Source: Falsiruegeria litorea R37
GTDB taxonomy: Bacteria > Pseudomonadota > Alphaproteobacteria > Rhodobacterales > Rhodobacteraceae
Length of the DNA stretch: 64,000 nucleotides
Reading direction: 5' to 3'
Assembly: GCF_900172225.1 (NCBI RefSeq)
Contig: NZ_FWFO01000001.1
Span: 1,302,001 to 1,366,000, forward strand
The notes under the pieces were generated by a model, which made no database searches, had not been told where the DNA came from, and saw only the letters and a list, made by a program, of their open reading frames with translations. Of the stretch, positions 1 through 64,000 are shown one piece after another. Position numbers and translations under genes: made by a program. Position 1 is the first letter of the stretch, and each line of letters starts with the position of its first letter.

Positions 1-132
1 GCCGATGAACCGCAATTTGGCCGAGCGCGACAACAGGTTGCGCATCGCCTTGCCATCGCGTTGGCGGACCGCACGAAAGAAGCGCCGGGCCACGGCTTCG
101 AGTTCGGGCGAGGGGGTGAAGGGGTCGCTCAT
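1..132 (-). CDS. NTF2-like/class III nucleotide cyclase paralog, N-terminal fragment (cut by window edge)
   Basis: Reading leftwards from ATG at 132 gives 44 codons that stay open to the window edge. They begin MSDPFTPSPELEAVARR, which closely matches the N-termini of the next three genes (MTDPFTPSPEL, MSNVRPSPEV, MSDIIPSPEL). Its ATG overlaps the TGA of the upstream cyclase as ATGA, so it is the fourth coupled member of the array. Only the start of the NTF2-like domain is visible. The cyclase domain is inferred from the paralogs and lies outside the window. Confidence 0.8.
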   Translation of the reverse strand, partial: MSDPFTPSPELEAVARRFFRAVRQRDGKAMRNLLSRSAKLRFIG

Positions 133-1103
133 GCGCGCCACTCCAGCCTGTGGATCAGATGCTCGCCTTCGAGCCCCTTCAAAGAAACCGATACGGGGTC
201 GCCAAAGGCAAAGTCCGCGTTGCCGCCGACCATGGCGCGTGTGGGGTCTGATACGCGGATTTCTTCGGGCGCGGCAGCGGCGGCCACGCGGGCGGCGGTG
301 TTGACCACCATGCCGATGTAATCGCCGTCGCGTTCCACGACGTCGCCGGTGTGGATGCCGACCCGGACCCTCAGGTGCGGTTCCTGGGTTTGGTCTTGCA
401 TCTTTTGTTGAATGCGGGTGGCGGCACTCAGCGCGGCAGAGGCCGAGGCGAAGGACGACAGGGTGCCATCGCCCAGCGATTTGACCAGGGTGCCGCCATG
501 TGCTGCGACCGCCGCGTCAGTCTCGGCCATGTGGGTCTGGACGATGCTGTTCCAGGTGGCATCGCCGGTGGCGGCGGCCAGGGCGGTGCTGTCGACGATG
601 TCGGTGAACATGACCGAGGCGATGCCGGTGTGCCCAAGGTCCAACGTCTCGGACTGTAGCGAGGCGGTCAGCTCTTCGATGCTGCGCGAGGTGTATCCCA
701 TTGCCTCAATATTGGGTTTGGGGTTGGAGTTGTGGACATGCACGATGCGCCAGACGGCGTTTTCGAGGGCAAATATGAACGTGTTGCGGAACGCGACGCT
801 CTTGTCGGCGTCGGGGGCGATGATGGTCATCGTCGCGAGCGCCCAGCCAAAGGTTCCGGCCTCGTAAGCGGTGACTTCGAGGTTTTCGGGAACCAGAACC
901 GCCTGATCGTCGCAGAAGGCGGCAAAAGTCTTGTGAAAGTCGGGTTCGGTCAGCAGTTCGCCCTCGTCCGAGCCGACATAGGTGATTGCGGCGGACTGCG
1001 AGAAGAGGTTGATCACCGGCTGTGTCTGGCGTGCCGCATAGGCGTTGAGCCAGCGTTTGGCGATTGCGGCCAGTTCGGGCGAGGGGGTGAAGGGATCGGT
1101 CAT
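129..1103 (-). CDS. NTF2-like (SnoaL-type) domain fused to class III adenylate/guanylate cyclase, copy 1
   Basis: A 324-residue soluble protein with no membrane segment. Residues about 10-145 form a SnoaL/NTF2-like domain ending in the 'WRIVHVHNSNP' strand. Residues about 165-320 form a class III nucleotide cyclase catalytic domain. Both metal aspartates are visible (FTDIVDS and LGDG), as are a base-contacting Lys (VKSLGDG), an Asp in GDYIG, and the transition-state Asn/Arg pair (VVNTAARV). The Lys/Asp pair favours ATP over GTP by family knowledge. I use ATG 1103, not GTG 1112, because it forms an ATGA overlap with the upstream stop and aligns with the paralogs. It lies in the middle of the array. 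Its sensed ligand is unknown. Confidence 0.88.
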   Translation of the reverse strand: MTDPFTPSPELAAIAKRWLNAYAARQTQPVINLFSQSAAITYVGSDEGELLTEPDFHKTFAAFCDDQAVLVPENLEVTAYEAGTFGWALATMTIIAPDADKSVAFRNTFIFALENAVWRIVHVHNSNPKPNIEAMGYTSRSIEELTASLQSETLDLGHTGIASVMFTDIVDSTALAAATGDATWNSIVQTHMAETDAAVAAHGGTLVKSLGDGTLSSFASASAALSAATRIQQKMQDQTQEPHLRVRVGIHTGDVVERDGDYIGMVVNTAARVAAAAAPEEIRVSDPTRAMVGGNADFAFGDPVSVSLKGLEGEHLIHRLEWRA

Positions 1104-2077
1104 GTCTGCCACACCAGCAAGTGGGTCGTATGCCGACCCTCTAACCCTTTGAGGTCAAAATCCTTTGAGCCGGAAAAGACGAATCCTTTGGTGTTTCCGG
1201 CGATCAGCCGTGTCGTGTCGGAGACCCGGATTTCCTGCGCCTGTGCGGTGGCAGTGATGCGGGCGGCCTTGTTGACCACAGTGCCGAAAAAGTCGTCTTG
1301 GGCCTGCATCACCTCGCCTGTGTGGATGCCGATGCGCACGGACAGGTGGGGCTCCTGGGTGTCGCTTTCCAGTGCGGATTGTATCTGTGTGGCTGCGCTC
1401 AGACAGGCGCGGGCGGACGGGAACGACGACATGGTGCCATCGCCCAGGGATTTGACGAATTGGCCGTCATGTTCGGTGACGATGGCCCGGATCATGTCGA
1501 AATGGGCTGCAATGATGGGCGACCAGGCGCGGTCGCCAAGGGCCGAGGCCAGCGCCGATGATCCGACGATATCGGTAAACATGATCGAGGCGAGGCCTTC
1601 GGTTTGGTCCAAAGCAAACCCGTCTTTTACGGCGGCGACGAGGTCTGCGATGGCGGGTTGCTCGACGCCGGTGAAATCCTCGTTCGGCGTGGGCACGGAC
1701 CCGTGGCGGTGGACGATCTTCCACGCGCCGTCTTCGAGTGTGAGGATCAGCGTGGTGCGGACCAGAAAGGAACGGTCCGGATGGGTTTCGAACGCAATCT
1801 CATGGGTAAGGCAAGCCCAGCCGGTGTTGCCGTTTTCATAGGCCTCGGCGAAATGCTCGACATGCTTGGTTACAGAGGGGATTGCCCCAAAGAACGCGCC
1901 GACACCCTCTTGTACGGCATGACCTGACCAGATTTCGTCTTCGGCGGTTCCGAAGAAAAGCAGATGATCCTCTTTGGTCATCAGGTTGCGCAGGTCATTG
2001 GGGCGTCGGTTCGGGACCGCTTCGATCCAGCGCCGGGCGATGGCCAGAACCTCGGGCGAGGGGCGGACGTTGCTCAT
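1100..2077 (-). CDS. NTF2-like domain fused to class III adenylate/guanylate cyclase, copy 2
   Basis: A 325-residue paralog of its neighbours with the same two-domain plan. The N-terminal SnoaL/NTF2-like half ends in 'WKIVHRHGSVPTP'. The C-terminal cyclase domain has FTDIVGSSALA and KSLGDG (metal Asp residues and Lys), DDFFG (Asp) and VVNKAARI (Asn, Arg), so it should be catalytically competent. ATG 2077 gives an ATGA overlap with the stop of copy 3 and is preferred to an upstream GTG at 2086. The N-terminal domain has diverged more than the cyclase domain between copies, which would fit one output with different inputs. That reading is inference. Confidence 0.88.
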   Translation of the reverse strand: MSNVRPSPEVLAIARRWIEAVPNRRPNDLRNLMTKEDHLLFFGTAEDEIWSGHAVQEGVGAFFGAIPSVTKHVEHFAEAYENGNTGWACLTHEIAFETHPDRSFLVRTTLILTLEDGAWKIVHRHGSVPTPNEDFTGVEQPAIADLVAAVKDGFALDQTEGLASIMFTDIVGSSALASALGDRAWSPIIAAHFDMIRAIVTEHDGQFVKSLGDGTMSSFPSARACLSAATQIQSALESDTQEPHLSVRIGIHTGEVMQAQDDFFGTVVNKAARITATAQAQEIRVSDTTRLIAGNTKGFVFSGSKDFDLKGLEGRHTTHLLVWQT

Positions 2078-3045
2078 CCCTGCCACTCTAGCCGATAGGT
2101 GGTGTGCTGACCCTCGAGCCCCTTGAGGCGGACCAGGGCGGGGTCGGAAAAGCGGAACTGAGGCGCGCCGCCGACCATGATGTGGGTGGCGTCGGACAGG
2201 CAGATGTCGCCGGGTGCGGCGATTGACGCGACGCGGGCGGCCTTGTTCACTACGGTGCCGAACATGTCGCCGTCCTGTTCCACCAGATCGCCGGTGTGCA
2301 ATCCGATGCGAATTTGCAGGCGCGGCTCGGTCGTGCTGTTTGAGATGATGTGCTGCAGTTCGGAGGCCGCAGTGAGGGCTGCCGTGGCCGAAGGGAACGC
2401 CGACATGGTGCCATCGCCAAGCGTTTTGACCAGCGTCCCGCCGTGTCGGGTGAGCACATCGCCCACTTGTTTCATGTGGGCCTGCACCGCAGTCGACCAG
2501 CGGGCGTCACCTAGCGTTTCTGCCAGCGCCGAACTGCCGGCGATGTCGGTGAACATGATCGTTGCCATGCCGGTTTGTGCCAGATCAACCGGCGATGTCA
2601 GGGCGGCCTCCAACAACTCCTCAAACCCGCGGGACTGATACCCCAAAGCGTCCATGTTCGAGACCGGGTTTGAGTTGTGCACATGAACGATCCGCCAGAC
2701 GCCCTTTTCCAGATGCAGCACAAAGGTAGAGCGAAAGGTGATTTCCTTGCCGTTTTCCAGCGATACACGCCCGCCGAACCATTCGACCCAACCAAGATTG
2801 CCGCATTCAAAGCCGCGGAAATCGTCCTTATCCCAAGAAAAGTTTGGAATATCTTCCATGTAACCGCCCATGCCCCGGCGCAGGGTATCATCGCGCCAGA
2901 TCTCGTCATGGGAGGAACCGATGTACCCCAAAGCGCTGTCTTCTGAGAAAAGGTTGAGCACCGCCTCTTTGTCGCCTGCCGCATAGGAACGGAGCCAGCG
3001 GCGAACGATGGCTCCAAGTTCAGGCGAGGGGATGATGTCGCTCAT
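2074..3045 (-). CDS. NTF2-like domain fused to class III adenylate/guanylate cyclase, copy 3
   Basis: A 323-residue protein and the first cyclase of the array in transcription order. The NTF2-like half has 'WRIVHVHNSNPVSN'. The cyclase half keeps FTDIAGSSALA, KTLGDG, GDMFG and VVNKAARV, so all catalytic and base-selecting positions are intact. There is no transmembrane segment or signal peptide, so it should act in the cytoplasm. The start lies four bases after the stop of the MBL-fold hydrolase gene, so the two are very likely co-transcribed. The product is probably cAMP on the Lys/Asp signature, though cGMP cannot be excluded. Confidence 0.88.
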   Translation of the reverse strand: MSDIIPSPELGAIVRRWLRSYAAGDKEAVLNLFSEDSALGYIGSSHDEIWRDDTLRRGMGGYMEDIPNFSWDKDDFRGFECGNLGWVEWFGGRVSLENGKEITFRSTFVLHLEKGVWRIVHVHNSNPVSNMDALGYQSRGFEELLEAALTSPVDLAQTGMATIMFTDIAGSSALAETLGDARWSTAVQAHMKQVGDVLTRHGGTLVKTLGDGTMSAFPSATAALTAASELQHIISNSTTEPRLQIRIGLHTGDLVEQDGDMFGTVVNKAARVASIAAPGDICLSDATHIMVGGAPQFRFSDPALVRLKGLEGQHTTYRLEWQG

Positions 3046-3049
3046 GACC

Positions 3050-3742
3050 TCATAGCGTGATGGCCTGCATGACCTGCGGTTCGATCACGTCGACACCTGG
3101 TAGACCTGCACGCAACTCGTCGGCGTTCTGTTCCAGGATCGGGAAGGTGCCATAGTGGCAGGGGATCACGGTCTTGAAGTTGAAGTAGCGCTTGGCGGCA
3201 TAGGCCGCGCCCTTCATGTCCATGGTGAAATGGCCGCCCGCCGACAGGATGCCGATGTCGGGTTTGTAGTAATCCCCCATCCAGTCCATGTCGGCCATGA
3301 TGTCGGTGTCGCCCGAGACGTAGAGCATCTTGCCCTCAGACGCGATCATGAAGCCCACCTCGGTGCCGCCGGTGCGGATGCCGTCGGGCGTGTTGAAGGT
3401 CGAGGAATGCGAGGCCGGGACCATCGATACCTTGATCCCGTTCAGATCCACGGTGCCACCCTTGTTGAAGCCAACGGTTTCGATGCCCTCGGTCTCTCCC
3501 CAATGCCCCATCAGGTCGTATTGGCCCACAACCGGCACGCCCAGCTTCTTGGCCAGCGGCAGGACATCGACAACGTGGTCGAAATGCACATGGGTCAGCA
3601 GGATGTGGGTGGCGCCTGCGACGGCGGCGTCGTGTTGATCCTCGGGCAGGGATGGATTGCCGGTCAGCCACGGGTCGATCAACAGGACCTGTCCTGCGGT
3701 TTCAATGCGAAAGCTGCCGTGTCCCAGCCAGATAACATCCAT
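3050..3742 (-). CDS. MBL-fold metal-dependent hydrolase (UPF0173 family)
   Basis: A 230-residue metallo-beta-lactamase-fold protein. The signature metal ligands are visible as LTHVHFDHV (HxHxDH) near residue 55, with further ligands in GDTDIM and the late IPCHYGTF segment, the usual UPF0173 pattern. ATG 3742 was chosen because GGAGA precedes it and the protein then begins directly with the first beta strand (MDVIWLGHG); a longer in-frame extension has no comparable site. It is the first gene of the cyclase array, four bases from copy 3. The substrate is unknown for this family. A role in breaking down the cyclase product is possible but unproven. Confidence 0.85.
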   Translation of the reverse strand: MDVIWLGHGSFRIETAGQVLLIDPWLTGNPSLPEDQHDAAVAGATHILLTHVHFDHVVDVLPLAKKLGVPVVGQYDLMGHWGETEGIETVGFNKGGTVDLNGIKVSMVPASHSSTFNTPDGIRTGGTEVGFMIASEGKMLYVSGDTDIMADMDWMGDYYKPDIGILSAGGHFTMDMKGAAYAAKRYFNFKTVIPCHYGTFPILEQNADELRAGLPGVDVIEPQVMQAITL

Positions 3743-3837
3743 CAATGAATCTCCTATTTCCTGTTGGCACGAGCCTAACACCGGTTACATAGAAATCCAT
3801 GGATTGGTTGCAGATTACCTTTTGGGGGATGCGAGCC

Positions 3838-4542
3838 TTACGTTAACGCTTTGATGATGTCGCTGCCCAATGTGCGCGTGTTCTTGGGATTTCCAGCACC
3901 ATTGAGGGTATCGACCCCGACCTCTTTGGCAATCTTTCGGAGTGTCGGTTTCGCGGTGTCTTCAAGTTTTCCATCTGTTTCAACCAAAATTGAGCCGTTT
4001 TCGTACAACATAACCTTATGCGAGCCGTGATTGGCTTGCGCGATTACCTTTAGGTCTCGGACATTCGCGTGCTTGTCGATAGAACGCGGCGCATTGTGGT
4101 TTTGGCGGTCTAGGCCTGACGTTAAATTCCCCAGATACACCACATAATTTCCGTCGCCACCTGGCCCGCGCGCGCGGATGTCATCGGCTGGGCAATCTAG
4201 GATTTCCTCGATGGAAACGACATCATCATCAACCACAATGCGAAGAATCATAACACGTTGAACCACGTCGAATGTGCTTGCTCTGAATGTTACATGTGTT
4301 GAGGTTGTTACGGTTTTGACGGAAATACGTTCCCCATTGAGCGAGACGACGTCATATCCGCGTTGGTTTGTTTCGAGTGCCATTTGGCCGCGGGTCACCA
4401 TCGCTGCATACAACTCGCCAATTCGTCCAGTTAGGTGATTGAGCTCACCTGACGAAACGCCCCAACTCATTTCCTTTTCGTACCATTCCAAAGCTTGCGC
4501 CAAAGATCTGATAATTTGAGATTGTGAAAGGACTTGGGGCAT
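3838..4542 (-). CDS. Orphan protein with PD-(D/E)XK-like nuclease motif
   Basis: A 234-residue protein that I cannot name with certainty. The N-terminal half contains GRIGELYAAM followed by GYDVVSLNGERISVKT. This is a Glu, then Asp, then hydrophobic-x-Lys arrangement typical of PD-(D/E)XK nuclease-like folds and resembles domains of the DUF6998 type. The C-terminal half has a Lys-rich helix and a GAGNPKNTRTLGSDIIKAL segment, similar to small modules seen in phage or mobile-element proteins. The gene is visibly richer in A and T than its neighbours, with codons such as AAT, TTG and ATA, and stands alone, which suggests recent acquisition. It has no partner methylase or antitoxin nearby. Confidence 0.55.
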   Translation of the reverse strand: MPQVLSQSQIIRSLAQALEWYEKEMSWGVSSGELNHLTGRIGELYAAMVTRGQMALETNQRGYDVVSLNGERISVKTVTTSTHVTFRASTFDVVQRVMILRIVVDDDVVSIEEILDCPADDIRARGPGGDGNYVVYLGNLTSGLDRQNHNAPRSIDKHANVRDLKVIAQANHGSHKVMLYENGSILVETDGKLEDTAKPTLRKIAKEVGVDTLNGAGNPKNTRTLGSDIIKALT

Positions 4543-4644
4543 GAAACGTGCAACCTATGTGTATTAGATGATTTGCAGGCTTTCACGAATGATACCGTTC
4601 ATCAACGACGATGCTTGGGTCAGCTTCTTGATTGAGAGGGCATC

Positions 4645-5310
4645 TTGGATTGGTTGCGCGAAATTGATGGCTACTGTGAGCGATTGGGGCCTGAATACTG
4701 GGCCGAGCCGATCAATGCGGTGACAAATGCGGCCTTTATCGTGGCTGCCTTGATCATGTGGCAGCGGACGCAGGGAAACGCGATTGCCCGTGTGCTGGCG
4801 GTGATCTTGGGCCTTATTGGCGTGGGCAGCTATCTTTTTCACACCCATGCCCAAGTCTGGGCCGCGATTGCAGATGTGACACCGATCCTGGGGTATATCC
4901 TGGTTTATATCTATGCCGTGAACCGTCATGTCTGGGGGCTGGGGGTGCTGCCTGCGCTGGGCGTGACGGGGTTGTTCTTTCCCTATGCCGCGGCGACTTT
5001 GCCGTTGTTCCAGATGGTGCCGGGGTTGGGGGATTCCGCCGGGTACGCGCCGGTGCCCTTGCTGATTTACATCTACGCGGTCCTGCTGCGTCACCGTGCA
5101 CCGGACACGGCGCGGGGGCTTGCCATCGGGGCCACGATTCTGGTTGCCTCGATCATGTTCCGGGCGTTGGATGAACCCGTTTGCGGGGCTGTGCCGATGG
5201 GCACGCATTTCATGTGGCATATCCTGAACGGGATCGTGCTGGGCTGGATGATCGAGGTTTTGAGGCTCCACATGCTGGGGCTGACTAAGGTATCGCAAAC
5301 CCTTGAATGA
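4645..5310 (+). CDS. Ceramidase-family (alkaline ceramidase-like) integral membrane protein
   Basis: A 221-residue protein with about seven hydrophobic segments. It matches the alkaline ceramidase/CREST pattern: EPINAVTNAAFI early, a SYLFHTHAQVWA segment with the first histidines, and HFMWHILNG near the C-terminus with the last two. These histidines form the zinc site in the family, which hydrolyses ceramide-like amides in the membrane. The start is a TTG at 4645 with GAGAGGG four bases upstream; no in-frame ATG precedes the first helix. The last 26 bases overlap the end of the convergent TetR gene. The substrate in this organism is not known. Confidence 0.75.
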   Translation: MDWLREIDGYCERLGPEYWAEPINAVTNAAFIVAALIMWQRTQGNAIARVLAVILGLIGVGSYLFHTHAQVWAAIADVTPILGYILVYIYAVNRHVWGLGVLPALGVTGLFFPYAAATLPLFQMVPGLGDSAGYAPVPLLIYIYAVLLRHRAPDTARGLAIGATILVASIMFRALDEPVCGAVPMGTHFMWHILNGIVLGWMIEVLRLHMLGLTKVSQTLE

Positions 5311-5869
5311 GCTTTCGAAAGTCATCCGTCAGCGCGCCTTGCACCTCGTCAAAGGATGTCTTGCCGTACATGCCGGACAACGTGGGCGCAGAGATTGCGA
5401 AATACTGTATTGCGCCGATTAGCTGATAAAGACCGGCCAGCGCCTCTTCGCGGCTTGCGCTCTGCCAGCGCGGTGTTTGCAATGCCAGGTCCGTGAGCGT
5501 GTCGAGATAGGGTTTCAATGGCCAGCTGCGCGCCTGCGCGTCGCTGTCCAGAAGCGCGCGAACCACAAGGCGGGCGTCTTCGGGGTTTGCGACGGCGCCG
5601 GTGGCATAAGCGCTGAAATAGGCGATCAGGCGCTGGGCGGGCGTTGGGGCTGCGGTGGCGTCAATCTCGGCCAGCAGCCGCACGGCGAGGCGGTTGAGCA
5701 CCTCGGCATAGAGCCGTTCCTTGGAGCGGAAGTAATGCAGAACTGCCTGTTTCGTGACACCTGCATCCTTGGCCACAAGTGCAAGCGACACCCCATGAAA
5801 CCCAAGCTCGGAAAAGCGCGTGGTCGCAAGGTCCAGGTATCGTTCGGCGGGGTCGGGTTTGGTGGACAT
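5285..5869 (-). CDS. TetR/AcrR-family transcriptional repressor
   Basis: A 194-residue regulator. Residues about 8-55 form the TetR helix-turn-helix (FHGVSLALVAKDAGVTKQAVLHYFRSK split over two helices), followed by an all-helical ligand/dimer domain. It is divergent from the Rieske oxygenase gene, and two near-identical palindromes lie in the space between them, so it very likely represses that gene and itself. The 3' end overlaps the ceramidase-like gene tail to tail. The inducer is unknown but is plausibly a substrate or product of the oxygenase. Confidence 0.88.
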   Translation of the reverse strand: MSTKPDPAERYLDLATTRFSELGFHGVSLALVAKDAGVTKQAVLHYFRSKERLYAEVLNRLAVRLLAEIDATAAPTPAQRLIAYFSAYATGAVANPEDARLVVRALLDSDAQARSWPLKPYLDTLTDLALQTPRWQSASREEALAGLYQLIGAIQYFAISAPTLSGMYGKTSFDEVQGALTDDFRKLIQGFAIP

Positions 5870-5903
5870 GGGGGCTCCTTCATCGGGACCCTACACCAAA
5901 CAC

Positions 5904-5932
5904 TTGACGGCTTACCAGTTGGTAAGTTACTT
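5904..5932 (+). promoter_or_regulatory. Possible promoter of the Rieske oxygenase gene
   Basis: TTGACG at 5904-5909 is a good -35 element. A weak -10-like TTACTT sits at 5927-5932 with a 17-base spacer. The first TetR-type palindrome fills the spacer almost exactly, a classic repressor placement. The -10 match is poor, so the exact start point is uncertain. Confidence 0.4.
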
Positions 5933-5945
5933 ACCGTTTGGTAAG
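5911..5945. promoter_or_regulatory. Twin TetR-type operators
   Basis: CTTACCAGTTGGTAAG at 5911-5926 has perfect 7-base arms around two bases. CTTACCGTTTGGTAAG at 5930-5945 has 6-base arms. The centres are 19 bases apart, so two repressor dimers could bind side by side. The pair lies between the divergent TetR gene and the Rieske gene, 31 bases before the latter's ATG. Confidence 0.75.
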
Positions 5946-5976
5946 TGATCCGTGCAAGCCGAGGGAGGGAGCCACC

Positions 5977-7125
5977 ATGGAGCGCAGCGAAGAGATTGGT
6001 TTGATCCGCGAAATCATCGGTCTGGCGGAACAAAAGTCTGCCTATCTGGACGACACGATCAGCCATTCTCCGATTTCGCGCTACTCCAGCCCCGAACGGT
6101 TCGCGCGCGAAGAGGCGGCGCTGTTTCGGCGCAAGCCGGTGGTGGCGGCGCATTCGGGCGAGTTGGACGGCCCGTCGAGCTTTCTGACGCGCTCGGTCAT
6201 GGGGCTGCCGGTGCTGTTGGTACGAGATGCGGAAGGCCAGGCACGGGCCTTTTTGAACGTCTGCCGCCATCGCGGGGCCACTTTGGAACGCGAAGGGGCG
6301 GGGTGCAAACGGGTCTTTACCTGTCCTTATCATGGCTGGAGCTGGACAAATCAGGGCGATTTGCGCGCGGTGCCGCAGGAAAAGCAGGGCTTTCCGGACC
6401 TGCCGCGTGCCGAGCGGGGCCTGCGGCGGTTGCCGGTGGCCGAGGCGCACGGGTTCATCTGGATCATCGCCAACCCCGAGATGAACGAGCCGCTGAACAT
6501 CGACGACTGGCTGGGCCCGATTGCCGATGATTTCCGCTGGCTGGATCTGGCAAACCACAAGATCGCCATCGAAAACACGATAGAGGTCAAGGCCAATTGG
6601 AAGGTACTGGTCGAGGGTGGGATCGAGGCCTATCACTTCCGCGTCGCGCACGCCAACACCATCGCGCCGCATTTCCCCGACAACCTGTCGACGTATCGCT
6701 GTTTCGGCCCGCATATGCGCTCGGTTCTGCCGCGCACCAGCATGACAACACTGACCGACACGCCCGAAGAGAAGTGGTCGATCCGGGCAGATGCCAATGT
6801 GCTTTATACCCTGATGCCCACCACGCAGCTGTTGGTGCAGCAGGATCACGTGGCCTGGATCAATGCACAGCCCCGATCCGAAGGGCACACCACATTGCGC
6901 ATTGTCACGCTAGTACCCGCCGACAAGATCGAAGGCGACGAGATGCAGGCGCATTGGAAGCTGAACCAGAAAATCACGATGGCGACCCTGGCCGAGGATT
7001 TTGAATTGGGAGAAGAGATTCAATCTGGCTTTGCCTCGCGCGGGAACCCCAGCCACCTGTTCGGACGGTTCGAGGGGGCGCTCAACCGGTTCAATCTGGC
7101 GGTCGAAGAGCTGATTGCGGGCTAG
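5977..7125 (+). CDS. Rieske non-haem iron oxygenase, large subunit
   Basis: A 382-residue ring-hydroxylating oxygenase alpha-subunit homologue. The Rieske [2Fe-2S] ligands are Cys96-x-His98 (CRHRG) and Cys116-x2-His119 (CPYHGW). The mononuclear iron site includes EAYHFRVAH with His220 and His225. I chose ATG 5977 because GAGGGAGGG precedes it; an upstream in-frame GTG would fall inside the operator. Such enzymes take electrons from a separate reductase, and none is encoded next to it. The substrate is unknown; aromatic acids and quaternary amines are both used by relatives. The TetR gene upstream probably controls it. Confidence 0.88.
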   Translation: MERSEEIGLIREIIGLAEQKSAYLDDTISHSPISRYSSPERFAREEAALFRRKPVVAAHSGELDGPSSFLTRSVMGLPVLLVRDAEGQARAFLNVCRHRGATLEREGAGCKRVFTCPYHGWSWTNQGDLRAVPQEKQGFPDLPRAERGLRRLPVAEAHGFIWIIANPEMNEPLNIDDWLGPIADDFRWLDLANHKIAIENTIEVKANWKVLVEGGIEAYHFRVAHANTIAPHFPDNLSTYRCFGPHMRSVLPRTSMTTLTDTPEEKWSIRADANVLYTLMPTTQLLVQQDHVAWINAQPRSEGHTTLRIVTLVPADKIEGDEMQAHWKLNQKITMATLAEDFELGEEIQSGFASRGNPSHLFGRFEGALNRFNLAVEELIAG

Positions 7126-7230
7126 GGTCAGGACCCTAACGCCACGAAAATCAGGGAATATTGCCCAAATTCAACCACAAAGCCGCATTACTTTTTGTCA
7201 GTAACTCAAGCTGACGAAGGGAAAGCGCCC

Positions 7231-7755
7231 ATGTCCTACTCTTACGACTTCGATATGTTCTCGGTCATGCCTGACGAGGTGCAGCAGAAATTTCAGGGTT
7301 TTTTGAATGACATCGGCATGGCCCATACGGCCACGCAGCAGGTCGCCTTGTTTCGGGATCCCGGGCTGGTCGAGGCTCTGCGCGGGGCGGATGAGGAGAT
7401 CAAGCAGATGTTCCTGGATTCGGGTTTCGGCCTGAATGTTTACCACAGCGGCGCGCCCAATGGCCGGTTCCCGGCGCGCGATGAGAACGCCCGTAACGTC
7501 TGTGTCAGCCGTCTGGCCAAGAACATGGGCAAGATTGAAAACCTCAAGGACCGCGATTGGGGCGGGTTCGATGTGGTGGCTTTTCTGGACTATTTTCAAT
7601 CCGCCGAGGCGATGGATGAGGTTGAAATCGCAGCCTTTCAACAAGATCTGGCGCGTCAGTCCCGCAAATACAGGATGCGCCGCCGCATGGCGCAACTGGG
7701 CTTGTCGGTTGGCTGTATCATGGTGGTTGGGGCTGCTGCGGCCATGGTCCTTTAA
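7231..7755 (+). CDS. Conserved hypothetical protein with C-terminal membrane anchor
   Basis: A 174-residue protein with no domain that I recognise. The N-terminal 145 residues look soluble, acidic and mostly helical. A basic stretch (SRKYRMRRRM) is followed by a single hydrophobic helix ending at the C-terminus, which gives a tail-anchored topology with the bulk in the cytoplasm. ATG 7231 is preceded by GAAGGGA, so a longer reading from 7195 is not needed. A strong terminator follows at 7837. It stands alone on its strand. Confidence 0.65.
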   Translation: MSYSYDFDMFSVMPDEVQQKFQGFLNDIGMAHTATQQVALFRDPGLVEALRGADEEIKQMFLDSGFGLNVYHSGAPNGRFPARDENARNVCVSRLAKNMGKIENLKDRDWGGFDVVAFLDYFQSAEAMDEVEIAAFQQDLARQSRKYRMRRRMAQLGLSVGCIMVVGAAAAMVL

Positions 7756-7836
7756 GGTGTTCATGCAGCGCTGCCGCGGCTCTGCCGTGTGCTGCGGCGC
7801 GTGATCAAGGAAAGCGGTCGAGTTTTGCGAATTCAA

Positions 7837-7864
7837 CCGCCCGGCTTTGCCGGGCGGTTTTTTT
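7837..7864 (+). terminator. Rho-independent terminator
   Basis: A perfect 9-bp stem (CCGCCCGGC/GCCGGGCGG) with a TTT loop is followed by seven T bases. It ends transcription of the small membrane protein gene and lies just before the 3' end of the convergent ThDP enzyme gene. Confidence 0.9.
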
Positions 7865-7907
7865 GCTGCGACGGGCAGCGGCGGAAGGGCATGCCCCAAC
7901 CGAGCTG

Positions 7908-9581
7908 TTACCTGTCTTGTGTCGGTGTGGTGAACAGATCCTTGCGCAGCGTCATCAGCGCGGCGGGATCGATTTTGGCCTGGATCACGGTTGTCTCGCC
8001 GCTGGCGATGGCTCGGGTCAGGGCCGGGCCCATGCCGCCTGGGCCATCGACCCAGATCCCTTTGCCACCGCAGAGCTCGGCAAAGGAGTCAAAGCGCGGC
8101 GATTGAATTTCCGCCCCCAACAGGCGGCCGCCAAAGAATTCTTGCTGATAGGCCTTTTCAGCGCCCCAGGCCTGATTGTCGAGGACAACGATCACGATAG
8201 GCAGGTCATGCGCGATGGCCGTTTGTATTTCGATCATCGTATAGCCGATGGCCCCATCGCCCATGATGGCCACCACCGGGCGGTCTGGCGCTGCGGCCTT
8301 GGCACCGATCGCTGCGGCCAGGCCAAAGCCGACCAGACCAAAGTCCAGCGGGGTGATCAGTGAGAGCGGATCATAATGCGCGAGCCGGTCGGCAGCCTGA
8401 AGGCAGGTATTGCCCGTATCCAGAGTGACGATTGCGTTCTGAGGCAGTGCGGAGCGGAGCTCGGCCAGGGCGCGGCGTGGGTGCATCGGCAGGGTGGCGA
8501 TCCGGGCTTCGGCGTCTCGTTCGTCGGCAAGGCTGGCCAGGTCTGCGGTGAATGCGGCGCGCCAGTCATCGGCGTTTGGTTTGGTCGCTGATTGCGTGAG
8601 CGCTTCGGCTGTCAGGCGGGCATCGGCCTGCACCGCGATCTCTGCCGGAAAGTATCGCCCCACCGAGGCCCCGTCGATGTCCACATGGGCGATGCGCGTC
8701 TGTGCTCCGACGTAGTCATTGCTGTGAAAGGTCGAATTGAAGCCGAGCCGTGCGCCCAGGACCACCATCACATCGGCTTCGCGGGTCAACCGGCTGGCCA
8801 CGCGATTGCCGCGCGGACCGGCTTGGCCTGCAAACCAGGGGTGTCCGTGCGGCATCACGTCGGCGTGGCCGGTCGAGGCGACGACCGGAACTTCGAGCTT
8901 TTCGGCCAAAGCCGTCAGCGCGTCGCGGCCCTTGCCCCATTTGAAACCGCCGCCAGCAAACAGAACTGGGCGTTCTGCGGTGGACAGCAGCTGGGCAATG
9001 GCGTTGATGTCTTCGGGCGCGGCCGGACCCGGACGCGCAATCTTGATAGGAGCGGGGTCGATGTCGGGCACTTGGGCGGCAAACAGATCACGCGGCACAT
9101 GCAACACCACGGGGCCGCGACGCCCCGAGTTGGCCAGCCGTATCGCATCCTCAAGCATCGCAGGCAGGCGGGCAGCGTCGCTGACCATGACCGACCGTTT
9201 GCTGATCGGAGCAAAAAGCGCAACCTGGTCGACCTCTTGAAAGGTGTCTTTGGCATGATCGCAGCGGCTGATCGCACCGGCAATGACCACCAGCGGCGAA
9301 TAGGCCAGCTGCGCCTCGGCCACTGCTGTCACAAGATTGACCACCCCCGGACCGGCCTGCGCGCCCAAAACCACGCCGGGTTTGCCCGTCATCCGCGCCC
9401 AGGCGTCCGCCATGTGACCGGCGGCACGCTCATCGCGGGCACCGACATAGGCGACGCCGCCGTGCTGATACATCGCGTCATAGAGTTCGAGCATCGAACC
9501 GCCGAGCAGGCCGAACACGGTGTCGATCCCATTTGCCTTCAATACGCGATAGGCCGCTTCGCCGCCGGTGATCTGTGTCAT
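7908..9581 (-). CDS. Thiamine-diphosphate enzyme of the acetolactate synthase family
   Basis: A 557-residue protein with the three-domain ThDP fold. The N-terminal PYR domain has FGLLGGSMLELYD and the catalytic Glu context (RDERAAGHMADAWAR). A central nucleotide-like domain follows. The C-terminal PP domain has GDGAIGYT...DNQAWG, the ThDP/Mg-binding GDG motif. ATG 9581 with AGGAGA upstream is the start; the reading extends further only as noise. The start overlaps the amidase stop as ATGA. It could be a decarboxylase or carboligase (benzoylformate decarboxylase, acetolactate synthase-like). No regulatory subunit gene is adjacent, so valine/isoleucine synthesis is unlikely. Confidence 0.8.
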   Translation of the reverse strand: MTQITGGEAAYRVLKANGIDTVFGLLGGSMLELYDAMYQHGGVAYVGARDERAAGHMADAWARMTGKPGVVLGAQAGPGVVNLVTAVAEAQLAYSPLVVIAGAISRCDHAKDTFQEVDQVALFAPISKRSVMVSDAARLPAMLEDAIRLANSGRRGPVVLHVPRDLFAAQVPDIDPAPIKIARPGPAAPEDINAIAQLLSTAERPVLFAGGGFKWGKGRDALTALAEKLEVPVVASTGHADVMPHGHPWFAGQAGPRGNRVASRLTREADVMVVLGARLGFNSTFHSNDYVGAQTRIAHVDIDGASVGRYFPAEIAVQADARLTAEALTQSATKPNADDWRAAFTADLASLADERDAEARIATLPMHPRRALAELRSALPQNAIVTLDTGNTCLQAADRLAHYDPLSLITPLDFGLVGFGLAAAIGAKAAAPDRPVVAIMGDGAIGYTMIEIQTAIAHDLPIVIVVLDNQAWGAEKAYQQEFFGGRLLGAEIQSPRFDSFAELCGGKGIWVDGPGGMGPALTRAIASGETTVIQAKIDPAALMTLRKDLFTTPTQDR

Positions 9582-10939
9582 CTGTGGTCTCCTGATACGG
9601 TGCGTTCGATCCATCTGGCGAAACGCAAAAGTCTGGCATCGGACCCGCGTGGCCCGGTGATGTGCAACCCCACCGGCATGCCGTCGCGAGAGGTGCCGAA
9701 GGGAAGGGAAATGGACGGAAGCTCGAGGACGGGCGTCAGGGTCACAGTCCGCCAATCTTCGGGCAGCTCGTGGTCCCTTAGGTCGGCCGAGAAGGCGAGG
9801 CCCGTGGTCGTGGGCCAAAGGGCGAAATCATAGGTGTCGAAAAAGCGCGTCGTTGCCTCCCAGACTTGGGTGCGAACCCGACGGTAGTCGACAAGGTCTT
9901 GCAGACTCAGCCCTTCGCCCGACGCGCACGCTGAGATAAAGCTGGCACCAGCCAGCGCCATGTCAGGCTGCATCGCGTCACGATATCCCAAAGCAGACAG
10001 CCCCCGGATCAACCCGCCAAATTGCATGAGTGGCTCCAGATCGGGCGCGCCTTCTTCGATCTGCCACCCCAGCGAGCGGCAGATGTCTGCGACCGGCGCC
10101 AATACGCTCTGGATCGAGGGGTCGACAGAGGCCCCAAAAGGCGCCAGCGACATCGCCAATTTGCGGGGCGGCACCGGTGCATTGAGCTTCGACAGGCTTG
10201 GCGGCTCAAACCAATAGCCCAAGGGCTGCGTCGAGGTGTTGCCCTGCATCACCTCAAGCATCAGCACCAGATCGCTGACGTTGCGGGCCATGGGGCCGGG
10301 GATCGACAACCCGTCAAAGGGTGTCGGATTGGGGTCGTAAGGGATCAGGCCTGAGGTCGGACGATAGCCCACCACGCCGCACCAGGCGGCGGGTGTCCGG
10401 GTCGAGCCAGCCAGGTCGGATCCATCTGCCAGTGGTGCCATCCGCGCGGCCAAGGCCGCCGCCGCGCCGCCGGAACTGCCCGCAACTGTCTTGCGTGTAT
10501 CCAACGGGTTGCGGGTGGTGCCCGAGACCAGGTTCGCAGTCTGACCCGAGAAGGCAAATTCGGGCGTGTTGGTCTTGCCAAAGATCACCGCGCCTGCGTC
10601 GCGCAACCGTTTGACGTGCAGCGCATCGCGTGTTGGCACATGGTCCGCGAAACTCTGCGAGCCGTAGGTGGTGCGCAGTCCTTTGGTTTCGAACACATCC
10701 TTGATGGCAACCGGTACACCGTGCAGCGCCCCGGTGAACTGTCCCTGTGTGGCCATCCGGTCCAGCGCGTCCGCACGTAGCCCGGCACGGTCCCAATCCA
10801 GGGTGACAAAGGCGTTGACCGTATCATTCACCGCCTCAACCCGAGCACGATGCGCGTCCAGTACCTGACGGGCAGTTAACACGCCATTGCGGATCTGCTG
10901 CGCCATGTCGGCTGCGTTCAGGGCGGTGATATCGGTCAT
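9578..10939 (-). CDS. Amidase signature family hydrolase
   Basis: A 453-residue amidase with the Ser-cisSer-Lys triad: Lys in PVAIKDVFETKG (near residue 80), cis-Ser in AGSSGGAAAALAA and nucleophile Ser in GSDLAGSTRTPAAW. It hydrolyses a carboxamide or amide bond, presumably in the cytoplasm as no signal peptide is seen. It is the first gene of a two-gene unit with the ThDP enzyme, coupled by ATGA, so the acid it releases may feed that enzyme. That link is inference. It differs from the GatA in this window by lacking the GatCA context. Confidence 0.85.
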   Translation of the reverse strand: MTDITALNAADMAQQIRNGVLTARQVLDAHRARVEAVNDTVNAFVTLDWDRAGLRADALDRMATQGQFTGALHGVPVAIKDVFETKGLRTTYGSQSFADHVPTRDALHVKRLRDAGAVIFGKTNTPEFAFSGQTANLVSGTTRNPLDTRKTVAGSSGGAAAALAARMAPLADGSDLAGSTRTPAAWCGVVGYRPTSGLIPYDPNPTPFDGLSIPGPMARNVSDLVLMLEVMQGNTSTQPLGYWFEPPSLSKLNAPVPPRKLAMSLAPFGASVDPSIQSVLAPVADICRSLGWQIEEGAPDLEPLMQFGGLIRGLSALGYRDAMQPDMALAGASFISACASGEGLSLQDLVDYRRVRTQVWEATTRFFDTYDFALWPTTTGLAFSADLRDHELPEDWRTVTLTPVLELPSISLPFGTSRDGMPVGLHITGPRGSDARLLRFARWIERTVSGDHR

Positions 10940-11131
10940 CCATCGGGCCTTTCGGTGCTTTTCGCCCCTGTTGTGCCAGAGGACGTTTCACCGGAACGAT
11001 AAAAAATCGCGCCCGTATTCTCACCCACAAACCGACCGCAGTGAGGTCGGTCCGCGACCTCGTGCAGCCCGCCAGAGGGGCGCAATGCGATCACGAGGGC
11101 CGTGGATTGGATCACGGGCGCTTCCATCCGT

Positions 11132-13549
11132 TTACCCATCCTGTCGGGGTCTCAGATTGTCAGGATCAAACGCCGGTTCATCCAGCACCGTCATCGCGTA
11201 CTCTTGATTGAGCAGCATCACGCTCAGCCCCTGATGGGGCGTGCCTTTACGTACAAAGACAAAGGCCAGGCTTTTGTCGACCGTGTAGCCATGACCGCCC
11301 GAGGTGGTCAGCCCAACGGGCGCGCCATTCAGCAAAACCGCCTCGCCGCCATGCACGTCGATCCTGTCAGAGTGAACCTCGCAATAGAGCAGTTCCCAGC
11401 CGACATGATCCTTGGTCGCAAGCGCGGCCTCTTTCCCGATGAAATCGCGCCCCTCTGGACGAAAGAACCGATCAAGGCCCACGTCGAACATGCCGATGTC
11501 TGTGGTCAGCTCACCTGATGCGCGATAGGCTTTTTCCATCCGCAACCCGTTGAAGGCATAGCCGCCCAGATCGACCAAACCATGCGCTGCACCAATATCA
11601 TGCAGCTTGTCATAAACCTCGGCAATGCGGTCCAGCGGCAGGTGCAACTCCCACCCGAGTTCTCCGGTAAAGGCCACGCGAAGGGCATAACATGGCACGC
11701 CGAAGACCTTGATTTCTTGTCCCGACAACCAGCGGAATGCGGCGTTTGACAGGTTCGCATCGGTGGCTTGGGACAGGATCGCGCGCGAGGCCGGACCAGA
11801 CAGTGCCAGCATCCCCCAGTCGTTGGTGCGGTTGGTCAGAGCGACATCCTCATCCGGCAGGACATGGGACTGCATCCAGGCGAAATCCGGGTTGGCGCGG
11901 GCAATCGGCGAGCCGGTGAAATAGCGCCCCTCGCTGATCCGCCAGATGGTGATTTCCGTCTCGAACCGCCCTTTGTCGGTCAACAGGTGACACAGTCCGA
12001 TTGACCCGTCCTTGGCCGGGATCTTGTTGGCCGACAGCCGGTCCAGCAGCTTGCCCGCGTCGCGCCCGGTGATTTCGAACTGGGCAAAGGCGCAGAGGTC
12101 GATGACACCAGCGGCGGCTCGGGTTGCCTTCGCCTCGGTCATTGCGTTTGCGCGCCAGTTCTGGTGACCCCAGCCGATCTGCTCGACCTCGCCCACCTTG
12201 CCAAAATAGCGCGGTCGTTCCCAGCCCGCGACCTCGCCAAAGACTGCGCCCTTGGCGGCCAGACGGTCGTAGAGCGGGTGTTTGTTCAGCGGTCGCAAGG
12301 AGTGGAACTGTTTGCCGGGGCAGGGGGTGTCATGGCGGCGCATGAACTCGTCCTTGGTGCGCTCGACAATGAAGTTGTCGGTGCTGAAATCGCCATAGCG
12401 GCGTGGGTCCATCGACCGCGTGTTGATCTCGGCCTCGCCATGTGCCATCCAATCGGCCAGCACCTTGCCCGCGCCGCCGCCCCAGGCCAGACCAATGGAG
12501 GACCCGCAGGACAGCCAGACATTGGGCGCGCCCGAGGGACCGACCAGCATGCCGCCGTCCGGCGTGTGGGTGATGGCCCCGCGCACAACGCGTTTGATCC
12601 CAAGCTCGGCAAGGATCGGCATCTTGTCGAAGGCAACCATGAGGAAATCACCAATCGAGTCGTAATCAGCCTCGAAGAGCTCATTCTCGGCCGCCCATGG
12701 CGCACCCTGCGGCATTTCCCAGACCGTTGGGCAGACGTGCCCCTCGTAGATCCCGATCAGGCCGGATTTCTGCTCCTGTCTAATGTATCCGCCAAAAGCG
12801 TTGTCGCGCATCACCGGCAGTTCGGGGCGGTCAAGGAATTCGGGCACCGTGTCGGTCACCAGATAGTGGTGCAGGCACGAAACCGACGGGATCTTAAGTC
12901 CGAACCATTCGCCGACTTGGTTGGCATAAGAGCCTGCCGCGATGACAACATGTTCTGCCAACACATCGCCCTTTTCGGTCGCGAGCCGCCACATGTCGCC
13001 TTGACGGCTGGCCCCGACCACCCGGTTGTGGCGCTCGATCGTGGCCCCGCGTGCACGGGTCGCGGCAGCCAGCGCCATGGTCACGCCCGAGGGGTCGATA
13101 TGGCCATCCTCAAACGTCTGAACAGCCGCCTTTACGTCATCGACCTTGTAGAACGGGTTGCCCTTCGCGACCTCCTCCGGTCCGACAAGTTCCATCGGCA
13201 GATCCAGCAGTTTGCCGACCCCCATGATGGATTTCATCCAGTCGACTTCGTCGTCCGTGGTGGCGATGCGAAAGCCGCCAACCTCATGCCATCCGATGCT
13301 TTGGCCGGTCTCTTTTTCAACCCGCTTGTAGGTCTCGATCGAGGTCTTGTTGATCCAGCCCGCGACGCGGCTGCCAACCGCATGGGCGATCTGGCCGGCG
13401 GCGTGCCATGTGGACCCGCTGGTGAGTTCCGCTTTTTCAAACAGGATCGTGTCTGTCCAGCCGTTTTCGGCCAGCTGGAACTGCGCGGCGACGCCCATGA
13501 TGCCGCCGCCGATGATGGCGACCTGGGTGGTGCGGATGGTATCGGTCAT
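11132..13549 (-). CDS. FAD-dependent dimethylglycine/sarcosine dehydrogenase-like protein with GcvT domain (A)
   Basis: An 805-residue two-part enzyme. Residues about 8-370 are a DAO-type FAD domain with a GGGIMG dinucleotide motif and SGSTWHAAGQ; the His there aligns with the residue that carries covalent FAD in mammalian dimethylglycine dehydrogenase. Residues about 430-800 are a GcvT/aminomethyltransferase domain that binds tetrahydrofolate (FTGELGWELHLP). The family oxidatively removes an N-methyl group and passes it to tetrahydrofolate. It is the last gene of a four-gene operon, coupled by ATGA to the previous one. It differs enough from its neighbour to suggest a distinct substrate. Confidence 0.85.
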   Translation of the reverse strand: MTDTIRTTQVAIIGGGIMGVAAQFQLAENGWTDTILFEKAELTSGSTWHAAGQIAHAVGSRVAGWINKTSIETYKRVEKETGQSIGWHEVGGFRIATTDDEVDWMKSIMGVGKLLDLPMELVGPEEVAKGNPFYKVDDVKAAVQTFEDGHIDPSGVTMALAAATRARGATIERHNRVVGASRQGDMWRLATEKGDVLAEHVVIAAGSYANQVGEWFGLKIPSVSCLHHYLVTDTVPEFLDRPELPVMRDNAFGGYIRQEQKSGLIGIYEGHVCPTVWEMPQGAPWAAENELFEADYDSIGDFLMVAFDKMPILAELGIKRVVRGAITHTPDGGMLVGPSGAPNVWLSCGSSIGLAWGGGAGKVLADWMAHGEAEINTRSMDPRRYGDFSTDNFIVERTKDEFMRRHDTPCPGKQFHSLRPLNKHPLYDRLAAKGAVFGEVAGWERPRYFGKVGEVEQIGWGHQNWRANAMTEAKATRAAAGVIDLCAFAQFEITGRDAGKLLDRLSANKIPAKDGSIGLCHLLTDKGRFETEITIWRISEGRYFTGSPIARANPDFAWMQSHVLPDEDVALTNRTNDWGMLALSGPASRAILSQATDANLSNAAFRWLSGQEIKVFGVPCYALRVAFTGELGWELHLPLDRIAEVYDKLHDIGAAHGLVDLGGYAFNGLRMEKAYRASGELTTDIGMFDVGLDRFFRPEGRDFIGKEAALATKDHVGWELLYCEVHSDRIDVHGGEAVLLNGAPVGLTTSGGHGYTVDKSLAFVFVRKGTPHQGLSVMLLNQEYAMTVLDEPAFDPDNLRPRQDG

Positions 13550-15945
13550 TGGAACGCCTCTTTAGCGGGTTTGCGTGAGATGCGCGCGCTGTACCGGGTG
13601 CAGGCGATTTCGACCTCGAAGCCCGGGATGACATCGCCATCCTGCAGCCCCTGGGGGAGGGACGTGAGCATGGCCAGTGCAACCGAGCGACCAAAGCGAT
13701 AGCTCCACGCGGCCGAGGTGATCTGCCCCACAACCTTGCCGTCGAAATAGATCGGCTCATCATGGATCGGGATCGCGTCGGGATCATCAAAGAGCAGCGA
13801 GACGATTTGGCGCTCGGGGTCGTGATCCTTCAACGCTGCCTCGCCCACAAAACCCGTGCCAAAGGCGCAGAAGGCCCCCAGCCCTGCCTCTGGCGGGGTG
13901 GTGCCCGGGGTCAGTTCGTGGCCAAAGGCGCGGAATCCGCTTTCGATGCGCAGACTGCCCGAGGCATATAGCCCCGCGTGACTGGCGCCCGCTTCGACCA
14001 ATGCCTCATAGGCCGTCATGGCCATGTCCGAGGGGATGTAAAGCTCGTACCCCTCCTCGCCGGTGAAACTCAGCCGCCCGACCCATCCTCGCGCCAGCCC
14101 GATTTCGACTGGTGCAAAGTGAAAGCGTTTCAGCTCTGGCACCGGTGTGTTGCTGGTGGCTTGCAGCACCTCGCGCGCCTTTGCCCCCGCCAGCCCGATA
14201 ATGGCATAGCCGCTGGTCACATCCGTGAACTCAACCCGGAAATCACCCCGCGTCTCACGCATGCGTTTGAGGTCGCGCACAACCTCGCCCGCGCCGACGA
14301 TGAGCAGATAGGTATCCGGCCCGTGGCGCTGCACGGTCAGGTCGCTTTCAACACCGCCGCGTGCGTTCAGAATCTGGGTGTAGGCGATCCGCCCCTCGGC
14401 AATGTCCATCTGTGCGGCACAGAGGTGGTTGAGGAAATCCTTTGCATCCGGGCCTTGTACCATGATCTTGCCAAAGGCGCTCTGGTCCAGGATCGCGGCG
14501 CCGGTGCGACAAGTCTCGACCTCTTGCGCCACCTGCTCGCGCCAGGCCGGAACACCAAAGCTGAGCGGCAGATGCGCCGCCTCGCCGCCAAAATGCACCG
14601 CGCGCTCCCAGCCGCCCCTGCTTTCAAACTGCGCGCCAGCCGCAACAAGCCCCACATGGATGGGTGAGCGGCGTTGGCCCCGGGCGGTGTCCATCGACCG
14701 ACCGGGAAAGGGGTTGTCATAGTGACGGCCCAGAACCTCGGGAATACGCGCCTCCAAGGCACCCAACACGTTCATCTCGGGGCTGAAGCGGCGGATGTCG
14801 GCCTCGTTCAGCTCCATCGTGGGCTCACCCGCGATGATCCATTCTGCCATCGCCTTGCCCGCGCCCCCGGCCAGCGCGATGCCGGTGGAGTTCATGCCGC
14901 CCATCAGGAACAGGCCCGGCACCTCGGGGCTTTCACCCAGCATGAACTGGCTGTCGAGGGTAAAACTTTCGGGCCCGTTCAGCAGCATCCGCACCTCGGC
15001 CCGCTCCAGCGCTGGTATCCGGCGCAGGGCGTTTTCCATCATCGGCATGAAGTGATCCCAATCCTCGTCCAGCAGATCAAAGCTGAAATCGGCGGGCAGA
15101 CGCTCCAGCGGCAGTCCTTTGGCGTGTGGTTCAAAGCAGCCCACCAGCAGCCCCTCGACATCGTCGCGGGCGTAAAGGAAGGCGTCCTGATCGTTCAGCG
15201 TCGGCAGATGCGCACCCTTGCCAAGCGCCTGCACCTCGGGCAGCGGTTTGGTCAGGATGTAGAAATGTTCGCAGGCGTACAGCGGCATATGCGCGCCCGC
15301 CATGGCGGCCACTTCACGGGACCAGAGGCCACAGGCAATCACCACCTCATCGGCCTCGATCACATGCTCGCCTACCTCAACGCCCGAGATACGCCCGGCC
15401 TTTTTTTGCAGGCCGGTGACGGTGGTATCCTCAAAGATCTGAACGCCGCGTGCGCGGGCCCCCTTAGACAGCGCAAGCGCCACATCCGAGGGATTCACCC
15501 GCCCGTCCGCAGGGGACCAGACCGCGCCGATCACATCGTCTGTTTCGATCAGCGGCCAAAGCTCCTTGGCGCGGGGGGCATCGACCACGTCTGCCTCAAG
15601 CCCAAAGGCGCGGCCAAGCGAGACCTGACGCTTGATGTTGGTCAGGCGGTCCTGGTTCGTGGCCAACGTCAGCGACCCGGTTTGGGTCCAGCCGGTGGCC
15701 TGCCCGGTCTCGCGCTCCAGCTCGCCGTAAAGATCGATCGAGTAGTTGATCAGCTTGGTCAGCGTCGCCGAGGGGCGCAACCTGCGCACCAACCCGGCGG
15801 CGTGCCATGTTGTTCCGCTCGTCAGTTTCGAGCGTTCCAGCACCACGATGTCTGTGCGTCCCTCGCGGGCCAGATGATAGGCGATAGAACAGCCGATGAC
15901 GCCGCCGCCTATGATAACGGTCTTTGCATGACGGGGCAGGGTCAT
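13546..15945 (-). CDS. FAD-dependent dimethylglycine/sarcosine dehydrogenase-like protein with GcvT domain (B)
   Basis: A 799-residue FAD plus GcvT fusion with the layout of gene A but clearly divergent sequence. The FAD motif is GGGVIGCSIAYH, and SGTTWHAAGLV carries the candidate covalent-FAD His. The GcvT part has FTGEEGYELYIP. Expected chemistry is N-demethylation with transfer of the one-carbon unit to tetrahydrofolate. It overlaps the aminotransferase upstream and gene A downstream by ATGA on both sides. Having two such enzymes next to each other fits stepwise removal of two methyl groups, for example dimethyl to monomethyl to free amine. Confidence 0.85.
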   Translation of the reverse strand: MTLPRHAKTVIIGGGVIGCSIAYHLAREGRTDIVVLERSKLTSGTTWHAAGLVRRLRPSATLTKLINYSIDLYGELERETGQATGWTQTGSLTLATNQDRLTNIKRQVSLGRAFGLEADVVDAPRAKELWPLIETDDVIGAVWSPADGRVNPSDVALALSKGARARGVQIFEDTTVTGLQKKAGRISGVEVGEHVIEADEVVIACGLWSREVAAMAGAHMPLYACEHFYILTKPLPEVQALGKGAHLPTLNDQDAFLYARDDVEGLLVGCFEPHAKGLPLERLPADFSFDLLDEDWDHFMPMMENALRRIPALERAEVRMLLNGPESFTLDSQFMLGESPEVPGLFLMGGMNSTGIALAGGAGKAMAEWIIAGEPTMELNEADIRRFSPEMNVLGALEARIPEVLGRHYDNPFPGRSMDTARGQRRSPIHVGLVAAGAQFESRGGWERAVHFGGEAAHLPLSFGVPAWREQVAQEVETCRTGAAILDQSAFGKIMVQGPDAKDFLNHLCAAQMDIAEGRIAYTQILNARGGVESDLTVQRHGPDTYLLIVGAGEVVRDLKRMRETRGDFRVEFTDVTSGYAIIGLAGAKAREVLQATSNTPVPELKRFHFAPVEIGLARGWVGRLSFTGEEGYELYIPSDMAMTAYEALVEAGASHAGLYASGSLRIESGFRAFGHELTPGTTPPEAGLGAFCAFGTGFVGEAALKDHDPERQIVSLLFDDPDAIPIHDEPIYFDGKVVGQITSAAWSYRFGRSVALAMLTSLPQGLQDGDVIPGFEVEIACTRYSARISRKPAKEAFQ

Positions 15946-17231
15946 GTCAGCACCCCGTCACGGATCATTCGGGCCAATGTGCGGCGGAAGGCGTCCAGAG
16001 CTTCGTCGACCAACTCAGGGGTATGGGCTGCCGACGTCAGGCCTGAGGTATAGGCCATCATGTCGATCCCCTCGGCCAACATGCCGTCGCGGTAGGCGGT
16101 GACCTGGGCTGAGGGCAGGCCGCGGATCTGGGCAGGGGTCAACCCATTCAGCGTGGAATGTCCGAAAGAGACATGAAAGATCGAGCTGTCCCCATAAGCC
16201 AGGCCCGGCACGCCGGCCTGAGCAAAAGCGGTGTTCATGCCATCGCGCATGCGCTGGGCCATACTGTCGGCCTGCGCCTGCGCCTCGCCGCTGGCCAGGA
16301 GAGGCATCGCAGCGCAGGCGGCCGCGGCAATCAGCGGAGACCCGTTGAACGTGCCCTTGTGGCTGACCGCAGGGGCGAGGCCATCCCGTTGGGTGGCGTT
16401 GTTCATCAGATCCATGATGTCGGCGCGTCCACAGACGGCCCCACCCGGAAGACCTCCGGTTACGACTTTGGCAAGGGTCGTCAGATCGGGGGTCAGGTCA
16501 TCTCGGGTCTGGCGTCCCCCCGGTGACCAGCGAAAGCCGGTGATGATCTCGTCAAAGACGAGGACAACACCGGCGGCTCGGGCAACATCATGCAAGGCCC
16601 GCAATCTGTCCGTTTCCAGAGGCACGCAGCCATAATTCGCGCCCGAGGCCTCGATGATCACCGTACCGATACGATCGTCTTGCAGGGCGCGTGCCATGGC
16701 CTGTGGCTCGGCGGCACATATGTCGATCAGATCGTTCACGCAGCCGGGGATTCCCAGGCTGGGGGCCGCATCGCTGCCGGGTTTGGACCCCTTAAGCGCG
16801 TGATCGTGCCAGCCGTGAAAATGGCCGTCGATCCGCAAAACGCGCTCTTTGCCGGACCATGCACGTGCCAGGCGAAGGGCCAGCATCGTGGCTTCGGTTC
16901 CCGAGGCGGTAAAACGGGTGCGTTCGGCGCATGGAAAAAGCCGGTTCACCCATTCTGCCCATTCGAGCTCTGCCTCGTGGCAATCGGCGCTGAATATCCC
17001 GCGCTCTGCCTGTCGCTGAACCGCTTCGACGATTGCCGGATGGCTGTGGCCCAGCATCTGGCTGGCGCTTCCCATCTTGAAATCTACATAGCGGCGGCCC
17101 TCGACGTCCCATTTTTCGGCACCGCTGGCGCGGGTGATGTAAATCGGGTGCGGCGCGCGATAGCGCAGCTCATGGCTGACCCCGCCCGGCAGGGCTGTGC
17201 GGGCGCGTTGTGACAGGGCAATGTTGGTCAT
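15942..17231 (-). CDS. Class III PLP aminotransferase (glutamate-1-semialdehyde aminomutase-like)
   Basis: A 429-residue fold-type I PLP enzyme. It shows the substrate-end GSASQMLGHSHP, SGTEATMLALRLAR (phosphate-binding Ser-Gly-Thr), FDEIITGFRW (Asp that holds the pyridine nitrogen) and LAKVVTGGLPGGA, whose Lys forms the Schiff base. It resembles HemL, but its place inside a methylamine-type operon and the absence of other haem genes suggest a catabolic aminotransferase acting on the fully demethylated amine. That assignment is inference. Both ends overlap neighbours by ATGA. Confidence 0.85.
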   Translation of the reverse strand: MTNIALSQRARTALPGGVSHELRYRAPHPIYITRASGAEKWDVEGRRYVDFKMGSASQMLGHSHPAIVEAVQRQAERGIFSADCHEAELEWAEWVNRLFPCAERTRFTASGTEATMLALRLARAWSGKERVLRIDGHFHGWHDHALKGSKPGSDAAPSLGIPGCVNDLIDICAAEPQAMARALQDDRIGTVIIEASGANYGCVPLETDRLRALHDVARAAGVVLVFDEIITGFRWSPGGRQTRDDLTPDLTTLAKVVTGGLPGGAVCGRADIMDLMNNATQRDGLAPAVSHKGTFNGSPLIAAAACAAMPLLASGEAQAQADSMAQRMRDGMNTAFAQAGVPGLAYGDSSIFHVSFGHSTLNGLTPAQIRGLPSAQVTAYRDGMLAEGIDMMAYTSGLTSAAHTPELVDEALDAFRRTLARMIRDGVLT

Positions 17232-18772
17232 GGTGCTCTTCCGATGCGGGGGCGGCCAAGCCGAATGTCGAACCGGGCGCGCAAGGCGCGATCGGTGTCA
17301 TCCGGGATGTGGCTGGGAAAGTGGGTGGCCAGCAGCTCGCGGGCCTTGTCTCTGGCCACTTCGGCCACGGTGCGCGCACCGTCCTGTTGCCATTCGTCAG
17401 GGGTGCGCCGGTCACCGACATGCGGATAGAAGTAGTCGGATTTCATGCGGTCAAAGGTGTGAATTTCACCAAGGTAGTGACCCGCTCCCCGACACACGTT
17501 CGCAATCACATCGGCGGCGATGTTCTGGGGCGTTGCTTCGACGCCGCGAAGGGTACGCAAGATGTTGCCCAACAGATCGTTGTCGGTCACGTAACCTTCG
17601 AGCGATACGCCCAGAAGGCTGGCATGAATGCCGGCCGCTTGTGTCACGATATTGGATCCGGCATGTGCTGCCAGGGCGACGGCCAGGCTCTTTTCCGCGC
17701 CATATTGAGCGTCGAGTGTCTTGGAATCGGTAATCCCGGCGATCGAAGAGGTGGGCAAGTCGAAATGCCGCCCCATCTGCGCGGCTGCCGCCATCAGGAT
17801 CGCCTGCTCGCCACCGCCGCCGGACATCGACCCGGTACGAAGATCCGCGACCAGCGGTTTGGGGGCAAATATCGCCATCGCGTCGGGATCGACCAGTTGT
17901 GCAAAGACCAACCCGGCGAGTGTTTCCGCCACCGCCTGCGTCAGCGATCCTGCGATGGTGGCCGGGCTGGTGGCTCCGGCTTGACCGGCGCTGATCAATT
18001 GAACTGGAAACCCTGCCCGGATCGCGGATTCGAGAACCTCGCAAGCCTCTTCGGCAAAGCGCATGGGGGGGACCACATGGCACACCATGACCGTCAGGAA
18101 GGGGCGCGCGCGAAAGGCGGCTTCGCCTCCTGCGATTTCATAGCAAAGCGCGGCGATCTGAGGGACATGATCAGGTTCGGTGATTGATATCGACACATGT
18201 TTGGATGTGCCCACAAGGCAGGCGTAGGCGGTGTTCAGGTCCATCGCCGCCGTGTCGTCGACATCGCGCGCCACAAGGGGACGGCTGAAATGATGGATGT
18301 TTTCCATGCCATCCACCAACCGGGCGGCATCATAAAGGTCGGCCAGGGTCGAAGGGCGATACTGGCCCGTATCCATGTCAAACACACCCGGAGCTGCGCC
18401 ACCTGTGGACATGTGAACGCGGGCCTTGTCGATCATCAGATCGTGCTCCGGGTTTTGCCCGCACAGCGTGAAGGTCCGTCTGGCTTGTTGCAGTGTCGAT
18501 GTGACTAGGGCGCGGGGAAACAGCAACCGCCCCTCGTCGGTGAGACGCCCACCCGCCGCCACGACCTTGTTCACCATCGACTCTGTCGCCTGACTCAGGC
18601 CCAGTGTGTCCAGCAGTGTCAGGGCGCTGTCCTCGATCAACTGCACTTCATCCGGTAACAAGGGCTTTAGCCGACCACCGTCAATCCCGGGCCAAACCGG
18701 GCGTTGGGCGTCCTGATCCGTCGTATCGTTCAAGCGGTCTTGTCGTCCGCGCCTTCGAGTATTTTTTGCCAT
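17228..18772 (-). CDS. MttB-superfamily (non-pyrrolysine) corrinoid-type methyltransferase
   Basis: A 514-residue protein that reads through as a full TIM-barrel of the trimethylamine:corrinoid methyltransferase superfamily, with no in-frame TAG where true MttB has pyrrolysine. Recognisable parts are LLDTLGLSQ, the STGGAAPGVFD segment, GSMSGGGGEQAILMAAAAQMGRH and the C-terminal RTPDEWQQDGA tail. Known non-pyrrolysine members demethylate quaternary amines (glycine betaine, proline betaine, carnitine) and pass the methyl to a corrinoid protein. No corrinoid protein or reactivase is encoded beside it. It is the first gene of the operon and starts only 108 bases from a divergent LysR gene. Confidence 0.82.
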   Translation of the reverse strand: MAKNTRRRGRQDRLNDTTDQDAQRPVWPGIDGGRLKPLLPDEVQLIEDSALTLLDTLGLSQATESMVNKVVAAGGRLTDEGRLLFPRALVTSTLQQARRTFTLCGQNPEHDLMIDKARVHMSTGGAAPGVFDMDTGQYRPSTLADLYDAARLVDGMENIHHFSRPLVARDVDDTAAMDLNTAYACLVGTSKHVSISITEPDHVPQIAALCYEIAGGEAAFRARPFLTVMVCHVVPPMRFAEEACEVLESAIRAGFPVQLISAGQAGATSPATIAGSLTQAVAETLAGLVFAQLVDPDAMAIFAPKPLVADLRTGSMSGGGGEQAILMAAAAQMGRHFDLPTSSIAGITDSKTLDAQYGAEKSLAVALAAHAGSNIVTQAAGIHASLLGVSLEGYVTDNDLLGNILRTLRGVEATPQNIAADVIANVCRGAGHYLGEIHTFDRMKSDYFYPHVGDRRTPDEWQQDGARTVAEVARDKARELLATHFPSHIPDDTDRALRARFDIRLGRPRIGRAP

Positions 18773-18880
18773 TGATACATGAGCTCAATTTTCTATTGCG
18801 TCAGCATGCTCAAACAGTTTTAACTTCGCAAAGGCGCTTTTCTCAGCGATAGATGAGTCAAACTTTCTTATGGAGGTGGC
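18773..18880. promoter_or_regulatory. Divergent regulatory region between the MttB operon and its LysR gene
   Basis: This 108-base, AT-richer gap must hold both promoters. A dyad with outer TTG and CAA around a GCATGC core sits at about 18805-18825 and has the general form of a LysR site. GGAGGT at 18870-18876 is the strong ribosome site of the LysR gene. The precise promoter elements cannot be assigned by eye. Confidence 0.45.
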
Positions 18881-19747
18881 ATGACACCCTCTCTTCCCGC
18901 GTTGCGCGCCTTTGACGCTGCAGCGCGCTGTGGCAGTTTTCGGGCCGCAGCCGAAGCTTTGTCGGTCACTCCGACGGCTGTCAGCCACCATATTCGCGGT
19001 CTCGAGGACCAGCTTGGTGTCAAACTCTTCGAACGCGCCGGGCGTGATGTTGCCTTGACCGAAGATGGCCGACGGCTGGCCGAAGCAACGTCACAGGCGT
19101 TTGGTCTTTTGGATGAGGCCGTCCGGTCCATGCGGCGCAGCTCTCGCAAGGTTGTGCGCTTGGCTGCGGGGCCGATTTTCACGGCCAGGTGGCTGATGCC
19201 AAGGATCAGCCACTTCTGGGAGGTGCATCCCAGCATCGAGTTGGAGGTTTTGCCGTCTTATCGACCCGGCGCGCTGGACCGAAACAACGCGGATATCGTG
19301 GTTCGTTGGGGGCGCACGTCGGAAATGTCCGATCAGGCATTCAAACTGCTGGAGTTGTGTCCTGTCGCCATTGCATCTGGTGATTTTGTTGCCCGGTTCG
19401 GCCCCATCGAAGCACCCGAGGATCTGTTGCGCCTGCCGCTGTTGCATCAGAGAGATCATTGGGGGTGGTTGGATTGGTTCGCTGCGATGAATGTTCCCGT
19501 TACAGAGCCCTTGCGCGGCCCCATTTTCGAGGATGCCAATGTGCTGTTGCGTGGGGCCGCCGAAGGGCAGGGGGTCGTCGTTGGTTGGCTCCCTCTGATC
19601 GACCAGGATTTGGTCGAGGGGCGGGTGGTCCGGTTGTTCGACGAAAACATCGCGGCGACCCACGGATACTTTGTCGAAAACTGGAACAGTCGTCACAAAG
19701 GCAAAGAAACCCGTGCAACCATGACTTGGCTGCTGGAGCATCAATAG
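18881..19747 (+). CDS. LysR-family regulator (GcvA-like)
   Basis: A 288-residue regulator with an N-terminal winged helix-turn-helix (residues about 3-60, LPALRAFDAAARCGSFRAAA and TPTAVSHHIRGLE) and a periplasmic-binding-type effector domain. The N-terminus and the substrate domain (RLAAGPIFTARWLMPRI) are typical of the GcvA group, which often controls amino-acid and glycine/one-carbon genes. It is divergent from the MttB operon with 108 bases between, so it is the likely activator of that operon. A ribosome site GGAGGT precedes ATG 18881. Confidence 0.85.
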   Translation: MTPSLPALRAFDAAARCGSFRAAAEALSVTPTAVSHHIRGLEDQLGVKLFERAGRDVALTEDGRRLAEATSQAFGLLDEAVRSMRRSSRKVVRLAAGPIFTARWLMPRISHFWEVHPSIELEVLPSYRPGALDRNNADIVVRWGRTSEMSDQAFKLLELCPVAIASGDFVARFGPIEAPEDLLRLPLLHQRDHWGWLDWFAAMNVPVTEPLRGPIFEDANVLLRGAAEGQGVVVGWLPLIDQDLVEGRVVRLFDENIAATHGYFVENWNSRHKGKETRATMTWLLEHQ

Positions 19748-19863
19748 GCCTGGAACGTCCGAGAATTGAAATCGGCGATGCTCAATGGCTTGGCGGTTGC
19801 TGAATTTCTCTGCTTTCTGGTTCAAGGGCACGCGCTGCTGCGGGGCCATCTGAAGAAGCCACC

Positions 19864-19892
19864 TTGCGGCGCTTGGTCGAGGGCGGTAAATG
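19864..19892 (+). promoter_or_regulatory. Possible gatCA promoter
   Basis: TTGCGG at 19864-19869 and TAAATG at 19887-19892 are separated by 17 bases and lie about 29 bases before the gatC ATG. The match to the alphaproteobacterial housekeeping promoter is moderate. It is offered as the best candidate in the 173-base gap. Confidence 0.35.
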
Positions 19893-19920
19893 CCTGTCTG
19901 ACGCGATATTGAGGGTTCCC

Positions 19921-20208
19921 ATGTCGATTGACCAAAGCACCGCCGCCAAGGTGGCCAAACTGGCCCGGATCAAGGTCGAGGATGACGCGCTGCCGGCGCT
20001 GGCCTCGGAATTCAACACGATCCTTGGATTCATCGAGCAGCTGAACGAGGTGGATGTCGAAGGGGTCGAACCGATGACCTCGGTGACACCGCAGCGCCTG
20101 AAGCGCCGTGAAGACGTGGTGAATGATGGCAGCCAGCAGGACAAGGTGCTGGCCAACGCCCCCGACGCCCGCGAGGGCTTTTTCGCTGTGCCGAAAGTGG
20201 TGGAGTAA
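19921..20208 (+). CDS. gatC: Asp-tRNA(Asn)/Glu-tRNA(Gln) amidotransferase subunit C
   Basis: A 95-residue protein with the GatC pattern: [12 protein letters not shown] at the N-terminus, [24 protein letters not shown] in the middle and a C-terminal [12 protein letters not shown] tail. It stabilises GatA in the GatCAB complex, which amidates misacylated Glu-tRNA(Gln) or Asp-tRNA(Asn). ATG 19921 gives the normal family length; an upstream in-frame extension from 19864 lacks similarity. gatA starts three bases after its stop. gatB is not in this window. Confidence 0.95.
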
Positions 20209-20211
20209 GAC

Positions 20212-21699
20212 ATGTCTGATCTGAATAAACTGGGCCTGGCCGAGGCCCGCGACCTGCTGCGCAAGGGTGAGACCACCAGCGTGGAGCTGACCGAAAGCTG
20301 CCTGTCCGCGATTGATGCCGCTGACGCGCTGAACGCCTTTGTTCACAAAACGCCCGAGATCGCGCTGGACCGTGCCAAGGCCGCCGATGCTCGCATCGCG
20401 ACGGGCGACGCGCCTGCGATGTGCGGTCTGCCGATCGGCATGAAGGATCTGTTCTGCACCAAAGGTGTCGACAGCCAGGCGGCCAGCCGCATTCTGGAAG
20501 GGTTCAAGCCTGAATATGAATCCACTGTAAGCCAGAACCTGATCGACGCAGGCGCAGTGATGCTGGGCAAGCTCAACATGGACGAGTTTGCCATGGGCTC
20601 GTCGAACGAAACCTCTGTCTATGGCAACGTCGTCAGCCCCTGGCGTCGTGAAGGCGACACCGCTGAGCTGACACCGGGCGGCTCGTCGGGTGGTTCTGCT
20701 TCGGCTGTGGCTGCTGACCTGTGTCTGGCCGCGACCGGTACTGACACCGGCGGTTCGATCCGCCAGCCTGCAGCCTTTACCGGCATCACCGGTATCAAAC
20801 CCACCTATGGCCGCTGCTCGCGGTGGGGGGTGGTGGCCTTTGCCAGCTCGCTGGATCAGGCTGGACCGATGACCAAGAACGTGCGCGACGCCGCCATCAT
20901 GCTGGAAGCGATGTGCAGCCACGACCCCAAAGACAGCACCAGCGCCGATCTGGCGGTGCCGAACTTCGAGGCGATGCTGACCGGCGACATCAAGGGCAAG
21001 AAGATCGGTATCCCAAAAGAATACCGTATGGACGGCATGCCCGCCGAGATCGAAAAGCTGTGGTCCGAGGGTGCAGAGATGCTCAAGGCTGCTGGGGCTG
21101 AGATTGTTGATATCTCGCTGCCGCACACGAAATATGCATTGCCCGCGTACTATGTGATTGCACCTGCCGAAGCTTCGTCGAACCTGGCACGCTATGACGG
21201 TGTTCGTTACGGCCACCGAGCGACGCTGGCGCAGGGTGATGGCATCACCGAAATGTACGAAAAGACCCGCGCCGAAGGGTTCGGACCAGAAGTGCAGCGC
21301 CGCGTGATGGTCGGGACCTATGTGCTCTCGGCTGGCTTCTATGACGCCTATTACAACCGCGCGCGCCGGGTGCGGACGCTGATCAAGAAGGACTTTGAGG
21401 ATGTCTTTGCCGCAGGCATCGACGCGATCCTGACACCGGCGACGCCATCATCGGCCTTTGGGCTGGGTGAAATGACCGATGCCGATCCGGTGCAGATGTA
21501 CCTCAACGATGTCTTTACCGTCACCGTAAACCTGGCGGGTCTGCCCGGAATTTCGGTTCCGGCCGGTCTGGATGCCAAGGGTCTGCCCCTGGGTTTGCAG
21601 CTCATCGGGCGTCCGTGGGAAGAGGGCGATCTGCTCAATACCGCTTATGCTCTGGAAGGTGCGGCAGGCTTTGTAGCCAAACCGAGCAAATGGTGGTAA
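20212..21699 (+). CDS. gatA: Asp-tRNA(Asn)/Glu-tRNA(Gln) amidotransferase subunit A
   Basis: A 495-residue glutaminase/amidase subunit. The amidase signature triad is visible as Lys in [12 protein letters not shown], cis-Ser in [12 protein letters not shown] and Ser in [14 protein letters not shown]. GatA releases ammonia from glutamine, which is channelled to GatB for amidation of mischarged tRNA. The length and tail ([15 protein letters not shown]) are normal. It follows gatC by three bases, so the two are co-translated. This subunit replaces a glutaminyl-tRNA synthetase in most alphaproteobacteria. Confidence 0.96.
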
Positions 21700-21742
21700 A
21701 GCTGCCGCTCAAGTAAGAGCAAAAACCGGCAGGATAGCAGCC

Positions 21743-22582
21743 ATGCGCCCATATTTCCTGATCCCCGTTTTCGGGGTTCTCGCAGCTTGTGACCCCAAGA
21801 TCCCCGATTCCGCCGCTGGTGTCGGGTTCAACACCTCACCCGAACAGGCCGCCCGCGAGGCGGCCCTTGAGGGGCAGACGGTGAATGGCGATCCGCTGAT
21901 CCCGCCCTCGACAGTGTCATCCGAGACGCTTCCGGCGGGCAACTCGCAGGTGGGCATCCCGGCGCAGGAGCAGGGGCTGTTTGCCAATGCAACAACGACA
22001 GCCTCGACTGGGGCCCCGTTGAGCGCAACCACCGTTCCGGCGACAACGGCTGCGGCCACAAGTGCGGCGCTGACGGCCGAAGATATCGCCAACGAAACGC
22101 AGGCCGCGCTGACGGCGGCGGCCCAGAACTCGGGCGAGGCACCGCTGCAGGCCAGCCCGTCGAACCCGTCGCCGCAGGCGCTGAGCAATCCGTCGATCTC
22201 GGATGAGCAGGATTTTGCCGCGGTATCCAGCCGCCAGTCGATCGAAAGTGACGCCGAGCGGATTGCGCGCAACCGCGAACAGTATCAGTTGGTGTCCCCC
22301 ACGGCGATCCCAGAACGGGACGGAGATGCACAGCCCAATATCGTCAGCTATGCGCTGCGTACGACCAACCCCAAGGGCGTGCAGATCTACAGCCGTTCGG
22401 GGTTCAATCTGCAGGCCAAATCGCAGCGCAATTGCGCGGGCTTTGCTTCGTCCGACCAGGCGCAGATCGAGTTTCTGGCCAATGGCGGGCCTGAGCGTGA
22501 CCGCAAGAGCCTGGATCCCGATGGAGACGGTTATGCCTGCGCCTGGGATCCAGCACCGTTCCGCCGTGCCGTCCAGAACTGA
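21743..22582 (+). CDS. Lipoprotein with C-terminal Excalibur calcium-binding domain
   Basis: A 279-residue protein. A signal peptide ends in a lipobox at VLAAC (Cys16), so it should be lipid-anchored. A long, low-complexity Ala/Thr/Ser/Pro-rich linker (about residues 40-190) follows. The C-terminus has an Excalibur domain: NCAGFASSDQAQIEFLANGG and LDPDGDGYACAWDP, with the DxDxDG loop. Such domains are found in envelope proteins, and a calcium role is assumed from the loop. It overlaps the peptidoglycan amidase gene, consistent with a cell-wall function. Confidence 0.8.
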   Translation: MRPYFLIPVFGVLAACDPKIPDSAAGVGFNTSPEQAAREAALEGQTVNGDPLIPPSTVSSETLPAGNSQVGIPAQEQGLFANATTTASTGAPLSATTVPATTAAATSAALTAEDIANETQAALTAAAQNSGEAPLQASPSNPSPQALSNPSISDEQDFAAVSSRQSIESDAERIARNREQYQLVSPTAIPERDGDAQPNIVSYALRTTNPKGVQIYSRSGFNLQAKSQRNCAGFASSDQAQIEFLANGGPERDRKSLDPDGDGYACAWDPAPFRRAVQN

Positions 22583-23264
22583 TGCATCGGTCGATGCTGA
22601 GGGGGCCATCTGGCACCCCTCGCCGAATTGCGGTCCGCGGCGCGATGGTCTGACGCCGTCTCTGGTGGTGGTTCACTACACCGCGATGCAAAGCGCCGAG
22701 GCGGCGCTGGAGCGGCTATGCGATCCGGCGGCCGAAGTGTCGGCGCATTACCTGATCGGGCAGGACGGTACCCTGTGGCAGATGGTGCGCGAGGCGGATC
22801 GTGCCTGGCATGCCGGGGCAGGGGAATGGCACGGGCGGTGTGACATCAACTCGCGCTCGGTCGGGATCGAGTTGGACAACCGTGGCGATCACCCCTTTGC
22901 CGAGCCACAGATGGCAACGCTGGAGCGTTTGCTGCCGCAGATCCTGTCTCGGTGGGGGATTGCATCTGCGGGGGTGATCGGCCATTCCGACATGGCACCG
23001 GGGCGCAAATTTGATCCCGGCCCACGGTTCGATTGGCAGCGGTTGGAGCAACAAGGGCTGGCAGGTGGGCGAGGCCATGACTGTGGCCCGCAAAATGCGC
23101 CCTGGGATGTTTTTCGTGCTTTGGCCCAAAGGGCGGGGTTCACCGCAGATGTTGACGATGCGACGCTGCTGTCTGCGGTGCGGTTGCGGTATCGCCCTTG
23201 GGGGCGCGGCACATTGGCACCGGAGGATTTTTCTCCGCTCGGGCAGACGGCGCTTTGGACATGA
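22533..23264 (+). CDS. N-acetylmuramoyl-L-alanine amidase (Amidase_2, AmiD-like)
   Basis: About 243 residues. The zinc amidase fold is shown by SLVVVHYTAM (first His ligand), SVGIELDNRG and IGHSDMAPGRKFDPGPRFDW (second His and the Asp). A C-terminal helical region (ALAQRAGFTADVDDATLLSAVRLRYRPW) resembles a peptidoglycan-binding module. It cleaves the amide bond between muramic acid and the stem peptide. The start is uncertain. ATG 22533 has GGAGA upstream and overlaps the Excalibur gene by 50 bases; GTG 22566 is an alternative. No signal peptide is seen, so it may work on recycled cytoplasmic muropeptides or be exported another way. Confidence 0.82.
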   Translation: MPAPGIQHRSAVPSRTDASVDAEGAIWHPSPNCGPRRDGLTPSLVVVHYTAMQSAEAALERLCDPAAEVSAHYLIGQDGTLWQMVREADRAWHAGAGEWHGRCDINSRSVGIELDNRGDHPFAEPQMATLERLLPQILSRWGIASAGVIGHSDMAPGRKFDPGPRFDWQRLEQQGLAGGRGHDCGPQNAPWDVFRALAQRAGFTADVDDATLLSAVRLRYRPWGRGTLAPEDFSPLGQTALWT

Positions 23265-23293
23265 TATCCTTGAGATCGTGCTACTCTGGTAGC

Positions 23294-23369
23294 ACTCCCG
23301 CCCGTCGGCAATTTTTCTGACGAAAAACCGCCTCCCGTTGGGCCGGGCCGCCGCGCGGCGCGCGGCGGC
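23294..23369 (+). repeat. GC-rich interspersed repeat, plus-oriented copy
   Basis: ACTCCCGCCC at 23294 is followed 43 bases on by GTTGGGCCGGGC at 23337-23348. A perfect hairpin with 10-bp stem and 3-base loop starts at 23347. The copy at 55355 has the same block, the same offset and the same stem/loop sizes but different stem sequence, so the hairpin itself seems conserved. Confidence 0.65.
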
Positions 23370-23439
23370 GGGCGCTGCGCCGTATCTGGTACGAAAGGGA
23401 CGCAACCGAAGTCACAGACGGGACTGCGCCGAGCGACAA

Positions 23440-23510
23440 GCGAGGCGCCCGGCCCAAAGCCGCTAGCGGGGCTGGCGTAGCCAGGATCGCTCGGGTGCGG
23501 GAGCGCCCCC
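23440..23510 (-). repeat. GC-rich interspersed repeat, minus-oriented copy
   Basis: On the minus strand this carries a 14-base block (23510-23497) and, 40 bases further, a 17-base block (23456-23440). Both are identical to blocks at 55355-55368 and 55403-55419. Together with the plus copy at 23294 it forms an inverted pair just upstream of rnpB. Confidence 0.7.
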
Positions 23511-23535
23511 GTCAACCTGTGCCCGCCATCGCCTC

Positions 23536-23563
23536 TTGACGCCCTGCCTGTCACCGCATACCC
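23536..23563 (+). promoter_or_regulatory. Possible rnpB promoter
   Basis: TTGACG at 23536-23541 and a -10-like ATACCC at 23558-23563 are separated by 16 bases. The -10 ends about eight bases before the inferred 5' end of the RNase P RNA. The -35 is good and the -10 is weak. Confidence 0.5.
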
Positions 23564-23571
23564 CACCGCTT

Positions 23572-23972
23572 GCGCGGAGGGCCGGATGGCCGCGGGTGGG
23601 GGCTTGCCCCCACGCGAGGAAAGTCCGGACTCCATGAAGCAACGGTGCCGGGTAACGCCCGGGCGGGGAAACCCGACGGAGAGCGCCACAGAAATGAAAC
23701 CGCCGCGCCTGTCGCGGTAAGGATGAAACGGTGGGGTAAGAGCCCACCGCGCCCCTGGCAACAGGGGTGGCACGGCAAGCCCCACCTGGAGCAATGCCAA
23801 ATAGGACCCCCGCGCGGGCCCGTGTCGGCCTTGGTCGATACCGCCGCTAGGCGCGCTTCAGCCGAGAGGGGTCGGGTTGGCAGCTCGAGCCGCGCAGCAA
23901 TGCGTGGCCTAGATGAATGGTCATCAAGGGGGGAAACCCCTGAACAGAATCCGGCTTACAGGCCTTCCGCGC
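23572..23972 (+). ncRNA. rnpB: RNase P RNA (class A)
   Basis: About 401 bases with the universal conserved blocks of bacterial RNase P RNA. The 5' core GAGGAAAGTCCGGACTCC starts near 23617, followed by ACAGAAA near 23689, GGTAAGAGCCCACCG near 23733 and ACAGAATCCGGCTTA near 23944. The 5' end GCGCGGAGGGCC pairs with GGCCTTCCGCGC at the 3' end to form helix P1, which sets both boundaries. It is the ribozyme part of the enzyme that trims 5' leaders from tRNA precursors. The size and P1 sequence fit alphaproteobacteria. Confidence 0.95.
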
Positions 23973-23989
23973 GTTCCCTTGGCCAGGCC

Positions 23990-24322
23990 TTATCCACCCG
24001 GCGGGGTGTAGCCCGACGCAAGTGACGCGGCCTTGCGTGCGATGTCGCCAAATTCGGCACTGGTCCAGGCGCGCACCGTTTCGACGTCCTGGACGGCGCC
24101 AGATGCGGCGACTGCCATTCCCAGGGCAACCGTATCGGTGCCATCGGCCGCTTCGCTGACCATGACAACATCATTGGTTCCGGTGGTGAAATACAAGGCC
24201 ACAACCCGGGCCCCGACCTTGTCCATCAGAGCTTGAATGGCCGCACCGCGATCTTCGGGTTTGGCAAGCAATCCCTGAAGGCCGGATGTGGAATAGGATG
24301 CATAGGTAATGAATAAAGGCAT
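23990..24322 (-). CDS. GYD-domain protein
   Basis: A 110-residue small protein of the GYD family, with MPLFITYASYSTSGLQGLL at the N-terminus and a ferredoxin-like alpha/beta pattern through GTNDVVMVSEAADG. Function in the family is unknown; members are small cytoplasmic proteins related to dimeric alpha-beta-barrel proteins. ATG 24322 is chosen over ATG 24334 because GGAGGA sits correctly before it. It converges on rnpB, with only 17 bases between its stop and the RNA's 3' end. Confidence 0.82.
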   Translation of the reverse strand: MPLFITYASYSTSGLQGLLAKPEDRGAAIQALMDKVGARVVALYFTTGTNDVVMVSEAADGTDTVALGMAVAASGAVQDVETVRAWTSAEFGDIARKAASLASGYTPPGG

Positions 24323-24802
24323 TTTGTCCTCCATGACTTTTTATGGGAGAGGCTCTTTTGGGCTGCGCACGCAACACATGCACCCGCGCCCCGCCAATGC
24401 GGCAAGGTCGCAGCCCCGGAACACGGGGCCCGCGCAGGTGCTGGCGTCACAGGTCGCTGTCTCGTCTTATGAGATCGCCCAAGTTGTCATTGTAGTCCCC
24501 CCGTTCATATCGCGGTCAGATCGCCGCTGCTGCTCGTCTGGTGCTTGCTTGAAGCCGAGCCTCGGCCCGTTTTTTGGCCTGAGGTTGTGGGGCGGGTATT
24601 GGATCGTGGCGCCATGTGTATCACAATTCGGCCTCTCTGCCTAATCCACGCCAAGGCGCCGAGGGGCCTGACCAAATGAATCGCTTATTGAGGTGCGCTG
24701 GGGGCGATTCTGCTGTTGACTCACCGCTCAAGACAGGTAAAAGCGCACGCTCATAGGAATTCAACCGAAAGGCCCGCGCCTTTTGGGCTCAGGAGAGAAC
24801 TC
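24323..24802. other. 480-base gap upstream of rpmG with no recognised gene
   Basis: Apart from the rpmG promoter near its right end and the GYD leader at its left end, I see no convincing gene. A 111-codon plus-strand reading crosses the GYD start codon region and has no family-like features. A CCTCGGCC...GGCCTGAGG inverted repeat with a T-rich loop near 24560-24590 is the only structure noted. Confidence 0.5.
24716..24743 (+). promoter_or_regulatory. rpmG promoter
   Basis: TTGACT at 24716-24721 and TAAAAG at 24738-24743 are spaced 16 bases apart. They lie about 60 bases before the rpmG ATG. The -35 is a near-perfect match to the housekeeping consensus. Confidence 0.6.
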
Positions 24803-24970
24803 ATGGCGAAGCCGACGACCATCAAGATCCGTCTGAACTCGACCGCAGGCACCGGCCACTTCTACGTGACCAAGAAAAACGCCCGCACCATGACCGAAAA
24901 AATGGTTGTGCGTAAGTACGACCCGGTCGCGCGCAAGCACGTCGAGTACAAAGAAGGCAAGATCAAGTAA
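24803..24970 (+). CDS. rpmG: 50S ribosomal protein L33
   Basis: A 55-residue protein matching bacterial L33 over its full length ([48 protein letters not shown]). It lacks the CxxC pairs of zinc-binding L33, so it is the zinc-independent form. AGGAGAG lies just before ATG 24803. A promoter precedes it and a terminator follows directly, so it is a single-gene transcript. Confidence 0.96.
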
Positions 24971-24995
24971 GTCTTGCCGATCTGATACGATCTTG

Positions 24996-25029
24996 AAAAA
25001 GGGTCCCGCGTGTCGCGAGGCCCTTTTTC
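24996..25029 (+). terminator. Rho-independent terminator of rpmG
   Basis: AAAAAGGG...CCGCG pairs with CGCG...GGCCCTTTTT around a TGT loop. The A-rich left arm and T-rich right arm make it usable from the plus strand and possibly from both. Confidence 0.88.
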
Positions 25030-25864
25030 TTTGCCAGTTGTCCGCCAAACAAGGCACATGTTGGGTCATCCAGCTGAAAGCCAATTGGAAAAGCACGCTG
25101 ACCTATTGAGTTGGGCCAATTATTCTGCGCCACTTAGGAAATCGCGCAATAGGCCAATCTTGCTTGCCCCAAGACGTATCAGTGGCAAGCATGATCACAG
25201 AGCTGAATTAGGGTCGAGACATTTGGACGAAGATGCACAGCGAACGCCATGCTCGCAATTTCCGTGAACAGATGATCTGGCCGTCAGCTCACCATAGTCC
25301 ACATTGTGGCAGCCTCAACTCAACACCTGTCCGCGGCAACGCTGTGCGCCCTGGTCTCTACCAAAACGCCTCGCTTGAACGCCGCCTTTGATTCACTGTG
25401 ACCACAAAGACTTCGATCCCTGCTGTCGAGCAGATGCGGGGATTGCTCTGCTGTACCATCGTTCAGCAGGTTCGCGGAACAACGGTGTGGGGGCTGCGCT
25501 GGCCATGAATGGGCCGCCAAGGCAGGGTATGTAGGCGCGCCTTGACGAAGTTTTTGTCGAGCCACTTGTCGAGCGCAGTGAAATGTGAAGCTGGTTTCTT
25601 GGTGGTTTTTCGTTTCGCACTCATGTTCATTCTGCCATTAGGATTGGCTGCTGTACTCCACTATGGGTCCTACATACCGAGAACTGATGCTCACACCGAG
25701 GTATGGGAGTGCACAAAACCCGCACTTTTGTCGGGCGGAGGGGCTAGGAAGGGAGCGTTCAAAGGCCTGACCGACGATCGGCCATCGAAAATTCGCTCAG
25801 GCTCAAGTTCTGCTTTGTGTGGCGGATATGTGGGTTTTCTTTTGTTCACTGTCAGGAAAAGAGG
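25030..25864. other. About 840 bases without a supported gene
   Basis: Composition drifts to lower GC than the neighbours, and every open reading is short. One minus-strand reading from ATG 25624 (MSAKRKTTKKPASHF...) gives about 53 basic residues and then stops. Nothing in it matches a family that I recognise. The patch could be remnant mobile DNA or a gene eroded past recognition. The right end must carry the promoter of the acetyltransferase at 25871. Confidence 0.5.
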
Positions 25865-25870
25865 GTGCAG

Positions 25871-26353
25871 ATGCATGTCAGAGCTACAACCCGTGACGAT
25901 CTGACGGCTGTCGATGCTCTTTTGGCGCGGTCTTATCCCAAGTTGCTCAAGTCGGATTATCCACCCTCGGTTCTGGTCACCGCATTGCCGCTGATTTCGC
26001 GGGCGCAGCCTGCGTTGCTGACCAGCGGCACCTACTACCTTGTCGAAACCGATGGGCGGCGCCTGCTGGGTGCAGGGGGATGGAGCCGGGATCGGCAGAT
26101 GCACCAGCGGGGGCATATTCGACACGTTGTGACGGATTTCACCGCAACACGGCGCGGGGTGGGGCGGCGGTTGCTGCGCCATGTGCTGGCAGAAGCGCAG
26201 GCGGCTGGTATCCGTGACATGGAGTGCTGGTCCACCTTCACCGCTGAGCCGTTTTATCGTGCCATGGGCTTTGAAACGCTGGGGCCGATTGATGTGCCTT
26301 TGCAACCCGGGATCACCTTCCCTGCAATCCGAATGAAACAGCGCTTGCTATGA
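25871..26353 (+). CDS. GNAT-family N-acetyltransferase
   Basis: A 160-residue protein with the GNAT fold. HVRATTRDDLTAVDALLAR forms strand 1/helix 1, HIRHVVTDF is beta-4 and TRRGVGRRLLRHVLAEAQ is the acetyl-CoA-binding Q/RxxGxG/A loop and helix. The late FYRAMGFETLG motif is typical of the family. The acceptor substrate is unknown. ATG 25871 is preceded by GAGGG. It is followed by a lipoprotein gene 64 bases on, which may be separate. Confidence 0.85.
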   Translation: MHVRATTRDDLTAVDALLARSYPKLLKSDYPPSVLVTALPLISRAQPALLTSGTYYLVETDGRRLLGAGGWSRDRQMHQRGHIRHVVTDFTATRRGVGRRLLRHVLAEAQAAGIRDMECWSTFTAEPFYRAMGFETLGPIDVPLQPGITFPAIRMKQRLL

Positions 26354-26417
26354 GGGGGCGGCAAACGCTAGCCTATGGGCGTCTGCCTTAAATCTCTGCT
26401 GCAAAGTTCTGACGCCC

Positions 26418-26933
26418 ATGAAAAAAATCCTGTTGCCTGCTTGCCTGTCCGTTCTGTCGTTGTCCGCCTGCGCGGATTTCTTTGTACGCGAAGGGGTTGG
26501 GTTCACCGGGATTGATGGCGAGCCCAAGACCTTTAGCGAGGCCAAGGGGTCAGCCGACTATGTGGCGCGCCAGGCTTCTGTGCCTGCGCGTTTGGCCGCG
26601 ATCCCGCCGGTGCGGTTGCGCACGGACAGTTCCGAGATAGGCACCCTGGCTGCTGCCGCGCTGGACGCAGGTGGTCGCACACCGGCCAATGCCGCAGAAG
26701 TCGGCGGGCAGGACCGCACCCTGTATCTGAGCACGGTCGAGGTGAACGGCGTTCTTTTCGCGGTTTTGCGCACGGGCGAAGGCGACGGCACCCGTATGTC
26801 GCGGGGGGCCAGCGACACGTTCCTGGCGTCCGTGCCGCGCATGACCGGGTGCCTGGCCAATGGCCCGGCGTACCAGCGGGGCAAGGGCGGACGGCGCACG
26901 ACCGCCTATGCCGTACCGCTCAACTGTAGCTGA
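26418..26933 (+). CDS. Hypothetical lipoprotein
   Basis: A 171-residue protein with a signal peptide and lipobox LSLSAC (Cys19), so it is probably lipid-anchored in the envelope. After an Ala-rich middle segment, the C-terminal half has alternating strands (TLYLSTVEVNGVLFAVLRTG) and two further cysteines (TGCLANG and the penultimate Cys) that could form a disulfide. I recognise no domain. It converges on a GNAT gene with two bases between the stops. Confidence 0.65.
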   Translation: MKKILLPACLSVLSLSACADFFVREGVGFTGIDGEPKTFSEAKGSADYVARQASVPARLAAIPPVRLRTDSSEIGTLAAAALDAGGRTPANAAEVGGQDRTLYLSTVEVNGVLFAVLRTGEGDGTRMSRGASDTFLASVPRMTGCLANGPAYQRGKGGRRTTAYAVPLNCS

Positions 26934-26935
26934 TC

Positions 26936-27406
26936 CTACCCCCGCCATTCCGCATAAACCGTTTTGGGTGCCAGCCCCGCGTCGGCCATCAGCCGGGCTG
27001 AGGCCGTGTTGAAGCTGGCGTATGTGGTGGCGATGATCCCGATCTTTTCTTGAGCCAATCGTGCGCGCATCGCGTTTATCAGCGCCCGACCGATCCCTTG
27101 CCGCCGATGGGCGGCGTCGACCGAAATTTGATGCAGCATTCCCCGTGTTTCCGCGTGGCGGACGGGCATGGCAGGCCGGTGCTCGATCTCATAGATCGCG
27201 TAGCCGCAGAGCCTCTCGTCGTCCTCGGCAACAAGGCAATGCATGTTCTGGCCGCGCAACCAGCCTGCCAACCAGTCGAGCGTTTCGACGTCGTCTTTCA
27301 GCGGCGGGTAGCGTTCGGGCTGATGTTCTACATGCAGGGAGTGGACCTGGTGAAGCAGGGGCAAAAGGCGGTGTGCCTCATCCGGGACGAGGGGGCGAAC
27401 AATCAT
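26936..27406 (-). CDS. GNAT-family N-acetyltransferase
   Basis: A 156-residue acetyltransferase. MIVRPLVPDEAHRLLPLLHQVH is strand 1/helix 1, HQISVDAAHRRQGIGRALINAM holds beta-4 and the acetyl-CoA loop (RRQGIG), and ASFNTASARLMADAGL is the C-terminal motif common in protein- or drug-acting GNATs. ATG 27406 gives the usual family N-terminus; an upstream TTG at 27427 would run into the neighbouring terminator. Substrate unknown. Confidence 0.82.
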   Translation of the reverse strand: MIVRPLVPDEAHRLLPLLHQVHSLHVEHQPERYPPLKDDVETLDWLAGWLRGQNMHCLVAEDDERLCGYAIYEIEHRPAMPVRHAETRGMLHQISVDAAHRRQGIGRALINAMRARLAQEKIGIIATTYASFNTASARLMADAGLAPKTVYAEWRG

Positions 27407-27426
27407 CGGACTTATCCATCGGGGCA

Positions 27427-27459
27427 AAGAAAAAGGGCGGGATCAATCTGATCCCGCCC
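27427..27459 (-). terminator. Rho-independent terminator of the Bax-inhibitor-type gene
   Basis: A perfect 11-bp stem GGGCGGGATCA/TGATCCCGCCC with a 3-base loop occupies 27435-27459. On the minus strand it is followed by TTTTTCTT. It sits between the BI-1 gene and the downstream acetyltransferase. Confidence 0.9.
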
Positions 27460-27487
27460 CTGGAAATTGTGGTGCGCTGGTTTGCGC

Positions 27488-28264
27488 TTATTCGCGGTTT
27501 CCAAACAGCTGGAGCAGGAACATGAACATGTTGATGAAGTCCAGATAGAGGCTCAGTGCGCCCATGATGGCGGCTTTGCCCAGCCACTCCTGGTCGCCCG
27601 CGTGGGCCATCTGCAGGTATGTGTTCTTGATCTGCTGGGTGTCATAGGCGGTCAGACCGGCAAAGATCAGAACTCCGATGGCCGAGATTGCGAAAGCAAC
27701 CGCCGGCGAACCCAGGAAGATGTTGACGATGGATGCCACGATCAGACCGATCACACCCATGATCAGGAAGGTGCCCATGGCCGACAGGTCTTTCTTGGTG
27801 GTGTAGCCCACCAGCGACAGGCCGGCGAAGGCGATCGCGGTGATCAAGAAGACCTGGATGATCGACTGACCGGTAAAGACCAGGAAGATCGAGCTGATCG
27901 ACAGGCCCATGACGGCGGCAAACACGTAGAACACCAGCTGAGCGGCAGAGGCCGACAGGCGGTTGATGCCCGCGCTGAAACCAAAGATGAACAGCAGTGG
28001 GGCGAACATGATCACGTATTTCAGGGGCGACCCATAGATCGAATAGCCGAACGATGTCAGGTATTTGTCCGCGCTCAGCTGAGCAACGGCTGCCGACGGG
28101 TCGGCAGTCACGGCCAGGCCGGAAATGGCCCAGGCAGCAGCAAAGGTGATGAGCATGCCCACGGACATGGTGCCGTAGACTTTGTTCATGTGGGCGCGCA
28201 GGCCCTCGTCAATCTCGGCCGTGCGCGCGCCTGCGGCCGTCCGGATCGTGTCGAATTGTGCCAT
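27488..28264 (-). CDS. Bax inhibitor-1/YccA-family membrane protein
   Basis: A 258-residue protein with seven hydrophobic segments after a short cytoplasmic N-terminus (RAHMNKVYGTMSVGMLIT). The family signatures FGFSAGINR and FAGLTAYDTQQIK near the last helices are present. The paired Asp residues there (YDTQQIK and LYLDFINMF) are the conserved pH-sensing/ion-leak positions in BI-1 relatives. The inner-membrane function in bacteria is linked to stress and FtsH control. ATG 28264 follows GGAGAC. It is a single-gene unit with its own terminator. Confidence 0.9.
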   Translation of the reverse strand: MAQFDTIRTAAGARTAEIDEGLRAHMNKVYGTMSVGMLITFAAAWAISGLAVTADPSAAVAQLSADKYLTSFGYSIYGSPLKYVIMFAPLLFIFGFSAGINRLSASAAQLVFYVFAAVMGLSISSIFLVFTGQSIIQVFLITAIAFAGLSLVGYTTKKDLSAMGTFLIMGVIGLIVASIVNIFLGSPAVAFAISAIGVLIFAGLTAYDTQQIKNTYLQMAHAGDQEWLGKAAIMGALSLYLDFINMFMFLLQLFGNRE

Positions 28265-28444
28265 AAAGGGTCTCCATTCCATAATCTTATTGCCGCGCGG
28301 CAGAAACCGGCAGCTTTCCTAAGAGAATATCGGAGAGGTTGGCTGAAAATTCAAGTATTTCCGGTGTCGGTTTTGTACTGAAATCAGGTCAAATCGGCGG
28401 CGTTTGATGTGTGCGCCGCCGATCTATCGTGCATTGTTCATGGG

Positions 28445-28654
28445 TTAGCAACGCCATGTTTCCGGAGCGTCCCAGATCGGGCGGCTTGCTTCGCGCGCGG
28501 CTTGGGCACGCGACACGCCAATATCGTCCAAGGCAGCATCGTCCATGCGGGCAAGGGCCTTGCGCTGACGGTGCAGGGCAACCAGATGCGCGAGGGTCTT
28601 CAGGATCGAGGCGCGAGGGCGGCGGTGGGTCATCGAGGTGTTGATCAGGGTCAT
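28445..28654 (-). CDS. DUF1127-family small protein
   Basis: A 69-residue basic protein. The DUF1127 motif is HRQRKALARMDDAALDDIGVSRAQAAREASRP near the C-terminus, with conserved LxRMDDxxLxDIGxSR. Small DUF1127 proteins are Arg-rich and in some alphaproteobacteria affect RNA turnover, phosphate and one-carbon metabolism; that is family knowledge. ATG 28654 has AGGAAAAGG in front. It is divergent from the LysR gene at 28780, with 125 AT-rich bases between. Confidence 0.85.
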   Translation of the reverse strand: MTLINTSMTHRRPRASILKTLAHLVALHRQRKALARMDDAALDDIGVSRAQAAREASRPIWDAPETWRC

Positions 28655-28779
28655 GGCCTTTTCCTTTCGTAAATAGTGATGGTTGGTCGTGTTTTGATCA
28701 ATTTCCTTGATGTATATGGCGTATTGTGTTTGATTATGAAAACGAATGTTTTTGATTGAATGCATCAAGGATTGTGATA

Positions 28780-29658
28780 ATGCGAAATCTCGACATCACC
28801 ACGCTCAGATCATTTGTGGCTGTGGCCGACAGCGGCGGCGTGACCAAGGCGGCCGGGTTTTTGAACCTGACGCAATCGGCAGTCTCGATGCAGCTCAAGC
28901 GGCTCGAAGAGCTGTTGGGGCTGGACTTGCTGGATCGGACGGGGCGGGGCATTGCTCTGACGGCTTCCGGAGAGCAACTGCTGGCTTACGCGCGTCGCAT
29001 GGTGGCCCTGAATGACGAGGTGATCGGACGCCTGACGGATCAGGCATTCGAGGGCGAGGTGGTGCTGGGGGTGCCACACGACATCGTTTACCCGGCGATC
29101 CCGCGCGTGCTGAAACAGTTCAGCGTGGTTTTCCCGCGGATGAAGGTGCAATTGCTGTCGTCGCATTCGATGTTGCTGAAAGAGAAGTTTGCGCGCGGGG
29201 AATGTGATGTAATCCTGACGACCGAGGTGAGTGCGGGCCCGGAATGTGAGACAATCGCTGAGCTGCCCCTGCGGTGGGTTGGTGCGCCTGACGGGTCCGC
29301 GTGGCGGCAACGTCCGCTGCGTGTGGCCATGGGGCGGCGCTGTCTGTTCCGCCCCAAGGTGTTGGCGGCGTTGGACAAGGCCGGGGTGCCTTGGGATTTG
29401 GCGGTAGAAACAGACAACGACCGGACGATTGAGGCCACGGTCAGTGCCGATCTGGCGGTGCACGCGATGCTGGACGGAACCGAGCCGCGGCATCTGGTGC
29501 AGATCGAAAGTGCAGGGGCGTTGCCGGAATTGCCGGTTCACAAGATCAATCTTTATGGCGCGGCGGGCAATAAGGGGCCTGTTGTCGAAGAGCTGCTGTC
29601 GCTTGTGCGTCAGAGCTTTGTGAACCTGGGCGGCACGCATCTGAAGGCAGTGGGATGA
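28780..29658 (+). CDS. LysR-family regulator
   Basis: A 292-residue regulator. Residues 3-60 are the helix-turn-helix (ITTLRSFVAVADSGGVTKAA, LTQSAVSMQLKRLEELL) and the rest is a LysR substrate domain (EGEVVLGVPHDIVYPAIPRVL). ATG 28780 with AAGGA upstream is used rather than ATG 28756. Its only divergent neighbour is the DUF1127 gene, so that gene is the natural target candidate. Effector unknown. Confidence 0.85.
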   Translation: MRNLDITTLRSFVAVADSGGVTKAAGFLNLTQSAVSMQLKRLEELLGLDLLDRTGRGIALTASGEQLLAYARRMVALNDEVIGRLTDQAFEGEVVLGVPHDIVYPAIPRVLKQFSVVFPRMKVQLLSSHSMLLKEKFARGECDVILTTEVSAGPECETIAELPLRWVGAPDGSAWRQRPLRVAMGRRCLFRPKVLAALDKAGVPWDLAVETDNDRTIEATVSADLAVHAMLDGTEPRHLVQIESAGALPELPVHKINLYGAAGNKGPVVEELLSLVRQSFVNLGGTHLKAVG

Positions 29659-30074
29659 AGGGGGGGAACCCAGAGCCCGCAACAGGCATGAGGCGACACA
29701 CGCAAAAGCTTAGGTCATGAAACGAACTGGTTACAGCGCTTCGACGCCCCTATGCGGTCCTGGGTTCCCAAGATGAGCCTTAGCCAAGCTGGCCTACCAC
29801 GAGATCCGTATCACCGATACAACCACTCACTCTGCATTTGTGAATACAGGATCTTCACCAACTTGACGCGGCCAGATACCGGGTAGCCGAACGCTTGGTT
29901 TTGGGGCAACTTTTTTTGGTCGCTCTGGACGTTGCGCACGGTTTTCCGGACAAATCGCAAAGTTTTTTCTACAGTCACATAGAAATCTGTCGCCTGTTGG
30001 AAACCGCATAGGTTATTGTTTTCGACAATTTATGTGCGCAGCTCAATTTGGGTTCACAGTTAGGGAGGTGACAG
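29659..30074. other. 416-base gap between a LysR and an AraC gene
   Basis: No gene is supported. GGGAACCCAG at 29664-29673 has its exact complement CTGGGTTCCC at 29760-29769, which could close a structured RNA or hairpin of about 106 bases. The right half is AT-rich and should hold the AraC promoter; GGGAGGTGAC before 30075 is the ribosome site. A 60-codon minus-strand reading at 29827-30009 has no family features. Confidence 0.5.
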
Positions 30075-31136
30075 ATGTTGGAGGGTGAAGAGGCAGATGA
30101 TGAAACCTCTTCCACGCCACTGGCGCACAGCCACTTTTCGGTCAGGGATCTGCCCAGACGACACCGGTTCGAGGAATGGCGGGAAAGCATTTCCTGCGTT
30201 TTTGAGGTCGAGGCGGCGTCTGATGTTCGCCAGGAGAATTTCAAAGCCAGTGTAGATGGTCACCTGTTGGATACAGTGATGCTGGCCGAGACCAGCTCGC
30301 GACAGCAAACCTGGCACCGGTCCCCGCAACGGATCGCGGCGGATGGCATGGACCATTACATGATCCAACTGTTTTCGGACGGGAATATGGCCACCGATCA
30401 AGGGGATAACGCAGGCGTGTCCCCCAAGGGCGGTCTGGTGGTCTTTGATCTGTCGCGTGAAGCGAAATCTGCGACCAATGACTTCACCAATGTCTCGCTC
30501 ATCCTGCCGCGCGAGATGGTGGCGCCGTTTTTGCAAGCCCCGGACGACCAGCACCTGCGGTACCTGTCGCCCAAGGAGCCCTTGGTACGTTTGTTGCACA
30601 ATCAAATCGCCACCTTGCGCTCGGTCGCGCCGGACATGACCACGGCGCAGGCTGTCGAGGTGGTGCCGCATGTTGCAGGCTTGGTGTCGGCCTGTCTCAA
30701 TGGCACGGTTCACGGGGCACACTCCACAAAGGCAGGGATCCCGCTGGCGACGATCACTTTGGTCAAGAAAATCATCGAAGCCCGCCTGGGCGACAATCGG
30801 TTGTCTCCGGCCGAAATTGCCCGTCATGCGGGGGTATCCCGAAGTCGACTTTATGAGATCTTCGAGTCCTACGGAGGCGTTGCCAAATACATCCGAACCC
30901 GCCGCCTGCGTGCGGTTGCGCGCCAGCTTGCAGATCCGGCGCTGGCGCATCGCCCGATTTACGATGTCGCTCTGGCCTGTGGCTTTGAGAATGCCCCGGC
31001 CTTTGCACGCGCGTTCCGAACCCGGTTCGACCAGTCCCCGCGGGAATACCGCGAAAACGCCAAGGCGCTGCGCCGTGTCGATCTGAGCCGCCGGGATACA
31101 GTGGAAAACTACGAGGCCTGGCTGCACCAGCTCTAG
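30075..31136 (+). CDS. AraC-family regulator with AraC-binding-like N-terminal domain
   Basis: A 353-residue regulator. The N-terminal 200 residues form the cupin-like ligand-binding domain seen in the FeaR/NahR-type AraC group (HFSVRDLPRRHRFEEWRESIS). The C-terminal 100 residues have the two AraC helix-turn-helices (AEIARHAGVSRSRLYEIFE and IYDVALACGFENAPAFARAFR) and end RFDQSPREYR. Its stop overlaps that of the convergent quinone oxidoreductase. Target genes are not evident from position. Confidence 0.88.
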   Translation: MLEGEEADDETSSTPLAHSHFSVRDLPRRHRFEEWRESISCVFEVEAASDVRQENFKASVDGHLLDTVMLAETSSRQQTWHRSPQRIAADGMDHYMIQLFSDGNMATDQGDNAGVSPKGGLVVFDLSREAKSATNDFTNVSLILPREMVAPFLQAPDDQHLRYLSPKEPLVRLLHNQIATLRSVAPDMTTAQAVEVVPHVAGLVSACLNGTVHGAHSTKAGIPLATITLVKKIIEARLGDNRLSPAEIARHAGVSRSRLYEIFESYGGVAKYIRTRRLRAVARQLADPALAHRPIYDVALACGFENAPAFARAFRTRFDQSPREYRENAKALRRVDLSRRDTVENYEAWLHQL

Positions 31137-32089
31137 GGCGTGATGACCACTTTGCCGGTGGATTTCCGCTCTTTCAGCAACGTCATGCCTTCGGCCACGC
31201 GGTCCAGTGGCAGGGTGTGGCTGATGTGCGGCTTGATGCGCCCTTGGGCGTGCCAGTCAAACAGGGTGGCAAAGCTGTCGTGAACCACCTGCGGGCGGAA
31301 CTTCAGGTAACCACCGATGTAAAACCCGATGACAGTCAGGTTTTTGACCAGCAGGTGATTGGCCGGGATTTGCGGCACGTCGCCCCCGGCAAATCCGATG
31401 GGTAGCAGCCGGCCTTCGGGGTTGGTGGCACGAAACGCGGCCTTGAACACATCCCCTCCAATGGCGTCATAGACCACATCGGCGCCGCCCAGTTCCTTGA
31501 CGCGGGTACGCAGATCCTCGGCGTCGTCGATCAGGATGTCAGCTCCGGCCTCGCGCGCAACCTCGAGCTTGTCGGCCCCACGCGCATGAGCAATGACCCG
31601 TGCGCCCATCAGCTTGCCGATTTCCACTGCTGTCAGGCCAACGCCACCTGCGGCACCTGTTACAAGCAGCGTCTCGCCAGGTTGCAGGTGCGCCCGGTGA
31701 TCCAGCGCCATGTGGCTGGTGCCATAAGCGATCTGAATGGCGGCGGCGTCCTCAAAACTCATGTGGTCGGGCAGTTTGACCGCCCGCTCAGCGTCAAATA
31801 CGCCGTATTCGGCAAGGCCGCCGTGACCGGAATAGACCGCAACTCTGTCCCCTTGGCTCAACCCGCGGACCCCTTCACCAACAGAATCGACCACCCCGGC
31901 AACTTCGAGCCCAAGGGTAAACGGGGCAGGGGGAATGTCCTGATAGGTCCCCTTTTGCATCAACAGATCGGCAAAATTCAGCCCGCAGGCCCGAATGCGC
32001 AGTCGGATCTGTCCGGGGGCCGGGGTGGGGATAGGAACATCGGCAAAGGCAGCGCGTTCGCCCGTGGACTGAATCTGATAAGCAAGCAT
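31133..32089 (-). CDS. Zinc-independent NADPH:quinone oxidoreductase (zeta-crystallin-like MDR protein)
   Basis: A 318-residue medium-chain dehydrogenase/reductase. A GroES-like N-terminal domain (CGLNFADLLMQKGTYQ, LGLEVAGVVDSVGEGV) precedes a Rossmann domain with TGAAGGVGLTAVEIGKLMGA. The zinc-binding Cys/His set of alcohol dehydrogenases is missing, as in quinone reductases. It likely reduces quinones or enones with NADPH in the cytoplasm. It ends on the tail of the AraC gene. Confidence 0.87.
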   Translation of the reverse strand: MLAYQIQSTGERAAFADVPIPTPAPGQIRLRIRACGLNFADLLMQKGTYQDIPPAPFTLGLEVAGVVDSVGEGVRGLSQGDRVAVYSGHGGLAEYGVFDAERAVKLPDHMSFEDAAAIQIAYGTSHMALDHRAHLQPGETLLVTGAAGGVGLTAVEIGKLMGARVIAHARGADKLEVAREAGADILIDDAEDLRTRVKELGGADVVYDAIGGDVFKAAFRATNPEGRLLPIGFAGGDVPQIPANHLLVKNLTVIGFYIGGYLKFRPQVVHDSFATLFDWHAQGRIKPHISHTLPLDRVAEGMTLLKERKSTGKVVITP

Positions 32090-32440
32090 CCCGTTTCCCT
32101 TGTTTTCCTACCCCAAAATAGGGGGGTTCCACGTAACTTTCCGTTCTGTTTCTTGGGGGGAAACCGACTGCTGTGCAACCCTATGGTGTTGTGGGTGCGA
32201 CGGTTTGCTTGCGCCAGGATCACCTAATCTTGAGCGCCATCCTTAAACTTGTGTTCGCTTTAGTGGAATCAACCGGGTTGAATTCAACCCAAAACTTCGC
32301 CATATTTTTAAGTGTGGTGCGGTTCGGGTCGCATTGGTGAAATTAGGGATATGTTAAACGGCACGCCTCAATGTGGGATGAGCGCCGCGCCCTGTTGTCG
32401 AAACCCGGACGGTTGTCAGTGAAACAGAGGAGATACCCTA
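32090..32440. promoter_or_regulatory. 351-base divergent regulatory region with palindromic operator
   Basis: This gap separates the quinone oxidoreductase gene (minus) and the XRE gene (plus). GGGTTGAATTCAACCC at 32275-32290 is a perfect 16-base palindrome. The half-site TCAACC occurs just before it at 32269-32274, so three alternating half-sites are stacked in 22 bases. It lies about 150 bases before the XRE ATG. The XRE ribosome site GAGGAGAT is just before 32441. Confidence 0.6.
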
Positions 32441-32812
32441 ATGACCCATCCCGTTGATGTCCATGTGGGCAAACGTGTAAGGCACCGTCGCTGGCTGATC
32501 GGCATGACGCAGCAGCAATTGGCGGAGCAGGTTGGAATCAAGTTTCAGCAGATCCAGAAGTATGAGACCGGCGCAAACCGGATCAGCGCATCGCGCCTTT
32601 GGGACATCGCAGACGCGCTGGATGTTCCGGTCAGCTTCTTCTTCGAAGGTCTGGATGACGCGCACAAGAGCACCCCGGAAAAGCCCAATGTTCCTGCGGA
32701 CCTGATGGGCGACAAGGAAGCTCTGGATCTGGTGCGCTCTTACTATGCAATCCCCGAGAACCAGCGCCGCCGTCTGTTTGAGCTGGCCCGCGTTCTGAGC
32801 GACGTTGCCTAA
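32441..32812 (+). CDS. XRE-family transcriptional regulator
   Basis: A 123-residue regulator. Residues about 8-65 are a lambda-repressor-type helix-turn-helix (VGKRVRHRRWLIGMTQQQLA, IKFQQIQKYETGANRISASRL). A short C-terminal helical segment (LVRSYYAIPENQRRRLFELARVL) resembles the tail of a SinR-like group common in alphaproteobacteria. It likely binds as a dimer and may regulate itself through the palindrome at 32275. It stands alone on the chromosome, not in a prophage. Confidence 0.85.
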   Translation: MTHPVDVHVGKRVRHRRWLIGMTQQQLAEQVGIKFQQIQKYETGANRISASRLWDIADALDVPVSFFFEGLDDAHKSTPEKPNVPADLMGDKEALDLVRSYYAIPENQRRRLFELARVLSDVA

Positions 32813-32877
32813 GCCCACCAGCCTGATGCTGACAACTGAGGCTTGCATTTAATAGGCGCCAATGTCAGTCGTGACGC

Positions 32878-33669
32878 ATGACTTCTGACGCGCTAACTGA
32901 TCTGCAAGTGGCACATGAAATGGCAGACGCTGCACGTGCAGCGATTCTGCCATTTTTTCGTCGTGCCGACCTGTCCACTGAAAACAAACTGACCGAGGGG
33001 TTCGACCCGGTCACGGTTGCAGACCGTGCCGCCGAGCAGGCCATGCGAGCGGTTCTGGCCACGCACCGGCCCGCAGACGGGATCTGGGGCGAGGAGTATG
33101 GCCAGAGCGCGGGGGTATCAGGGCGGCAGTGGGTATTGGACCCGATCGACGGGACGCGCGGATTTATCTCGGGCACGCCAACCTGGGGCGTCCTGATTGC
33201 CCTGTCGACCGAGGCGGGACCGATCCTTGGCGTTGTTGATCAACCTTACATTGGCGAACGCTTCGTGGGCTCGGCCGAAGGGGCGGAAATGACCGGCCCG
33301 CATGGGTCAGTGACATTGAAAACGCGGGACACCCAAAAGCTGGAAGAGGCCGTGTTGTTCACCACCTTCCCCGAGGTCGGAACCCCAGAAGACCGCGCCG
33401 GGTTCGAAGCGGTGGCAAGCCAGGTGCGCCTGACCCGCTATGGAATGGATTGCTACGCTTATGCCTTGCTGTCCGCGGGGCAGGTCGATCTGATCATCGA
33501 GGCGGGATTGAACGCCTATGACATTCAAGGTCCCATCGGCGTGATCCAGGCGGCCGGCGGCATCGTCACTGACTGGCAGGGCAGACCGGCACACAACGGC
33601 GGCCGGGTTCTGGCGGCGGCCAATGCCGACATTCACGCTGCGGCTCTCGATATCCTCAAATCGAAATAG
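32878..33669 (+). CDS. hisN: Inositol-monophosphatase-family phosphatase, probable histidinol-phosphatase
   Basis: A 263-residue enzyme. The metal-binding motifs of the family are present: GEEYG (Glu), WVLDPIDGTRGFISG (the DPIDGT core) and NAYDIQGPIGVIQAAGG in place of the WDxAAG motif. The GFISG and AYDIQGP variants are typical of the HisN/histidinol-phosphatase branch, which makes histidinol in alphaproteobacteria lacking the HisB phosphatase. ATG 32878 starts directly at the first helix. Function in another sugar phosphate is possible. Confidence 0.8.
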   Translation: MTSDALTDLQVAHEMADAARAAILPFFRRADLSTENKLTEGFDPVTVADRAAEQAMRAVLATHRPADGIWGEEYGQSAGVSGRQWVLDPIDGTRGFISGTPTWGVLIALSTEAGPILGVVDQPYIGERFVGSAEGAEMTGPHGSVTLKTRDTQKLEEAVLFTTFPEVGTPEDRAGFEAVASQVRLTRYGMDCYAYALLSAGQVDLIIEAGLNAYDIQGPIGVIQAAGGIVTDWQGRPAHNGGRVLAAANADIHAAALDILKSK

Positions 33670-33791
33670 TCTCTGCTTGAGAGCCTGCCGGTTTGGCGCT
33701 AGGCTCTCAGGCGCACCGGTTCTTCAGCCCACTTTCCATCGGTGCAATACACACTTCGACCTGAGGTGGGCAGACAGGTGGAGTGTGCGAT

Positions 33792-35126
33792 ATGCATGAA
33801 TTTCTGATCAAGGACGCTGATGTCATCCTTACGATGGATGATCAGCGCCAAGAGCTGTCCGGGGCTGACATTCTGGTGCGGGATGGGGTGATTGCCCAGA
33901 TCGGCCAAGGTCTGGAAACCAGCGGAGAGACGGTTCTGGCCAAGGGCTGTGTGGTGACGCCTGGCCTGGTGAACACCCATCACCATCTCTATCAAAGCCT
34001 GACGCGCGCGGTGCCCGGCGGGCAGGACGCATTGCTGTTTGGATGGTTGCAGACGCTTTACCCAATCTGGTCGCGGTTTGGGCCGGAAGAGATGTTCACC
34101 TCGGCGCAAGTGGGGCTTGCGGAATTGGCACTTTCAGGCTGTACGCTCAGCTCGGATCACCTGTATCTCTATCCCAATGGGGCGCGTTTGGATGACACCA
34201 TCGCCGCCGCCGCCGAGATCGGCATTCGGTTTCACCCCACCCGCGGTGCCATGAGCATTGGCGAAAGCGACGGTGGCCTGCCGCCGGACAGTCTGGTCGA
34301 AAAAGAAGCCGCCATTCTAAAGGATTCGATCCGCGTGATCGACGCCTTCCACGATGCACGCGAGGGGTCCATGTGTCGCGTAGGGCTCGCTCCCTGTTCC
34401 CCGTTCTCGGTCAGCCGCGATTTGATGCGGGATGCCGCCATCCTGGCGCGCGACAAGGGCGTGATGCTGCACACCCATCTGGCCGAGAACGACGAGGACA
34501 TTGCCTATAGCCTCGACAATTTTGGCTGCCGACCGGGGCAATATGCCGAGGATCTGGGCTGGACCGGGGATGATGTCTGGCACGCCCACTGCGTGAAGCT
34601 GGACGGGCAAGAGATTGATTTGTTTGCACGGTCCAAAACCGGCGTGGCCCATTGCCCTTGTTCCAATTGCCGTTTGGGTAGTGGCATTGCATCAGTGCGC
34701 GCCATGCGTGATGCGGGCGTGAACGTGGGCTTGGGCGTCGACGGTTCGGCCAGCAACGACAGCGGCAACCTGATCGCCGAGGCGCGCCAGTCGATGCTGT
34801 TGCAACGGGTCGCCAATGGCGCGGACGCCATGTCGGCGCGCGAGGCGCTCGAGATCGCAACGCGCGGCGGCGCGGACGTGCTGAACCGCCCCGACTGCGG
34901 ACGCCTCGCGCCCGGCAAACGTGCCGACATCGCGATCTGGGATGTTACGGGCGTGGAAAGCGCAGGCAGCTGGGACCCGGCCGCCTTGCTGTTGGCGGGG
35001 CCTACGAAGGTGAAACACCTCTTTGTCGAAGGACGCCAGGTTGTCCGTGATAGCCATGTCACAAGCATCGACCTGCCACGGGTGATCGAACGCCAGAACC
35101 AATTGGCTCGGGCGCTTCAGGCGTAA
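33792..35126 (+). CDS. 8-oxoguanine deaminase-like amidohydrolase
   Basis: A 444-residue metal-dependent deaminase of the TrzN/AtzB/8-oxoguanine deaminase branch. Zinc ligands are in VNTHHHLYQSLTRAVP (HxH), HTHLAEN, WHAHCVKL and GVDGSASND. The QSLTRAVP and CPCSNCRLGSG segments match enzymes that convert 8-oxoguanine to urate. ATG 33792 has AGGTGGAG upstream. It converges on a guanine deaminase gene, so both handle guanine-type bases. An alternative is isocytosine or s-triazine deamination. Confidence 0.82.
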   Translation: MHEFLIKDADVILTMDDQRQELSGADILVRDGVIAQIGQGLETSGETVLAKGCVVTPGLVNTHHHLYQSLTRAVPGGQDALLFGWLQTLYPIWSRFGPEEMFTSAQVGLAELALSGCTLSSDHLYLYPNGARLDDTIAAAAEIGIRFHPTRGAMSIGESDGGLPPDSLVEKEAAILKDSIRVIDAFHDAREGSMCRVGLAPCSPFSVSRDLMRDAAILARDKGVMLHTHLAENDEDIAYSLDNFGCRPGQYAEDLGWTGDDVWHAHCVKLDGQEIDLFARSKTGVAHCPCSNCRLGSGIASVRAMRDAGVNVGLGVDGSASNDSGNLIAEARQSMLLQRVANGADAMSAREALEIATRGGADVLNRPDCGRLAPGKRADIAIWDVTGVESAGSWDPAALLLAGPTKVKHLFVEGRQVVRDSHVTSIDLPRVIERQNQLARALQA

Positions 35127-35147
35127 CGCCTGAACTTCACCCTTTCT

Positions 35148-35187
35148 AAAATACTCCCGCCGGAGGCTCGTGCCCCGCAAGGGGCAC
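35148..35187. repeat. 20-base Roseobacter-type intergenic repeat followed by a GCAA-loop hairpin
   Basis: AAAATACTCCCGCCGGAGGC at 35148-35167 is identical to 62819-62838. It contains a self-complementary CTCCcgccGGAG core. A 7-bp hairpin GTGCCCC-GCAA-GGGGCAC follows at 35170-35187. The pair sits between two convergent genes and probably ends transcription from both sides. Confidence 0.7.
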
Positions 35188-35189
35188 GA

Positions 35190-36473
35190 TCAGCGGCGCT
35201 GACCGTTGATCCAAACCTCGGCGATGGCCCGGTCATCACCCATCATGATGGTTGGGAAGACAGCCTCCCACAGATCATCCGCTACGGCAGAGCGTTGCGA
35301 AATCGCAGGCGTCGAAGCCAGATCAAGGACAATCAGGTCCGCCTCCATCCCCGGAGCCAGGTTGCCGATCTTGTCGTCCATCCGCAGGCTGCGGGCTGAC
35401 CCAACGGTCGCCAGCCACAACAGTTGCGCCGCATGCAGCGGGACGCCGCGCAGCTGGCCCACCTCATAAGCCGCCGCCATCGTGCGCAGCATCGAAAAGC
35501 TTGATCCGCCTCCGGTGTCGGTGGCCAATCCAATCCGCTGCCCTTCGGCCATCAGCCCGGCCATGTCAAAAAGGCCCGATCCGATGAAGGTGTTCGAGGT
35601 CGGGCAATGCACCAGCGCCGCGCCGTGTTCACGCAGTTGATCGCGCTCTCGCAGTTCCAGATGGATCGCATGGCCATAGAGGCCCCGCCCGCCGAGCAGG
35701 CCAAAGGCCTCGTAGGTGTCCAGATAATCGCGCGCGTCAGGAAAGAGGCCGCGCACCCATTCGATCTCGTCCGTCTGCTCGCTCAGATGCGTCTGCATCA
35801 GGCAATCGGGGTGCTCCGCCCACAATGCCCCCATGGCCTCAAGCTGGTCGGGCGTCGAAGTTGGCGAAAACCGCGGCGTGATCGCATATTCCAGCCGGTC
35901 CACGCCGTGCCAGCGTTGCAGCAAGGCCTTGGACTGGTCATAGGCGGACTGCGCCGTGTCGCGCAGCCCCTCGGGCGCGTTGCGATCCATGCAGGTCTTG
36001 CCGGTGACCACGCGCTGACCACGGGCCTGAGCTGCTGAAAAGAACGCATCGACGCTTTCAGGGTGGATGGTAGCAAAGCTGCACATGGTCGTGGTGCCGT
36101 GCGCGGCGGTCAGGTCCAGATAGCGGCCCGCGATGTCATCAGCATATGCGCGATCGGCGAACTTCATTTCTTCGGGAAAGGTATAAGTGTTCAGCCAATC
36201 GATCAGCCGCTTGCCCCAGCTCGCGATCATCGCGGTTTGGGGATAGTGCACATGGGCATCAACAAAGCCGGCGATGATCACCTTGTTGCCGTGATGAACG
36301 ACATCGGCTTCGGGGTAGGCGGCCTGCAATTGCTCCAGATCACCCAAGGCCGCAATATGCTGCCCCGACACGACAACGGCCTCATGCACCTGCACGGCAT
36401 CGCCGGGCTCTCCCTCGAACGGGGTGCCGGTAAAGGACAGAACACTTCCCTGCAGGATGGTTTGGCTGGCCAT
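35190..36473 (-). CDS. guaD: Guanine deaminase
   Basis: A 427-residue amidohydrolase. The family hallmark FVDAHVHYPQTAMIASWG is present, with zinc ligands in HVH, QTHLSEQ and GHAIHL and the late Asp in LATDTGGG. CPTSNTFIGSG completes the guanine pocket. It converts guanine to xanthine and ammonia, feeding purine catabolism. ATG 36473 is preceded by GAGGAGC. It converges on the 8-oxoguanine deaminase-like gene. Confidence 0.92.
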   Translation of the reverse strand: MASQTILQGSVLSFTGTPFEGEPGDAVQVHEAVVVSGQHIAALGDLEQLQAAYPEADVVHHGNKVIIAGFVDAHVHYPQTAMIASWGKRLIDWLNTYTFPEEMKFADRAYADDIAGRYLDLTAAHGTTTMCSFATIHPESVDAFFSAAQARGQRVVTGKTCMDRNAPEGLRDTAQSAYDQSKALLQRWHGVDRLEYAITPRFSPTSTPDQLEAMGALWAEHPDCLMQTHLSEQTDEIEWVRGLFPDARDYLDTYEAFGLLGGRGLYGHAIHLELRERDQLREHGAALVHCPTSNTFIGSGLFDMAGLMAEGQRIGLATDTGGGSSFSMLRTMAAAYEVGQLRGVPLHAAQLLWLATVGSARSLRMDDKIGNLAPGMEADLIVLDLASTPAISQRSAVADDLWEAVFPTIMMGDDRAIAEVWINGQRR

Positions 36474-36620
36474 TTTGGTGTGCTCCTCGTGCCGTCAAAA
36501 CGTCGTCAATTTCCGGCACACAGGATAGAGGCCCCATTGATTTCGGTAAATTGCGCTATTGTCATTGTTTTCTGGTAGCAGCTTCTTCTATTTTGCGGCC
36601 AATCCAGAAGGGAGCGGAAC

Positions 36621-38015
36621 ATGACAACAGGCAACACTCCCATCGATCTAGAAACCACATCTGATGATGACGTCTATGAGTTGGACCGCAAGCAGGTCGC
36701 AGCGATCCTCTATGCGGTGGATGTCGAAGACCGCGAAAAACTGACCGAGCTGATGGAGCCGCTTCATGCGGCCGACATCGCCGACTTGTTGGAGCAGGTC
36801 AATCCGTTCGACCGGGCGCGTCTGATCCGCCTGTATGACCGCGAGTTTGATGGCGAGATTCTGTCTGAACTCGACGAATCGGTGCGTGAAGAGGTCATCT
36901 CGGTGCTGAAGCCCGACGTGCTGGCCGAGGCTGTACGTGAGCTTGAAAGCGACGATGTGGTCGATCTGGTCGAGGACCTGGAAGAGCCGCAGCAAGAGGC
37001 CATTCTGGACGCGCTGGAAGACGCCGACCGGATCGCGGTGGAACAGGCGCTGGCTTACCCAGAGAATTCCGCTGGCCGTCTGATGCAGCGCGAGGTTGTC
37101 ATGGCGCCCGAGCACTGGACAGTGGGCCAGGCCATCGACTTCATGCGCGACAGCGACGATCTGCCAGAGCAGTTCTATCACGTGATACTGGTCGACCCAC
37201 GCCTGCATCCGGTGGGTAATGTAATGCTGGGCAAGATCATGGCGGCCAAGCGCGAGATACCGCTGCGCGAGATTGCCGAAGATGACTTTCAGACCATCCC
37301 CGTCGATCAGGACGAAGAGGATGTCGCCTATGCCTTCAACCAGTACCACCTCATTTCGGCGCCGGTCACCGACGATGACGGACGGCTGGTGGGTGTGATC
37401 ACGATCGACGACGCCATGGCCGTGCTGGACGAAGAGCATGAAGAGGACATTCTGCGCCTGGCCGGTGTAGCCGAGGAAAGCTCGCTGTCCGACAGCGTGG
37501 CCGACACCAGCAAACGGCGGTTGCCGTGGCTGGGCGTGAACCTGTTCACCGCAATCTGCGCCTCGCTGGTGATCTCGCAATTCGAAGACTCGATTTCGCA
37601 GCTGGTGTCGCTGGCGATCCTGATGCCCATCGTGGCCTCGATGGGCGGCAACGCGGGCACGCAGTCCCTGACGGTGGCCGTGCGGGCGCTGGCCACGCGC
37701 GACCTGACCTCGTCGAACATGTGGCGGGTCATCCGGCGTGAGGTGATGGTCGGCGTGCTCAATGGCCTGTGTTTCGCGCTGGTGCTTGGGACCATCGGGC
37801 TGATGTGGTTCGGCTCTCCGATGCTGGGGGTCGTGATCGGGTCCGCTTTGGTCGTGAACATGATCATCGCGGGCTTTGCAGGTACGGTAGTACCCATCGT
37901 GCTGGACAAGCTGGGCGTGGACCCGGCGCTGGCATCGGGCACCTTTGTGACGACCACCACGGACGTCATGGGATTCTTCATCTTTTTGGGACTGGCGACG
38001 GTGGTGTTGTTATGA
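36621..38015 (+). CDS. mgtE: Magnesium transporter MgtE
   Basis: A 464-residue channel. The N-terminal MgtE_N superhelical domain (about 30-150, LHAADIADLLEQVNPFDRARLI) is followed by two CBS domains (about 150-290) that sense cytoplasmic Mg2+. The C-terminal five-helix membrane domain (about 300-464) contains MPIVASMGGNAGTQS, the conserved pore motif. It mediates gated Mg2+ entry. GGGAG precedes ATG 36621. No Mg riboswitch-like leader is visible in the 147-base upstream gap. The stop overlaps the start of the next gene as ATGA. Confidence 0.94.
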   Translation: MTTGNTPIDLETTSDDDVYELDRKQVAAILYAVDVEDREKLTELMEPLHAADIADLLEQVNPFDRARLIRLYDREFDGEILSELDESVREEVISVLKPDVLAEAVRELESDDVVDLVEDLEEPQQEAILDALEDADRIAVEQALAYPENSAGRLMQREVVMAPEHWTVGQAIDFMRDSDDLPEQFYHVILVDPRLHPVGNVMLGKIMAAKREIPLREIAEDDFQTIPVDQDEEDVAYAFNQYHLISAPVTDDDGRLVGVITIDDAMAVLDEEHEEDILRLAGVAEESSLSDSVADTSKRRLPWLGVNLFTAICASLVISQFEDSISQLVSLAILMPIVASMGGNAGTQSLTVAVRALATRDLTSSNMWRVIRREVMVGVLNGLCFALVLGTIGLMWFGSPMLGVVIGSALVVNMIIAGFAGTVVPIVLDKLGVDPALASGTFVTTTTDVMGFFIFLGLATVVLL

Positions 38016-38569
38016 ACGATCTGGCTGTGATCAAGGCAGAGGCGCGAAAAGCGGGCTTTGCCCGGCGCAAGGCGGCGTTCGACGCGCGGCTGCCCGGCGC
38101 GGCAGGGCGGCTGTCCGAGGTTCTGGCAGGCCACCGCGGCGTGTCGCTGTCAGGCTATATGCCCATCCGGACCGAGATTGACCCGCTGGCAGCCATGGCC
38201 GAGGCGTCAGCCTATGGCCCCGTCGGTGTGCCGGTGATCCAGGGCGAAGGGCAGGCGCTCAAGTTCTCGCGTTGGACGCCCGAGGGTGCGTTGCGCGATG
38301 GCCCGTTTGGGGCCAAGGTGCCCGAGGTTGACGACTTTTTCGAACCCGAGATCCTGATCGTACCGCTGGTGGCCTTTGACGCGCGCGGCGGGCGGCTGGG
38401 ATACGGCGGCGGGTTTTATGACCGCACTCTGGAAGGGTTGCGTGCCAAACGCCCGACGCTGGCCATAGGCTTTGCTTTTGATGCGCAAGAAGCCAATGAG
38501 ATCCCGCTGGAACCCACGGACCAGCCTCTCAACATGCTGATCACCGAAAGCCGCGTTCTGACTTTTTGA
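38012..38569 (+). CDS. 5-formyltetrahydrofolate cyclo-ligase
   Basis: A 185-residue enzyme that converts 5-formyl-THF to 5,10-methenyl-THF with ATP. The hallmark RLGYGGGFYDRTL ATP/folate motif is near residue 130, and IEP-like PLEPTDQPLN lies near the end. ATG 38012 overlaps the mgtE stop (ATGA), so it is translated with mgtE. In this organism it would support the folate flux that the GcvT-type enzymes elsewhere in the window generate. That link is inference. Confidence 0.92.
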   Translation: MNDLAVIKAEARKAGFARRKAAFDARLPGAAGRLSEVLAGHRGVSLSGYMPIRTEIDPLAAMAEASAYGPVGVPVIQGEGQALKFSRWTPEGALRDGPFGAKVPEVDDFFEPEILIVPLVAFDARGGRLGYGGGFYDRTLEGLRAKRPTLAIGFAFDAQEANEIPLEPTDQPLNMLITESRVLTF

Positions 38570-38574
38570 TTTTT

Positions 38575-38698
38575 GCGAGGCTCCGCCTCGCGCTCCGGGA
38601 TATTTGAGGCAAGAGGAAATGATGATCTTCTCTCTTCCTCTTGCCAGAAACATCCTGGGGGAGGCGCAGCTTGCTGCGACGGGGGCAAAGCCCCCCAA
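38575..38698. repeat. Cluster of palindromic intergenic repeats
   Basis: A 7-bp hairpin GCGAGGC-TCC-GCCTCGC lies at 38575-38591. An 11-base inverted repeat GGCAAGAGGAA/TTCCTCTTGCC lies at 38608-38618 and 38635-38645. A GGGGGC-AAA-GCCCCC hairpin lies near 38681-38695. They fill the space between two convergent genes and resemble terminator-associated repeats common in Roseobacter genomes. Confidence 0.65.
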
Positions 38699-38710
38699 AA
38701 AACGCTCAGT

Positions 38711-38938
38711 TCAGTCCTTGAAATGCGCTCGGATGTAATCCCAGGCATCAACCTCTGTTCCATCGGCCAGAATGCAGATGCCAACGGCATTGCCGTTTTC
38801 ATCCTTGCTCAGTTGATATGTGCCGCCGTTTTCGATGCAGAAGGTGGCGGCCGGATTGGCAAGCGTGGTTTTGGTGTCGCTGGCCGAGGCCGCAGAAGTT
38901 GCAGCAAGAACAATCACAGTCGTCAGTACGGATTTCAT
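38711..38938 (-). CDS. Small exported DUF333-type protein
   Basis: A 75-residue protein. The first 20 residues are a signal peptide (MKSVLTTVIVLAATSAASAS). The mature part has the DUF333 pattern ANPAATFCIENGGTYQL and GICILADGTEVDAWDYIR with two Cys residues. The function of the family is unknown; members are periplasmic. ATG 38938 follows GAGAGGA. The repeat cluster at 38575 probably serves as its transcription end. Confidence 0.82.
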   Translation of the reverse strand: MKSVLTTVIVLAATSAASASDTKTTLANPAATFCIENGGTYQLSKDENGNAVGICILADGTEVDAWDYIRAHFKD

Positions 38939-39089
38939 GTGGTCCTCTCTCGTTTCGTGTTTAACGGGAAAGGTTGCATTGCGCGCCTCAGTTTTCAACC
39001 TGCGCTTATGCGGGGAAAATTCGCGCCAAGACAGCACAGACGTGTGTTTGATCTTGTCCGAACGGGCAGGGCGGCCTAGGACACAAAGC

Positions 39090-39908
39090 ATGAGATGCTT
39101 GTTTCTTGGTGATGTGATGGGCCGTGCCGGGCGCGCGGCGGTTCGGGACAACCTGCCACGTCTGCGTGACGAATGGCGGTTGGATTTTGTCGTGGTCAAT
39201 GGCGAGAACGCCTCGAACGGAATGGGTTTGAGCGGGGATCATGCCAAGATCCTGCTTGATGCGGGGGCTGATTGCGTCACTCTGGGGGATCATGCGTTCG
39301 ACCAGAAGGACATGTTGCAGTTCATCCAGAAAGAGCCACGCATCATCCGTCCGCTGAACTTTGCCAAGGGTGCGCCGGGTATGGGCTATCGCCTGTTCGA
39401 CGCGCCGGGCGGCCGCAAGGTGCTGGTGCTGCAGGTGCTGGGGCAGGTGTTCATGAAACGCGCCTTTGACGATCCGTTTTCTGCCGTGGAAAGGGTGCTG
39501 AAATCGCATCCGCGCGGTGGGATTGCGGACGCCATCATTGTGGATGTGCATTGCGAGGCGACGTCCGAAAAGATGGCCATGGGGCATTTCTGCGATGGTA
39601 AGGCCAGCCTGGTGGTCGGCACGCACACCCATGTACCGACAGCAGATGCCATGGTTCTGCCGAATGGCACCGGCTATTTGAGCGATGCGGGCATGTGCGG
39701 CGACTACAATTCGGTCATCGGTATGGAAAAGATGGAACCTTTGCGCCGCTTCATCACGGGTATGCCCAAGGCACGGTTCACGCCTGCCACCGAAGAGGCG
39801 ACCCTGTCGGGGGTCTTTGTCGAGACCGACGACCGGACCGGCGCGGCCAAGTCCATCAGCATGGTGCGTGTTGGCGGACGGTTGCAGCAGGCGGGCCCTA
39901 GTCTCTGA
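39090..39908 (+). CDS. YmdB-family metallophosphoesterase
   Basis: A 272-residue protein of the YmdB/TIGR00282 family. Metal and catalytic residues are in FLGDVMGRAG, VNGENASNGMG, LGDHAFDQ, DVHCEATSEK and VGTHTHVPTAD. Family members hydrolyse 2',3'-cyclic nucleotides and affect motility and biofilm choices in Bacillus; that is family knowledge. ATG 39090 gives a protein starting at the first beta strand (MRCLFLGDV). No partner gene is evident. Confidence 0.9.
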   Translation: MRCLFLGDVMGRAGRAAVRDNLPRLRDEWRLDFVVVNGENASNGMGLSGDHAKILLDAGADCVTLGDHAFDQKDMLQFIQKEPRIIRPLNFAKGAPGMGYRLFDAPGGRKVLVLQVLGQVFMKRAFDDPFSAVERVLKSHPRGGIADAIIVDVHCEATSEKMAMGHFCDGKASLVVGTHTHVPTADAMVLPNGTGYLSDAGMCGDYNSVIGMEKMEPLRRFITGMPKARFTPATEEATLSGVFVETDDRTGAAKSISMVRVGGRLQQAGPSL

Positions 39909-40062
39909 TTACCGTAAATTTTCCGCGTTTTGCCCGGAATTGGTACATACGTTCTGAAATTGTGCGCGAATTGCGGGTGCGCGCAAACGCAGACTTGCCC
40001 GAACCCTAGCAATCGGGGACAGTGGCCTTCGGTCTTTTCACTGCTCAGGCGCCAAGGGATAC

Positions 40063-41841
40063 ATGCAGCTACTTCAGCTTTCCGAAACCGGCTCGGCCAT
40101 TGTTGCGCTGATCATCGTGGGCGTCATGTTCGTACTGTTCCTGCGCGAGGTCTTTCCGACCGAGGTAGTGGCCCTTGCGGGCGTGTCGCTGATGCTGGTT
40201 ACGGGGGTGCTGCCCTATGACGTGGCGTTGCCGGTGCTTGCCAACCCGGCGCCTTGGACCATTGCGGCGATGTTCATCATCATGGGCGCGCTGGTGCGGA
40301 CCGGGGCGCTGGATGCCTTCACATCTGTGGCACGCAAACAGACCGAGGTGAATCCCAAGTTCGCCATCGCTTTGCTCATGGCTTTTGTTGTGATCGCGTC
40401 GGCGTTTGTGTCGAACACGCCGGTTGTGGTCGTGATGATCCCGGTCTTTGTGCAGATCGCGCGTACGCTGAATATGCCCGCCTCGAAACTGCTGATCCCG
40501 CTCAGCTATGCAGCGATCATGGGCGGTACGCTGACCCTGATCGGGACCTCGACCAACCTGTTGGTGGACGGTGTGGCGCGGGCCCAAGGGATGGCGGCAT
40601 TTTCGATCTTCGAGGTCACGCCTCTTGGTCTGGCGGTGGTGGTCTATGGCATGGTCTATCTGCGCTTCATCGCGCCGAAACTGCTGCCCGAGCGCGACAG
40701 TATGGCGACCCTTTTGGGCGATGGATCACGCAAGAAGTTCTTTTCCGAGGTGATCATTCCCACCGACAGCAAGTTGATCGGGGAAAAGGCTGTGGATGTT
40801 GGCCTGTTCAAACGGTCAGGTGTGCGACTGGTGGATGTGGTGCGCGGTGACGCCTCGCTGCGGCGAGACCTTAAATCGGTGGAACTGCAGGCCGGGGATC
40901 GGATCGTGTTGCGCACCAAGATGACCGAATTGCTGGGGCTTCAGGCGAGCAAGGAATTGCAGACTGTCGATCAGGTGTCCGAAGTCGAGACGGCCACGGT
41001 CGAAGTACTGATCTCGCCCGGATGCAAGATGGTTGGGCGGTCGTTGGGGAACATGCGGCTGCGCAGGCGCTATGGGGTTTATGTGCTGGCTGTACACCGG
41101 CGCAATCAGAACATCGGGCGGCAGTTGGACGATCTGGTGGTTCAGGTGGGTGATACACTGCTTTTGGAAGGGGCGGCGGCGGACATTCAGCGGCTTGCGG
41201 TGGATATGGATCTGGTGGATGTGTCGCAACCCTCGGCGCGGGCCTACCGACGGAGCCATGCGCCAATTGCGGTTGCTTCGCTGGTGGGGATCGTGGCGTT
41301 GGCAGCTTTGGGCGTGGCTCCGATTCTGATGCTGGCGATCCTGGCGGTGGCACTGGTTCTGGTAACCCGCTGCATCGACGCGGACGAGGCGTTTTCATTC
41401 ATCGACGGGCGGTTGCTGGCGCTGATTTTCTCGATGCTGGCGATTGGGGCAGCACTGCAAAGTTCCGGCGCCGTCAGCTTGATCGTCGAGGCGATCGCGC
41501 CCTACCTGGGAGAGGTGCCGCCGTTTCTGATTGTCTGGGCGATCTATCTGCTGACGTCCGTTCTGACAGAGCTGGTGTCGAACAATGCGGTCGCGGTGGT
41601 TGTGACCCCGATTGCCATCGGTCTGGCGCAAACGATGGGCATTGATCCGCGCCCGCTGGTGATCGCGGTCATGGTTGCGGCCTCGGCCTCTTTTGCGACG
41701 CCCATCGGGTATCAAACCAACATGCTGGTCTACGGTCCGGGCGGCTATCGCTTCACCGACTTCATGCGGGTGGGCATCCCCCTGAACCTGACCGTGGGGC
41801 TTTTGGCTTCGGCCCTGATCCCGCTGATCTGGCCGCTGTGA
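40063..41841 (+). CDS. SLC13/DASS-type transporter with two RCK_C (TrkA-C) domains, copy 1
   Basis: A 592-residue membrane protein. Two half-transporters of the Na+/carboxylate or sulfate type flank two cytoplasmic RCK_C domains (about residues 215-390). Signature re-entrant loops are FVSNTPVVVVMIP, LIGTSTNLLVDG in the first half and ELVSNNAVAVVVTPIA and FATPIGYQTNMLVYGPGGY in the second. Relatives import dicarboxylates, sulfate or phosphate. AAGGGA precedes ATG 40063. A second copy lies at 48639 on the other strand. Confidence 0.87.
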   Translation: MQLLQLSETGSAIVALIIVGVMFVLFLREVFPTEVVALAGVSLMLVTGVLPYDVALPVLANPAPWTIAAMFIIMGALVRTGALDAFTSVARKQTEVNPKFAIALLMAFVVIASAFVSNTPVVVVMIPVFVQIARTLNMPASKLLIPLSYAAIMGGTLTLIGTSTNLLVDGVARAQGMAAFSIFEVTPLGLAVVVYGMVYLRFIAPKLLPERDSMATLLGDGSRKKFFSEVIIPTDSKLIGEKAVDVGLFKRSGVRLVDVVRGDASLRRDLKSVELQAGDRIVLRTKMTELLGLQASKELQTVDQVSEVETATVEVLISPGCKMVGRSLGNMRLRRRYGVYVLAVHRRNQNIGRQLDDLVVQVGDTLLLEGAAADIQRLAVDMDLVDVSQPSARAYRRSHAPIAVASLVGIVALAALGVAPILMLAILAVALVLVTRCIDADEAFSFIDGRLLALIFSMLAIGAALQSSGAVSLIVEAIAPYLGEVPPFLIVWAIYLLTSVLTELVSNNAVAVVVTPIAIGLAQTMGIDPRPLVIAVMVAASASFATPIGYQTNMLVYGPGGYRFTDFMRVGIPLNLTVGLLASALIPLIWPL

Positions 41842-41943
41842 CGGGTAAAAACGGTGTGTTTCCGCGCATCATAAATGGCTTGACTTGAAACGCCTCTCTG
41901 CGTTCCGATCTGAGTATTCATGAACGAATTCGGATGGAATGTG

Positions 41944-42678
41944 ATGACGTTAGGTAAGATTTTTGCAAGCGCAGCGTTGAGTGTCGCGATGGGAACGACG
42001 GCCATGGCGGGAACGATCACAGGTTCGGCCAGCTACCGAGAACGGATCGCGCTGCCGCCCGAGGCGGTGTTGGATGTGCGTTTGGTCGACATCTCACGTC
42101 AGGATGTTGCGGCGACGGTTCTGTCCAGCAAACGCTATGCGATGACGGGGGTGCCGACCGAGTTTTCACTGGAATACGACGACGCCCTGATCGACGAGCG
42201 GTTTAGCTATGCGGTGCAGGCTTCGGTCTATGTGGGCGATAGATTGCTGTTCACCAGCGACACGGTCCACCCTGTCTTGACGCGTGGCCAAGGCGACACA
42301 GCCGAGGTTGTGATGGTCAAAGCGGGGCGCGAGATGGGAACCGGATTGGAGAACACTCATTGGAAGGTAACTCAGCTGTCCGGTAAGGCGATTATCAGCG
42401 AACGGGTGCCCGAAATCCAGTTTGCCGAAGGCGGTGCTTTTGGCGCCAAGGGCGGCTGCAACAGCTTTCGGGGAGAGGCTAGGGTAACGAACAGCAAGAT
42501 CGCGTTTCCTGACAATATGGCCGGCACCTTGATGGCCTGCCCGCCGCCGCTGGACAAGCTCGAGAAGGATTTCCTGACCGCGCTGACCCAGGTGTCGGGC
42601 TATGTCCGCAATGGCGAAGTTCTGGCCCTGACCAATGATGCAGGCGTTGCCGTCATGCGCCTGATGTTGATGCCTTAA
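41944..42678 (+). CDS. Exported YbaY-like plus META domain protein
   Basis: A 244-residue protein. It begins with a signal peptide (MTLGKIFASAALSVAMGTTAMA) and no lipobox. Residues about 25-125 are a YbaY-like beta domain (GSASYRERIALPPEAVLDVRL). Residues about 135-244 are a META/HslJ domain with HWKVTQLSG, GGCNSFRGEA and MACPPPLDKLEKDFL. META proteins are envelope proteins linked to stress or drug tolerance. ATG 41944 with GGATGG upstream is preferred to ATG 41920 because the signal peptide then starts at once. A paralog lies at 44004. Confidence 0.78.
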   Translation: MTLGKIFASAALSVAMGTTAMAGTITGSASYRERIALPPEAVLDVRLVDISRQDVAATVLSSKRYAMTGVPTEFSLEYDDALIDERFSYAVQASVYVGDRLLFTSDTVHPVLTRGQGDTAEVVMVKAGREMGTGLENTHWKVTQLSGKAIISERVPEIQFAEGGAFGAKGGCNSFRGEARVTNSKIAFPDNMAGTLMACPPPLDKLEKDFLTALTQVSGYVRNGEVLALTNDAGVAVMRLMLMP

Positions 42679-42736
42679 CGGCTTTGATCTGTTGGGAAAA
42701 CGCGGCTAGGCTCGCCCCAAGGGAATGGGAGGGCAC

Positions 42737-43921
42737 ATGACCAGCCGTGATTTTCGTGTGGCACTGATGATCGTCGCAGCCGTCGTTTTTGTCGGCTGGG
42801 CGATTGGCTATGGCATCGGGGTGATGACAAAACCCGCCACAGTGGTCGCACCCGCGCCGCCCACCCAGCCGCTGAAAGCCGAGCACCGCAAGCGCCCGAC
42901 CAAGATCACCACTGCAACGGGTGCGCAATTGCCAGGCTACAGCGATGTCTATGTGAACGACTATGTTGACTTGCTGACGGACGAAGCCGAGGAGCGGATT
43001 CGGGCCAAGTTCATCGAGCTCTATGATCGCACAGGGGTCGAAATGACCCTGCTGACCATTCAGGACATGGGGTTCTATGGGCATTCCGGCGACATCCGAT
43101 CCTTTGCCACCGCCACGTTCAACGAATGGGGCGTGGGCAATGCGACGCGCAACGATGGCGTGCTGATCTTGATCTCGCGCTATGACCGCGAGATGTGGAT
43201 CGCGCTTGGCGATGGGTATGACAGCAGCTGGGACGCGCGGATGCAGCGCGTCGTCGACAACGGGTTCCTGCCGTGGTTCCGGGCCGATCAGTATGAGGCG
43301 GGGCTGGAAAAGGGCACGGATGAGACTGTGCGAGAAGTTTCCGGCGTCTATCCCGGGCAGTGGGACGCGGGATCGTTTCAGCGGGGTGTAAGTTGGCTGT
43401 GGCGCAAGATCCAAGCGATTGGACACGGGCTGTTGGGGCTGGTGCTTGTCCCGATTGGTGGCTTTGTCTGGTGGCTGCGGAAGTACATGCGCAACCGTCC
43501 GCGTCCTTGTACGCACTGCGGCGCGATGATGGAGCGTGCAGGCGAAGAGGCCGAGGATGCCCATCTGGACGGGGGGCAGCAGCTTGAGGAATACCTGAAA
43601 TCCGTTGACTACGACGTCTGGCATTGCCGGTCCTGCGGGCACATGGACATCAACCGCTATCGCAGCTGGTTCTCGGGTTATGGCGCCTGTCCGCAATGCA
43701 ACTATCGCACGCTGTCGACCACCAGCACGGTGCTGAGTGCTGCCACCAAATCCAGCACGGGCCGCAAGCGGGTAGATTACGACTGCAAGCACTGTGGCCA
43801 TCACGACAGCGAGGTGCGCACGATCCCGAAGCTGTCCGACAGCTCCAGCTCGGGCGGGTCCAGCCGGTCGAGTTTCGGTGGTGGTTCGTCCTCTGGCGGT
43901 GGGGCCGGAGGGAGCTGGTAG
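42737..43921 (+). CDS. TPM-domain membrane protein with zinc ribbons and Gly/Ser-rich tail
   Basis: A 394-residue protein. One N-terminal helix (ALMIVAAVVFVGWAIGYGIG) anchors it. A TPM/YgcG-type domain follows (residues about 60-200, VNDYVDLLTDEAEERI, WIALGDGYD). A second helix lies near 245. Four CxxC knuckles follow (CTHCG, CRSCG, CPQCN, CKHCG), likely two zinc ribbons. The tail is a Ser/Gly repeat ending SGGGAGGSW, a common end for TPM proteins. ATG 42737 with GGGAGGG in front is the start. It lies between two META paralogs. Confidence 0.78.
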   Translation: MTSRDFRVALMIVAAVVFVGWAIGYGIGVMTKPATVVAPAPPTQPLKAEHRKRPTKITTATGAQLPGYSDVYVNDYVDLLTDEAEERIRAKFIELYDRTGVEMTLLTIQDMGFYGHSGDIRSFATATFNEWGVGNATRNDGVLILISRYDREMWIALGDGYDSSWDARMQRVVDNGFLPWFRADQYEAGLEKGTDETVREVSGVYPGQWDAGSFQRGVSWLWRKIQAIGHGLLGLVLVPIGGFVWWLRKYMRNRPRPCTHCGAMMERAGEEAEDAHLDGGQQLEEYLKSVDYDVWHCRSCGHMDINRYRSWFSGYGACPQCNYRTLSTTSTVLSAATKSSTGRKRVDYDCKHCGHHDSEVRTIPKLSDSSSSGGSSRSSFGGGSSSGGGAGGSW

Positions 43922-44003
43922 GCGAGGCCTGTTAGCGGAATTCGTCTTGCGGGATCAATCTGGGGGAGACTACGGTGAGCGCATAACAGTCTGTGAGTTG
44001 GTC

Positions 44004-44744
44004 ATGTGTTTCCGAGTTTTGGTGGTGTCGCTGGTCTTTTGGTTCGGCGCTTTGGTCGCGGCGGTTTCTGGTACCCTTTCGGGGTCCGTGTCTAACGTGG
44101 ACCCAATTGACCTGCTTAAACCGTCAGAGATGACAGTGAAATTGGTGGTCAATGCAGACGACGGTGACAGCGCGCGCATTGTCGCCAGCACGCGAATTCC
44201 GGTCGCGATGCTTCCGGCGGTGTTTGATCTGACCTTTGACGACGACATGATCGACAAAAACGATCATGCGACGGTCGAGGTTGAAATCGCGTCGGATGGC
44301 GGACTGTTGTTTGCTAATTTTGCCGCCGTCCCGGTTGATATTGATGTGGCGGAGGAGCCCGTCGAAATCACAGTGTTCCTTTTGCTCAATGACCTGCTCA
44401 GTGGCCGCTGGCAAGTGACCGAGCTTAGCGGAACGCCGCTGAACATGTCTTGGAGACCACATATCGCTTTCACCGGAGCAGGGACGTTCGAGGTGACGGC
44501 AGGGTGCAACACACTCTCCGGGGTTGCCCAGACGAAGCAAAATCTACTGCGCCCTAACGAGGTGCTGTTCCCGGTTGAAACCGCCGGAACGCTGCTGGCC
44601 TGTCAGGCGCATCTGGCGACCTTGGAGCGCGCGTTTCTGAATGACTTGCAGGATGTCCGGCATTATCAGCAAGAGGGTCTCGACCTTACCCTTTTTGATA
44701 AGGCCGAGACTGCGATCATGCGGTTGCGTTTCATACGCTCCTGA
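44004..44744 (+). CDS. Exported YbaY-like plus META domain protein, second copy
   Basis: A 246-residue paralog of the gene at 41944 with the same order: signal peptide (MCFRVLVVSLVFWFGALVAAVS), YbaY-like beta domain, then a META domain with RWQVTELSG, AGCNTLSGVA and LACQAHLATLERAFL. The two copies have diverged strongly, which fits different partners. The start has only a weak ribosome site. It is separated from the TPM gene by 82 bases and converges on a flavin dehydrogenase. Confidence 0.75.
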   Translation: MCFRVLVVSLVFWFGALVAAVSGTLSGSVSNVDPIDLLKPSEMTVKLVVNADDGDSARIVASTRIPVAMLPAVFDLTFDDDMIDKNDHATVEVEIASDGGLLFANFAAVPVDIDVAEEPVEITVFLLLNDLLSGRWQVTELSGTPLNMSWRPHIAFTGAGTFEVTAGCNTLSGVAQTKQNLLRPNEVLFPVETAGTLLACQAHLATLERAFLNDLQDVRHYQQEGLDLTLFDKAETAIMRLRFIRS

Positions 44745-44746
44745 GT

Positions 44747-46408
44747 TCAAGCGATGGCGCGCGAGCGGCCTGCGTTGCGACCTGAGAAGATGCAGCCGCC
44801 CAGGAAGGTGCCCTCCAAAGCGTTGTAGCCGTGGTAGCCGCCACCGCCGAAACCTGCGACCTCGCCCGCGGCAAAGAGGCCCGGAACGACTTGGCCGTCT
44901 GCGCCCAGCATCTGACTGTCGAGGTTGGTCTGCAATCCCCCAAGCGTCTTGCGCGTCAGGATGTGCAGCTTCACCGCAATGAGGGGGCCGTTGGATGGAT
45001 CCAGGAACTTATGCGGCTTGGCCGTCCGGATCAGCCGGTCGCCGCGATAGTTGCGCGCCGCATGGATGGCCATGATCTGCGCGTCCTTGGTGAACGGGTT
45101 GTCCATTTGCGCATCGCGCGCTTCGATCTGGGCGCGCAGGTGATCCTCGTCAATCAGGTTGCCACCCAACTGGTTCATCCCGCGCACCAGATCGCCCAGG
45201 GTGTTGGCGACAACAAAATCCTCGCCCTTTTCCTTGAACGCCTCAACCGGGGCGGTGGCGTTTTTGCCGGACAGGATACGCTGGCGGATAACTTCCGACC
45301 ATTTGGCAGAGGTGAAGTCAGGGTTTTGTTCGCTGCCTGACAGCGCAAATTCCTTCTTGATCACCTTCTGGGTCAAAACGAACCAGCTGTATTCATAGCC
45401 CGTTTTCAGGATCTCTTTGAGCGTGGTCAGCGTGTCAAAGCCCGGCAAGCAGGGTGGCTCCAGCCGGTTGCCGGTGGCATCAAACCACATCGAGCTTGGG
45501 CCGGGTAGAATGCGGATGCCGTGGCTGGGCCAGATCGGATCCCAGTTTTTGACGCCCTCGGTGTAATGCCACATGCGGTCGCCGTTGATCACATGGCCGC
45601 CGGCCTTTTCGCTGATTGCGATCATGCGGCCGTCGACGTGAAAGGGGACACCTGCGACCATCTCTTGCGGTGGCTCGCCCAGACGATCACGCGGCCAGGA
45701 TTTGCGCACAAGTTCGAAATTGCCGCCGATGCCGCCCGAGGTGACGATGACGGATGGGGCATAGACTTCGAACTCGCCGACCTCGTCACGGTTGGTTTTC
45801 TGGCCACGGTCTGCTCCGTCGTCAGACAGCACCTCACCCGAGACGCCACTGGCTGCACCGTTTTGCATAATGATGTGGCTGGCCTGATGGCGGAACCGCA
45901 GGTCGATCAGCCCGTTGCTGGCGTGTTCGCGCACACGGCGCACGAAATGCTCGATGACGCCTGGGCCAGTGCCCCAGGTGATGTGGAACCGTGGGACAGA
46001 GTTGCCGTGACCATTGGCATATGATCCGCCACGCTCGGCCCAGCCCACAACCGGAAACCAGCGCAGGCCCATGTCGTGCAGCCAAGGGCGCATCTCGCCA
46101 GCAGCAAATTCTACATAGGCTTCGGCCCATTTGCGGGGCCATGCGTCTTCGGGCCGGTCGAACTGAGCGCTGCCCATCCAGTCGCGCAAGGCCAGATCGG
46201 CATTGTCCTTGATCCCCATGCGGCGCTGTTCGGGGGTGTCGACCATAAACAGGCCACCCAGGGACCAAAAGGCCTGCCCGCCCAGGAATTGCTCGGGCTC
46301 TTGGTCTAGCACGATGACCTTTTTGCCCCGGTCACCCAGTTCAGCAGCAGCGGCCAGCCCGGCCAGCCCCCCGCCCACGATGATTGCATCTGCGGTGTTG
46401 GTGGTCAT
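44747..46408 (-). CDS. FAD-binding dehydrogenase (ketosteroid dehydrogenase-like, COG3573-type)
   Basis: A 553-residue flavoprotein. The N-terminal dinucleotide motif is VGGGLAGLAAAAELGDRG. The C-terminal FAD contact is GLFAAGEVAGFGGGGYHGYNALEGT. The body resembles fumarate reductase/3-ketosteroid-1-dehydrogenase proteins. It likely introduces a double bond into a substrate, which I cannot identify. It begins 13 bases after a BASS symporter gene and is last in a run of same-strand genes. Confidence 0.83.
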   Translation of the reverse strand: MTTNTADAIIVGGGLAGLAAAAELGDRGKKVIVLDQEPEQFLGGQAFWSLGGLFMVDTPEQRRMGIKDNADLALRDWMGSAQFDRPEDAWPRKWAEAYVEFAAGEMRPWLHDMGLRWFPVVGWAERGGSYANGHGNSVPRFHITWGTGPGVIEHFVRRVREHASNGLIDLRFRHQASHIIMQNGAASGVSGEVLSDDGADRGQKTNRDEVGEFEVYAPSVIVTSGGIGGNFELVRKSWPRDRLGEPPQEMVAGVPFHVDGRMIAISEKAGGHVINGDRMWHYTEGVKNWDPIWPSHGIRILPGPSSMWFDATGNRLEPPCLPGFDTLTTLKEILKTGYEYSWFVLTQKVIKKEFALSGSEQNPDFTSAKWSEVIRQRILSGKNATAPVEAFKEKGEDFVVANTLGDLVRGMNQLGGNLIDEDHLRAQIEARDAQMDNPFTKDAQIMAIHAARNYRGDRLIRTAKPHKFLDPSNGPLIAVKLHILTRKTLGGLQTNLDSQMLGADGQVVPGLFAAGEVAGFGGGGYHGYNALEGTFLGGCIFSGRNAGRSRAIA

Positions 46409-46421
46409 GGATCAGGCTCCT

Positions 46422-47279
46422 TCAGCGGCTGCGAAACCAGAAGATGAATGGGAGGGAGACGAAATACATCGTGATCCCATAGACGGCGGCGGGCAGGGCC
46501 AAGGGGCTTAGGCCCGTGGTTGTGGCGGTGATCAGCGCGGCCAGCGTGATGCCAAGGGCCGAGTTCTGGATGCCGGTTTCGATCGCGATCGTCTTGGTCT
46601 CGGTCCAGCCAAGTCCCGCTATGCGTGCCAAACCCAGGCCCATCAGCAACAGAATCACGTTGAGTGAAATCAGACCGGCCCCCATGACGCCCAGATTGTC
46701 GATGAACAGTTGCCAGTTGCCCGCCAGGGCGGCGATGACGATCAGGACAAAGAGCACGGTCGCCAGTTTGGACAGCGGCCCGTCAATGGCCATGGCTGCG
46801 CCCTTGAAGTAGTGCCGCACCGTGACACCGATGGCGACGGGCAGGGTGGTGATCAGGAACATGGCAATTGCCAGACCACTGATCGACACCTCGGGCGCGG
46901 CCTCACCCATGAAATGGGTCACCGACCAGGCGGCCAGCACCGGCACCGTCAGGATCGACAACAGGCTGATGACGGCGGTCAGTGTCACCGAAAGCGCCAC
47001 GTCGCCCTTGGCCAGCTTGGCCAGAATGTTGCTGGTTACTCCACCGGGGCAAAAACTGAGCAGCATGAAGCCCACGGCAATCTCGGGTGGAAAGGCAAAG
47101 GCGGTGACCAGGGCAAAGGTCACGATGGGCAGTAGGATCACCTGGCTGATGGCGCCGATGGCAAAGGGAAACCTGCGGGTCAGGACGCGCCTGAAGTCCG
47201 CCGCTTCCAGCCCGATGCCCAGTGACAGCATGATGATGGCCAACGACAGCGGCAGCCCCACATTGATCAGAAAGTCCAA
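46422..47279 (-). CDS. Bile acid:sodium symporter (BASS) family transporter
   Basis: A protein of about 285 residues with roughly nine hydrophobic segments. The family's sodium-site motifs are visible in FCPGGVTSNILAKLAKGDVALS and in the late NSALGITLAALI helix. The start is probably TTG 47279, where GGGAGGGG sits at a correct distance; the longer reading begins inside that ribosome site. It probably imports an organic anion, and the flavin dehydrogenase 13 bases downstream may use it. That pairing is inference. Confidence 0.83.
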   Translation of the reverse strand: MDFLINVGLPLSLAIIMLSLGIGLEAADFRRVLTRRFPFAIGAISQVILLPIVTFALVTAFAFPPEIAVGFMLLSFCPGGVTSNILAKLAKGDVALSVTLTAVISLLSILTVPVLAAWSVTHFMGEAAPEVSISGLAIAMFLITTLPVAIGVTVRHYFKGAAMAIDGPLSKLATVLFVLIVIAALAGNWQLFIDNLGVMGAGLISLNVILLLMGLGLARIAGLGWTETKTIAIETGIQNSALGITLAALITATTTGLSPLALPAAVYGITMYFVSLPFIFWFRSR

Positions 47280-47362
47280 AACCACCCCTCCCAAAGTCGT
47301 TTTGGCCAGCCTAAGCGGGGGAGGATGGTTTCGGCAATGGGGGATGCCGTTAGGTTATCTGT

Positions 47363-48097
47363 CTAACTGTAACGTTCAACAAACCGTTTCAGGATCTTGC
47401 CGGGCTCGGTCACATCGGCGCCGTGGCAGGCGGCGATCAGCGTCTCGGCGTCTTCGGGTGGGAAATAGCCATGGTTGCGGTAGATGTTGATGCGCTGTTC
47501 AAAGTCCGCCGCATCGGCCTCGGGGTGGAACTGCGTGGCATAGACGTTCTGCCCCCAGCGAACCATTTGGATCGGGCAGGGGGCCGAGGCCACCAGATGC
47601 ACGCATCCCTCGGGTAGGCGCTGCACTGCTTCCTTGTGACCGACATAGGCGTCGAACACCGGCTTGAGCCCTGCGGTCAGGGGATCGGCCTCACCCTCGG
47701 GTGTCAGGGAACAGAGTGACGGGCCGACCGGCTCGCCATATTGCGCCTTGGACACGTCGCCGTTCAGATGGGTTGCCAGGATGCCTAAACCGTAGCAGCA
47801 GCCCATGAACGGGTGATCCAGCGCGGTGATTTGCGGCATCAGCGACAGCGCCGCCGCCTCGACCCGCGCGTCGAGTTCCGATTTGGTGGCTGGGTCGTCG
47901 CTGACGCAGCCGGGACCGCCGCCCACGATGACACCGGCATAGTCGGTCACGGTCAGGTCCGCTGGCAGGTCTTCGCAATCCAGCCGCACACGGACCGCGC
48001 GGTCAGGTGACAGGCCGGTCTGCTTGAGGATCGAGGCGAACTCGGCATCCGAGGCATCGGTTTCAGGGCGAAGCTGCAGGATCAAGAACGGTTTCAT
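47363..48097 (-). CDS. Class I glutamine amidotransferase-like protein
   Basis: A 244-residue GATase1 of the GMP synthase-like glutaminase group. The nucleophile elbow is MGCCYGLGIL, and the later QFHPEAD holds the catalytic His/Glu pair. The oxyanion strand is VIVGGGPG. Members act as glutaminases or gamma-glutamyl hydrolases on polyamine or amide substrates. It lies 52 bases after the cupin gene and 83 bases before the BASS gene. The partner synthase is not evident. Confidence 0.84.
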   Translation of the reverse strand: MKPFLILQLRPETDASDAEFASILKQTGLSPDRAVRVRLDCEDLPADLTVTDYAGVIVGGGPGCVSDDPATKSELDARVEAAALSLMPQITALDHPFMGCCYGLGILATHLNGDVSKAQYGEPVGPSLCSLTPEGEADPLTAGLKPVFDAYVGHKEAVQRLPEGCVHLVASAPCPIQMVRWGQNVYATQFHPEADAADFEQRINIYRNHGYFPPEDAETLIAACHGADVTEPGKILKRFVERYS

Positions 48098-48149
48098 GGG
48101 GTCGGATTACCGATGCTGGAAGGCAGGGGCAAGCGGCCCCATTGCCGCG

Positions 48150-48620
48150 TCAGGGGTTCTTGATGGCCGAGTGATCGACATAGTCCCATTCCAACCCCTC
48201 ATTACGGTAGATGCGCTTGCCCTTGTTGGGGTAATCGCCGACGTCGTGCGCCAACCGCTGCCCGATCACCAGCACCCGCAGCAGGTCCGGGCCATCGTTG
48301 CGCAGCCCGTGCGCATGGCCGCCCTTGCGGTAGCCAATGAAGTCGCCGGGGCTCACGGTCTGCTCTTCACCGTCGATGATCGAGACCGCCTGACCGGACA
48401 GGACATAGACGCATTCATCCTCGAAATGATGCACGTGGTATTCGGTGGTATCGCGGTCCGGCTCGACCTCGATGATGTGCACGCCAATGCCGGTCAGGCC
48501 GGTGACATCGCCCAGGGATTTGTTAATCCGCTGCGCGTTGGGGTTCAGGAAATGGGTCTTTGCTGTTCCTGCCATCGCGGCGATGGCTTGGGCGGTCAGC
48601 AGATAGCCGTCGTGGCTCAT
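48150..48620 (-). CDS. Cupin-domain protein
   Basis: A 156-residue single-domain cupin. The first cupin motif is YHVHHFEDECVYVLSGQA (His, His, Glu) and the second is PGDFIGYRKGGHAHGLRNDG (His). The metal ligands are intact, so it may be an enzyme or a metal-dependent binding protein. AGGAAC precedes ATG 48620. It starts 18 bases after the SLC13/RCK transporter gene, so it is probably co-transcribed with it. Confidence 0.84.
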   Translation of the reverse strand: MSHDGYLLTAQAIAAMAGTAKTHFLNPNAQRINKSLGDVTGLTGIGVHIIEVEPDRDTTEYHVHHFEDECVYVLSGQAVSIIDGEEQTVSPGDFIGYRKGGHAHGLRNDGPDLLRVLVIGQRLAHDVGDYPNKGKRIYRNEGLEWDYVDHSAIKNP

Positions 48621-48638
48621 GGGGTTCCTTTCCGGGGG

Positions 48639-50411
48639 TTACATTGGCCAGAAGACCAGAATGGACGGGATGGACACGGCGACGACCAGCACCTCAAGCG
48701 GCAGGCCCATGCGCCAATAATCGCCAAAGCGATAACCGCCGGGGCCAAGGATCAGCGTGTTGTTCTTGTGCCCGATGGGGGTCAGGAAAGCCGCCGATGC
48801 CGCCACCGCCACCGCCATCAGGAACGGATCGGGGGAAACGCCCAACGTGTTGGCCATCTGGATGCCCACCGGCGCAGCCACGATGGTGGTGGCAGTGTTG
48901 TTGAGCACATCCGACAGGGTCATGGTCACAACCATCAGAACGGTCAGGATTGCCCAGGCAGGCAGGCCATTTGTCAGAGAGATCAGGCTGCCTGCAATGA
49001 GTTCAGTTCCGCCCGAACTTTCCAAGGCTGCCCCTAAAGGGATCATTGACCCAAGCAGCACCACAACAGGCCATTCGATGTGATCGTAAATCTCGGCAAT
49101 CGGCAAGATTTTAGTCAGGACATAGCCCACGACCACCAACCCCAGGGCAATCGGCAGGTAGAGCAAACCAACTGAGGCCGCAATCACGGCCGCCGCAAAA
49201 AGGCCGATGGCGAGCCAGACTTTTTCGTTGGCCGTCACACTCAGCCCGCGTTCAGCCAGTGGGAGGCAGCCCAGCCATTCGGTCACATCCGGTCCCCGGT
49301 CGCGAGGCACCATCAGCAGCAGGATGTCACCTGCTTCGACCTGGGTCTTTCGGACCTGTTTGGTGATCCGTTTGCCCTGGCGCGAGATGCCCATCAGCAC
49401 GGTGCTCTGCCGCCAGGCCAGCCCGATGGATTGCGAGGTCTTGCCGGTGATCCGGCTGTGCTCGGTTGCGACCACCTCGATCACTTCCAGGCCGTCACCT
49501 GCGGCTTTCAACACCTCTTGTCGGCGGCTGTCCGAGAAGTCGAGGTTCAGGGCGGTGCGGAACTCATCCAGCGCCTCGGGCACAGCCTCCAACACCAGCG
49601 CATCGCCTGCCCGCAGGATGGCGTTTGCCGCGCGGCCATAGCGGCGTTTGCCGTCGCGGATCAGGCCCAGAATGGCCACGTCGGTTTTTTCGGCAGTCTC
49701 GTCCAGCTCGGCCAAGCGCTTGCCGATGTGGGGACTGTCTTCGGGTACGGTCAGCTCGGCGATGTACTGCGCCAAGGCCTCGGCGTGTTCCTGATCATCG
49801 CCGCGTGTCGGGATCAGACGCCAACCGATCAGGGCGACAAAAATCAAGCCCGCGATGGCCGCAATCCCACCCACCGGGGCAAAGTCGAACATGGCAAAGG
49901 GTTCCCCCACTGCCTCGGCCCGGATCGAGGCGATGATGATGTTGGGCGGCGTACCAATGAGCGTGGCCATGCCGCCCAGGATGGTGGCAAAGCTCAGCGG
50001 CATCAGGCTCAGCCCCGGCACGCGCCCCGCCTTGCGCGCGGTCTGAATGTCGACGGGCATCAACAGGGCGAGGGCGGCGACGTTGTTCATGAAAGCCGAC
50101 AGAACCGCCCCGATCCCGCCCATCAGTGCAATGTGCGCGCCAAGGCCCCGTGAGGCATCGACCAGCGTGCGGGTGATCAGAAAGACCGCGCCGGATCGCA
50201 CCAGACCGGCCGAGACGACCAGCACCAGTGCAACTACGATGGTCGCGGGGTGGCCAAAACCGGAAAACGCGTCTGCAACGGGAACCACGCCCAGAACGAC
50301 GCCCAGCATCAGCGCCGAAAAGGCCACCAGATCGTACCTGAACCGACCCCATAGAAGGAACGCAAACACCAAGCCAAAGAGCGAAAACAAAATGATCTGA
50401 TCTGTCGTCAT
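48639..50411 (-). CDS. SLC13/DASS-type transporter with two RCK_C (TrkA-C) domains, copy 2
   Basis: A 590-residue homologue of the transporter at 40063, with the same half-RCK_C-RCK_C-half plan. Pore-loop motifs are FMNNVAALALLMPVDI, LIGTPPNIIIASI, SDVLNNTATTIVAAPVGI and FLTPIGHKNNTLILGPGGY. The TPPN and NNTA forms are closer to sulfate/dicarboxylate permeases than those of copy 1. It leads a five-gene minus-strand run and is divergent from a TetR gene with operators between, so it may belong to that regulon. Confidence 0.86.
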   Translation of the reverse strand: MTTDQIILFSLFGLVFAFLLWGRFRYDLVAFSALMLGVVLGVVPVADAFSGFGHPATIVVALVLVVSAGLVRSGAVFLITRTLVDASRGLGAHIALMGGIGAVLSAFMNNVAALALLMPVDIQTARKAGRVPGLSLMPLSFATILGGMATLIGTPPNIIIASIRAEAVGEPFAMFDFAPVGGIAAIAGLIFVALIGWRLIPTRGDDQEHAEALAQYIAELTVPEDSPHIGKRLAELDETAEKTDVAILGLIRDGKRRYGRAANAILRAGDALVLEAVPEALDEFRTALNLDFSDSRRQEVLKAAGDGLEVIEVVATEHSRITGKTSQSIGLAWRQSTVLMGISRQGKRITKQVRKTQVEAGDILLLMVPRDRGPDVTEWLGCLPLAERGLSVTANEKVWLAIGLFAAAVIAASVGLLYLPIALGLVVVGYVLTKILPIAEIYDHIEWPVVVLLGSMIPLGAALESSGGTELIAGSLISLTNGLPAWAILTVLMVVTMTLSDVLNNTATTIVAAPVGIQMANTLGVSPDPFLMAVAVAASAAFLTPIGHKNNTLILGPGGYRFGDYWRMGLPLEVLVVAVSIPSILVFWPM

Positions 50412-50506
50412 GGGCGCACCCTAGCCGGTTCAACCCAAAGGTGCGACGGGGAATTCGCGTCTTACAGGGTCAGGAATTTGTGACGCAGGGTCGAAAGAGA
50501 TCAATA

Positions 50507-50556
50507 TTGTCAAAGTGACAAGAATCGCCTTATCGGATAAATTGTCTAACGGACAA
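50507..50556. promoter_or_regulatory. Twin inverted-repeat operators between SLC13/RCK and TetR genes
   Basis: TTGTCAAAGTGACAA at 50507-50521 and TTGTCTAACGGACAA at 50542-50556 share the form TTGTC-N5-GACAA with perfect arms. Their centres are 35 bases apart. They lie 21 to 71 bases before the TetR ATG, as expected for an autoregulated repressor. Confidence 0.72.
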
Positions 50557-50577
50557 GAAACGATAAAGGCGAGACAA

Positions 50578-51162
50578 ATGGCACGCCCCAAAATGGAAAC
50601 CGAACGCAAGGCGCAGATCCTGGATGCGTTGGAGCGCATCGTTCTGCGCGATGGTTTGGCCAAGCTGACACTGGCCAAAGTGGCCGAAGAGGCGGGCTTG
50701 CCGCGTTCGCTGTTGCGGTACTTTGCCGGCAATAAGATCGACCTGGTGCTGCTGCTCTTTGACCGGATGATTGAACGGGGTGAGGCCAAGCTGGAACAGC
50801 TGGAGCAGGTCAGACAGGAAGGCCTGAGCGCCCCAAAGCTGGTTGATCTCGTACTGGATGAATTGCTGGGCGACGAAGATCTGAGCCTGATGGTGGATGA
50901 GCTTTGGCCCTATGCCGCGCTGGATGATCGCATTCAAGAGCGGTTGCGAGGGCTCTATCAGCGCCTGTGCCTCGAACTGTCCACCCATATGGCAGCAGAT
51001 GGCATTGGCAACAGCGACCAGGACCGCGAGCGGCGCGCCTACGGTATCGTGTCCATGGGATTTGGCGCCGCCTTTTTTGTGGACATTGGATTTATGCCGC
51101 CCAACCCGGATGCGCTGCGCAAGGTTGCGCATCAACTGTTGTTGTCGGACGGACCGGACTGA
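50578..51162 (+). CDS. TetR/AcrR-family repressor
   Basis: A 194-residue regulator. Residues about 8-55 hold the TetR helix-turn-helix (LTLAKVAEEAGLPRSLLRYFAGN). The remaining helices form the ligand domain. ATG 50578 is used, not the upstream reading that crosses the operators. It precedes a serine hydrolase by 19 bases and is divergent from the SLC13/RCK transporter, and twin operators lie between. It probably controls both sides. Confidence 0.87.
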   Translation: MARPKMETERKAQILDALERIVLRDGLAKLTLAKVAEEAGLPRSLLRYFAGNKIDLVLLLFDRMIERGEAKLEQLEQVRQEGLSAPKLVDLVLDELLGDEDLSLMVDELWPYAALDDRIQERLRGLYQRLCLELSTHMAADGIGNSDQDRERRAYGIVSMGFGAAFFVDIGFMPPNPDALRKVAHQLLLSDGPD

Positions 51163-51181
51163 GAAAGCAAAGGAGACCCTC

Positions 51182-52402
51182 ATGAAATGGATCGAACGCG
51201 GGGCAGTTGCCATAGTGGCACTGGCCCTGATCGGCGGAGCTGTGTTTTGGGACAAGATACAGGACGTGCGCGCCCTGATGGCCTATTCAGCTGTTTTTGA
51301 ACCCGAAAACATCGATCAGAACTTTCGCACGCTCTATGAAACCTACCCCTCGATCACCATCAAACGGAGCGGTCCCGTAGCCGATTTCGAGGTGCAGGAG
51401 CAGGCCAATATCCTGCCCGCAACGTTCACCTACGAGGGGCAGGAACTGCCCACCCAAAAGCTGTTCGATGCCTTCCATTGGACCGGTCTGGCGGTACTGA
51501 AGGATGGAAAGCTGATCCACGAGGCTTATGCCCGTGGCAACAGCGCCGAGACCCACCATATCGAAATGTCGGTGACCAAATCGCTGACCTCGATCCTTGT
51601 GGGCGTTGCCCATGATGCCGGCGACCTGGATGTGGATGCGCAGGTGACCAGCTACGTTCCCGAGTTGAATAACAGCGGATACGACGGCGTCACCGTTCAG
51701 CAAGTGCTCGATATGACTTCGGGCATTCGGTATGTCGAGGACTACGACGATCTGAACTCGGACATCGTGCAGACGGTGGTCGCGATGCTGCGCGGCTCGC
51801 TTGATGAGTTTTCGACCACCATCGTGCGCGAGCGCGAGCCGGGGACGTTCAATCAATACGCCAGTATTGAGACGCAAGTGCTGGCCTGGGTGCTGCGTCG
51901 GGCGACCGGGCAGGACTATGCCCAGTACTTCCATGACAAGCTTTGGGCCAAGATCGGAGCTGAAGGGGATGCGCTGATGCTGGTGGACCAGACGGGCGAG
52001 CCGGTGGCCTTTGGCGGGGCCAACCTGCGCCTGCGTGATCTGGCGCGCGTTGGTCAGATGGTGTTGAACGGGGGCGTCTCGATGACAGGTGAGCGGGTGG
52101 TCTCGGCGGTTTGGTTGCAGCAATCCGTCACCACGGATACCCCACAATCAATGCCGGGGGATCACGCGGCCTCGGACTTTCTGCTGGGGTACAAGAACCA
52201 GTGGTGGATTCCCGTTGACCGTGATGGCGGCGATTTCATGGCGATCGGGATTTATGGTCAGTTCCTCTACATCAACCCAGGCAGGGGCGTGGTGATAGCG
52301 ATGAATGCAGCCTATCCTGAGTACAACGAAAAGCCCGAAACCGAGATGCAGATGGTGTCGGCCTTGCAAGCGATTGCCAAACATGTGAGCCCGGACAGCT
52401 GA
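51182..52402 (+). CDS. Serine hydrolase of the beta-lactamase/class C penicillin-binding family
   Basis: A 406-residue exported or membrane-anchored enzyme with one N-terminal helix (AVAIVALALIGGAVFW). The nucleophile motif is SVTKSL (SxxK), the second motif is YASIE (YxS/N), and GIYGQF replaces the KTG/HTG motif. This pattern fits esterases or amidases such as 6-aminohexanoate-dimer hydrolase relatives more than true beta-lactamases. ATG 51182 follows AAGGAGAC. It is co-directional with the TetR gene and likely induced by its own substrate. Confidence 0.82.
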   Translation: MKWIERGAVAIVALALIGGAVFWDKIQDVRALMAYSAVFEPENIDQNFRTLYETYPSITIKRSGPVADFEVQEQANILPATFTYEGQELPTQKLFDAFHWTGLAVLKDGKLIHEAYARGNSAETHHIEMSVTKSLTSILVGVAHDAGDLDVDAQVTSYVPELNNSGYDGVTVQQVLDMTSGIRYVEDYDDLNSDIVQTVVAMLRGSLDEFSTTIVREREPGTFNQYASIETQVLAWVLRRATGQDYAQYFHDKLWAKIGAEGDALMLVDQTGEPVAFGGANLRLRDLARVGQMVLNGGVSMTGERVVSAVWLQQSVTTDTPQSMPGDHAASDFLLGYKNQWWIPVDRDGGDFMAIGIYGQFLYINPGRGVVIAMNAAYPEYNEKPETEMQMVSALQAIAKHVSPDS

Positions 52403-52494
52403 TCTGGACGTCAAACGGGGTGCCGGATGCTTGAACCTGGCCCCCTGCTTGTTTTATAGAGGCCCGCGAAACCGAATTCTTGCAGGAGCACCAC

Positions 52495-53235
52495 ATGGCC
52501 GGCCACTCAAAATGGGCAAACATTCAGCACCGCAAGGGCCGTCAGGATGCTTTGCGGTCCAAGCTGTTTTCCAAACTGTCCAAAGAGATCACCGTGGCCG
52601 CCAAAATGGGCGATCCGGACCCCGAGAAAAACCCGCGTCTGCGCCTGGCCGTGAAAGAGGCCAAATCGCAGTCCGTGCCCAAGGACGTGATTGATCGCGC
52701 GATCAAGAAATCGCAGGCGGGCGAAGGCGACGACTACGAAGAAATCCGGTACGAGGGCTACGGTCCCAATGGCGTGGCTGTCATCGTCGAGGCGATGACC
52801 GACAACCGCAACCGCACCGCATCGACCGTGCGCTCGACGTTTTCCAAAAACGGCGGCAACCTGGGCGAAACCGGCTCGGTCGGCTTCATGTTCGACCGCA
52901 AGGGCGAGGTTGTCTACAACGCCGATGCAGGCGATGCCGACACCGTGTTCGAGGCCGCGATTGAGGCAGGCGCCGAGGATTGCGAAAGCTCGGACGATGG
53001 CCACATCATCTATTGCGCGGATAGCGACCTGAACGACGTGTCGAACGCGCTGGAAGAGGCACTGGGCGAGTCTGAATCGACCAAGCTGGTGTGGAAACCC
53101 ACCACCACCACCGAGTTGGACCTGGAAGGCATGCAAAAGCTGATGAAGCTGATTGATGCGCTCGAAGACGACGACGACATTCAGCGCGTCACCGCCAACT
53201 TCGAGGCCTCGGACGAGGTGATGGAGCAGCTTTAA
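52495..53235 (+). CDS. yebC: YebC/PmpR-family regulatory protein
   Basis: A 246-residue protein that matches YebC over its length: [18 protein letters not shown] at the start, [21 protein letters not shown] in the first third and [19 protein letters not shown] in the middle. YebC proteins act on DNA as regulators, and one branch relieves ribosome stalling at proline runs. GCAGGAGC precedes ATG 52495. A strong terminator follows. Confidence 0.95.
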
Positions 53236-53259
53236 GCCGCCCCCTCGGATGAAATTTGG

Positions 53260-53296
53260 CGCCCATCACAACAAGGTTGTGGTGGGCGTTTTCTTT
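53260..53296 (+). terminator. Rho-independent terminator of yebC
   Basis: A 13-bp stem CGCCCATCACAAC/GTTGTGGTGGGCG with one wobble pair and a 3-base loop (53260-53288) is followed by TTTTCTTTT. Confidence 0.92.
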
Positions 53297-53324
53297 TGTT
53301 GATGTAGCGATGCCATTTGGGCAG

Positions 53325-54212
53325 CTATGATGCCTGGGTGGTCAACAGCCAGTCACGCAGCAGGATCGCGCGTTCATTGGCCGAGGCATGGGTCTTGATG
53401 TAGAAATCCAAGGGTGCGGCGATGTCCTGCGGTAGCAGCGGTACCAGCGCGCCCGACTGCACCAGCGGTGCGGTCAGCGCGTTCCAGCCAAGGACTACGC
53501 CCATGTCATCCTGAGCCGCCTGCAAGGCGATGGTGTAGTTGTTGACCCGCAGCCCTTCGCCGATTGGGCCATCATAGTCCAGTGCCGTGCACCAGGTGCG
53601 CCAGTCCGTCCAACGCTCGTCCGGCGCATTCAGGTGGATCAAGGGGAGATGGGCTAGGTCCGCTAATGCGTCTATGGCGTTCTCTGCGGCGAACGCGGGG
53701 CTGGCGAGCGCGGCGATCCGGTCGCGGAACAACGGACGGCAATCGCCGCTGTCGCGGGTCATGTCGCCGTAATGGATGCTCAGGTTGCACCCCGTCTGTG
53801 CATGATCGGTGTCCGAGACGTTCTGGGTAACAGCAATGTTGCCGTGCCGTTTCCAGAACCGGGCCAACCGGGGTGTCAGCCACAAGGAAGAGACAGCCGT
53901 TGTTGCGCCGATGGTCACCGCGCGTGTCTGGCTGTCTTGCCGCAATTGTGTGACCATCGTTGAAATCTGCTCAAAGCCGCGTTGCAAGGTCAGTTGAAGC
54001 ATCTGCCCGGTTTCAGACAGTTCCACCCCGCGTTGGTGGCGGTGGAACAGCTGTTGGCCCAATTCGACCTCAAGCGCCTTGACCTGATGGCTGATGGCAG
54101 CCGGGGTCACGTTCAGTTCTTGGGCGGCGGATTTGAAGCTTTCGTGCCGGGCGGCGGCCTCGAAGCTTGAGAGCGAACTGAGCGGGGGCAGATCATAGGG
54201 GCGTTTTGGCAT
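53325..54212 (-). CDS. LysR-family regulator (GcvA-like)
   Basis: A 295-residue regulator. The helix-turn-helix spans about residues 8-65 (LSSFEAAARHESFKSAAQEL, TPAAISHQVKALEVEL). The substrate domain follows (IGATTAVSSLWLTPRLARFW). ATG 54212 is used; a much longer upstream reading has no LysR similarity. It is divergent from the 2OG-oxygenase gene with 140 bases between, where CTCAAGTTGAG at 54276-54286 is a possible site. Confidence 0.86.
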   Translation of the reverse strand: MPKRPYDLPPLSSLSSFEAAARHESFKSAAQELNVTPAAISHQVKALEVELGQQLFHRHQRGVELSETGQMLQLTLQRGFEQISTMVTQLRQDSQTRAVTIGATTAVSSLWLTPRLARFWKRHGNIAVTQNVSDTDHAQTGCNLSIHYGDMTRDSGDCRPLFRDRIAALASPAFAAENAIDALADLAHLPLIHLNAPDERWTDWRTWCTALDYDGPIGEGLRVNNYTIALQAAQDDMGVVLGWNALTAPLVQSGALVPLLPQDIAAPLDFYIKTHASANERAILLRDWLLTTQAS

Positions 54213-54352
54213 CGCCGTGCTTTCCCAATGTAGTGAAGGTGCGGGGCATTGTTGTGGGTGGCTTATTTCAGCTAACTCAAGTTGAGATTTTTCGCAATTG
54301 TCAGGTTGGTCCTTCTTCGTGTTTCTGGCGGCATATGAATGGAGGAACCCCC

Positions 54353-55354
54353 ATGTCTGACGCCGCCTTGGCCCAACTTTACGACAGCCTGCGCGCCGCG
54401 CGCCAGTCCTTTGATCGTATCCCGGTGATCGATGTTGCATCCCTGGTGGATGGCAGCGACCCGGCGGGGGTCGCAAAAGAGATCCGGTGGGCGTTGTCCA
54501 ATGTGGGCTTTATGTACGTCAAGAACCACGGCGTTGCGGCCGAGACGGTTGAGGCAGCTTTTGCCCAAACCCGCGCGTTCTTTGACCTTCCGCTGGAAGA
54601 CAAGATGAAGCTGCACATCGGCAACTCGGGCGTCGCGATGCGGGGGTATATCGAGGTGTTTGGCGAAAACACCGACCCGACCAAGACCAAGGATCTGAAG
54701 GAGTGCTTTGACCTGGGCCCGGAAACACCCGGCGTAGATGTGCCGTTTTTTGGCGCCAATCAGTGGCCCGAAGCGCTGCCCGAGTTCCGCGCAGCGGTTT
54801 ACGGGTATCATGAAGAGATGAAACGGTTGGCGGCGATCCTGTTGCGTGGGATTGCGCAAAGCCTGGATCTGGCGCCTGATTTTTTTGAGGCCAAGATGCG
54901 CGATCCCATCAGCATCCAACGCTTGCTGCATTACCCACCCCAAACGGGCAAGATCGACGAGAGCGTGATGGGGATTGGGGCGCATACCGATTACGGCAAC
55001 CTGACCATTCTGGCGCAGGATGATGTGGGCGGGTTGCAGGTGATGAACCGCGATGGCGCTTGGGTCGAAGGGCCGCCAATCCCTGGGACATTCGTGATCA
55101 ACATCGGCGATCTGGTGCAGCGCCTGACCAATGATGTTTATCTGGCCAACTTGCACCGCGTGGTGAACACCAGCGGGCGCGAGCGCTATTCGATCCCGTT
55201 TTTCATCGATGCCGATTACGAGGCCGAGTTTGCCCCCTTGCCGGGGTGTGTCAGCGCGGCCAATCCGGCGCGATATGAGGCTGTGACATGTGGACGGCAC
55301 AAGTTCGGGCGCTTTGTCGACAGCTTTCCGCATCTGGCGGCGCAACACGGCTAG
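54353..55354 (+). CDS. 2-oxoglutarate/Fe(II)-dependent oxygenase (isopenicillin N synthase-like)
   Basis: A 333-residue enzyme. The N-terminal DIOX_N region (IPVIDVASLVDGS, FMYVKNHGV) precedes the double-stranded beta-helix domain. The iron site is HTDYGNL (HxD) and LHRVVN (distal His), and RYSIPFF holds the Arg that binds 2-oxoglutarate. It oxidises an unidentified substrate. GGAGGAA precedes ATG 54353. The divergent LysR gene is the likely activator. The repeat at 55355 begins right at its stop. Confidence 0.88.
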   Translation: MSDAALAQLYDSLRAARQSFDRIPVIDVASLVDGSDPAGVAKEIRWALSNVGFMYVKNHGVAAETVEAAFAQTRAFFDLPLEDKMKLHIGNSGVAMRGYIEVFGENTDPTKTKDLKECFDLGPETPGVDVPFFGANQWPEALPEFRAAVYGYHEEMKRLAAILLRGIAQSLDLAPDFFEAKMRDPISIQRLLHYPPQTGKIDESVMGIGAHTDYGNLTILAQDDVGGLQVMNRDGAWVEGPPIPGTFVINIGDLVQRLTNDVYLANLHRVVNTSGRERYSIPFFIDADYEAEFAPLPGCVSAANPARYEAVTCGRHKFGRFVDSFPHLAAQHG

Positions 55355-55433
55355 GGGGGCGCTCCCGCCCTCGCTGTGTGCCCTGACGGGCCCTTGCTCG
55401 GTTGGGCCGGGCGCCTCGCCTGCGGCGAGGCGC
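55355..55433 (+). repeat. GC-rich interspersed repeat
   Basis: The 14-base block at 55355-55368 and the 17-base block at 55403-55419 are identical to the minus-strand copy at 23440-23510. GTTGGGCCGGGC at 55401 leads into a perfect hairpin with a 10-bp stem and TGC loop (55411-55433). It lies between two convergent genes and starts at the stop codon of the oxygenase. Confidence 0.75.
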
Positions 55434-55471
55434 GGCACCGCAGAACGCTAGCCAATGATCTTGTGACGTGG

Positions 55472-56338
55472 TCAGGGGGTGACGAGGCCCGCGTCGCGCG
55501 CCTCGTCCTCGGTCAGGTACCAAAGGTCGGTTTTGGGGGTGTTGAACATGGCATTCAGAAAGGACGGCTGCACGCCTTGGGCCTCGAACAAGGCGCGGTC
55601 CTTGTCCTGTTCCTGTTGCAGATCGATCTGCGGCAGGGCGGTGTCAAAGTTCAGCGCATATTGGTGAAACCCAAGGCGCGCGCCGGGGGCCAAAGAGCGG
55701 TTTTGACCTGCCACAAAGGGCAGAGTGCAGGCCGAGGTGCAATCGCCGTTGGCGTGGGTGCTCAGCCCGCGATCCCGGATCAGTTTGGCAAAGCCGCGCG
55801 CCTCGTAGATGTGGCCGCCGGGACTGTGGAGGGTCACTTGTGCCAACTGCGGTGCTGCATCGGCGAGGGCCGTCGCGCGGCGGGTCAGGCCAAAGGTGAT
55901 CGCCCCTTGGAACATCAGCGTGGTGCCGTCCTGCGACAGCTCCAACTGGTAGGTGGCGGCGTGTTCGCGGTCCATCCGGTCGGTGAACAGCTCTTCTTCC
56001 GGTGGGGCATGGGTGTCGAGAGCCAGCCCCCACCACAGGGCAACGCCCAAACCGGCGGCCACCAGCAGTGCCAGTTGGCCACCCCAGACCGCGGCCAGCC
56101 CGCCGTGACCAACCACATGGGCGTCGGCGCTGCGTTGAAAGCGGACAACTTGCCAGCCGAAGACCACGATATCCGTCGCCAACAGGGGATAGAGGACTAA
56201 GGCAGGCATCGTCACAGACGACCCCAGCACGGCCAGTGTCCCCAGGATCAGCGCGCGCGGCAGCGCGATCCACAGCCAGAAGACGTGGGGCAAGGAAGCA
56301 GAGGCCGGATCGATGCGCATGGGGCCAACCATGCGCAT
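55472..56338 (-). CDS. Membrane protein with ClpP/crotonase-type serine peptidase domain (COG3904-like)
   Basis: A 288-residue protein. Two to three hydrophobic helices fill the first 105 residues. The rest is a ClpP-like fold facing the periplasm: LHSPGGHIYEARGFAKLIRD, then GDCTSACTLPFVAG with the candidate nucleophile Ser, and GARLGFHQY with the candidate His. This order matches COG3904-type predicted periplasmic proteases. The substrate is unknown. ATG 56338 is used; ATG 56320 is possible. It follows the nitroreductase gene by 15 bases. Confidence 0.76.
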   Translation of the reverse strand: MRMVGPMRIDPASASLPHVFWLWIALPRALILGTLAVLGSSVTMPALVLYPLLATDIVVFGWQVVRFQRSADAHVVGHGGLAAVWGGQLALLVAAGLGVALWWGLALDTHAPPEEELFTDRMDREHAATYQLELSQDGTTLMFQGAITFGLTRRATALADAAPQLAQVTLHSPGGHIYEARGFAKLIRDRGLSTHANGDCTSACTLPFVAGQNRSLAPGARLGFHQYALNFDTALPQIDLQQEQDKDRALFEAQGVQPSFLNAMFNTPKTDLWYLTEDEARDAGLVTP

Positions 56339-56353
56339 GACCTGGGCCTTGGA

Positions 56354-57046
56354 TCAATCGCAGATGGTCAGAATCTCGTCCAAGGGTTTCTTCATCTTGG
56401 CCACTTCGGGCACGGTCGCATCCTTGGCCGGGTGACCCACAGCGATGATCATCGTAGGCTTTTCCGAGGCTGGACGGTCGAGCGCCTCGTTCAGAAACCG
56501 CATCGGGTTGGGGGTGTGGGTCAGCGTGCAGAGGCCTGCGTGATGCAGGGCGGCCAGCAGAAAGCCGGTGGCGATGTTGACGCTTTCGGGAACGTAGTAG
56601 TTCTTGAACCGGGTGCCATCGTCGAACTGGCCCCAGCGTTGGGCAAAGACCACGATCAGCCAGGGCGCCACGGTCAGATGCTCCTTGATTGCATCCGTCC
56701 CGATGGGTTCCAGCGCCTTGATCCATTCGTCCCCTGCGCCGCCGGCATAGAACCGGCGTTCTTCTTCCTCGGCCTCTTCGCGAATGCGCTGTTTCAGCGC
56801 GGGGTTCTTGATCGCGACAAAGTGCCAGGGCTGGTGATTGGCGCCTGAGGGCGCGGTGCCTGCGGTGCGAATGCAATCCTCGATCACCTGGTGCGGCACG
56901 GGCCGGTCCGAATAGTCGCGCACGGTGTGGCGCTTGCGCATGACCTCGTGGAACGCTTGTGCTGCGGCGCGCATCTCATCATCGCTCAGATCGGCGCGGT
57001 CGGGCAGGGGCAGGGTGGTATAGGTCAGGTCTTCGCGGGCAAACAT
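56354..57046 (-). CDS. Nitroreductase-family flavoprotein
   Basis: A 230-residue FMN enzyme. RKRHTVRDYSDRPV at about residue 37 binds the FMN phosphate, and GTAPSGANHQPWHFVAI and the late IIAVGHPAKDA are family motifs. Relatives reduce nitro compounds or quinones, or dehalogenate iodotyrosine; the sequence is closest in feel to the iodotyrosine deiodinase/BluB-like branch. AAGGATT precedes ATG 57046. It starts a two-gene unit with the ClpP-fold protein. Confidence 0.84.
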   Translation of the reverse strand: MFAREDLTYTTLPLPDRADLSDDEMRAAAQAFHEVMRKRHTVRDYSDRPVPHQVIEDCIRTAGTAPSGANHQPWHFVAIKNPALKQRIREEAEEEERRFYAGGAGDEWIKALEPIGTDAIKEHLTVAPWLIVVFAQRWGQFDDGTRFKNYYVPESVNIATGFLLAALHHAGLCTLTHTPNPMRFLNEALDRPASEKPTMIIAVGHPAKDATVPEVAKMKKPLDEILTICD

Positions 57047-57084
57047 TTGGAATCCTTCATGTGTTGCCCCTTTATTGGCCGCAC

Positions 57085-57969
57085 TCAGTCGGGGATCAAC
57101 CCTTTGGTCGCGGCCTGTTTGACCGCTTTGGTGACCGGCTCCAGGGCCGGGGCCATGATGCGGCTGACCTGCCAGGTCAACGGCACATCCAGCGGTGTCT
57201 TTGGGATCAGGGGGGTCAAGCGGCCATTGCGGATCGGGCCACGCACCAGCTGCACCGGGTTCATGCCCCAGCCCATGCCATGGCGGGCGGCATCCACAAA
57301 AGCCTGGGTCGACGGCAGAAAATGCGTGGGCGGAGAGATGCGGGTGTCAAAGTTGTCCTGCAACCACGCCCGTTGCAGACCGTCCTTGGCATTGAAGGTC
57401 AGGCAGGGGGCAACGGTCAGGGCCTTGGCGGTGACGCCTTCAGGGAACCATTGATCCATGAAGGACGGGCTGGCAGTCGCGATATAGCGCAGCGCGCCAA
57501 TTGGGTGCATGTCGCACCCCGTCACCGGTTTGGTCGACGCGGTGATGGCGGCGCTGACCTCTCCCCGCCGCAGCCAGTCGGCGGAATGATCCTGATCGTC
57601 GATCACCAGATCGAACAACACATCCGGCACGGCCGCCATGGCGTTGACAAACCAGGTCGCCAGGCTGTCTGCGTTGACGGCGATGCGCAATCGGGCGGGA
57701 CCCGGTGCTGCGTCCAGTGACAACTCGCGGCTGACCTGAGCCTCAAGGATGCCGACATCTTCGGCATGCTTGGCCAGACGAATGCCCGCAGGCGTGCCTG
57801 TGCAGGGCGTGCCGCGGTTGATCAGCGACGTGCCCAGGCGATCCTCCAGCGCTTTGATCCGTTGCGAAATGGCCGATGGTGTCACCGACAGGTCGGCGGC
57901 GGCGGCCTCAAAGCTCCCCCGGCTGAGGATGGCTGACAGGGCGGCAAGGTGTTGCGGATCGAACTGCAT
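57085..57969 (-). CDS. LysR-family regulator, ArgP/LysG type
   Basis: A 294-residue regulator. The N-terminus (QFDPQHLAALSAILSRGSFEAAA, TPSAISQRIKALEDRLG) and the typical RGTPCTGTPAG wing match ArgP/IciA/LysG proteins. These sense lysine or arginine and activate a divergent amino-acid exporter. The exporter gene is indeed divergent, with 90 AT-richer bases between, so the assignment is strong. Confidence 0.9.
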   Translation of the reverse strand: MQFDPQHLAALSAILSRGSFEAAAADLSVTPSAISQRIKALEDRLGTSLINRGTPCTGTPAGIRLAKHAEDVGILEAQVSRELSLDAAPGPARLRIAVNADSLATWFVNAMAAVPDVLFDLVIDDQDHSADWLRRGEVSAAITASTKPVTGCDMHPIGALRYIATASPSFMDQWFPEGVTAKALTVAPCLTFNAKDGLQRAWLQDNFDTRISPPTHFLPSTQAFVDAARHGMGWGMNPVQLVRGPIRNGRLTPLIPKTPLDVPLTWQVSRIMAPALEPVTKAVKQAATKGLIPD

Positions 57970-58059
57970 TAGCTGTGCTTATCTAGCTTCATTATCTTTA
58001 ACTAGACTACGCAATCCGCAGGTTCTAGTCAAACCGGGCAGTCACCTCTAGGAGCTTTC

Positions 58060-58659
58060 ATGCTGACGTCTTTTGTCCCCGGTTTTGCCCTTGGTTTCAG
58101 CCTGATCCTGGCGATTGGGGCGCAGAATGCCTTTGTTCTGCGTCAGGGGGTGCGACGCGAGCATGTCTTTGCGGTGTGCTTGACCTGTGCTGTGTCGGAT
58201 GCGGTGCTGATTGCGGCTGGGGTCTACGGCATGGGTTCCTTGGCGCAGGCGGTGCCATGGTTCGAACCCGCGATGCGCTATGGTGGGGCGCTGTTCTTGC
58301 TGTGTTACGGCGCGATGAGCTTTCGCTCGGCCTGGCGGGGAGGGGCCAGCATGGACATGAGCGGCGAGCGGGTCAGTGGGTTGGTCGCGACTTTGGCGAC
58401 GGTGCTGGCATTCACCTGGCTCAACCCGCATGTCTATCTGGACACGGTTGTGCTCGTGGGCTCGATCTCGGCCCAATATGATGACCGGGTGAGCTTTGCC
58501 TTGGGGGCGATGCTGGCGAGTTTTGTGTTCTTCTTTTCACTGGGATACGGCGCGCGGGCCCTTGGGCCGCTGTTTGCCCGGCCGCGGGCCTGGCAGGTGC
58601 TGGACGCGGGTATCGGCGTCATAATGTGGGGAATTGCCCTAAAACTTGTTGCGATGTGA
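58060..58659 (+). CDS. LysE/ArgO-family basic amino acid exporter
   Basis: A 199-residue inner-membrane protein with about six helices. The family N-terminus FVPGFALGFSLILAIGAQNAFVLRQG is intact, and FTWLNPHVYLDTVVLVG is the second signature. It exports lysine and/or arginine. AGGAGC precedes ATG 58060. The divergent ArgP-type gene is its regulator by analogy with lysG/lysE and argP/argO. Confidence 0.92.
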   Translation: MLTSFVPGFALGFSLILAIGAQNAFVLRQGVRREHVFAVCLTCAVSDAVLIAAGVYGMGSLAQAVPWFEPAMRYGGALFLLCYGAMSFRSAWRGGASMDMSGERVSGLVATLATVLAFTWLNPHVYLDTVVLVGSISAQYDDRVSFALGAMLASFVFFFSLGYGARALGPLFARPRAWQVLDAGIGVIMWGIALKLVAM

Positions 58660-58698
58660 AGGGTTGCCCCTACCTGTGAATGGGTGTTCAAGGGGCGT

Positions 58699-59613
58699 AT
58701 GAGCCAAGCCAACGCGACCGCCACCCAACGCCCGATTGCCGGTATCCTTTGGATGCTGGCGGCAGGGCTTTCCTTTGTGGTCATGACTGCGTTGGTGAAA
58801 TCCATGGGCTCGACCATGCATCCCACCCAGTCGGCCTTTTTGCGGTATCTTTTGGGGTTGGTGTTCTTTGTGCCTGCACTTGGCACGCTGCTCCGAACAC
58901 GATTGACGGGGCGCCAATGGGGGCTGTTCACACTGCGGGGGGCGATCCACAGCGCGGCGGTCATGCTGTGGTTCTTTGCCATGACGCAGATCCCCTTGGC
59001 TGAGGTGACGGCGATGAACTACCTCACGCCGGTCTATGTCACCATTGGTGCGGCACTGTTTCTGGGCGAGACGATGGCGGCGCGCCGGATCACGGCGATC
59101 ATCGTGGCGCTGATCGGGGCGATGATCATCCTGCGTCCGGGCTTTCGCGAGATCAGCCCCGGACACCTGGCGATGCTGGGCACGACGCTGTGCATGGGCA
59201 TTTCCTATCTGATGGTCAAAATGCTGGTCGAAGAGATCAGCCCTGTCGTCGTCGTCGCCATGATGTCGATCTTTGTCACCATCGGCATTGCGCCCTTTGC
59301 CATCGCCGTCTGGGTGACGCCTACCTTGCCGCAACTTGGCATCCTGTTTGCCATCGCGTCTTTTGCGACGGGGGGGCATTACTTCATGACCCTGGCGATG
59401 CAGGCGGCACCAGTGGCCGTGACGCAGCCTGTGACCTTTCTGCAGCTGATCTGGGCCACGCTGCTTGGTGCGCTGGTCTTTGACGAAGGTGTCGATTTCT
59501 GGGTTGTCCTGGGGGGCACACTGATCCTGGCGGCCATCAGCTTTATCACCTGGCGCGAGGCGGTGTTGAAACGCCGTGAAATCACACCCAACCCGAACCA
59601 TCCCAAACTCTGA
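58699..59613 (+). CDS. EamA/DMT-superfamily transporter
   Basis: A 304-residue protein with ten predicted helices in two EamA repeats (first repeat about 15-145, second about 155-290). Typical segments are LGETMAARRITAIIVALIGAMII and GALVFDEGVDFWVVLGGTLILAA. AAGGGG precedes ATG 58699. It follows the LysE-type gene by 39 bases, so it may be co-transcribed. Substrate unknown. Confidence 0.87.
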   Translation: MSQANATATQRPIAGILWMLAAGLSFVVMTALVKSMGSTMHPTQSAFLRYLLGLVFFVPALGTLLRTRLTGRQWGLFTLRGAIHSAAVMLWFFAMTQIPLAEVTAMNYLTPVYVTIGAALFLGETMAARRITAIIVALIGAMIILRPGFREISPGHLAMLGTTLCMGISYLMVKMLVEEISPVVVVAMMSIFVTIGIAPFAIAVWVTPTLPQLGILFAIASFATGGHYFMTLAMQAAPVAVTQPVTFLQLIWATLLGALVFDEGVDFWVVLGGTLILAAISFITWREAVLKRREITPNPNHPKL

Positions 59614-59652
59614 CGCTTGCCAGCGGGCAGTTCGTGCTCCTAGGGTGGCAAC

Positions 59653-60651
59653 ATGAGATTGCGCGCTTTCGCCATAGGTATTGGAGTGATCGCGGCAGGC
59701 CCTTCAGTTGCGGGGCTTGCGGTGTGCAATGACACCACGGTCCTACATTCCGTGGCCATCGGATATAAATCGGATGGCGATTGGTTCTCGCAAGGGTGGT
59801 GGAACATCGAGCCCGATCAGTGTGCAACGGTATTGGCCGGGGATTTGGCGAACCGCTACTACTATTTGTTGGCCAAAGCTGACGCATGGGAATTCGATCA
59901 TGGAGGGGTTGGGTTCTGCATCCTGAACGATGTCTTTGACATCACCGGTGATCAGGATTGCGAGGGGCGCGGCTACGCCCGGGGACAGTTTCTGGAGCTG
60001 GACACAGGTAAGTCGGCCAAGGATCACGTGACCTATATTGCGGCCGTCTCGCGCCCCGAAAAACAAAGCGAGCCTGCATTTGTTCCACCAGGGGTGTATG
60101 GCGAGCCCTATAGCGCGGCCGGCAACTTTCAATCTTGCAGTGTCGAATCCGGACAACGGGTGTGCAGCCTGTTTGCAGAGGGGTTTCAGATATTTTTTCG
60201 CGAAGATGGACGCGAAGGCGAGGGGGCCTTTGACTTTGTTGACCGGTTCCGCCCCGGCAGCCCGGTGATTGTGCACGGTGATCTGGAATCTGTTTATGAC
60301 CGCTCGGCCGACCTCGTCCCCTACAAGCTTTTTGCCCGCGGATGGGAGGAAGAGGACGAGGTGTTGCGGGACATGCAGGGCAAATGGCAGTCTCGTGATG
60401 ATGCGGCTGCCGGTTTGACACTTGAGGGTTCGCTGCTGGATCACACGTATGACGGCCAGGTTGTCGACAGCGTTTCGATCCGTGTCAGTTCAACATGCAA
60501 TGATTATACCGAGGGTGGGCCGTACCTGATCATGCAAGCGGGAGGAGATCCTGAGGCGACCTGTTATGGAGATCTTCAGGTCGATGGGCCCTTCCTTGAT
60601 ATGGTCTATTTGCCGCGCGGAAACATCCTGCGATACCAGCGCGCAGACTGA
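59653..60651 (+). CDS. Exported DUF1036-domain protein
   Basis: A 332-residue protein with a signal peptide (MRLRAFAIGIGVIAAGPSVAG). Residues about 22-130 are a DUF1036 domain (LAVCNDTTVLHSVAIGYKSD, WFSQGWWNIEPDQCATVL). The second half has no domain that I recognise but contains paired Cys residues (NFQSCSVESGQRVCS, SSTCNDY, EATCYGD), likely disulfides. DUF1036 proteins are common in alphaproteobacterial envelopes with unknown function. AGGGTGG precedes ATG 59653. Confidence 0.8.
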   Translation: MRLRAFAIGIGVIAAGPSVAGLAVCNDTTVLHSVAIGYKSDGDWFSQGWWNIEPDQCATVLAGDLANRYYYLLAKADAWEFDHGGVGFCILNDVFDITGDQDCEGRGYARGQFLELDTGKSAKDHVTYIAAVSRPEKQSEPAFVPPGVYGEPYSAAGNFQSCSVESGQRVCSLFAEGFQIFFREDGREGEGAFDFVDRFRPGSPVIVHGDLESVYDRSADLVPYKLFARGWEEEDEVLRDMQGKWQSRDDAAAGLTLEGSLLDHTYDGQVVDSVSIRVSSTCNDYTEGGPYLIMQAGGDPEATCYGDLQVDGPFLDMVYLPRGNILRYQRAD

Positions 60652-60665
60652 TGTCTCGGTTCTTG

Positions 60666-60679
60666 ATTGACGAGTCAAT
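60666..60679. promoter_or_regulatory. Probable BetI operator
   Basis: ATTGACGAGTCAAT has perfect 6-base arms around two bases and is extended by TT and AA at near-symmetric outer positions. It lies 46 bases before the betI ATG, as expected for autoregulation by BetI. Confidence 0.65.
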
Positions 60680-60724
60680 AAAAAGAGCCTAGCGTTTTCT
60701 CTAGCTTTTGTTGGAGACGCGTGA

Positions 60725-61297
60725 ATGCCCAAAGTTGGAATGGAACCCATCCGCCGTGACGCCATCGTGCGTGCCACGATTGCCGAGCTTGGCGTCTCCA
60801 AATCCCTGGATGTCACCGTCAGCCAGATCGCCAAACGTGCAGGCATGTCCAGCGCGCTTGCGCACCACTATTTTGGCGGCAAGGATCAGATCTTTCTGGC
60901 CGCCATGCGACGCATCCTGACGGATTTCGGCGCCGAGGCACGCAGCGAGTTGAAAGCAGCGCCGCGCCACGATCGGGCGCAGGCCATCATTCGCGCCTGT
61001 TTTGCACCGTCGTGTTTCACGCCGGATGTGATCGCGGCCTGGATGACATTCTATGTGCTGGCCCAAACGAACGATGATGCGCTGCGCCTGTGGCAGATCT
61101 ATCAGGCGCGTATTCGCTCGAACCTGGTTGATGCCCTGCGCCCCTTGCTGGCCGACCCGGTCGAGGGCGCCGAAAACATGATCGCACTGATTGACGGTCT
61201 CTACATCCGTGCCGCGCTCAGCGCCCCGGAAGAGCCGCAACTGGCTGTCAACCACGCCCTGCGCGTTCTGAATACCCTGATCGAGAGCGGAAAATGA
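60725..61297 (+). CDS. betI: Choline-responsive TetR-type repressor BetI
   Basis: A 190-residue regulator that matches BetI: PKVGMEPIRRDAIVRATI at the start, the helix-turn-helix TVSQIAKRAGMSSALAHHYFGGKDQI, and the choline-pocket helices with WMTFYVLAQTNDDALRLWQIY. BetI blocks the bet operon until choline is present. GGAGAC precedes ATG 60725. Its stop overlaps the betC start as ATGA. Confidence 0.95.
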   Translation: MPKVGMEPIRRDAIVRATIAELGVSKSLDVTVSQIAKRAGMSSALAHHYFGGKDQIFLAAMRRILTDFGAEARSELKAAPRHDRAQAIIRACFAPSCFTPDVIAAWMTFYVLAQTNDDALRLWQIYQARIRSNLVDALRPLLADPVEGAENMIALIDGLYIRAALSAPEEPQLAVNHALRVLNTLIESGK

Positions 61298-62802
61298 CAA
61301 ACCCCAACATTCTGATCCTGATGGTGGATCAGCTCAACGGTACCCTCTTTCCCGATGGTCCCGCAGACTGGCTGCATGCGCCGAACCTGAAAAAACTGGC
61401 GGAACGCTCGACCCGCTTTGCCAATGCCTATACCGCCTCGCCGCTCTGTGCGCCGGGCCGGGCGTCGTTCATGTCGGGTCAGCTGCCTTCGCGCACCGGG
61501 GTCTATGACAACGCGGCCGAGTTCCGCAGCGACATCCCCACCTACGCGCATCATTTGCGCCGCGCGGGCTATTACACCTGCCTGTCCGGCAAAATGCACT
61601 TTGTGGGCCCCGACCAGCTGCACGGTTTTGAGGATCGCCTGACCACCGACATCTACCCGGCCGATTTCGGATGGACGCCGGATTACCGCAAGCCGGGCGA
61701 ACGCATCGACTGGTGGTATCACAACATGGGCTCTGTCACCGGGGCAGGGGTCGCCGAGATCTCGAACCAGATGGAGTATGATGACGAGGTCGCCTACAAC
61801 GCGACCGCCAAGCTCTATGATCTGGCGCGCGGCAATGATGAGCGCCCCTGGTGCGTGACCGTCAGCTTTACCCATCCGCATGATCCCTATGTGGCGCGCA
61901 AGAAGTACTGGGACCTCTACGAGGATTGCGAGCATCTGCTGCCTGAGGTCCCCGCGATGGAGTACGAGGATCACGATCCTCATGCCAAGCGCATCTTTGA
62001 CGCCAACGACTGGCGCAGCTTTGACATCACCGAAGACAACATCAAACGCTCACGCCGGGCCTATTTCGCCAACATCTCGTACCTGGATGACAAGATCGGC
62101 GAGATCCTGAACGTGCTGGAAACCACCCGGCAAGAAGCGATTATCATGTTCGTCTCGGACCACGGTGACATGCTGGGCGAGCGGGGTCTGTGGTTCAAGA
62201 TGAGCTTCTACGAAGGCTCCTCACGTGTGCCGCTGATGATTTCAGCGCCCGACATGCCCGCAGGCAAGATCGAAACGCCTGTGTCGACCATCGACGTGAC
62301 ACCAACCTTGGGTGCACTGGCTGGTGTCGACATGGCCGAGATCGAACCCTGGACCGATGGCATCAGTCTTGTGCCGATGGCACAAGGCACCGAGCGAACC
62401 GAACCTGTGGCGATCGAATACGCGGCCGAGGCGTCGTATGCGCCACTGGTGTCGCTGCGCTATGGCCCTTGGAAATACAACCGCTGCGCGCTGGACCCTG
62501 ATCAGCTGTTCAACCTCGACACCGACCCGCACGAGTTAACCAATCTGGCAGACGACCCGGCCCATGCCGGCACGCTGGCCACGATCAAGGCCAAGTCCGA
62601 GGCTCGTTGGGATCTGGACCGTTTTGATGCAGATGTACGCGCCAGCCAGGCCCGCCGTTGGGTGGTTTACGAGGCGCTGCGGCAGGGCGGGTATTACCCC
62701 TGGGATTACCAGCCACTGCAAAAGGCCTCGGAACGCTACATGCGCAACCACATGAACCTGGACAATCTGGAGGACAGCCAACGCTTCCCGCGTGGCGAAT
62801 AA
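61294..62802 (+). CDS. betC: Choline-sulfatase
   Basis: A 502-residue alkaline-phosphatase-fold sulfatase. The formylglycine motif is LCAPGRASFMSG with Cys52 as the modified residue. Metal ligands include MVDQLN (Asp) and VSDHGDMLGERG. The C-terminus RNHMNLDNLEDSQRFPR is the choline-sulfatase tail. It frees choline and sulfate from choline-O-sulfate, giving choline for BetA. ATGA overlap with betI shows translational coupling. Confidence 0.95.
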   Translation: MTNPNILILMVDQLNGTLFPDGPADWLHAPNLKKLAERSTRFANAYTASPLCAPGRASFMSGQLPSRTGVYDNAAEFRSDIPTYAHHLRRAGYYTCLSGKMHFVGPDQLHGFEDRLTTDIYPADFGWTPDYRKPGERIDWWYHNMGSVTGAGVAEISNQMEYDDEVAYNATAKLYDLARGNDERPWCVTVSFTHPHDPYVARKKYWDLYEDCEHLLPEVPAMEYEDHDPHAKRIFDANDWRSFDITEDNIKRSRRAYFANISYLDDKIGEILNVLETTRQEAIIMFVSDHGDMLGERGLWFKMSFYEGSSRVPLMISAPDMPAGKIETPVSTIDVTPTLGALAGVDMAEIEPWTDGISLVPMAQGTERTEPVAIEYAAEASYAPLVSLRYGPWKYNRCALDPDQLFNLDTDPHELTNLADDPAHAGTLATIKAKSEARWDLDRFDADVRASQARRWVVYEALRQGGYYPWDYQPLQKASERYMRNHMNLDNLEDSQRFPRGE

Positions 62803-62818
62803 CCCCTTCATCTATTTG

Positions 62819-62838
62819 AAAATACTCCCGCCGGAGGC
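62819..62838. repeat. 20-base intergenic repeat
   Basis: AAAATACTCCCGCCGGAGGC is identical to 35148-35167. Here it lies inside the bet operon between betC and betA, not between convergent genes. Confidence 0.75.
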
Positions 62839-62898
62839 ATGAAATCTTGAACGCCCGTGCTGTGGGCGACCCCGGCGGGTTTGGCAGGAGCCTGAGAA

Positions 62899-64000
62899 AT
62901 GGAAGCAGATTTTGTCATCGTAGGCGCGGGATCCGCCGGCTGCGCCATGGCCTATCGCCTGAGCGAGGCGGGGGCTTCGGTGCTGGTGATCGAACATGGC
63001 GGCACCGATGCGGGGCCCTTCATCCAGATGCCCGCCGCACTCAGCTATCCGATGAACATGTCGCGCTATGACTGGGGCTATCAGTCCGAGCCCGAGCCTT
63101 ACTTGGATGGTCGTCGCCTCGCCTGTCCACGCGGCAAGGTGATCGGCGGCTCATCCTCGATCAACGGCATGGTCTATGTGCGCGGCCACGCGATGGATTT
63201 CGACCATTGGTCCGACATGGGCGCTGATGGCTGGGCCTATGCGGATGTGCTGCCCTATTACAAACGGATGGAAACCTGGCACGATGGCGGCCACGGTGGC
63301 GATCCGACCTGGCGCGGCACGGATGGCCCGCTGCATGTGACACGTGGACCTCGTTCAAACCCGTTGTTCAAAGCTTTCGTAGATGCGGGTCAGCAGGCCG
63401 GGTACGAGGTCACCGGCGACTACAACGGCGAGAAGCAAGAGGGCTTTGGTCCGATGGAGCAGACGGTCTACAAGGGCCGTCGCTGGTCTGCGGCCAATGC
63501 TTATCTGCGACCCGCTTTGAAGCGCCCGAACTGTGATCTGGTCAATGGGCTGGCGGCGCGCGTTGTGATGGAAGAGGGGCGCGCCACTGGGGTCGAGATC
63601 ATCAAGGGCGGCAAGAAACAAATCATTCGCGCCCGGCGCGAGGTGGTTCTGGCAGCCTCGTCGATCAACTCGCCCAAACTGCTCATGCTGTCAGGTATCG
63701 GTGCGGGGGCGCATCTGGCCGAGCATGGCATTGACGTGGTTGCGGACCGCCCCGGCGTGGGCGCGAACCTGCAGGACCACCTGGAGCTTTACATCCAGCA
63801 GGCCGCGACGCAGCCGATCACCCTTTACAAGCATTGGAACCTGATCTCCAAAGGCGCAATCGGGGCGCAATGGCTGTTCACCAAGACCGGTTTGGGAGCC
63901 TCGAACCAGTTCGAAAGCGCGGCCTTCATCCGTTCGCAGGCGGGCGTGCAATATCCGGACATCCAGTACCATTTCCTGCCGATGGCGGTGCGCTATGACG
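62899..64000 (+). CDS. betA: Choline dehydrogenase (GMC flavoprotein), 3' end outside window
   Basis: 367 codons are visible and the frame is open to the window end. FAD motif [20 protein letters not shown] opens the protein. [22 protein letters not shown] is the GMC signature 1 and [16 protein letters not shown] is signature 2. BetA oxidises choline to betaine aldehyde at the membrane, passing electrons to the respiratory chain. ATG 62899 has GGCAGGAG upstream. It follows betC by 96 bases containing the 20-base repeat. Confidence 0.95.

Follow-up and report, generated by a model that had tools for sequence, protein, structure and literature searches.

Falsiruegeria litorea R37 encodes five fusions of a SnoaL_3/NTF2-like domain to a class III cyclase domain, each 323-325 amino acids long and arranged head to tail on the minus strand. 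We consider this locus to be, with reasonable probability, a multi-input cAMP module, in which different NTF2-like inputs would feed the same cAMP output. Class III cyclases are often numerous in bacteria, and what each one senses is rarely known. The F. litorea genome contains 20 class III cyclase domains and seven matches to cNMP-binding domains, and the proteins carrying the latter could serve as cAMP readers.

Most of the array lies in the window, the 64,000-nucleotide stretch of DNA that was analyzed. The first gene of the putative operon encodes an MBL-fold metal-dependent hydrolase of the PRK00685 type (3050..3781, minus strand; NCBIfam NF001911, 224 bits against a cut-off of 144), whose start more likely lies at an inner ATG at position 3742. 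A gap of 4 nt separates its end from copy 1 (323 aa, sensor class I; 2074..3045, minus strand), in which Pfam SnoaL_3 and Guanylate_cyc and six catalytic residues are found. Copy 2 (325 aa, class II; 1100..2077, minus strand) and copy 3 (324 aa, class III; 129..1103, minus strand) also contain both Pfam domains, and each overlaps the preceding copy by an ATGA. Only the start of copy 4 (324 aa, class IV, minus strand) falls in the window, at 1..132, the whole gene being C1:1301158-1302132 in genome coordinates. Beyond the window lie a complete copy 5 (325 aa, class V; C1:1300184-1301161, minus strand) and then the gene that flanks the array on that side, which encodes an M24 hydrolase (C1:1298996-1300168). 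We call this hydrolase DoeA-like only, because its TIGR02993 score of 496 bits is below the cut-off of 613 for a true ectoine hydrolase DoeA. The first-pass annotation had reported at least four copies; its three complete genes (324, 325 and 323 residues) and the start of a fourth stand, but five are present. It was right that the copies are joined by ATGA stop/start overlaps, as all four copy-copy junctions are 4-nt overlaps of this kind. Such overlaps are in themselves common in bacterial operons.

Both domains score above the curated Pfam cut-offs in all five copies (SnoaL_3, 45-65 bits against 22; Guanylate_cyc, 56-72 bits against 21.9), and both were matched by 74/74 proteins scanned, picked from 108 fusions. 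On alignment, every F. litorea copy keeps the metal aspartates D167 and D211 together with K207, D260, N267 and R271, which bears out the earlier claim that the metal Asp pair, the ATP-favoring Lys/Asp and the Asn/Arg pair are retained. The same six residues are intact in 104 of the 108 aligned fusions, and none of the 56 full-length copies from arrays lacks any of them; L067_1, L118_1, L120_1 and L121_3, which are short or cut, are outside this alignment, and the identical pair L062_1 and L138_1, from the same genome, was merged for trees with both members counted in the 108. The copies' cyclase domain has its top sequence and fold matches in Ma1120 of Mycobacterium avium and in Rv1900c/LipJ (31-36% identity), which share the ATP-specifying Lys/Asp and the transition-state Arg. 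K207 and D260 align with K101 and D157 of Ma1120, which specify ATP according to the mutants described in PMC4215837; the same paper places an Ala in Ma1120 where the copies carry the transition-state Asn. Unlike the copies, the matched chains of these proteins lack an NTF2-like domain, and LipJ is named as an alpha/beta-hydrolase fusion.

The AlphaFold model of copy 1 has a mean pLDDT of 90.6, and an N-half model has a pLDDT of 94.1 and 3f7s as its top fold match. The cyclase domain is nearest to Ma1120, and the N domain is nearest to NTF2-like proteins and the CaMKII hub. By profile and by its cone-shaped alpha+beta fold, the N half matches NTF2-like proteins of the SnoaL_3/CaMKII-association type (3h51, 3f7s, AtzH, CaMKII hub), with no cyclase fusion among the matches listed. 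The fusion is as uncommon as had been proposed: 15 of 394 family genomes, F. litorea included, match copy 1 at E <= 1e-50. An open-access literature search found no paper on NTF2-like/SnoaL cyclases. The ECF56 sigma factor SigG1 of Streptomyces tsukubaensis is likewise a signaling protein with a SnoaL_2 domain, but there the domain (PMC7730460) is C-terminal and sits on a sigma factor rather than a cyclase.

The array also occurs in other roseobacters. In all, 14 multi-copy loci with 2-5 copies each were found, and chance is excluded by the E-values together with this recurrence in other genera. The MBL gene lies beside all 14 multi-copy arrays, and beside single copies too, and the M24 gene is near eight of the 14; across all 65 loci, the MBL gene is upstream in 29 and the M24 gene near in 14. 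The first unit belongs to class I in 10 of 13 classed arrays, and the last to class V or VI in 12 of 13.

Comparing the halves separately shows, in line with the first-pass annotation, that the NTF2-like halves have diverged more: mean pairwise identity among the five copies is 36% for the N halves (residues 1-132) and 52% for the C halves (157-320). The copies are far from identical throughout. Identity to copy 1 is 40-47% for copies 2-5 but 68-92% for copy-1 orthologs from other species or genera, which refutes simple recent duplication. The array copies are of old origin: six sensor classes, read off the full-length tree, are common to several genera. Using a smaller class II set, identity within classes is 68-79% for N and 58-73% for C, with N diverging less than C in five classes and equally in class III, and identity between classes is 30-45% for N and 48-58% for C. 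Within a class, sensor halves thus appear about as conserved as cyclase halves, or more so. The stronger statement, that N exceeds C in conservation within classes, stands on less firm ground than the statement that N evolves much faster between classes only, because ortholog pairs picked by the C half alone are nearly equal (mean N 67 and C 68 at 65-70% C identity, 76 and 74 at 70-80%, 89 and 88 at 80% or above), and N is below 45% in most of the pairs so picked with C at 55-65%.

The site patterns support a reading of several inputs with one output, because two classes that are each fixed at a site have different residues there in 206/541 cases (38%) in N but in 44/593 (7%) in C, a count made with the smaller class II set and without class IV or rows of the close loci L057, L058, L068, L092 and L136. 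This pairwise count replaced one that demanded fixation in five classes at once and gave just eight N and two C class-specific sites. As a control, clades were defined from the cyclase half alone (nine hand-picked on the C tree with support >=0.9 and >=4 rows, three near-identical rows being dropped from C9), and here 1056/2453 such cases differ in N and 739/3081 in C. Under three models, the ratio of stem to within-class branch length is 0.31-0.41 in the N half and 0.04-0.05 in the C half, on a fixed tree that makes the classes clades by construction; 60 bootstraps of each half (LG+G4) give 0.25-0.42 and 0.03-0.07, ranges that do not overlap. For these ratios and bootstraps, as for the AU tests and the looser GGAG count below, class II also took in five single-copy proteins (L106, L108, L110, L111 and L113). 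Mean dN/dS is 0.04-0.21 in each half of each copy with saturated pairs excluded, and the discrete sensor classes are under purifying selection. Taken together, the cross-genus classes, the fixed-tree branch lengths and the cyclase-half control support the earlier suggestion of one output with several inputs.

Exchange between copies was considered as a source of this pattern. The N and C trees disagree in places, but AU tests (99 rows, quick trees, with the class II constrained tree outscoring the free search) did not reject C-half monophyly for either class tested (class II, p = 0.705; class V, p = 0.423), and general swapping of domains among the copies of an array is not supported. Concerted evolution was likewise set aside, as within-array identity is about that of cross-genome paralogs in the four comparisons made. 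One clear conversion tract was found: among 90 within-array pairs, L078_1/L078_2 alone scores above every one of 1265 cross-genome pairs. Part of the N/C contrast could thus come from exchange among C halves.

In the proposed mechanism, each copy would be a soluble class III adenylate cyclase, with an N-terminal NTF2-like (SnoaL_3) domain of ~130 residues joined through a ~25-residue linker to a cyclase homology domain that is expected to work as a dimer. The N-terminal domain probably dimerizes, binds a small molecule in a cone-shaped pocket, or does both, and would thereby set the geometry of the cyclase dimer; ligands may be linked to the substrates of the neighboring hydrolases. With a shared output, cAMP from ATP, and different NTF2-like domains, several cues would raise the same second messenger. 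An analogy, but no more than that, is offered by the receptor adenylate cyclases of Trypanosoma brucei (ESAG4/GRESAG4), numerous paralogs whose receptor-like N domains vary while their class III catalytic domains are conserved (PMC6027212); these are eukaryotic membrane receptors with another sensor fold.

Class-specific N domains could instead mirror protein-partner binding. As for pairing among the copies, class III sites are built from two cyclase domains (PMC6027212), the C halves remain ~50% identical, and coupled reading frames may favor assembly near the ribosome, so that as many as fifteen kinds of cyclase dimer, integrating pairs of signals, could arise from five genes. We regard such facultative heterodimers as possible but unlikely. 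Homodimers could suffice, because none of the full-length array copies has lost any of the six catalytic residues; complementary catalytic loss, the sign of obligate heterodimers, was not found among these 56 copies, and 52/65 loci have one copy only (although some of them border a contig end, and more than one locus may be present in a genome). If the NTF2-like domain were instead a dimerization or stability module only, the array would represent gene-dosage or near-neutral expansion. The CaMKII hub, an oligomerization module according to entry titles, is among the nearest folds, copy number ranges from one to five, and in one array the N half of a copy (L121_3) is broken. This reading, however, does not predict discrete N classes that are shared by several genera and maintained by purifying selection, and we think it rather improbable.

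It is still less probable, in our judgment, that the NTF2-like half is a second enzyme, SnoaL- or AtzH-like, whose substrate or product the cyclase reports within a catabolic operon. The nearest folds include AtzH and a SnoaL-like protein, the MBL and M24 genes accompany the arrays as described above, and in three family genomes these two genes are neighbors with no cyclase. However, identities are low (12-24% among the 50 fold matches listed), and the MBL gene is missing from 36/65 loci, some of which border a contig end. A Pycsar-type anti-phage cyclase, which would require PycC plus an effector, is highly improbable: PycC matches are weak (18-43 bits) and confined to the common cyclase domain, neither neighbor is matched by any defense model, and the locus lies in a conserved chromosomal neighborhood.

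The gene junctions contain a further signal. A Shine-Dalgarno-like GGAG (141..144, minus strand) lies within the Leu-Glu-Trp codons that end copy 3, with 8 nt between it and the copy 4 ATG, and GGAG occurs in two of the four F. litorea junctions. At the equivalent place it is found in 28/40 copies closely followed by another copy versus 6/66 others (four near-duplicate loci and two cut proteins having been removed from 112), and three of those six (L068_2, L092_2 and L121_2) are actually inner array copies. A second count used a looser rule, GGAG anywhere in the last eight codons. The spacing to the ATG is 8 nt in 26/26 cases that have both GGAG and the 4-nt overlap. We offer only tentatively, as an improbable extension, a sensor cassette array: NTF2-like units of fixed identity would be gained, lost and re-ordered between the usual first (class I) and last (V or VI) unit, most carrying the next ribosome-binding signal in their own last codons, and their products would heterodimerize into a combinatorial cAMP integrator in marine bacteria.

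For the multi-input cAMP module that we favor, the locus provides a single operon with several cyclase paralogs that differ mainly in their putative input domain, and culturable marine bacteria offer natural versions of it with one to five copies. The array opens two questions to direct testing: which signals NTF2-like domains sense, and whether cyclases mix when they are translated together.

The genome of Falsiruegeria litorea R37 (4.69 Mb, 18 contigs) carries five consecutive NTF2-like/class III cyclase fusions on the minus strand, and all five match both SnoaL_3 and Guanylate_cyc in Pfam. Copy 1 occupies window positions 2074-3045 (323 aa), copy 2 1100-2077 (325 aa) and copy 3 129-1103 (324 aa); copy 4 (324 aa) lies mostly and copy 5 (325 aa) wholly outside the window. 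The array reported in the first-pass annotation is real, with five copies instead of four, and the ATGA overlaps described there occur at all four junctions. A gene for an MBL-fold metal-dependent hydrolase (NF001911 model, score above cut-off) ends 4 nt before copy 1, and an M24 hydrolase gene starts 15 nt past copy 5. Given these spacings and the shared orientation, the seven genes look like one putative operon. With 496 bits, the M24 protein falls below the cut-off of 613 set for the ectoine hydrolase model; we therefore call it DoeA-like and not DoeA itself. The whole genome has 20 Guanylate_cyc and 7 cNMP-binding matches.

Alignments place the conserved catalytic positions at D167, D211, K207, D260, N267 and R271 (copy 1 numbering). 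In copy 1, we take D167 and D211 to be the metal residues, K207 and D260 the ATP-specifying residues, and N267 and R271 the transition-state pair. All six are present in each of the five copies, as had been proposed for the complete ones, and in 104 of 108 aligned fusions. The other four (L114-L117) are single-copy fusions from metagenome bins. In L115, L116 and L117, from Cellulomonas, Chloroflexi and Actinomycetota bins, Glu, His and His replace Lys, Asp and Asn, and their substrate may differ from that of the other fusions. The predicted model of copy 1 (mean pLDDT 90.6, pTM 0.55) has a low-confidence stretch at about residues 143-155, and its cyclase half best matches Ma1120. The N half modelled alone (pLDDT 94.1) matches the NTF2-like proteins 3f7s, AtzH and 3h51, plus the CaMKII hub, in a fold search, and a sequence-profile search agrees (3h51, E = 7.7e-6; 3f7s, 4.3e-5). 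K207 and D260 align with Ma1120 K101 and D157, which specify ATP according to mutants described in PMC4215837. In comparisons of closely related genomes, mean dN/dS in either half of every copy falls within 0.04-0.21 (Nei-Gojobori, own script, saturated pairs excluded). No NTF2-like/SnoaL-class III cyclase fusion is described among the open-access matches listed, and the terms NTF2 and SnoaL are absent from the 20,587 characters of PMC2447327 searched; this coverage, mainly open-access papers, does not establish novelty.

Among the five copies, mean identity is 36% for the N halves (residues 1-132) versus 52% for the C halves (157-320), which bears out the suggestion that the NTF2-like halves diverge more. 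In a tree of 107 fusions, array copies from different genera group into six classes, named here I-VI, with several copies outside them. Inside classes, N halves are 68-79% and C halves 58-73% identical, the N half being less diverged in five classes and equal in class III. Saturation is a rival reading, since the C half has an invariant core and its identity might cease to fall. We therefore fitted branch lengths separately for the two halves on a single tree, allowing rates to vary (LG+R4, LG+G4, LG+C20+F+G4). The ratio of stem plus backbone to within-class length is 0.31-0.41 for N and 0.04-0.05 for C; with 60 column bootstraps per half under LG+G4, the 95% ranges are 0.25-0.42 and 0.03-0.07. 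Positions fixed at 80% or more in each of the two classes compared differ between them in 206 of 541 cases for N and 44 of 593 for C (five classes used, with the rows from five closely similar loci excluded). Because the classes had come from the full-length tree, we used as a control nine clades picked from the cyclase-half tree alone, where 1056/2453 N and 739/3081 C cases differ. Between clade pairs of different sensor class, 36-60% of N sites differ, or 17-54% for pairs that include clade C9; the three same-class pairs differ at 2/59, 13/91 and 4/66 N sites and 21/91, 30/104 and 5/62 C sites. When pairs are selected on the C half only, clear orthologs show about equal conservation of N and C, which counts against a slower N half within classes. 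The safe statement is that sensor halves diverge no faster within classes and far faster between them. Branch-length ratios, fixed-site counts and the cyclase-clade control agree, at the sequence level, in favouring the earlier proposal of several inputs and one output.

The N-half and C-half trees conflict in places, but monophyly of classes II and V is not rejected by the C-half data (p = 0.705 and 0.423). At L078:8033-9966 in Seohaeicola zhoushanensis, two adjacent copies share codons 201-280 (approximately) at 90-98% DNA identity, and their N halves are 47-58% identical. This tract, the one clear case found, is a recent gene conversion. Exchange of C halves would strengthen the same N/C contrast and is compatible with several inputs feeding one output.

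Copy 1 has matches at E <= 1e-50 in 15 of 394 family genomes, R37 included, and the named-genome scan gave at least 79 loci from the best 80 matches listed. MBL lies upstream in 29 of 65 fusion loci and M24 nearby in 14, some loci being at contig ends and several possibly from one genome. Fourteen loci are multi-copy (at least two copies, same strand; 12 of the 65 plus L136 and L137), with two copies at one locus, three at two, four at six and five at five, 57 in total. Among the named carriers, five copies occur in Falsiruegeria mediterranea, Ruegeria pomeroyi SZCCDBG043 and Ruegeria sp. XHP0148, four in Tropicibacter sp. Alg240-R139, Shimia aestuarii, Seohaeicola saemankumensis and Thiosulfatihalobacter marinus (one broken), and three in Ruegeria marina and Cribrihabitans marinus. 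The N half of T. marinus copy 3 (L121:8721-9688) is in a separate reading frame, a frameshift or assembly error. MBL adjoins the first copy in all 14 loci, at about 110-160 nt in L086 and within about 30 nt elsewhere, and M24 directly follows the array in eight. For 7 of 394 family genomes, the M24 protein is listed with an identity of at least 71%. In G236, G245 and G319 (L145, L147 and L146), MBL and a DoeA-like M24 are directly adjacent with no NTF2-cyclase nearby; the order in G254 is MBL-M24-cyclase, and in G065 the two genes lie about 12 kb apart without an NTF2-cyclase between. These arrangements suggest that the array was inserted into a pre-existing MBL-M24 pair.

Leaving out two-copy L078, 13 arrays can be ordered by class (x, outside the classes): I-II-III-IV-V in R37 and F. 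mediterranea, I-II-III-x-V in L136, I-II-IV-V in Tropicibacter, I-III-II-VI in L137 and L060, I-II-VI in R. marina, I-x-x-II-VI in L068 and L092, I-II-x-VI in L091, x-II-V in L070, II-IV-V-x in L086 and x-II-broken-VI in L121. Class I opens 10 of the 13 arrays and occurs at no other position, class V or VI closes 12, and inner units vary in presence.

Of 43 copy-copy junctions, 34 have 4-nt overlaps (ATGA, GTGA once), four have 13-nt overlaps given the start codons chosen here, two have +5 nt spacing and three have gaps above 200 nt, one at the broken copy. In the Ruegeria arrays L068 and L092, copies 2 and 3 are separated by 226 and 210 nt, which interrupts the coupling; an internal promoter is possible there. 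GGAG within C-terminal Glu-Trp codons (mostly Leu-Glu-Trp) is found in 28/40 copies closely preceding another copy versus 6/66 others, three of these six being inner array copies (Fisher p = 8e-11, ignoring relatedness). It lies 8 nt from the next ATG in all 26 cases with a 4-nt overlap. Among Glu-Trp copies, the Glu codon is GAG in 31/33 followed versus 7/14 other copies, so the peptide alone does not explain GGAG. Under a looser GGAG rule, followed versus other copies count 8/12 versus 1/7 in class II, 3/5 versus 0/1 in III and 1/1 versus 1/13 in V; class I runs against the contrast (8/10 versus 2/2). In R37, GGAG is at two of four junctions.

We propose that each copy would be a soluble dimeric adenylate cyclase. 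Obligate heterodimers of the copies are unlikely, because all 56 full-length array copies keep the catalytic residues; facultative heterodimers may form. The neighbouring MBL and M24 hydrolases may also have a role. The NTF2-like halves of the different copies would bind different small molecules or partners, and all copies would feed cAMP.
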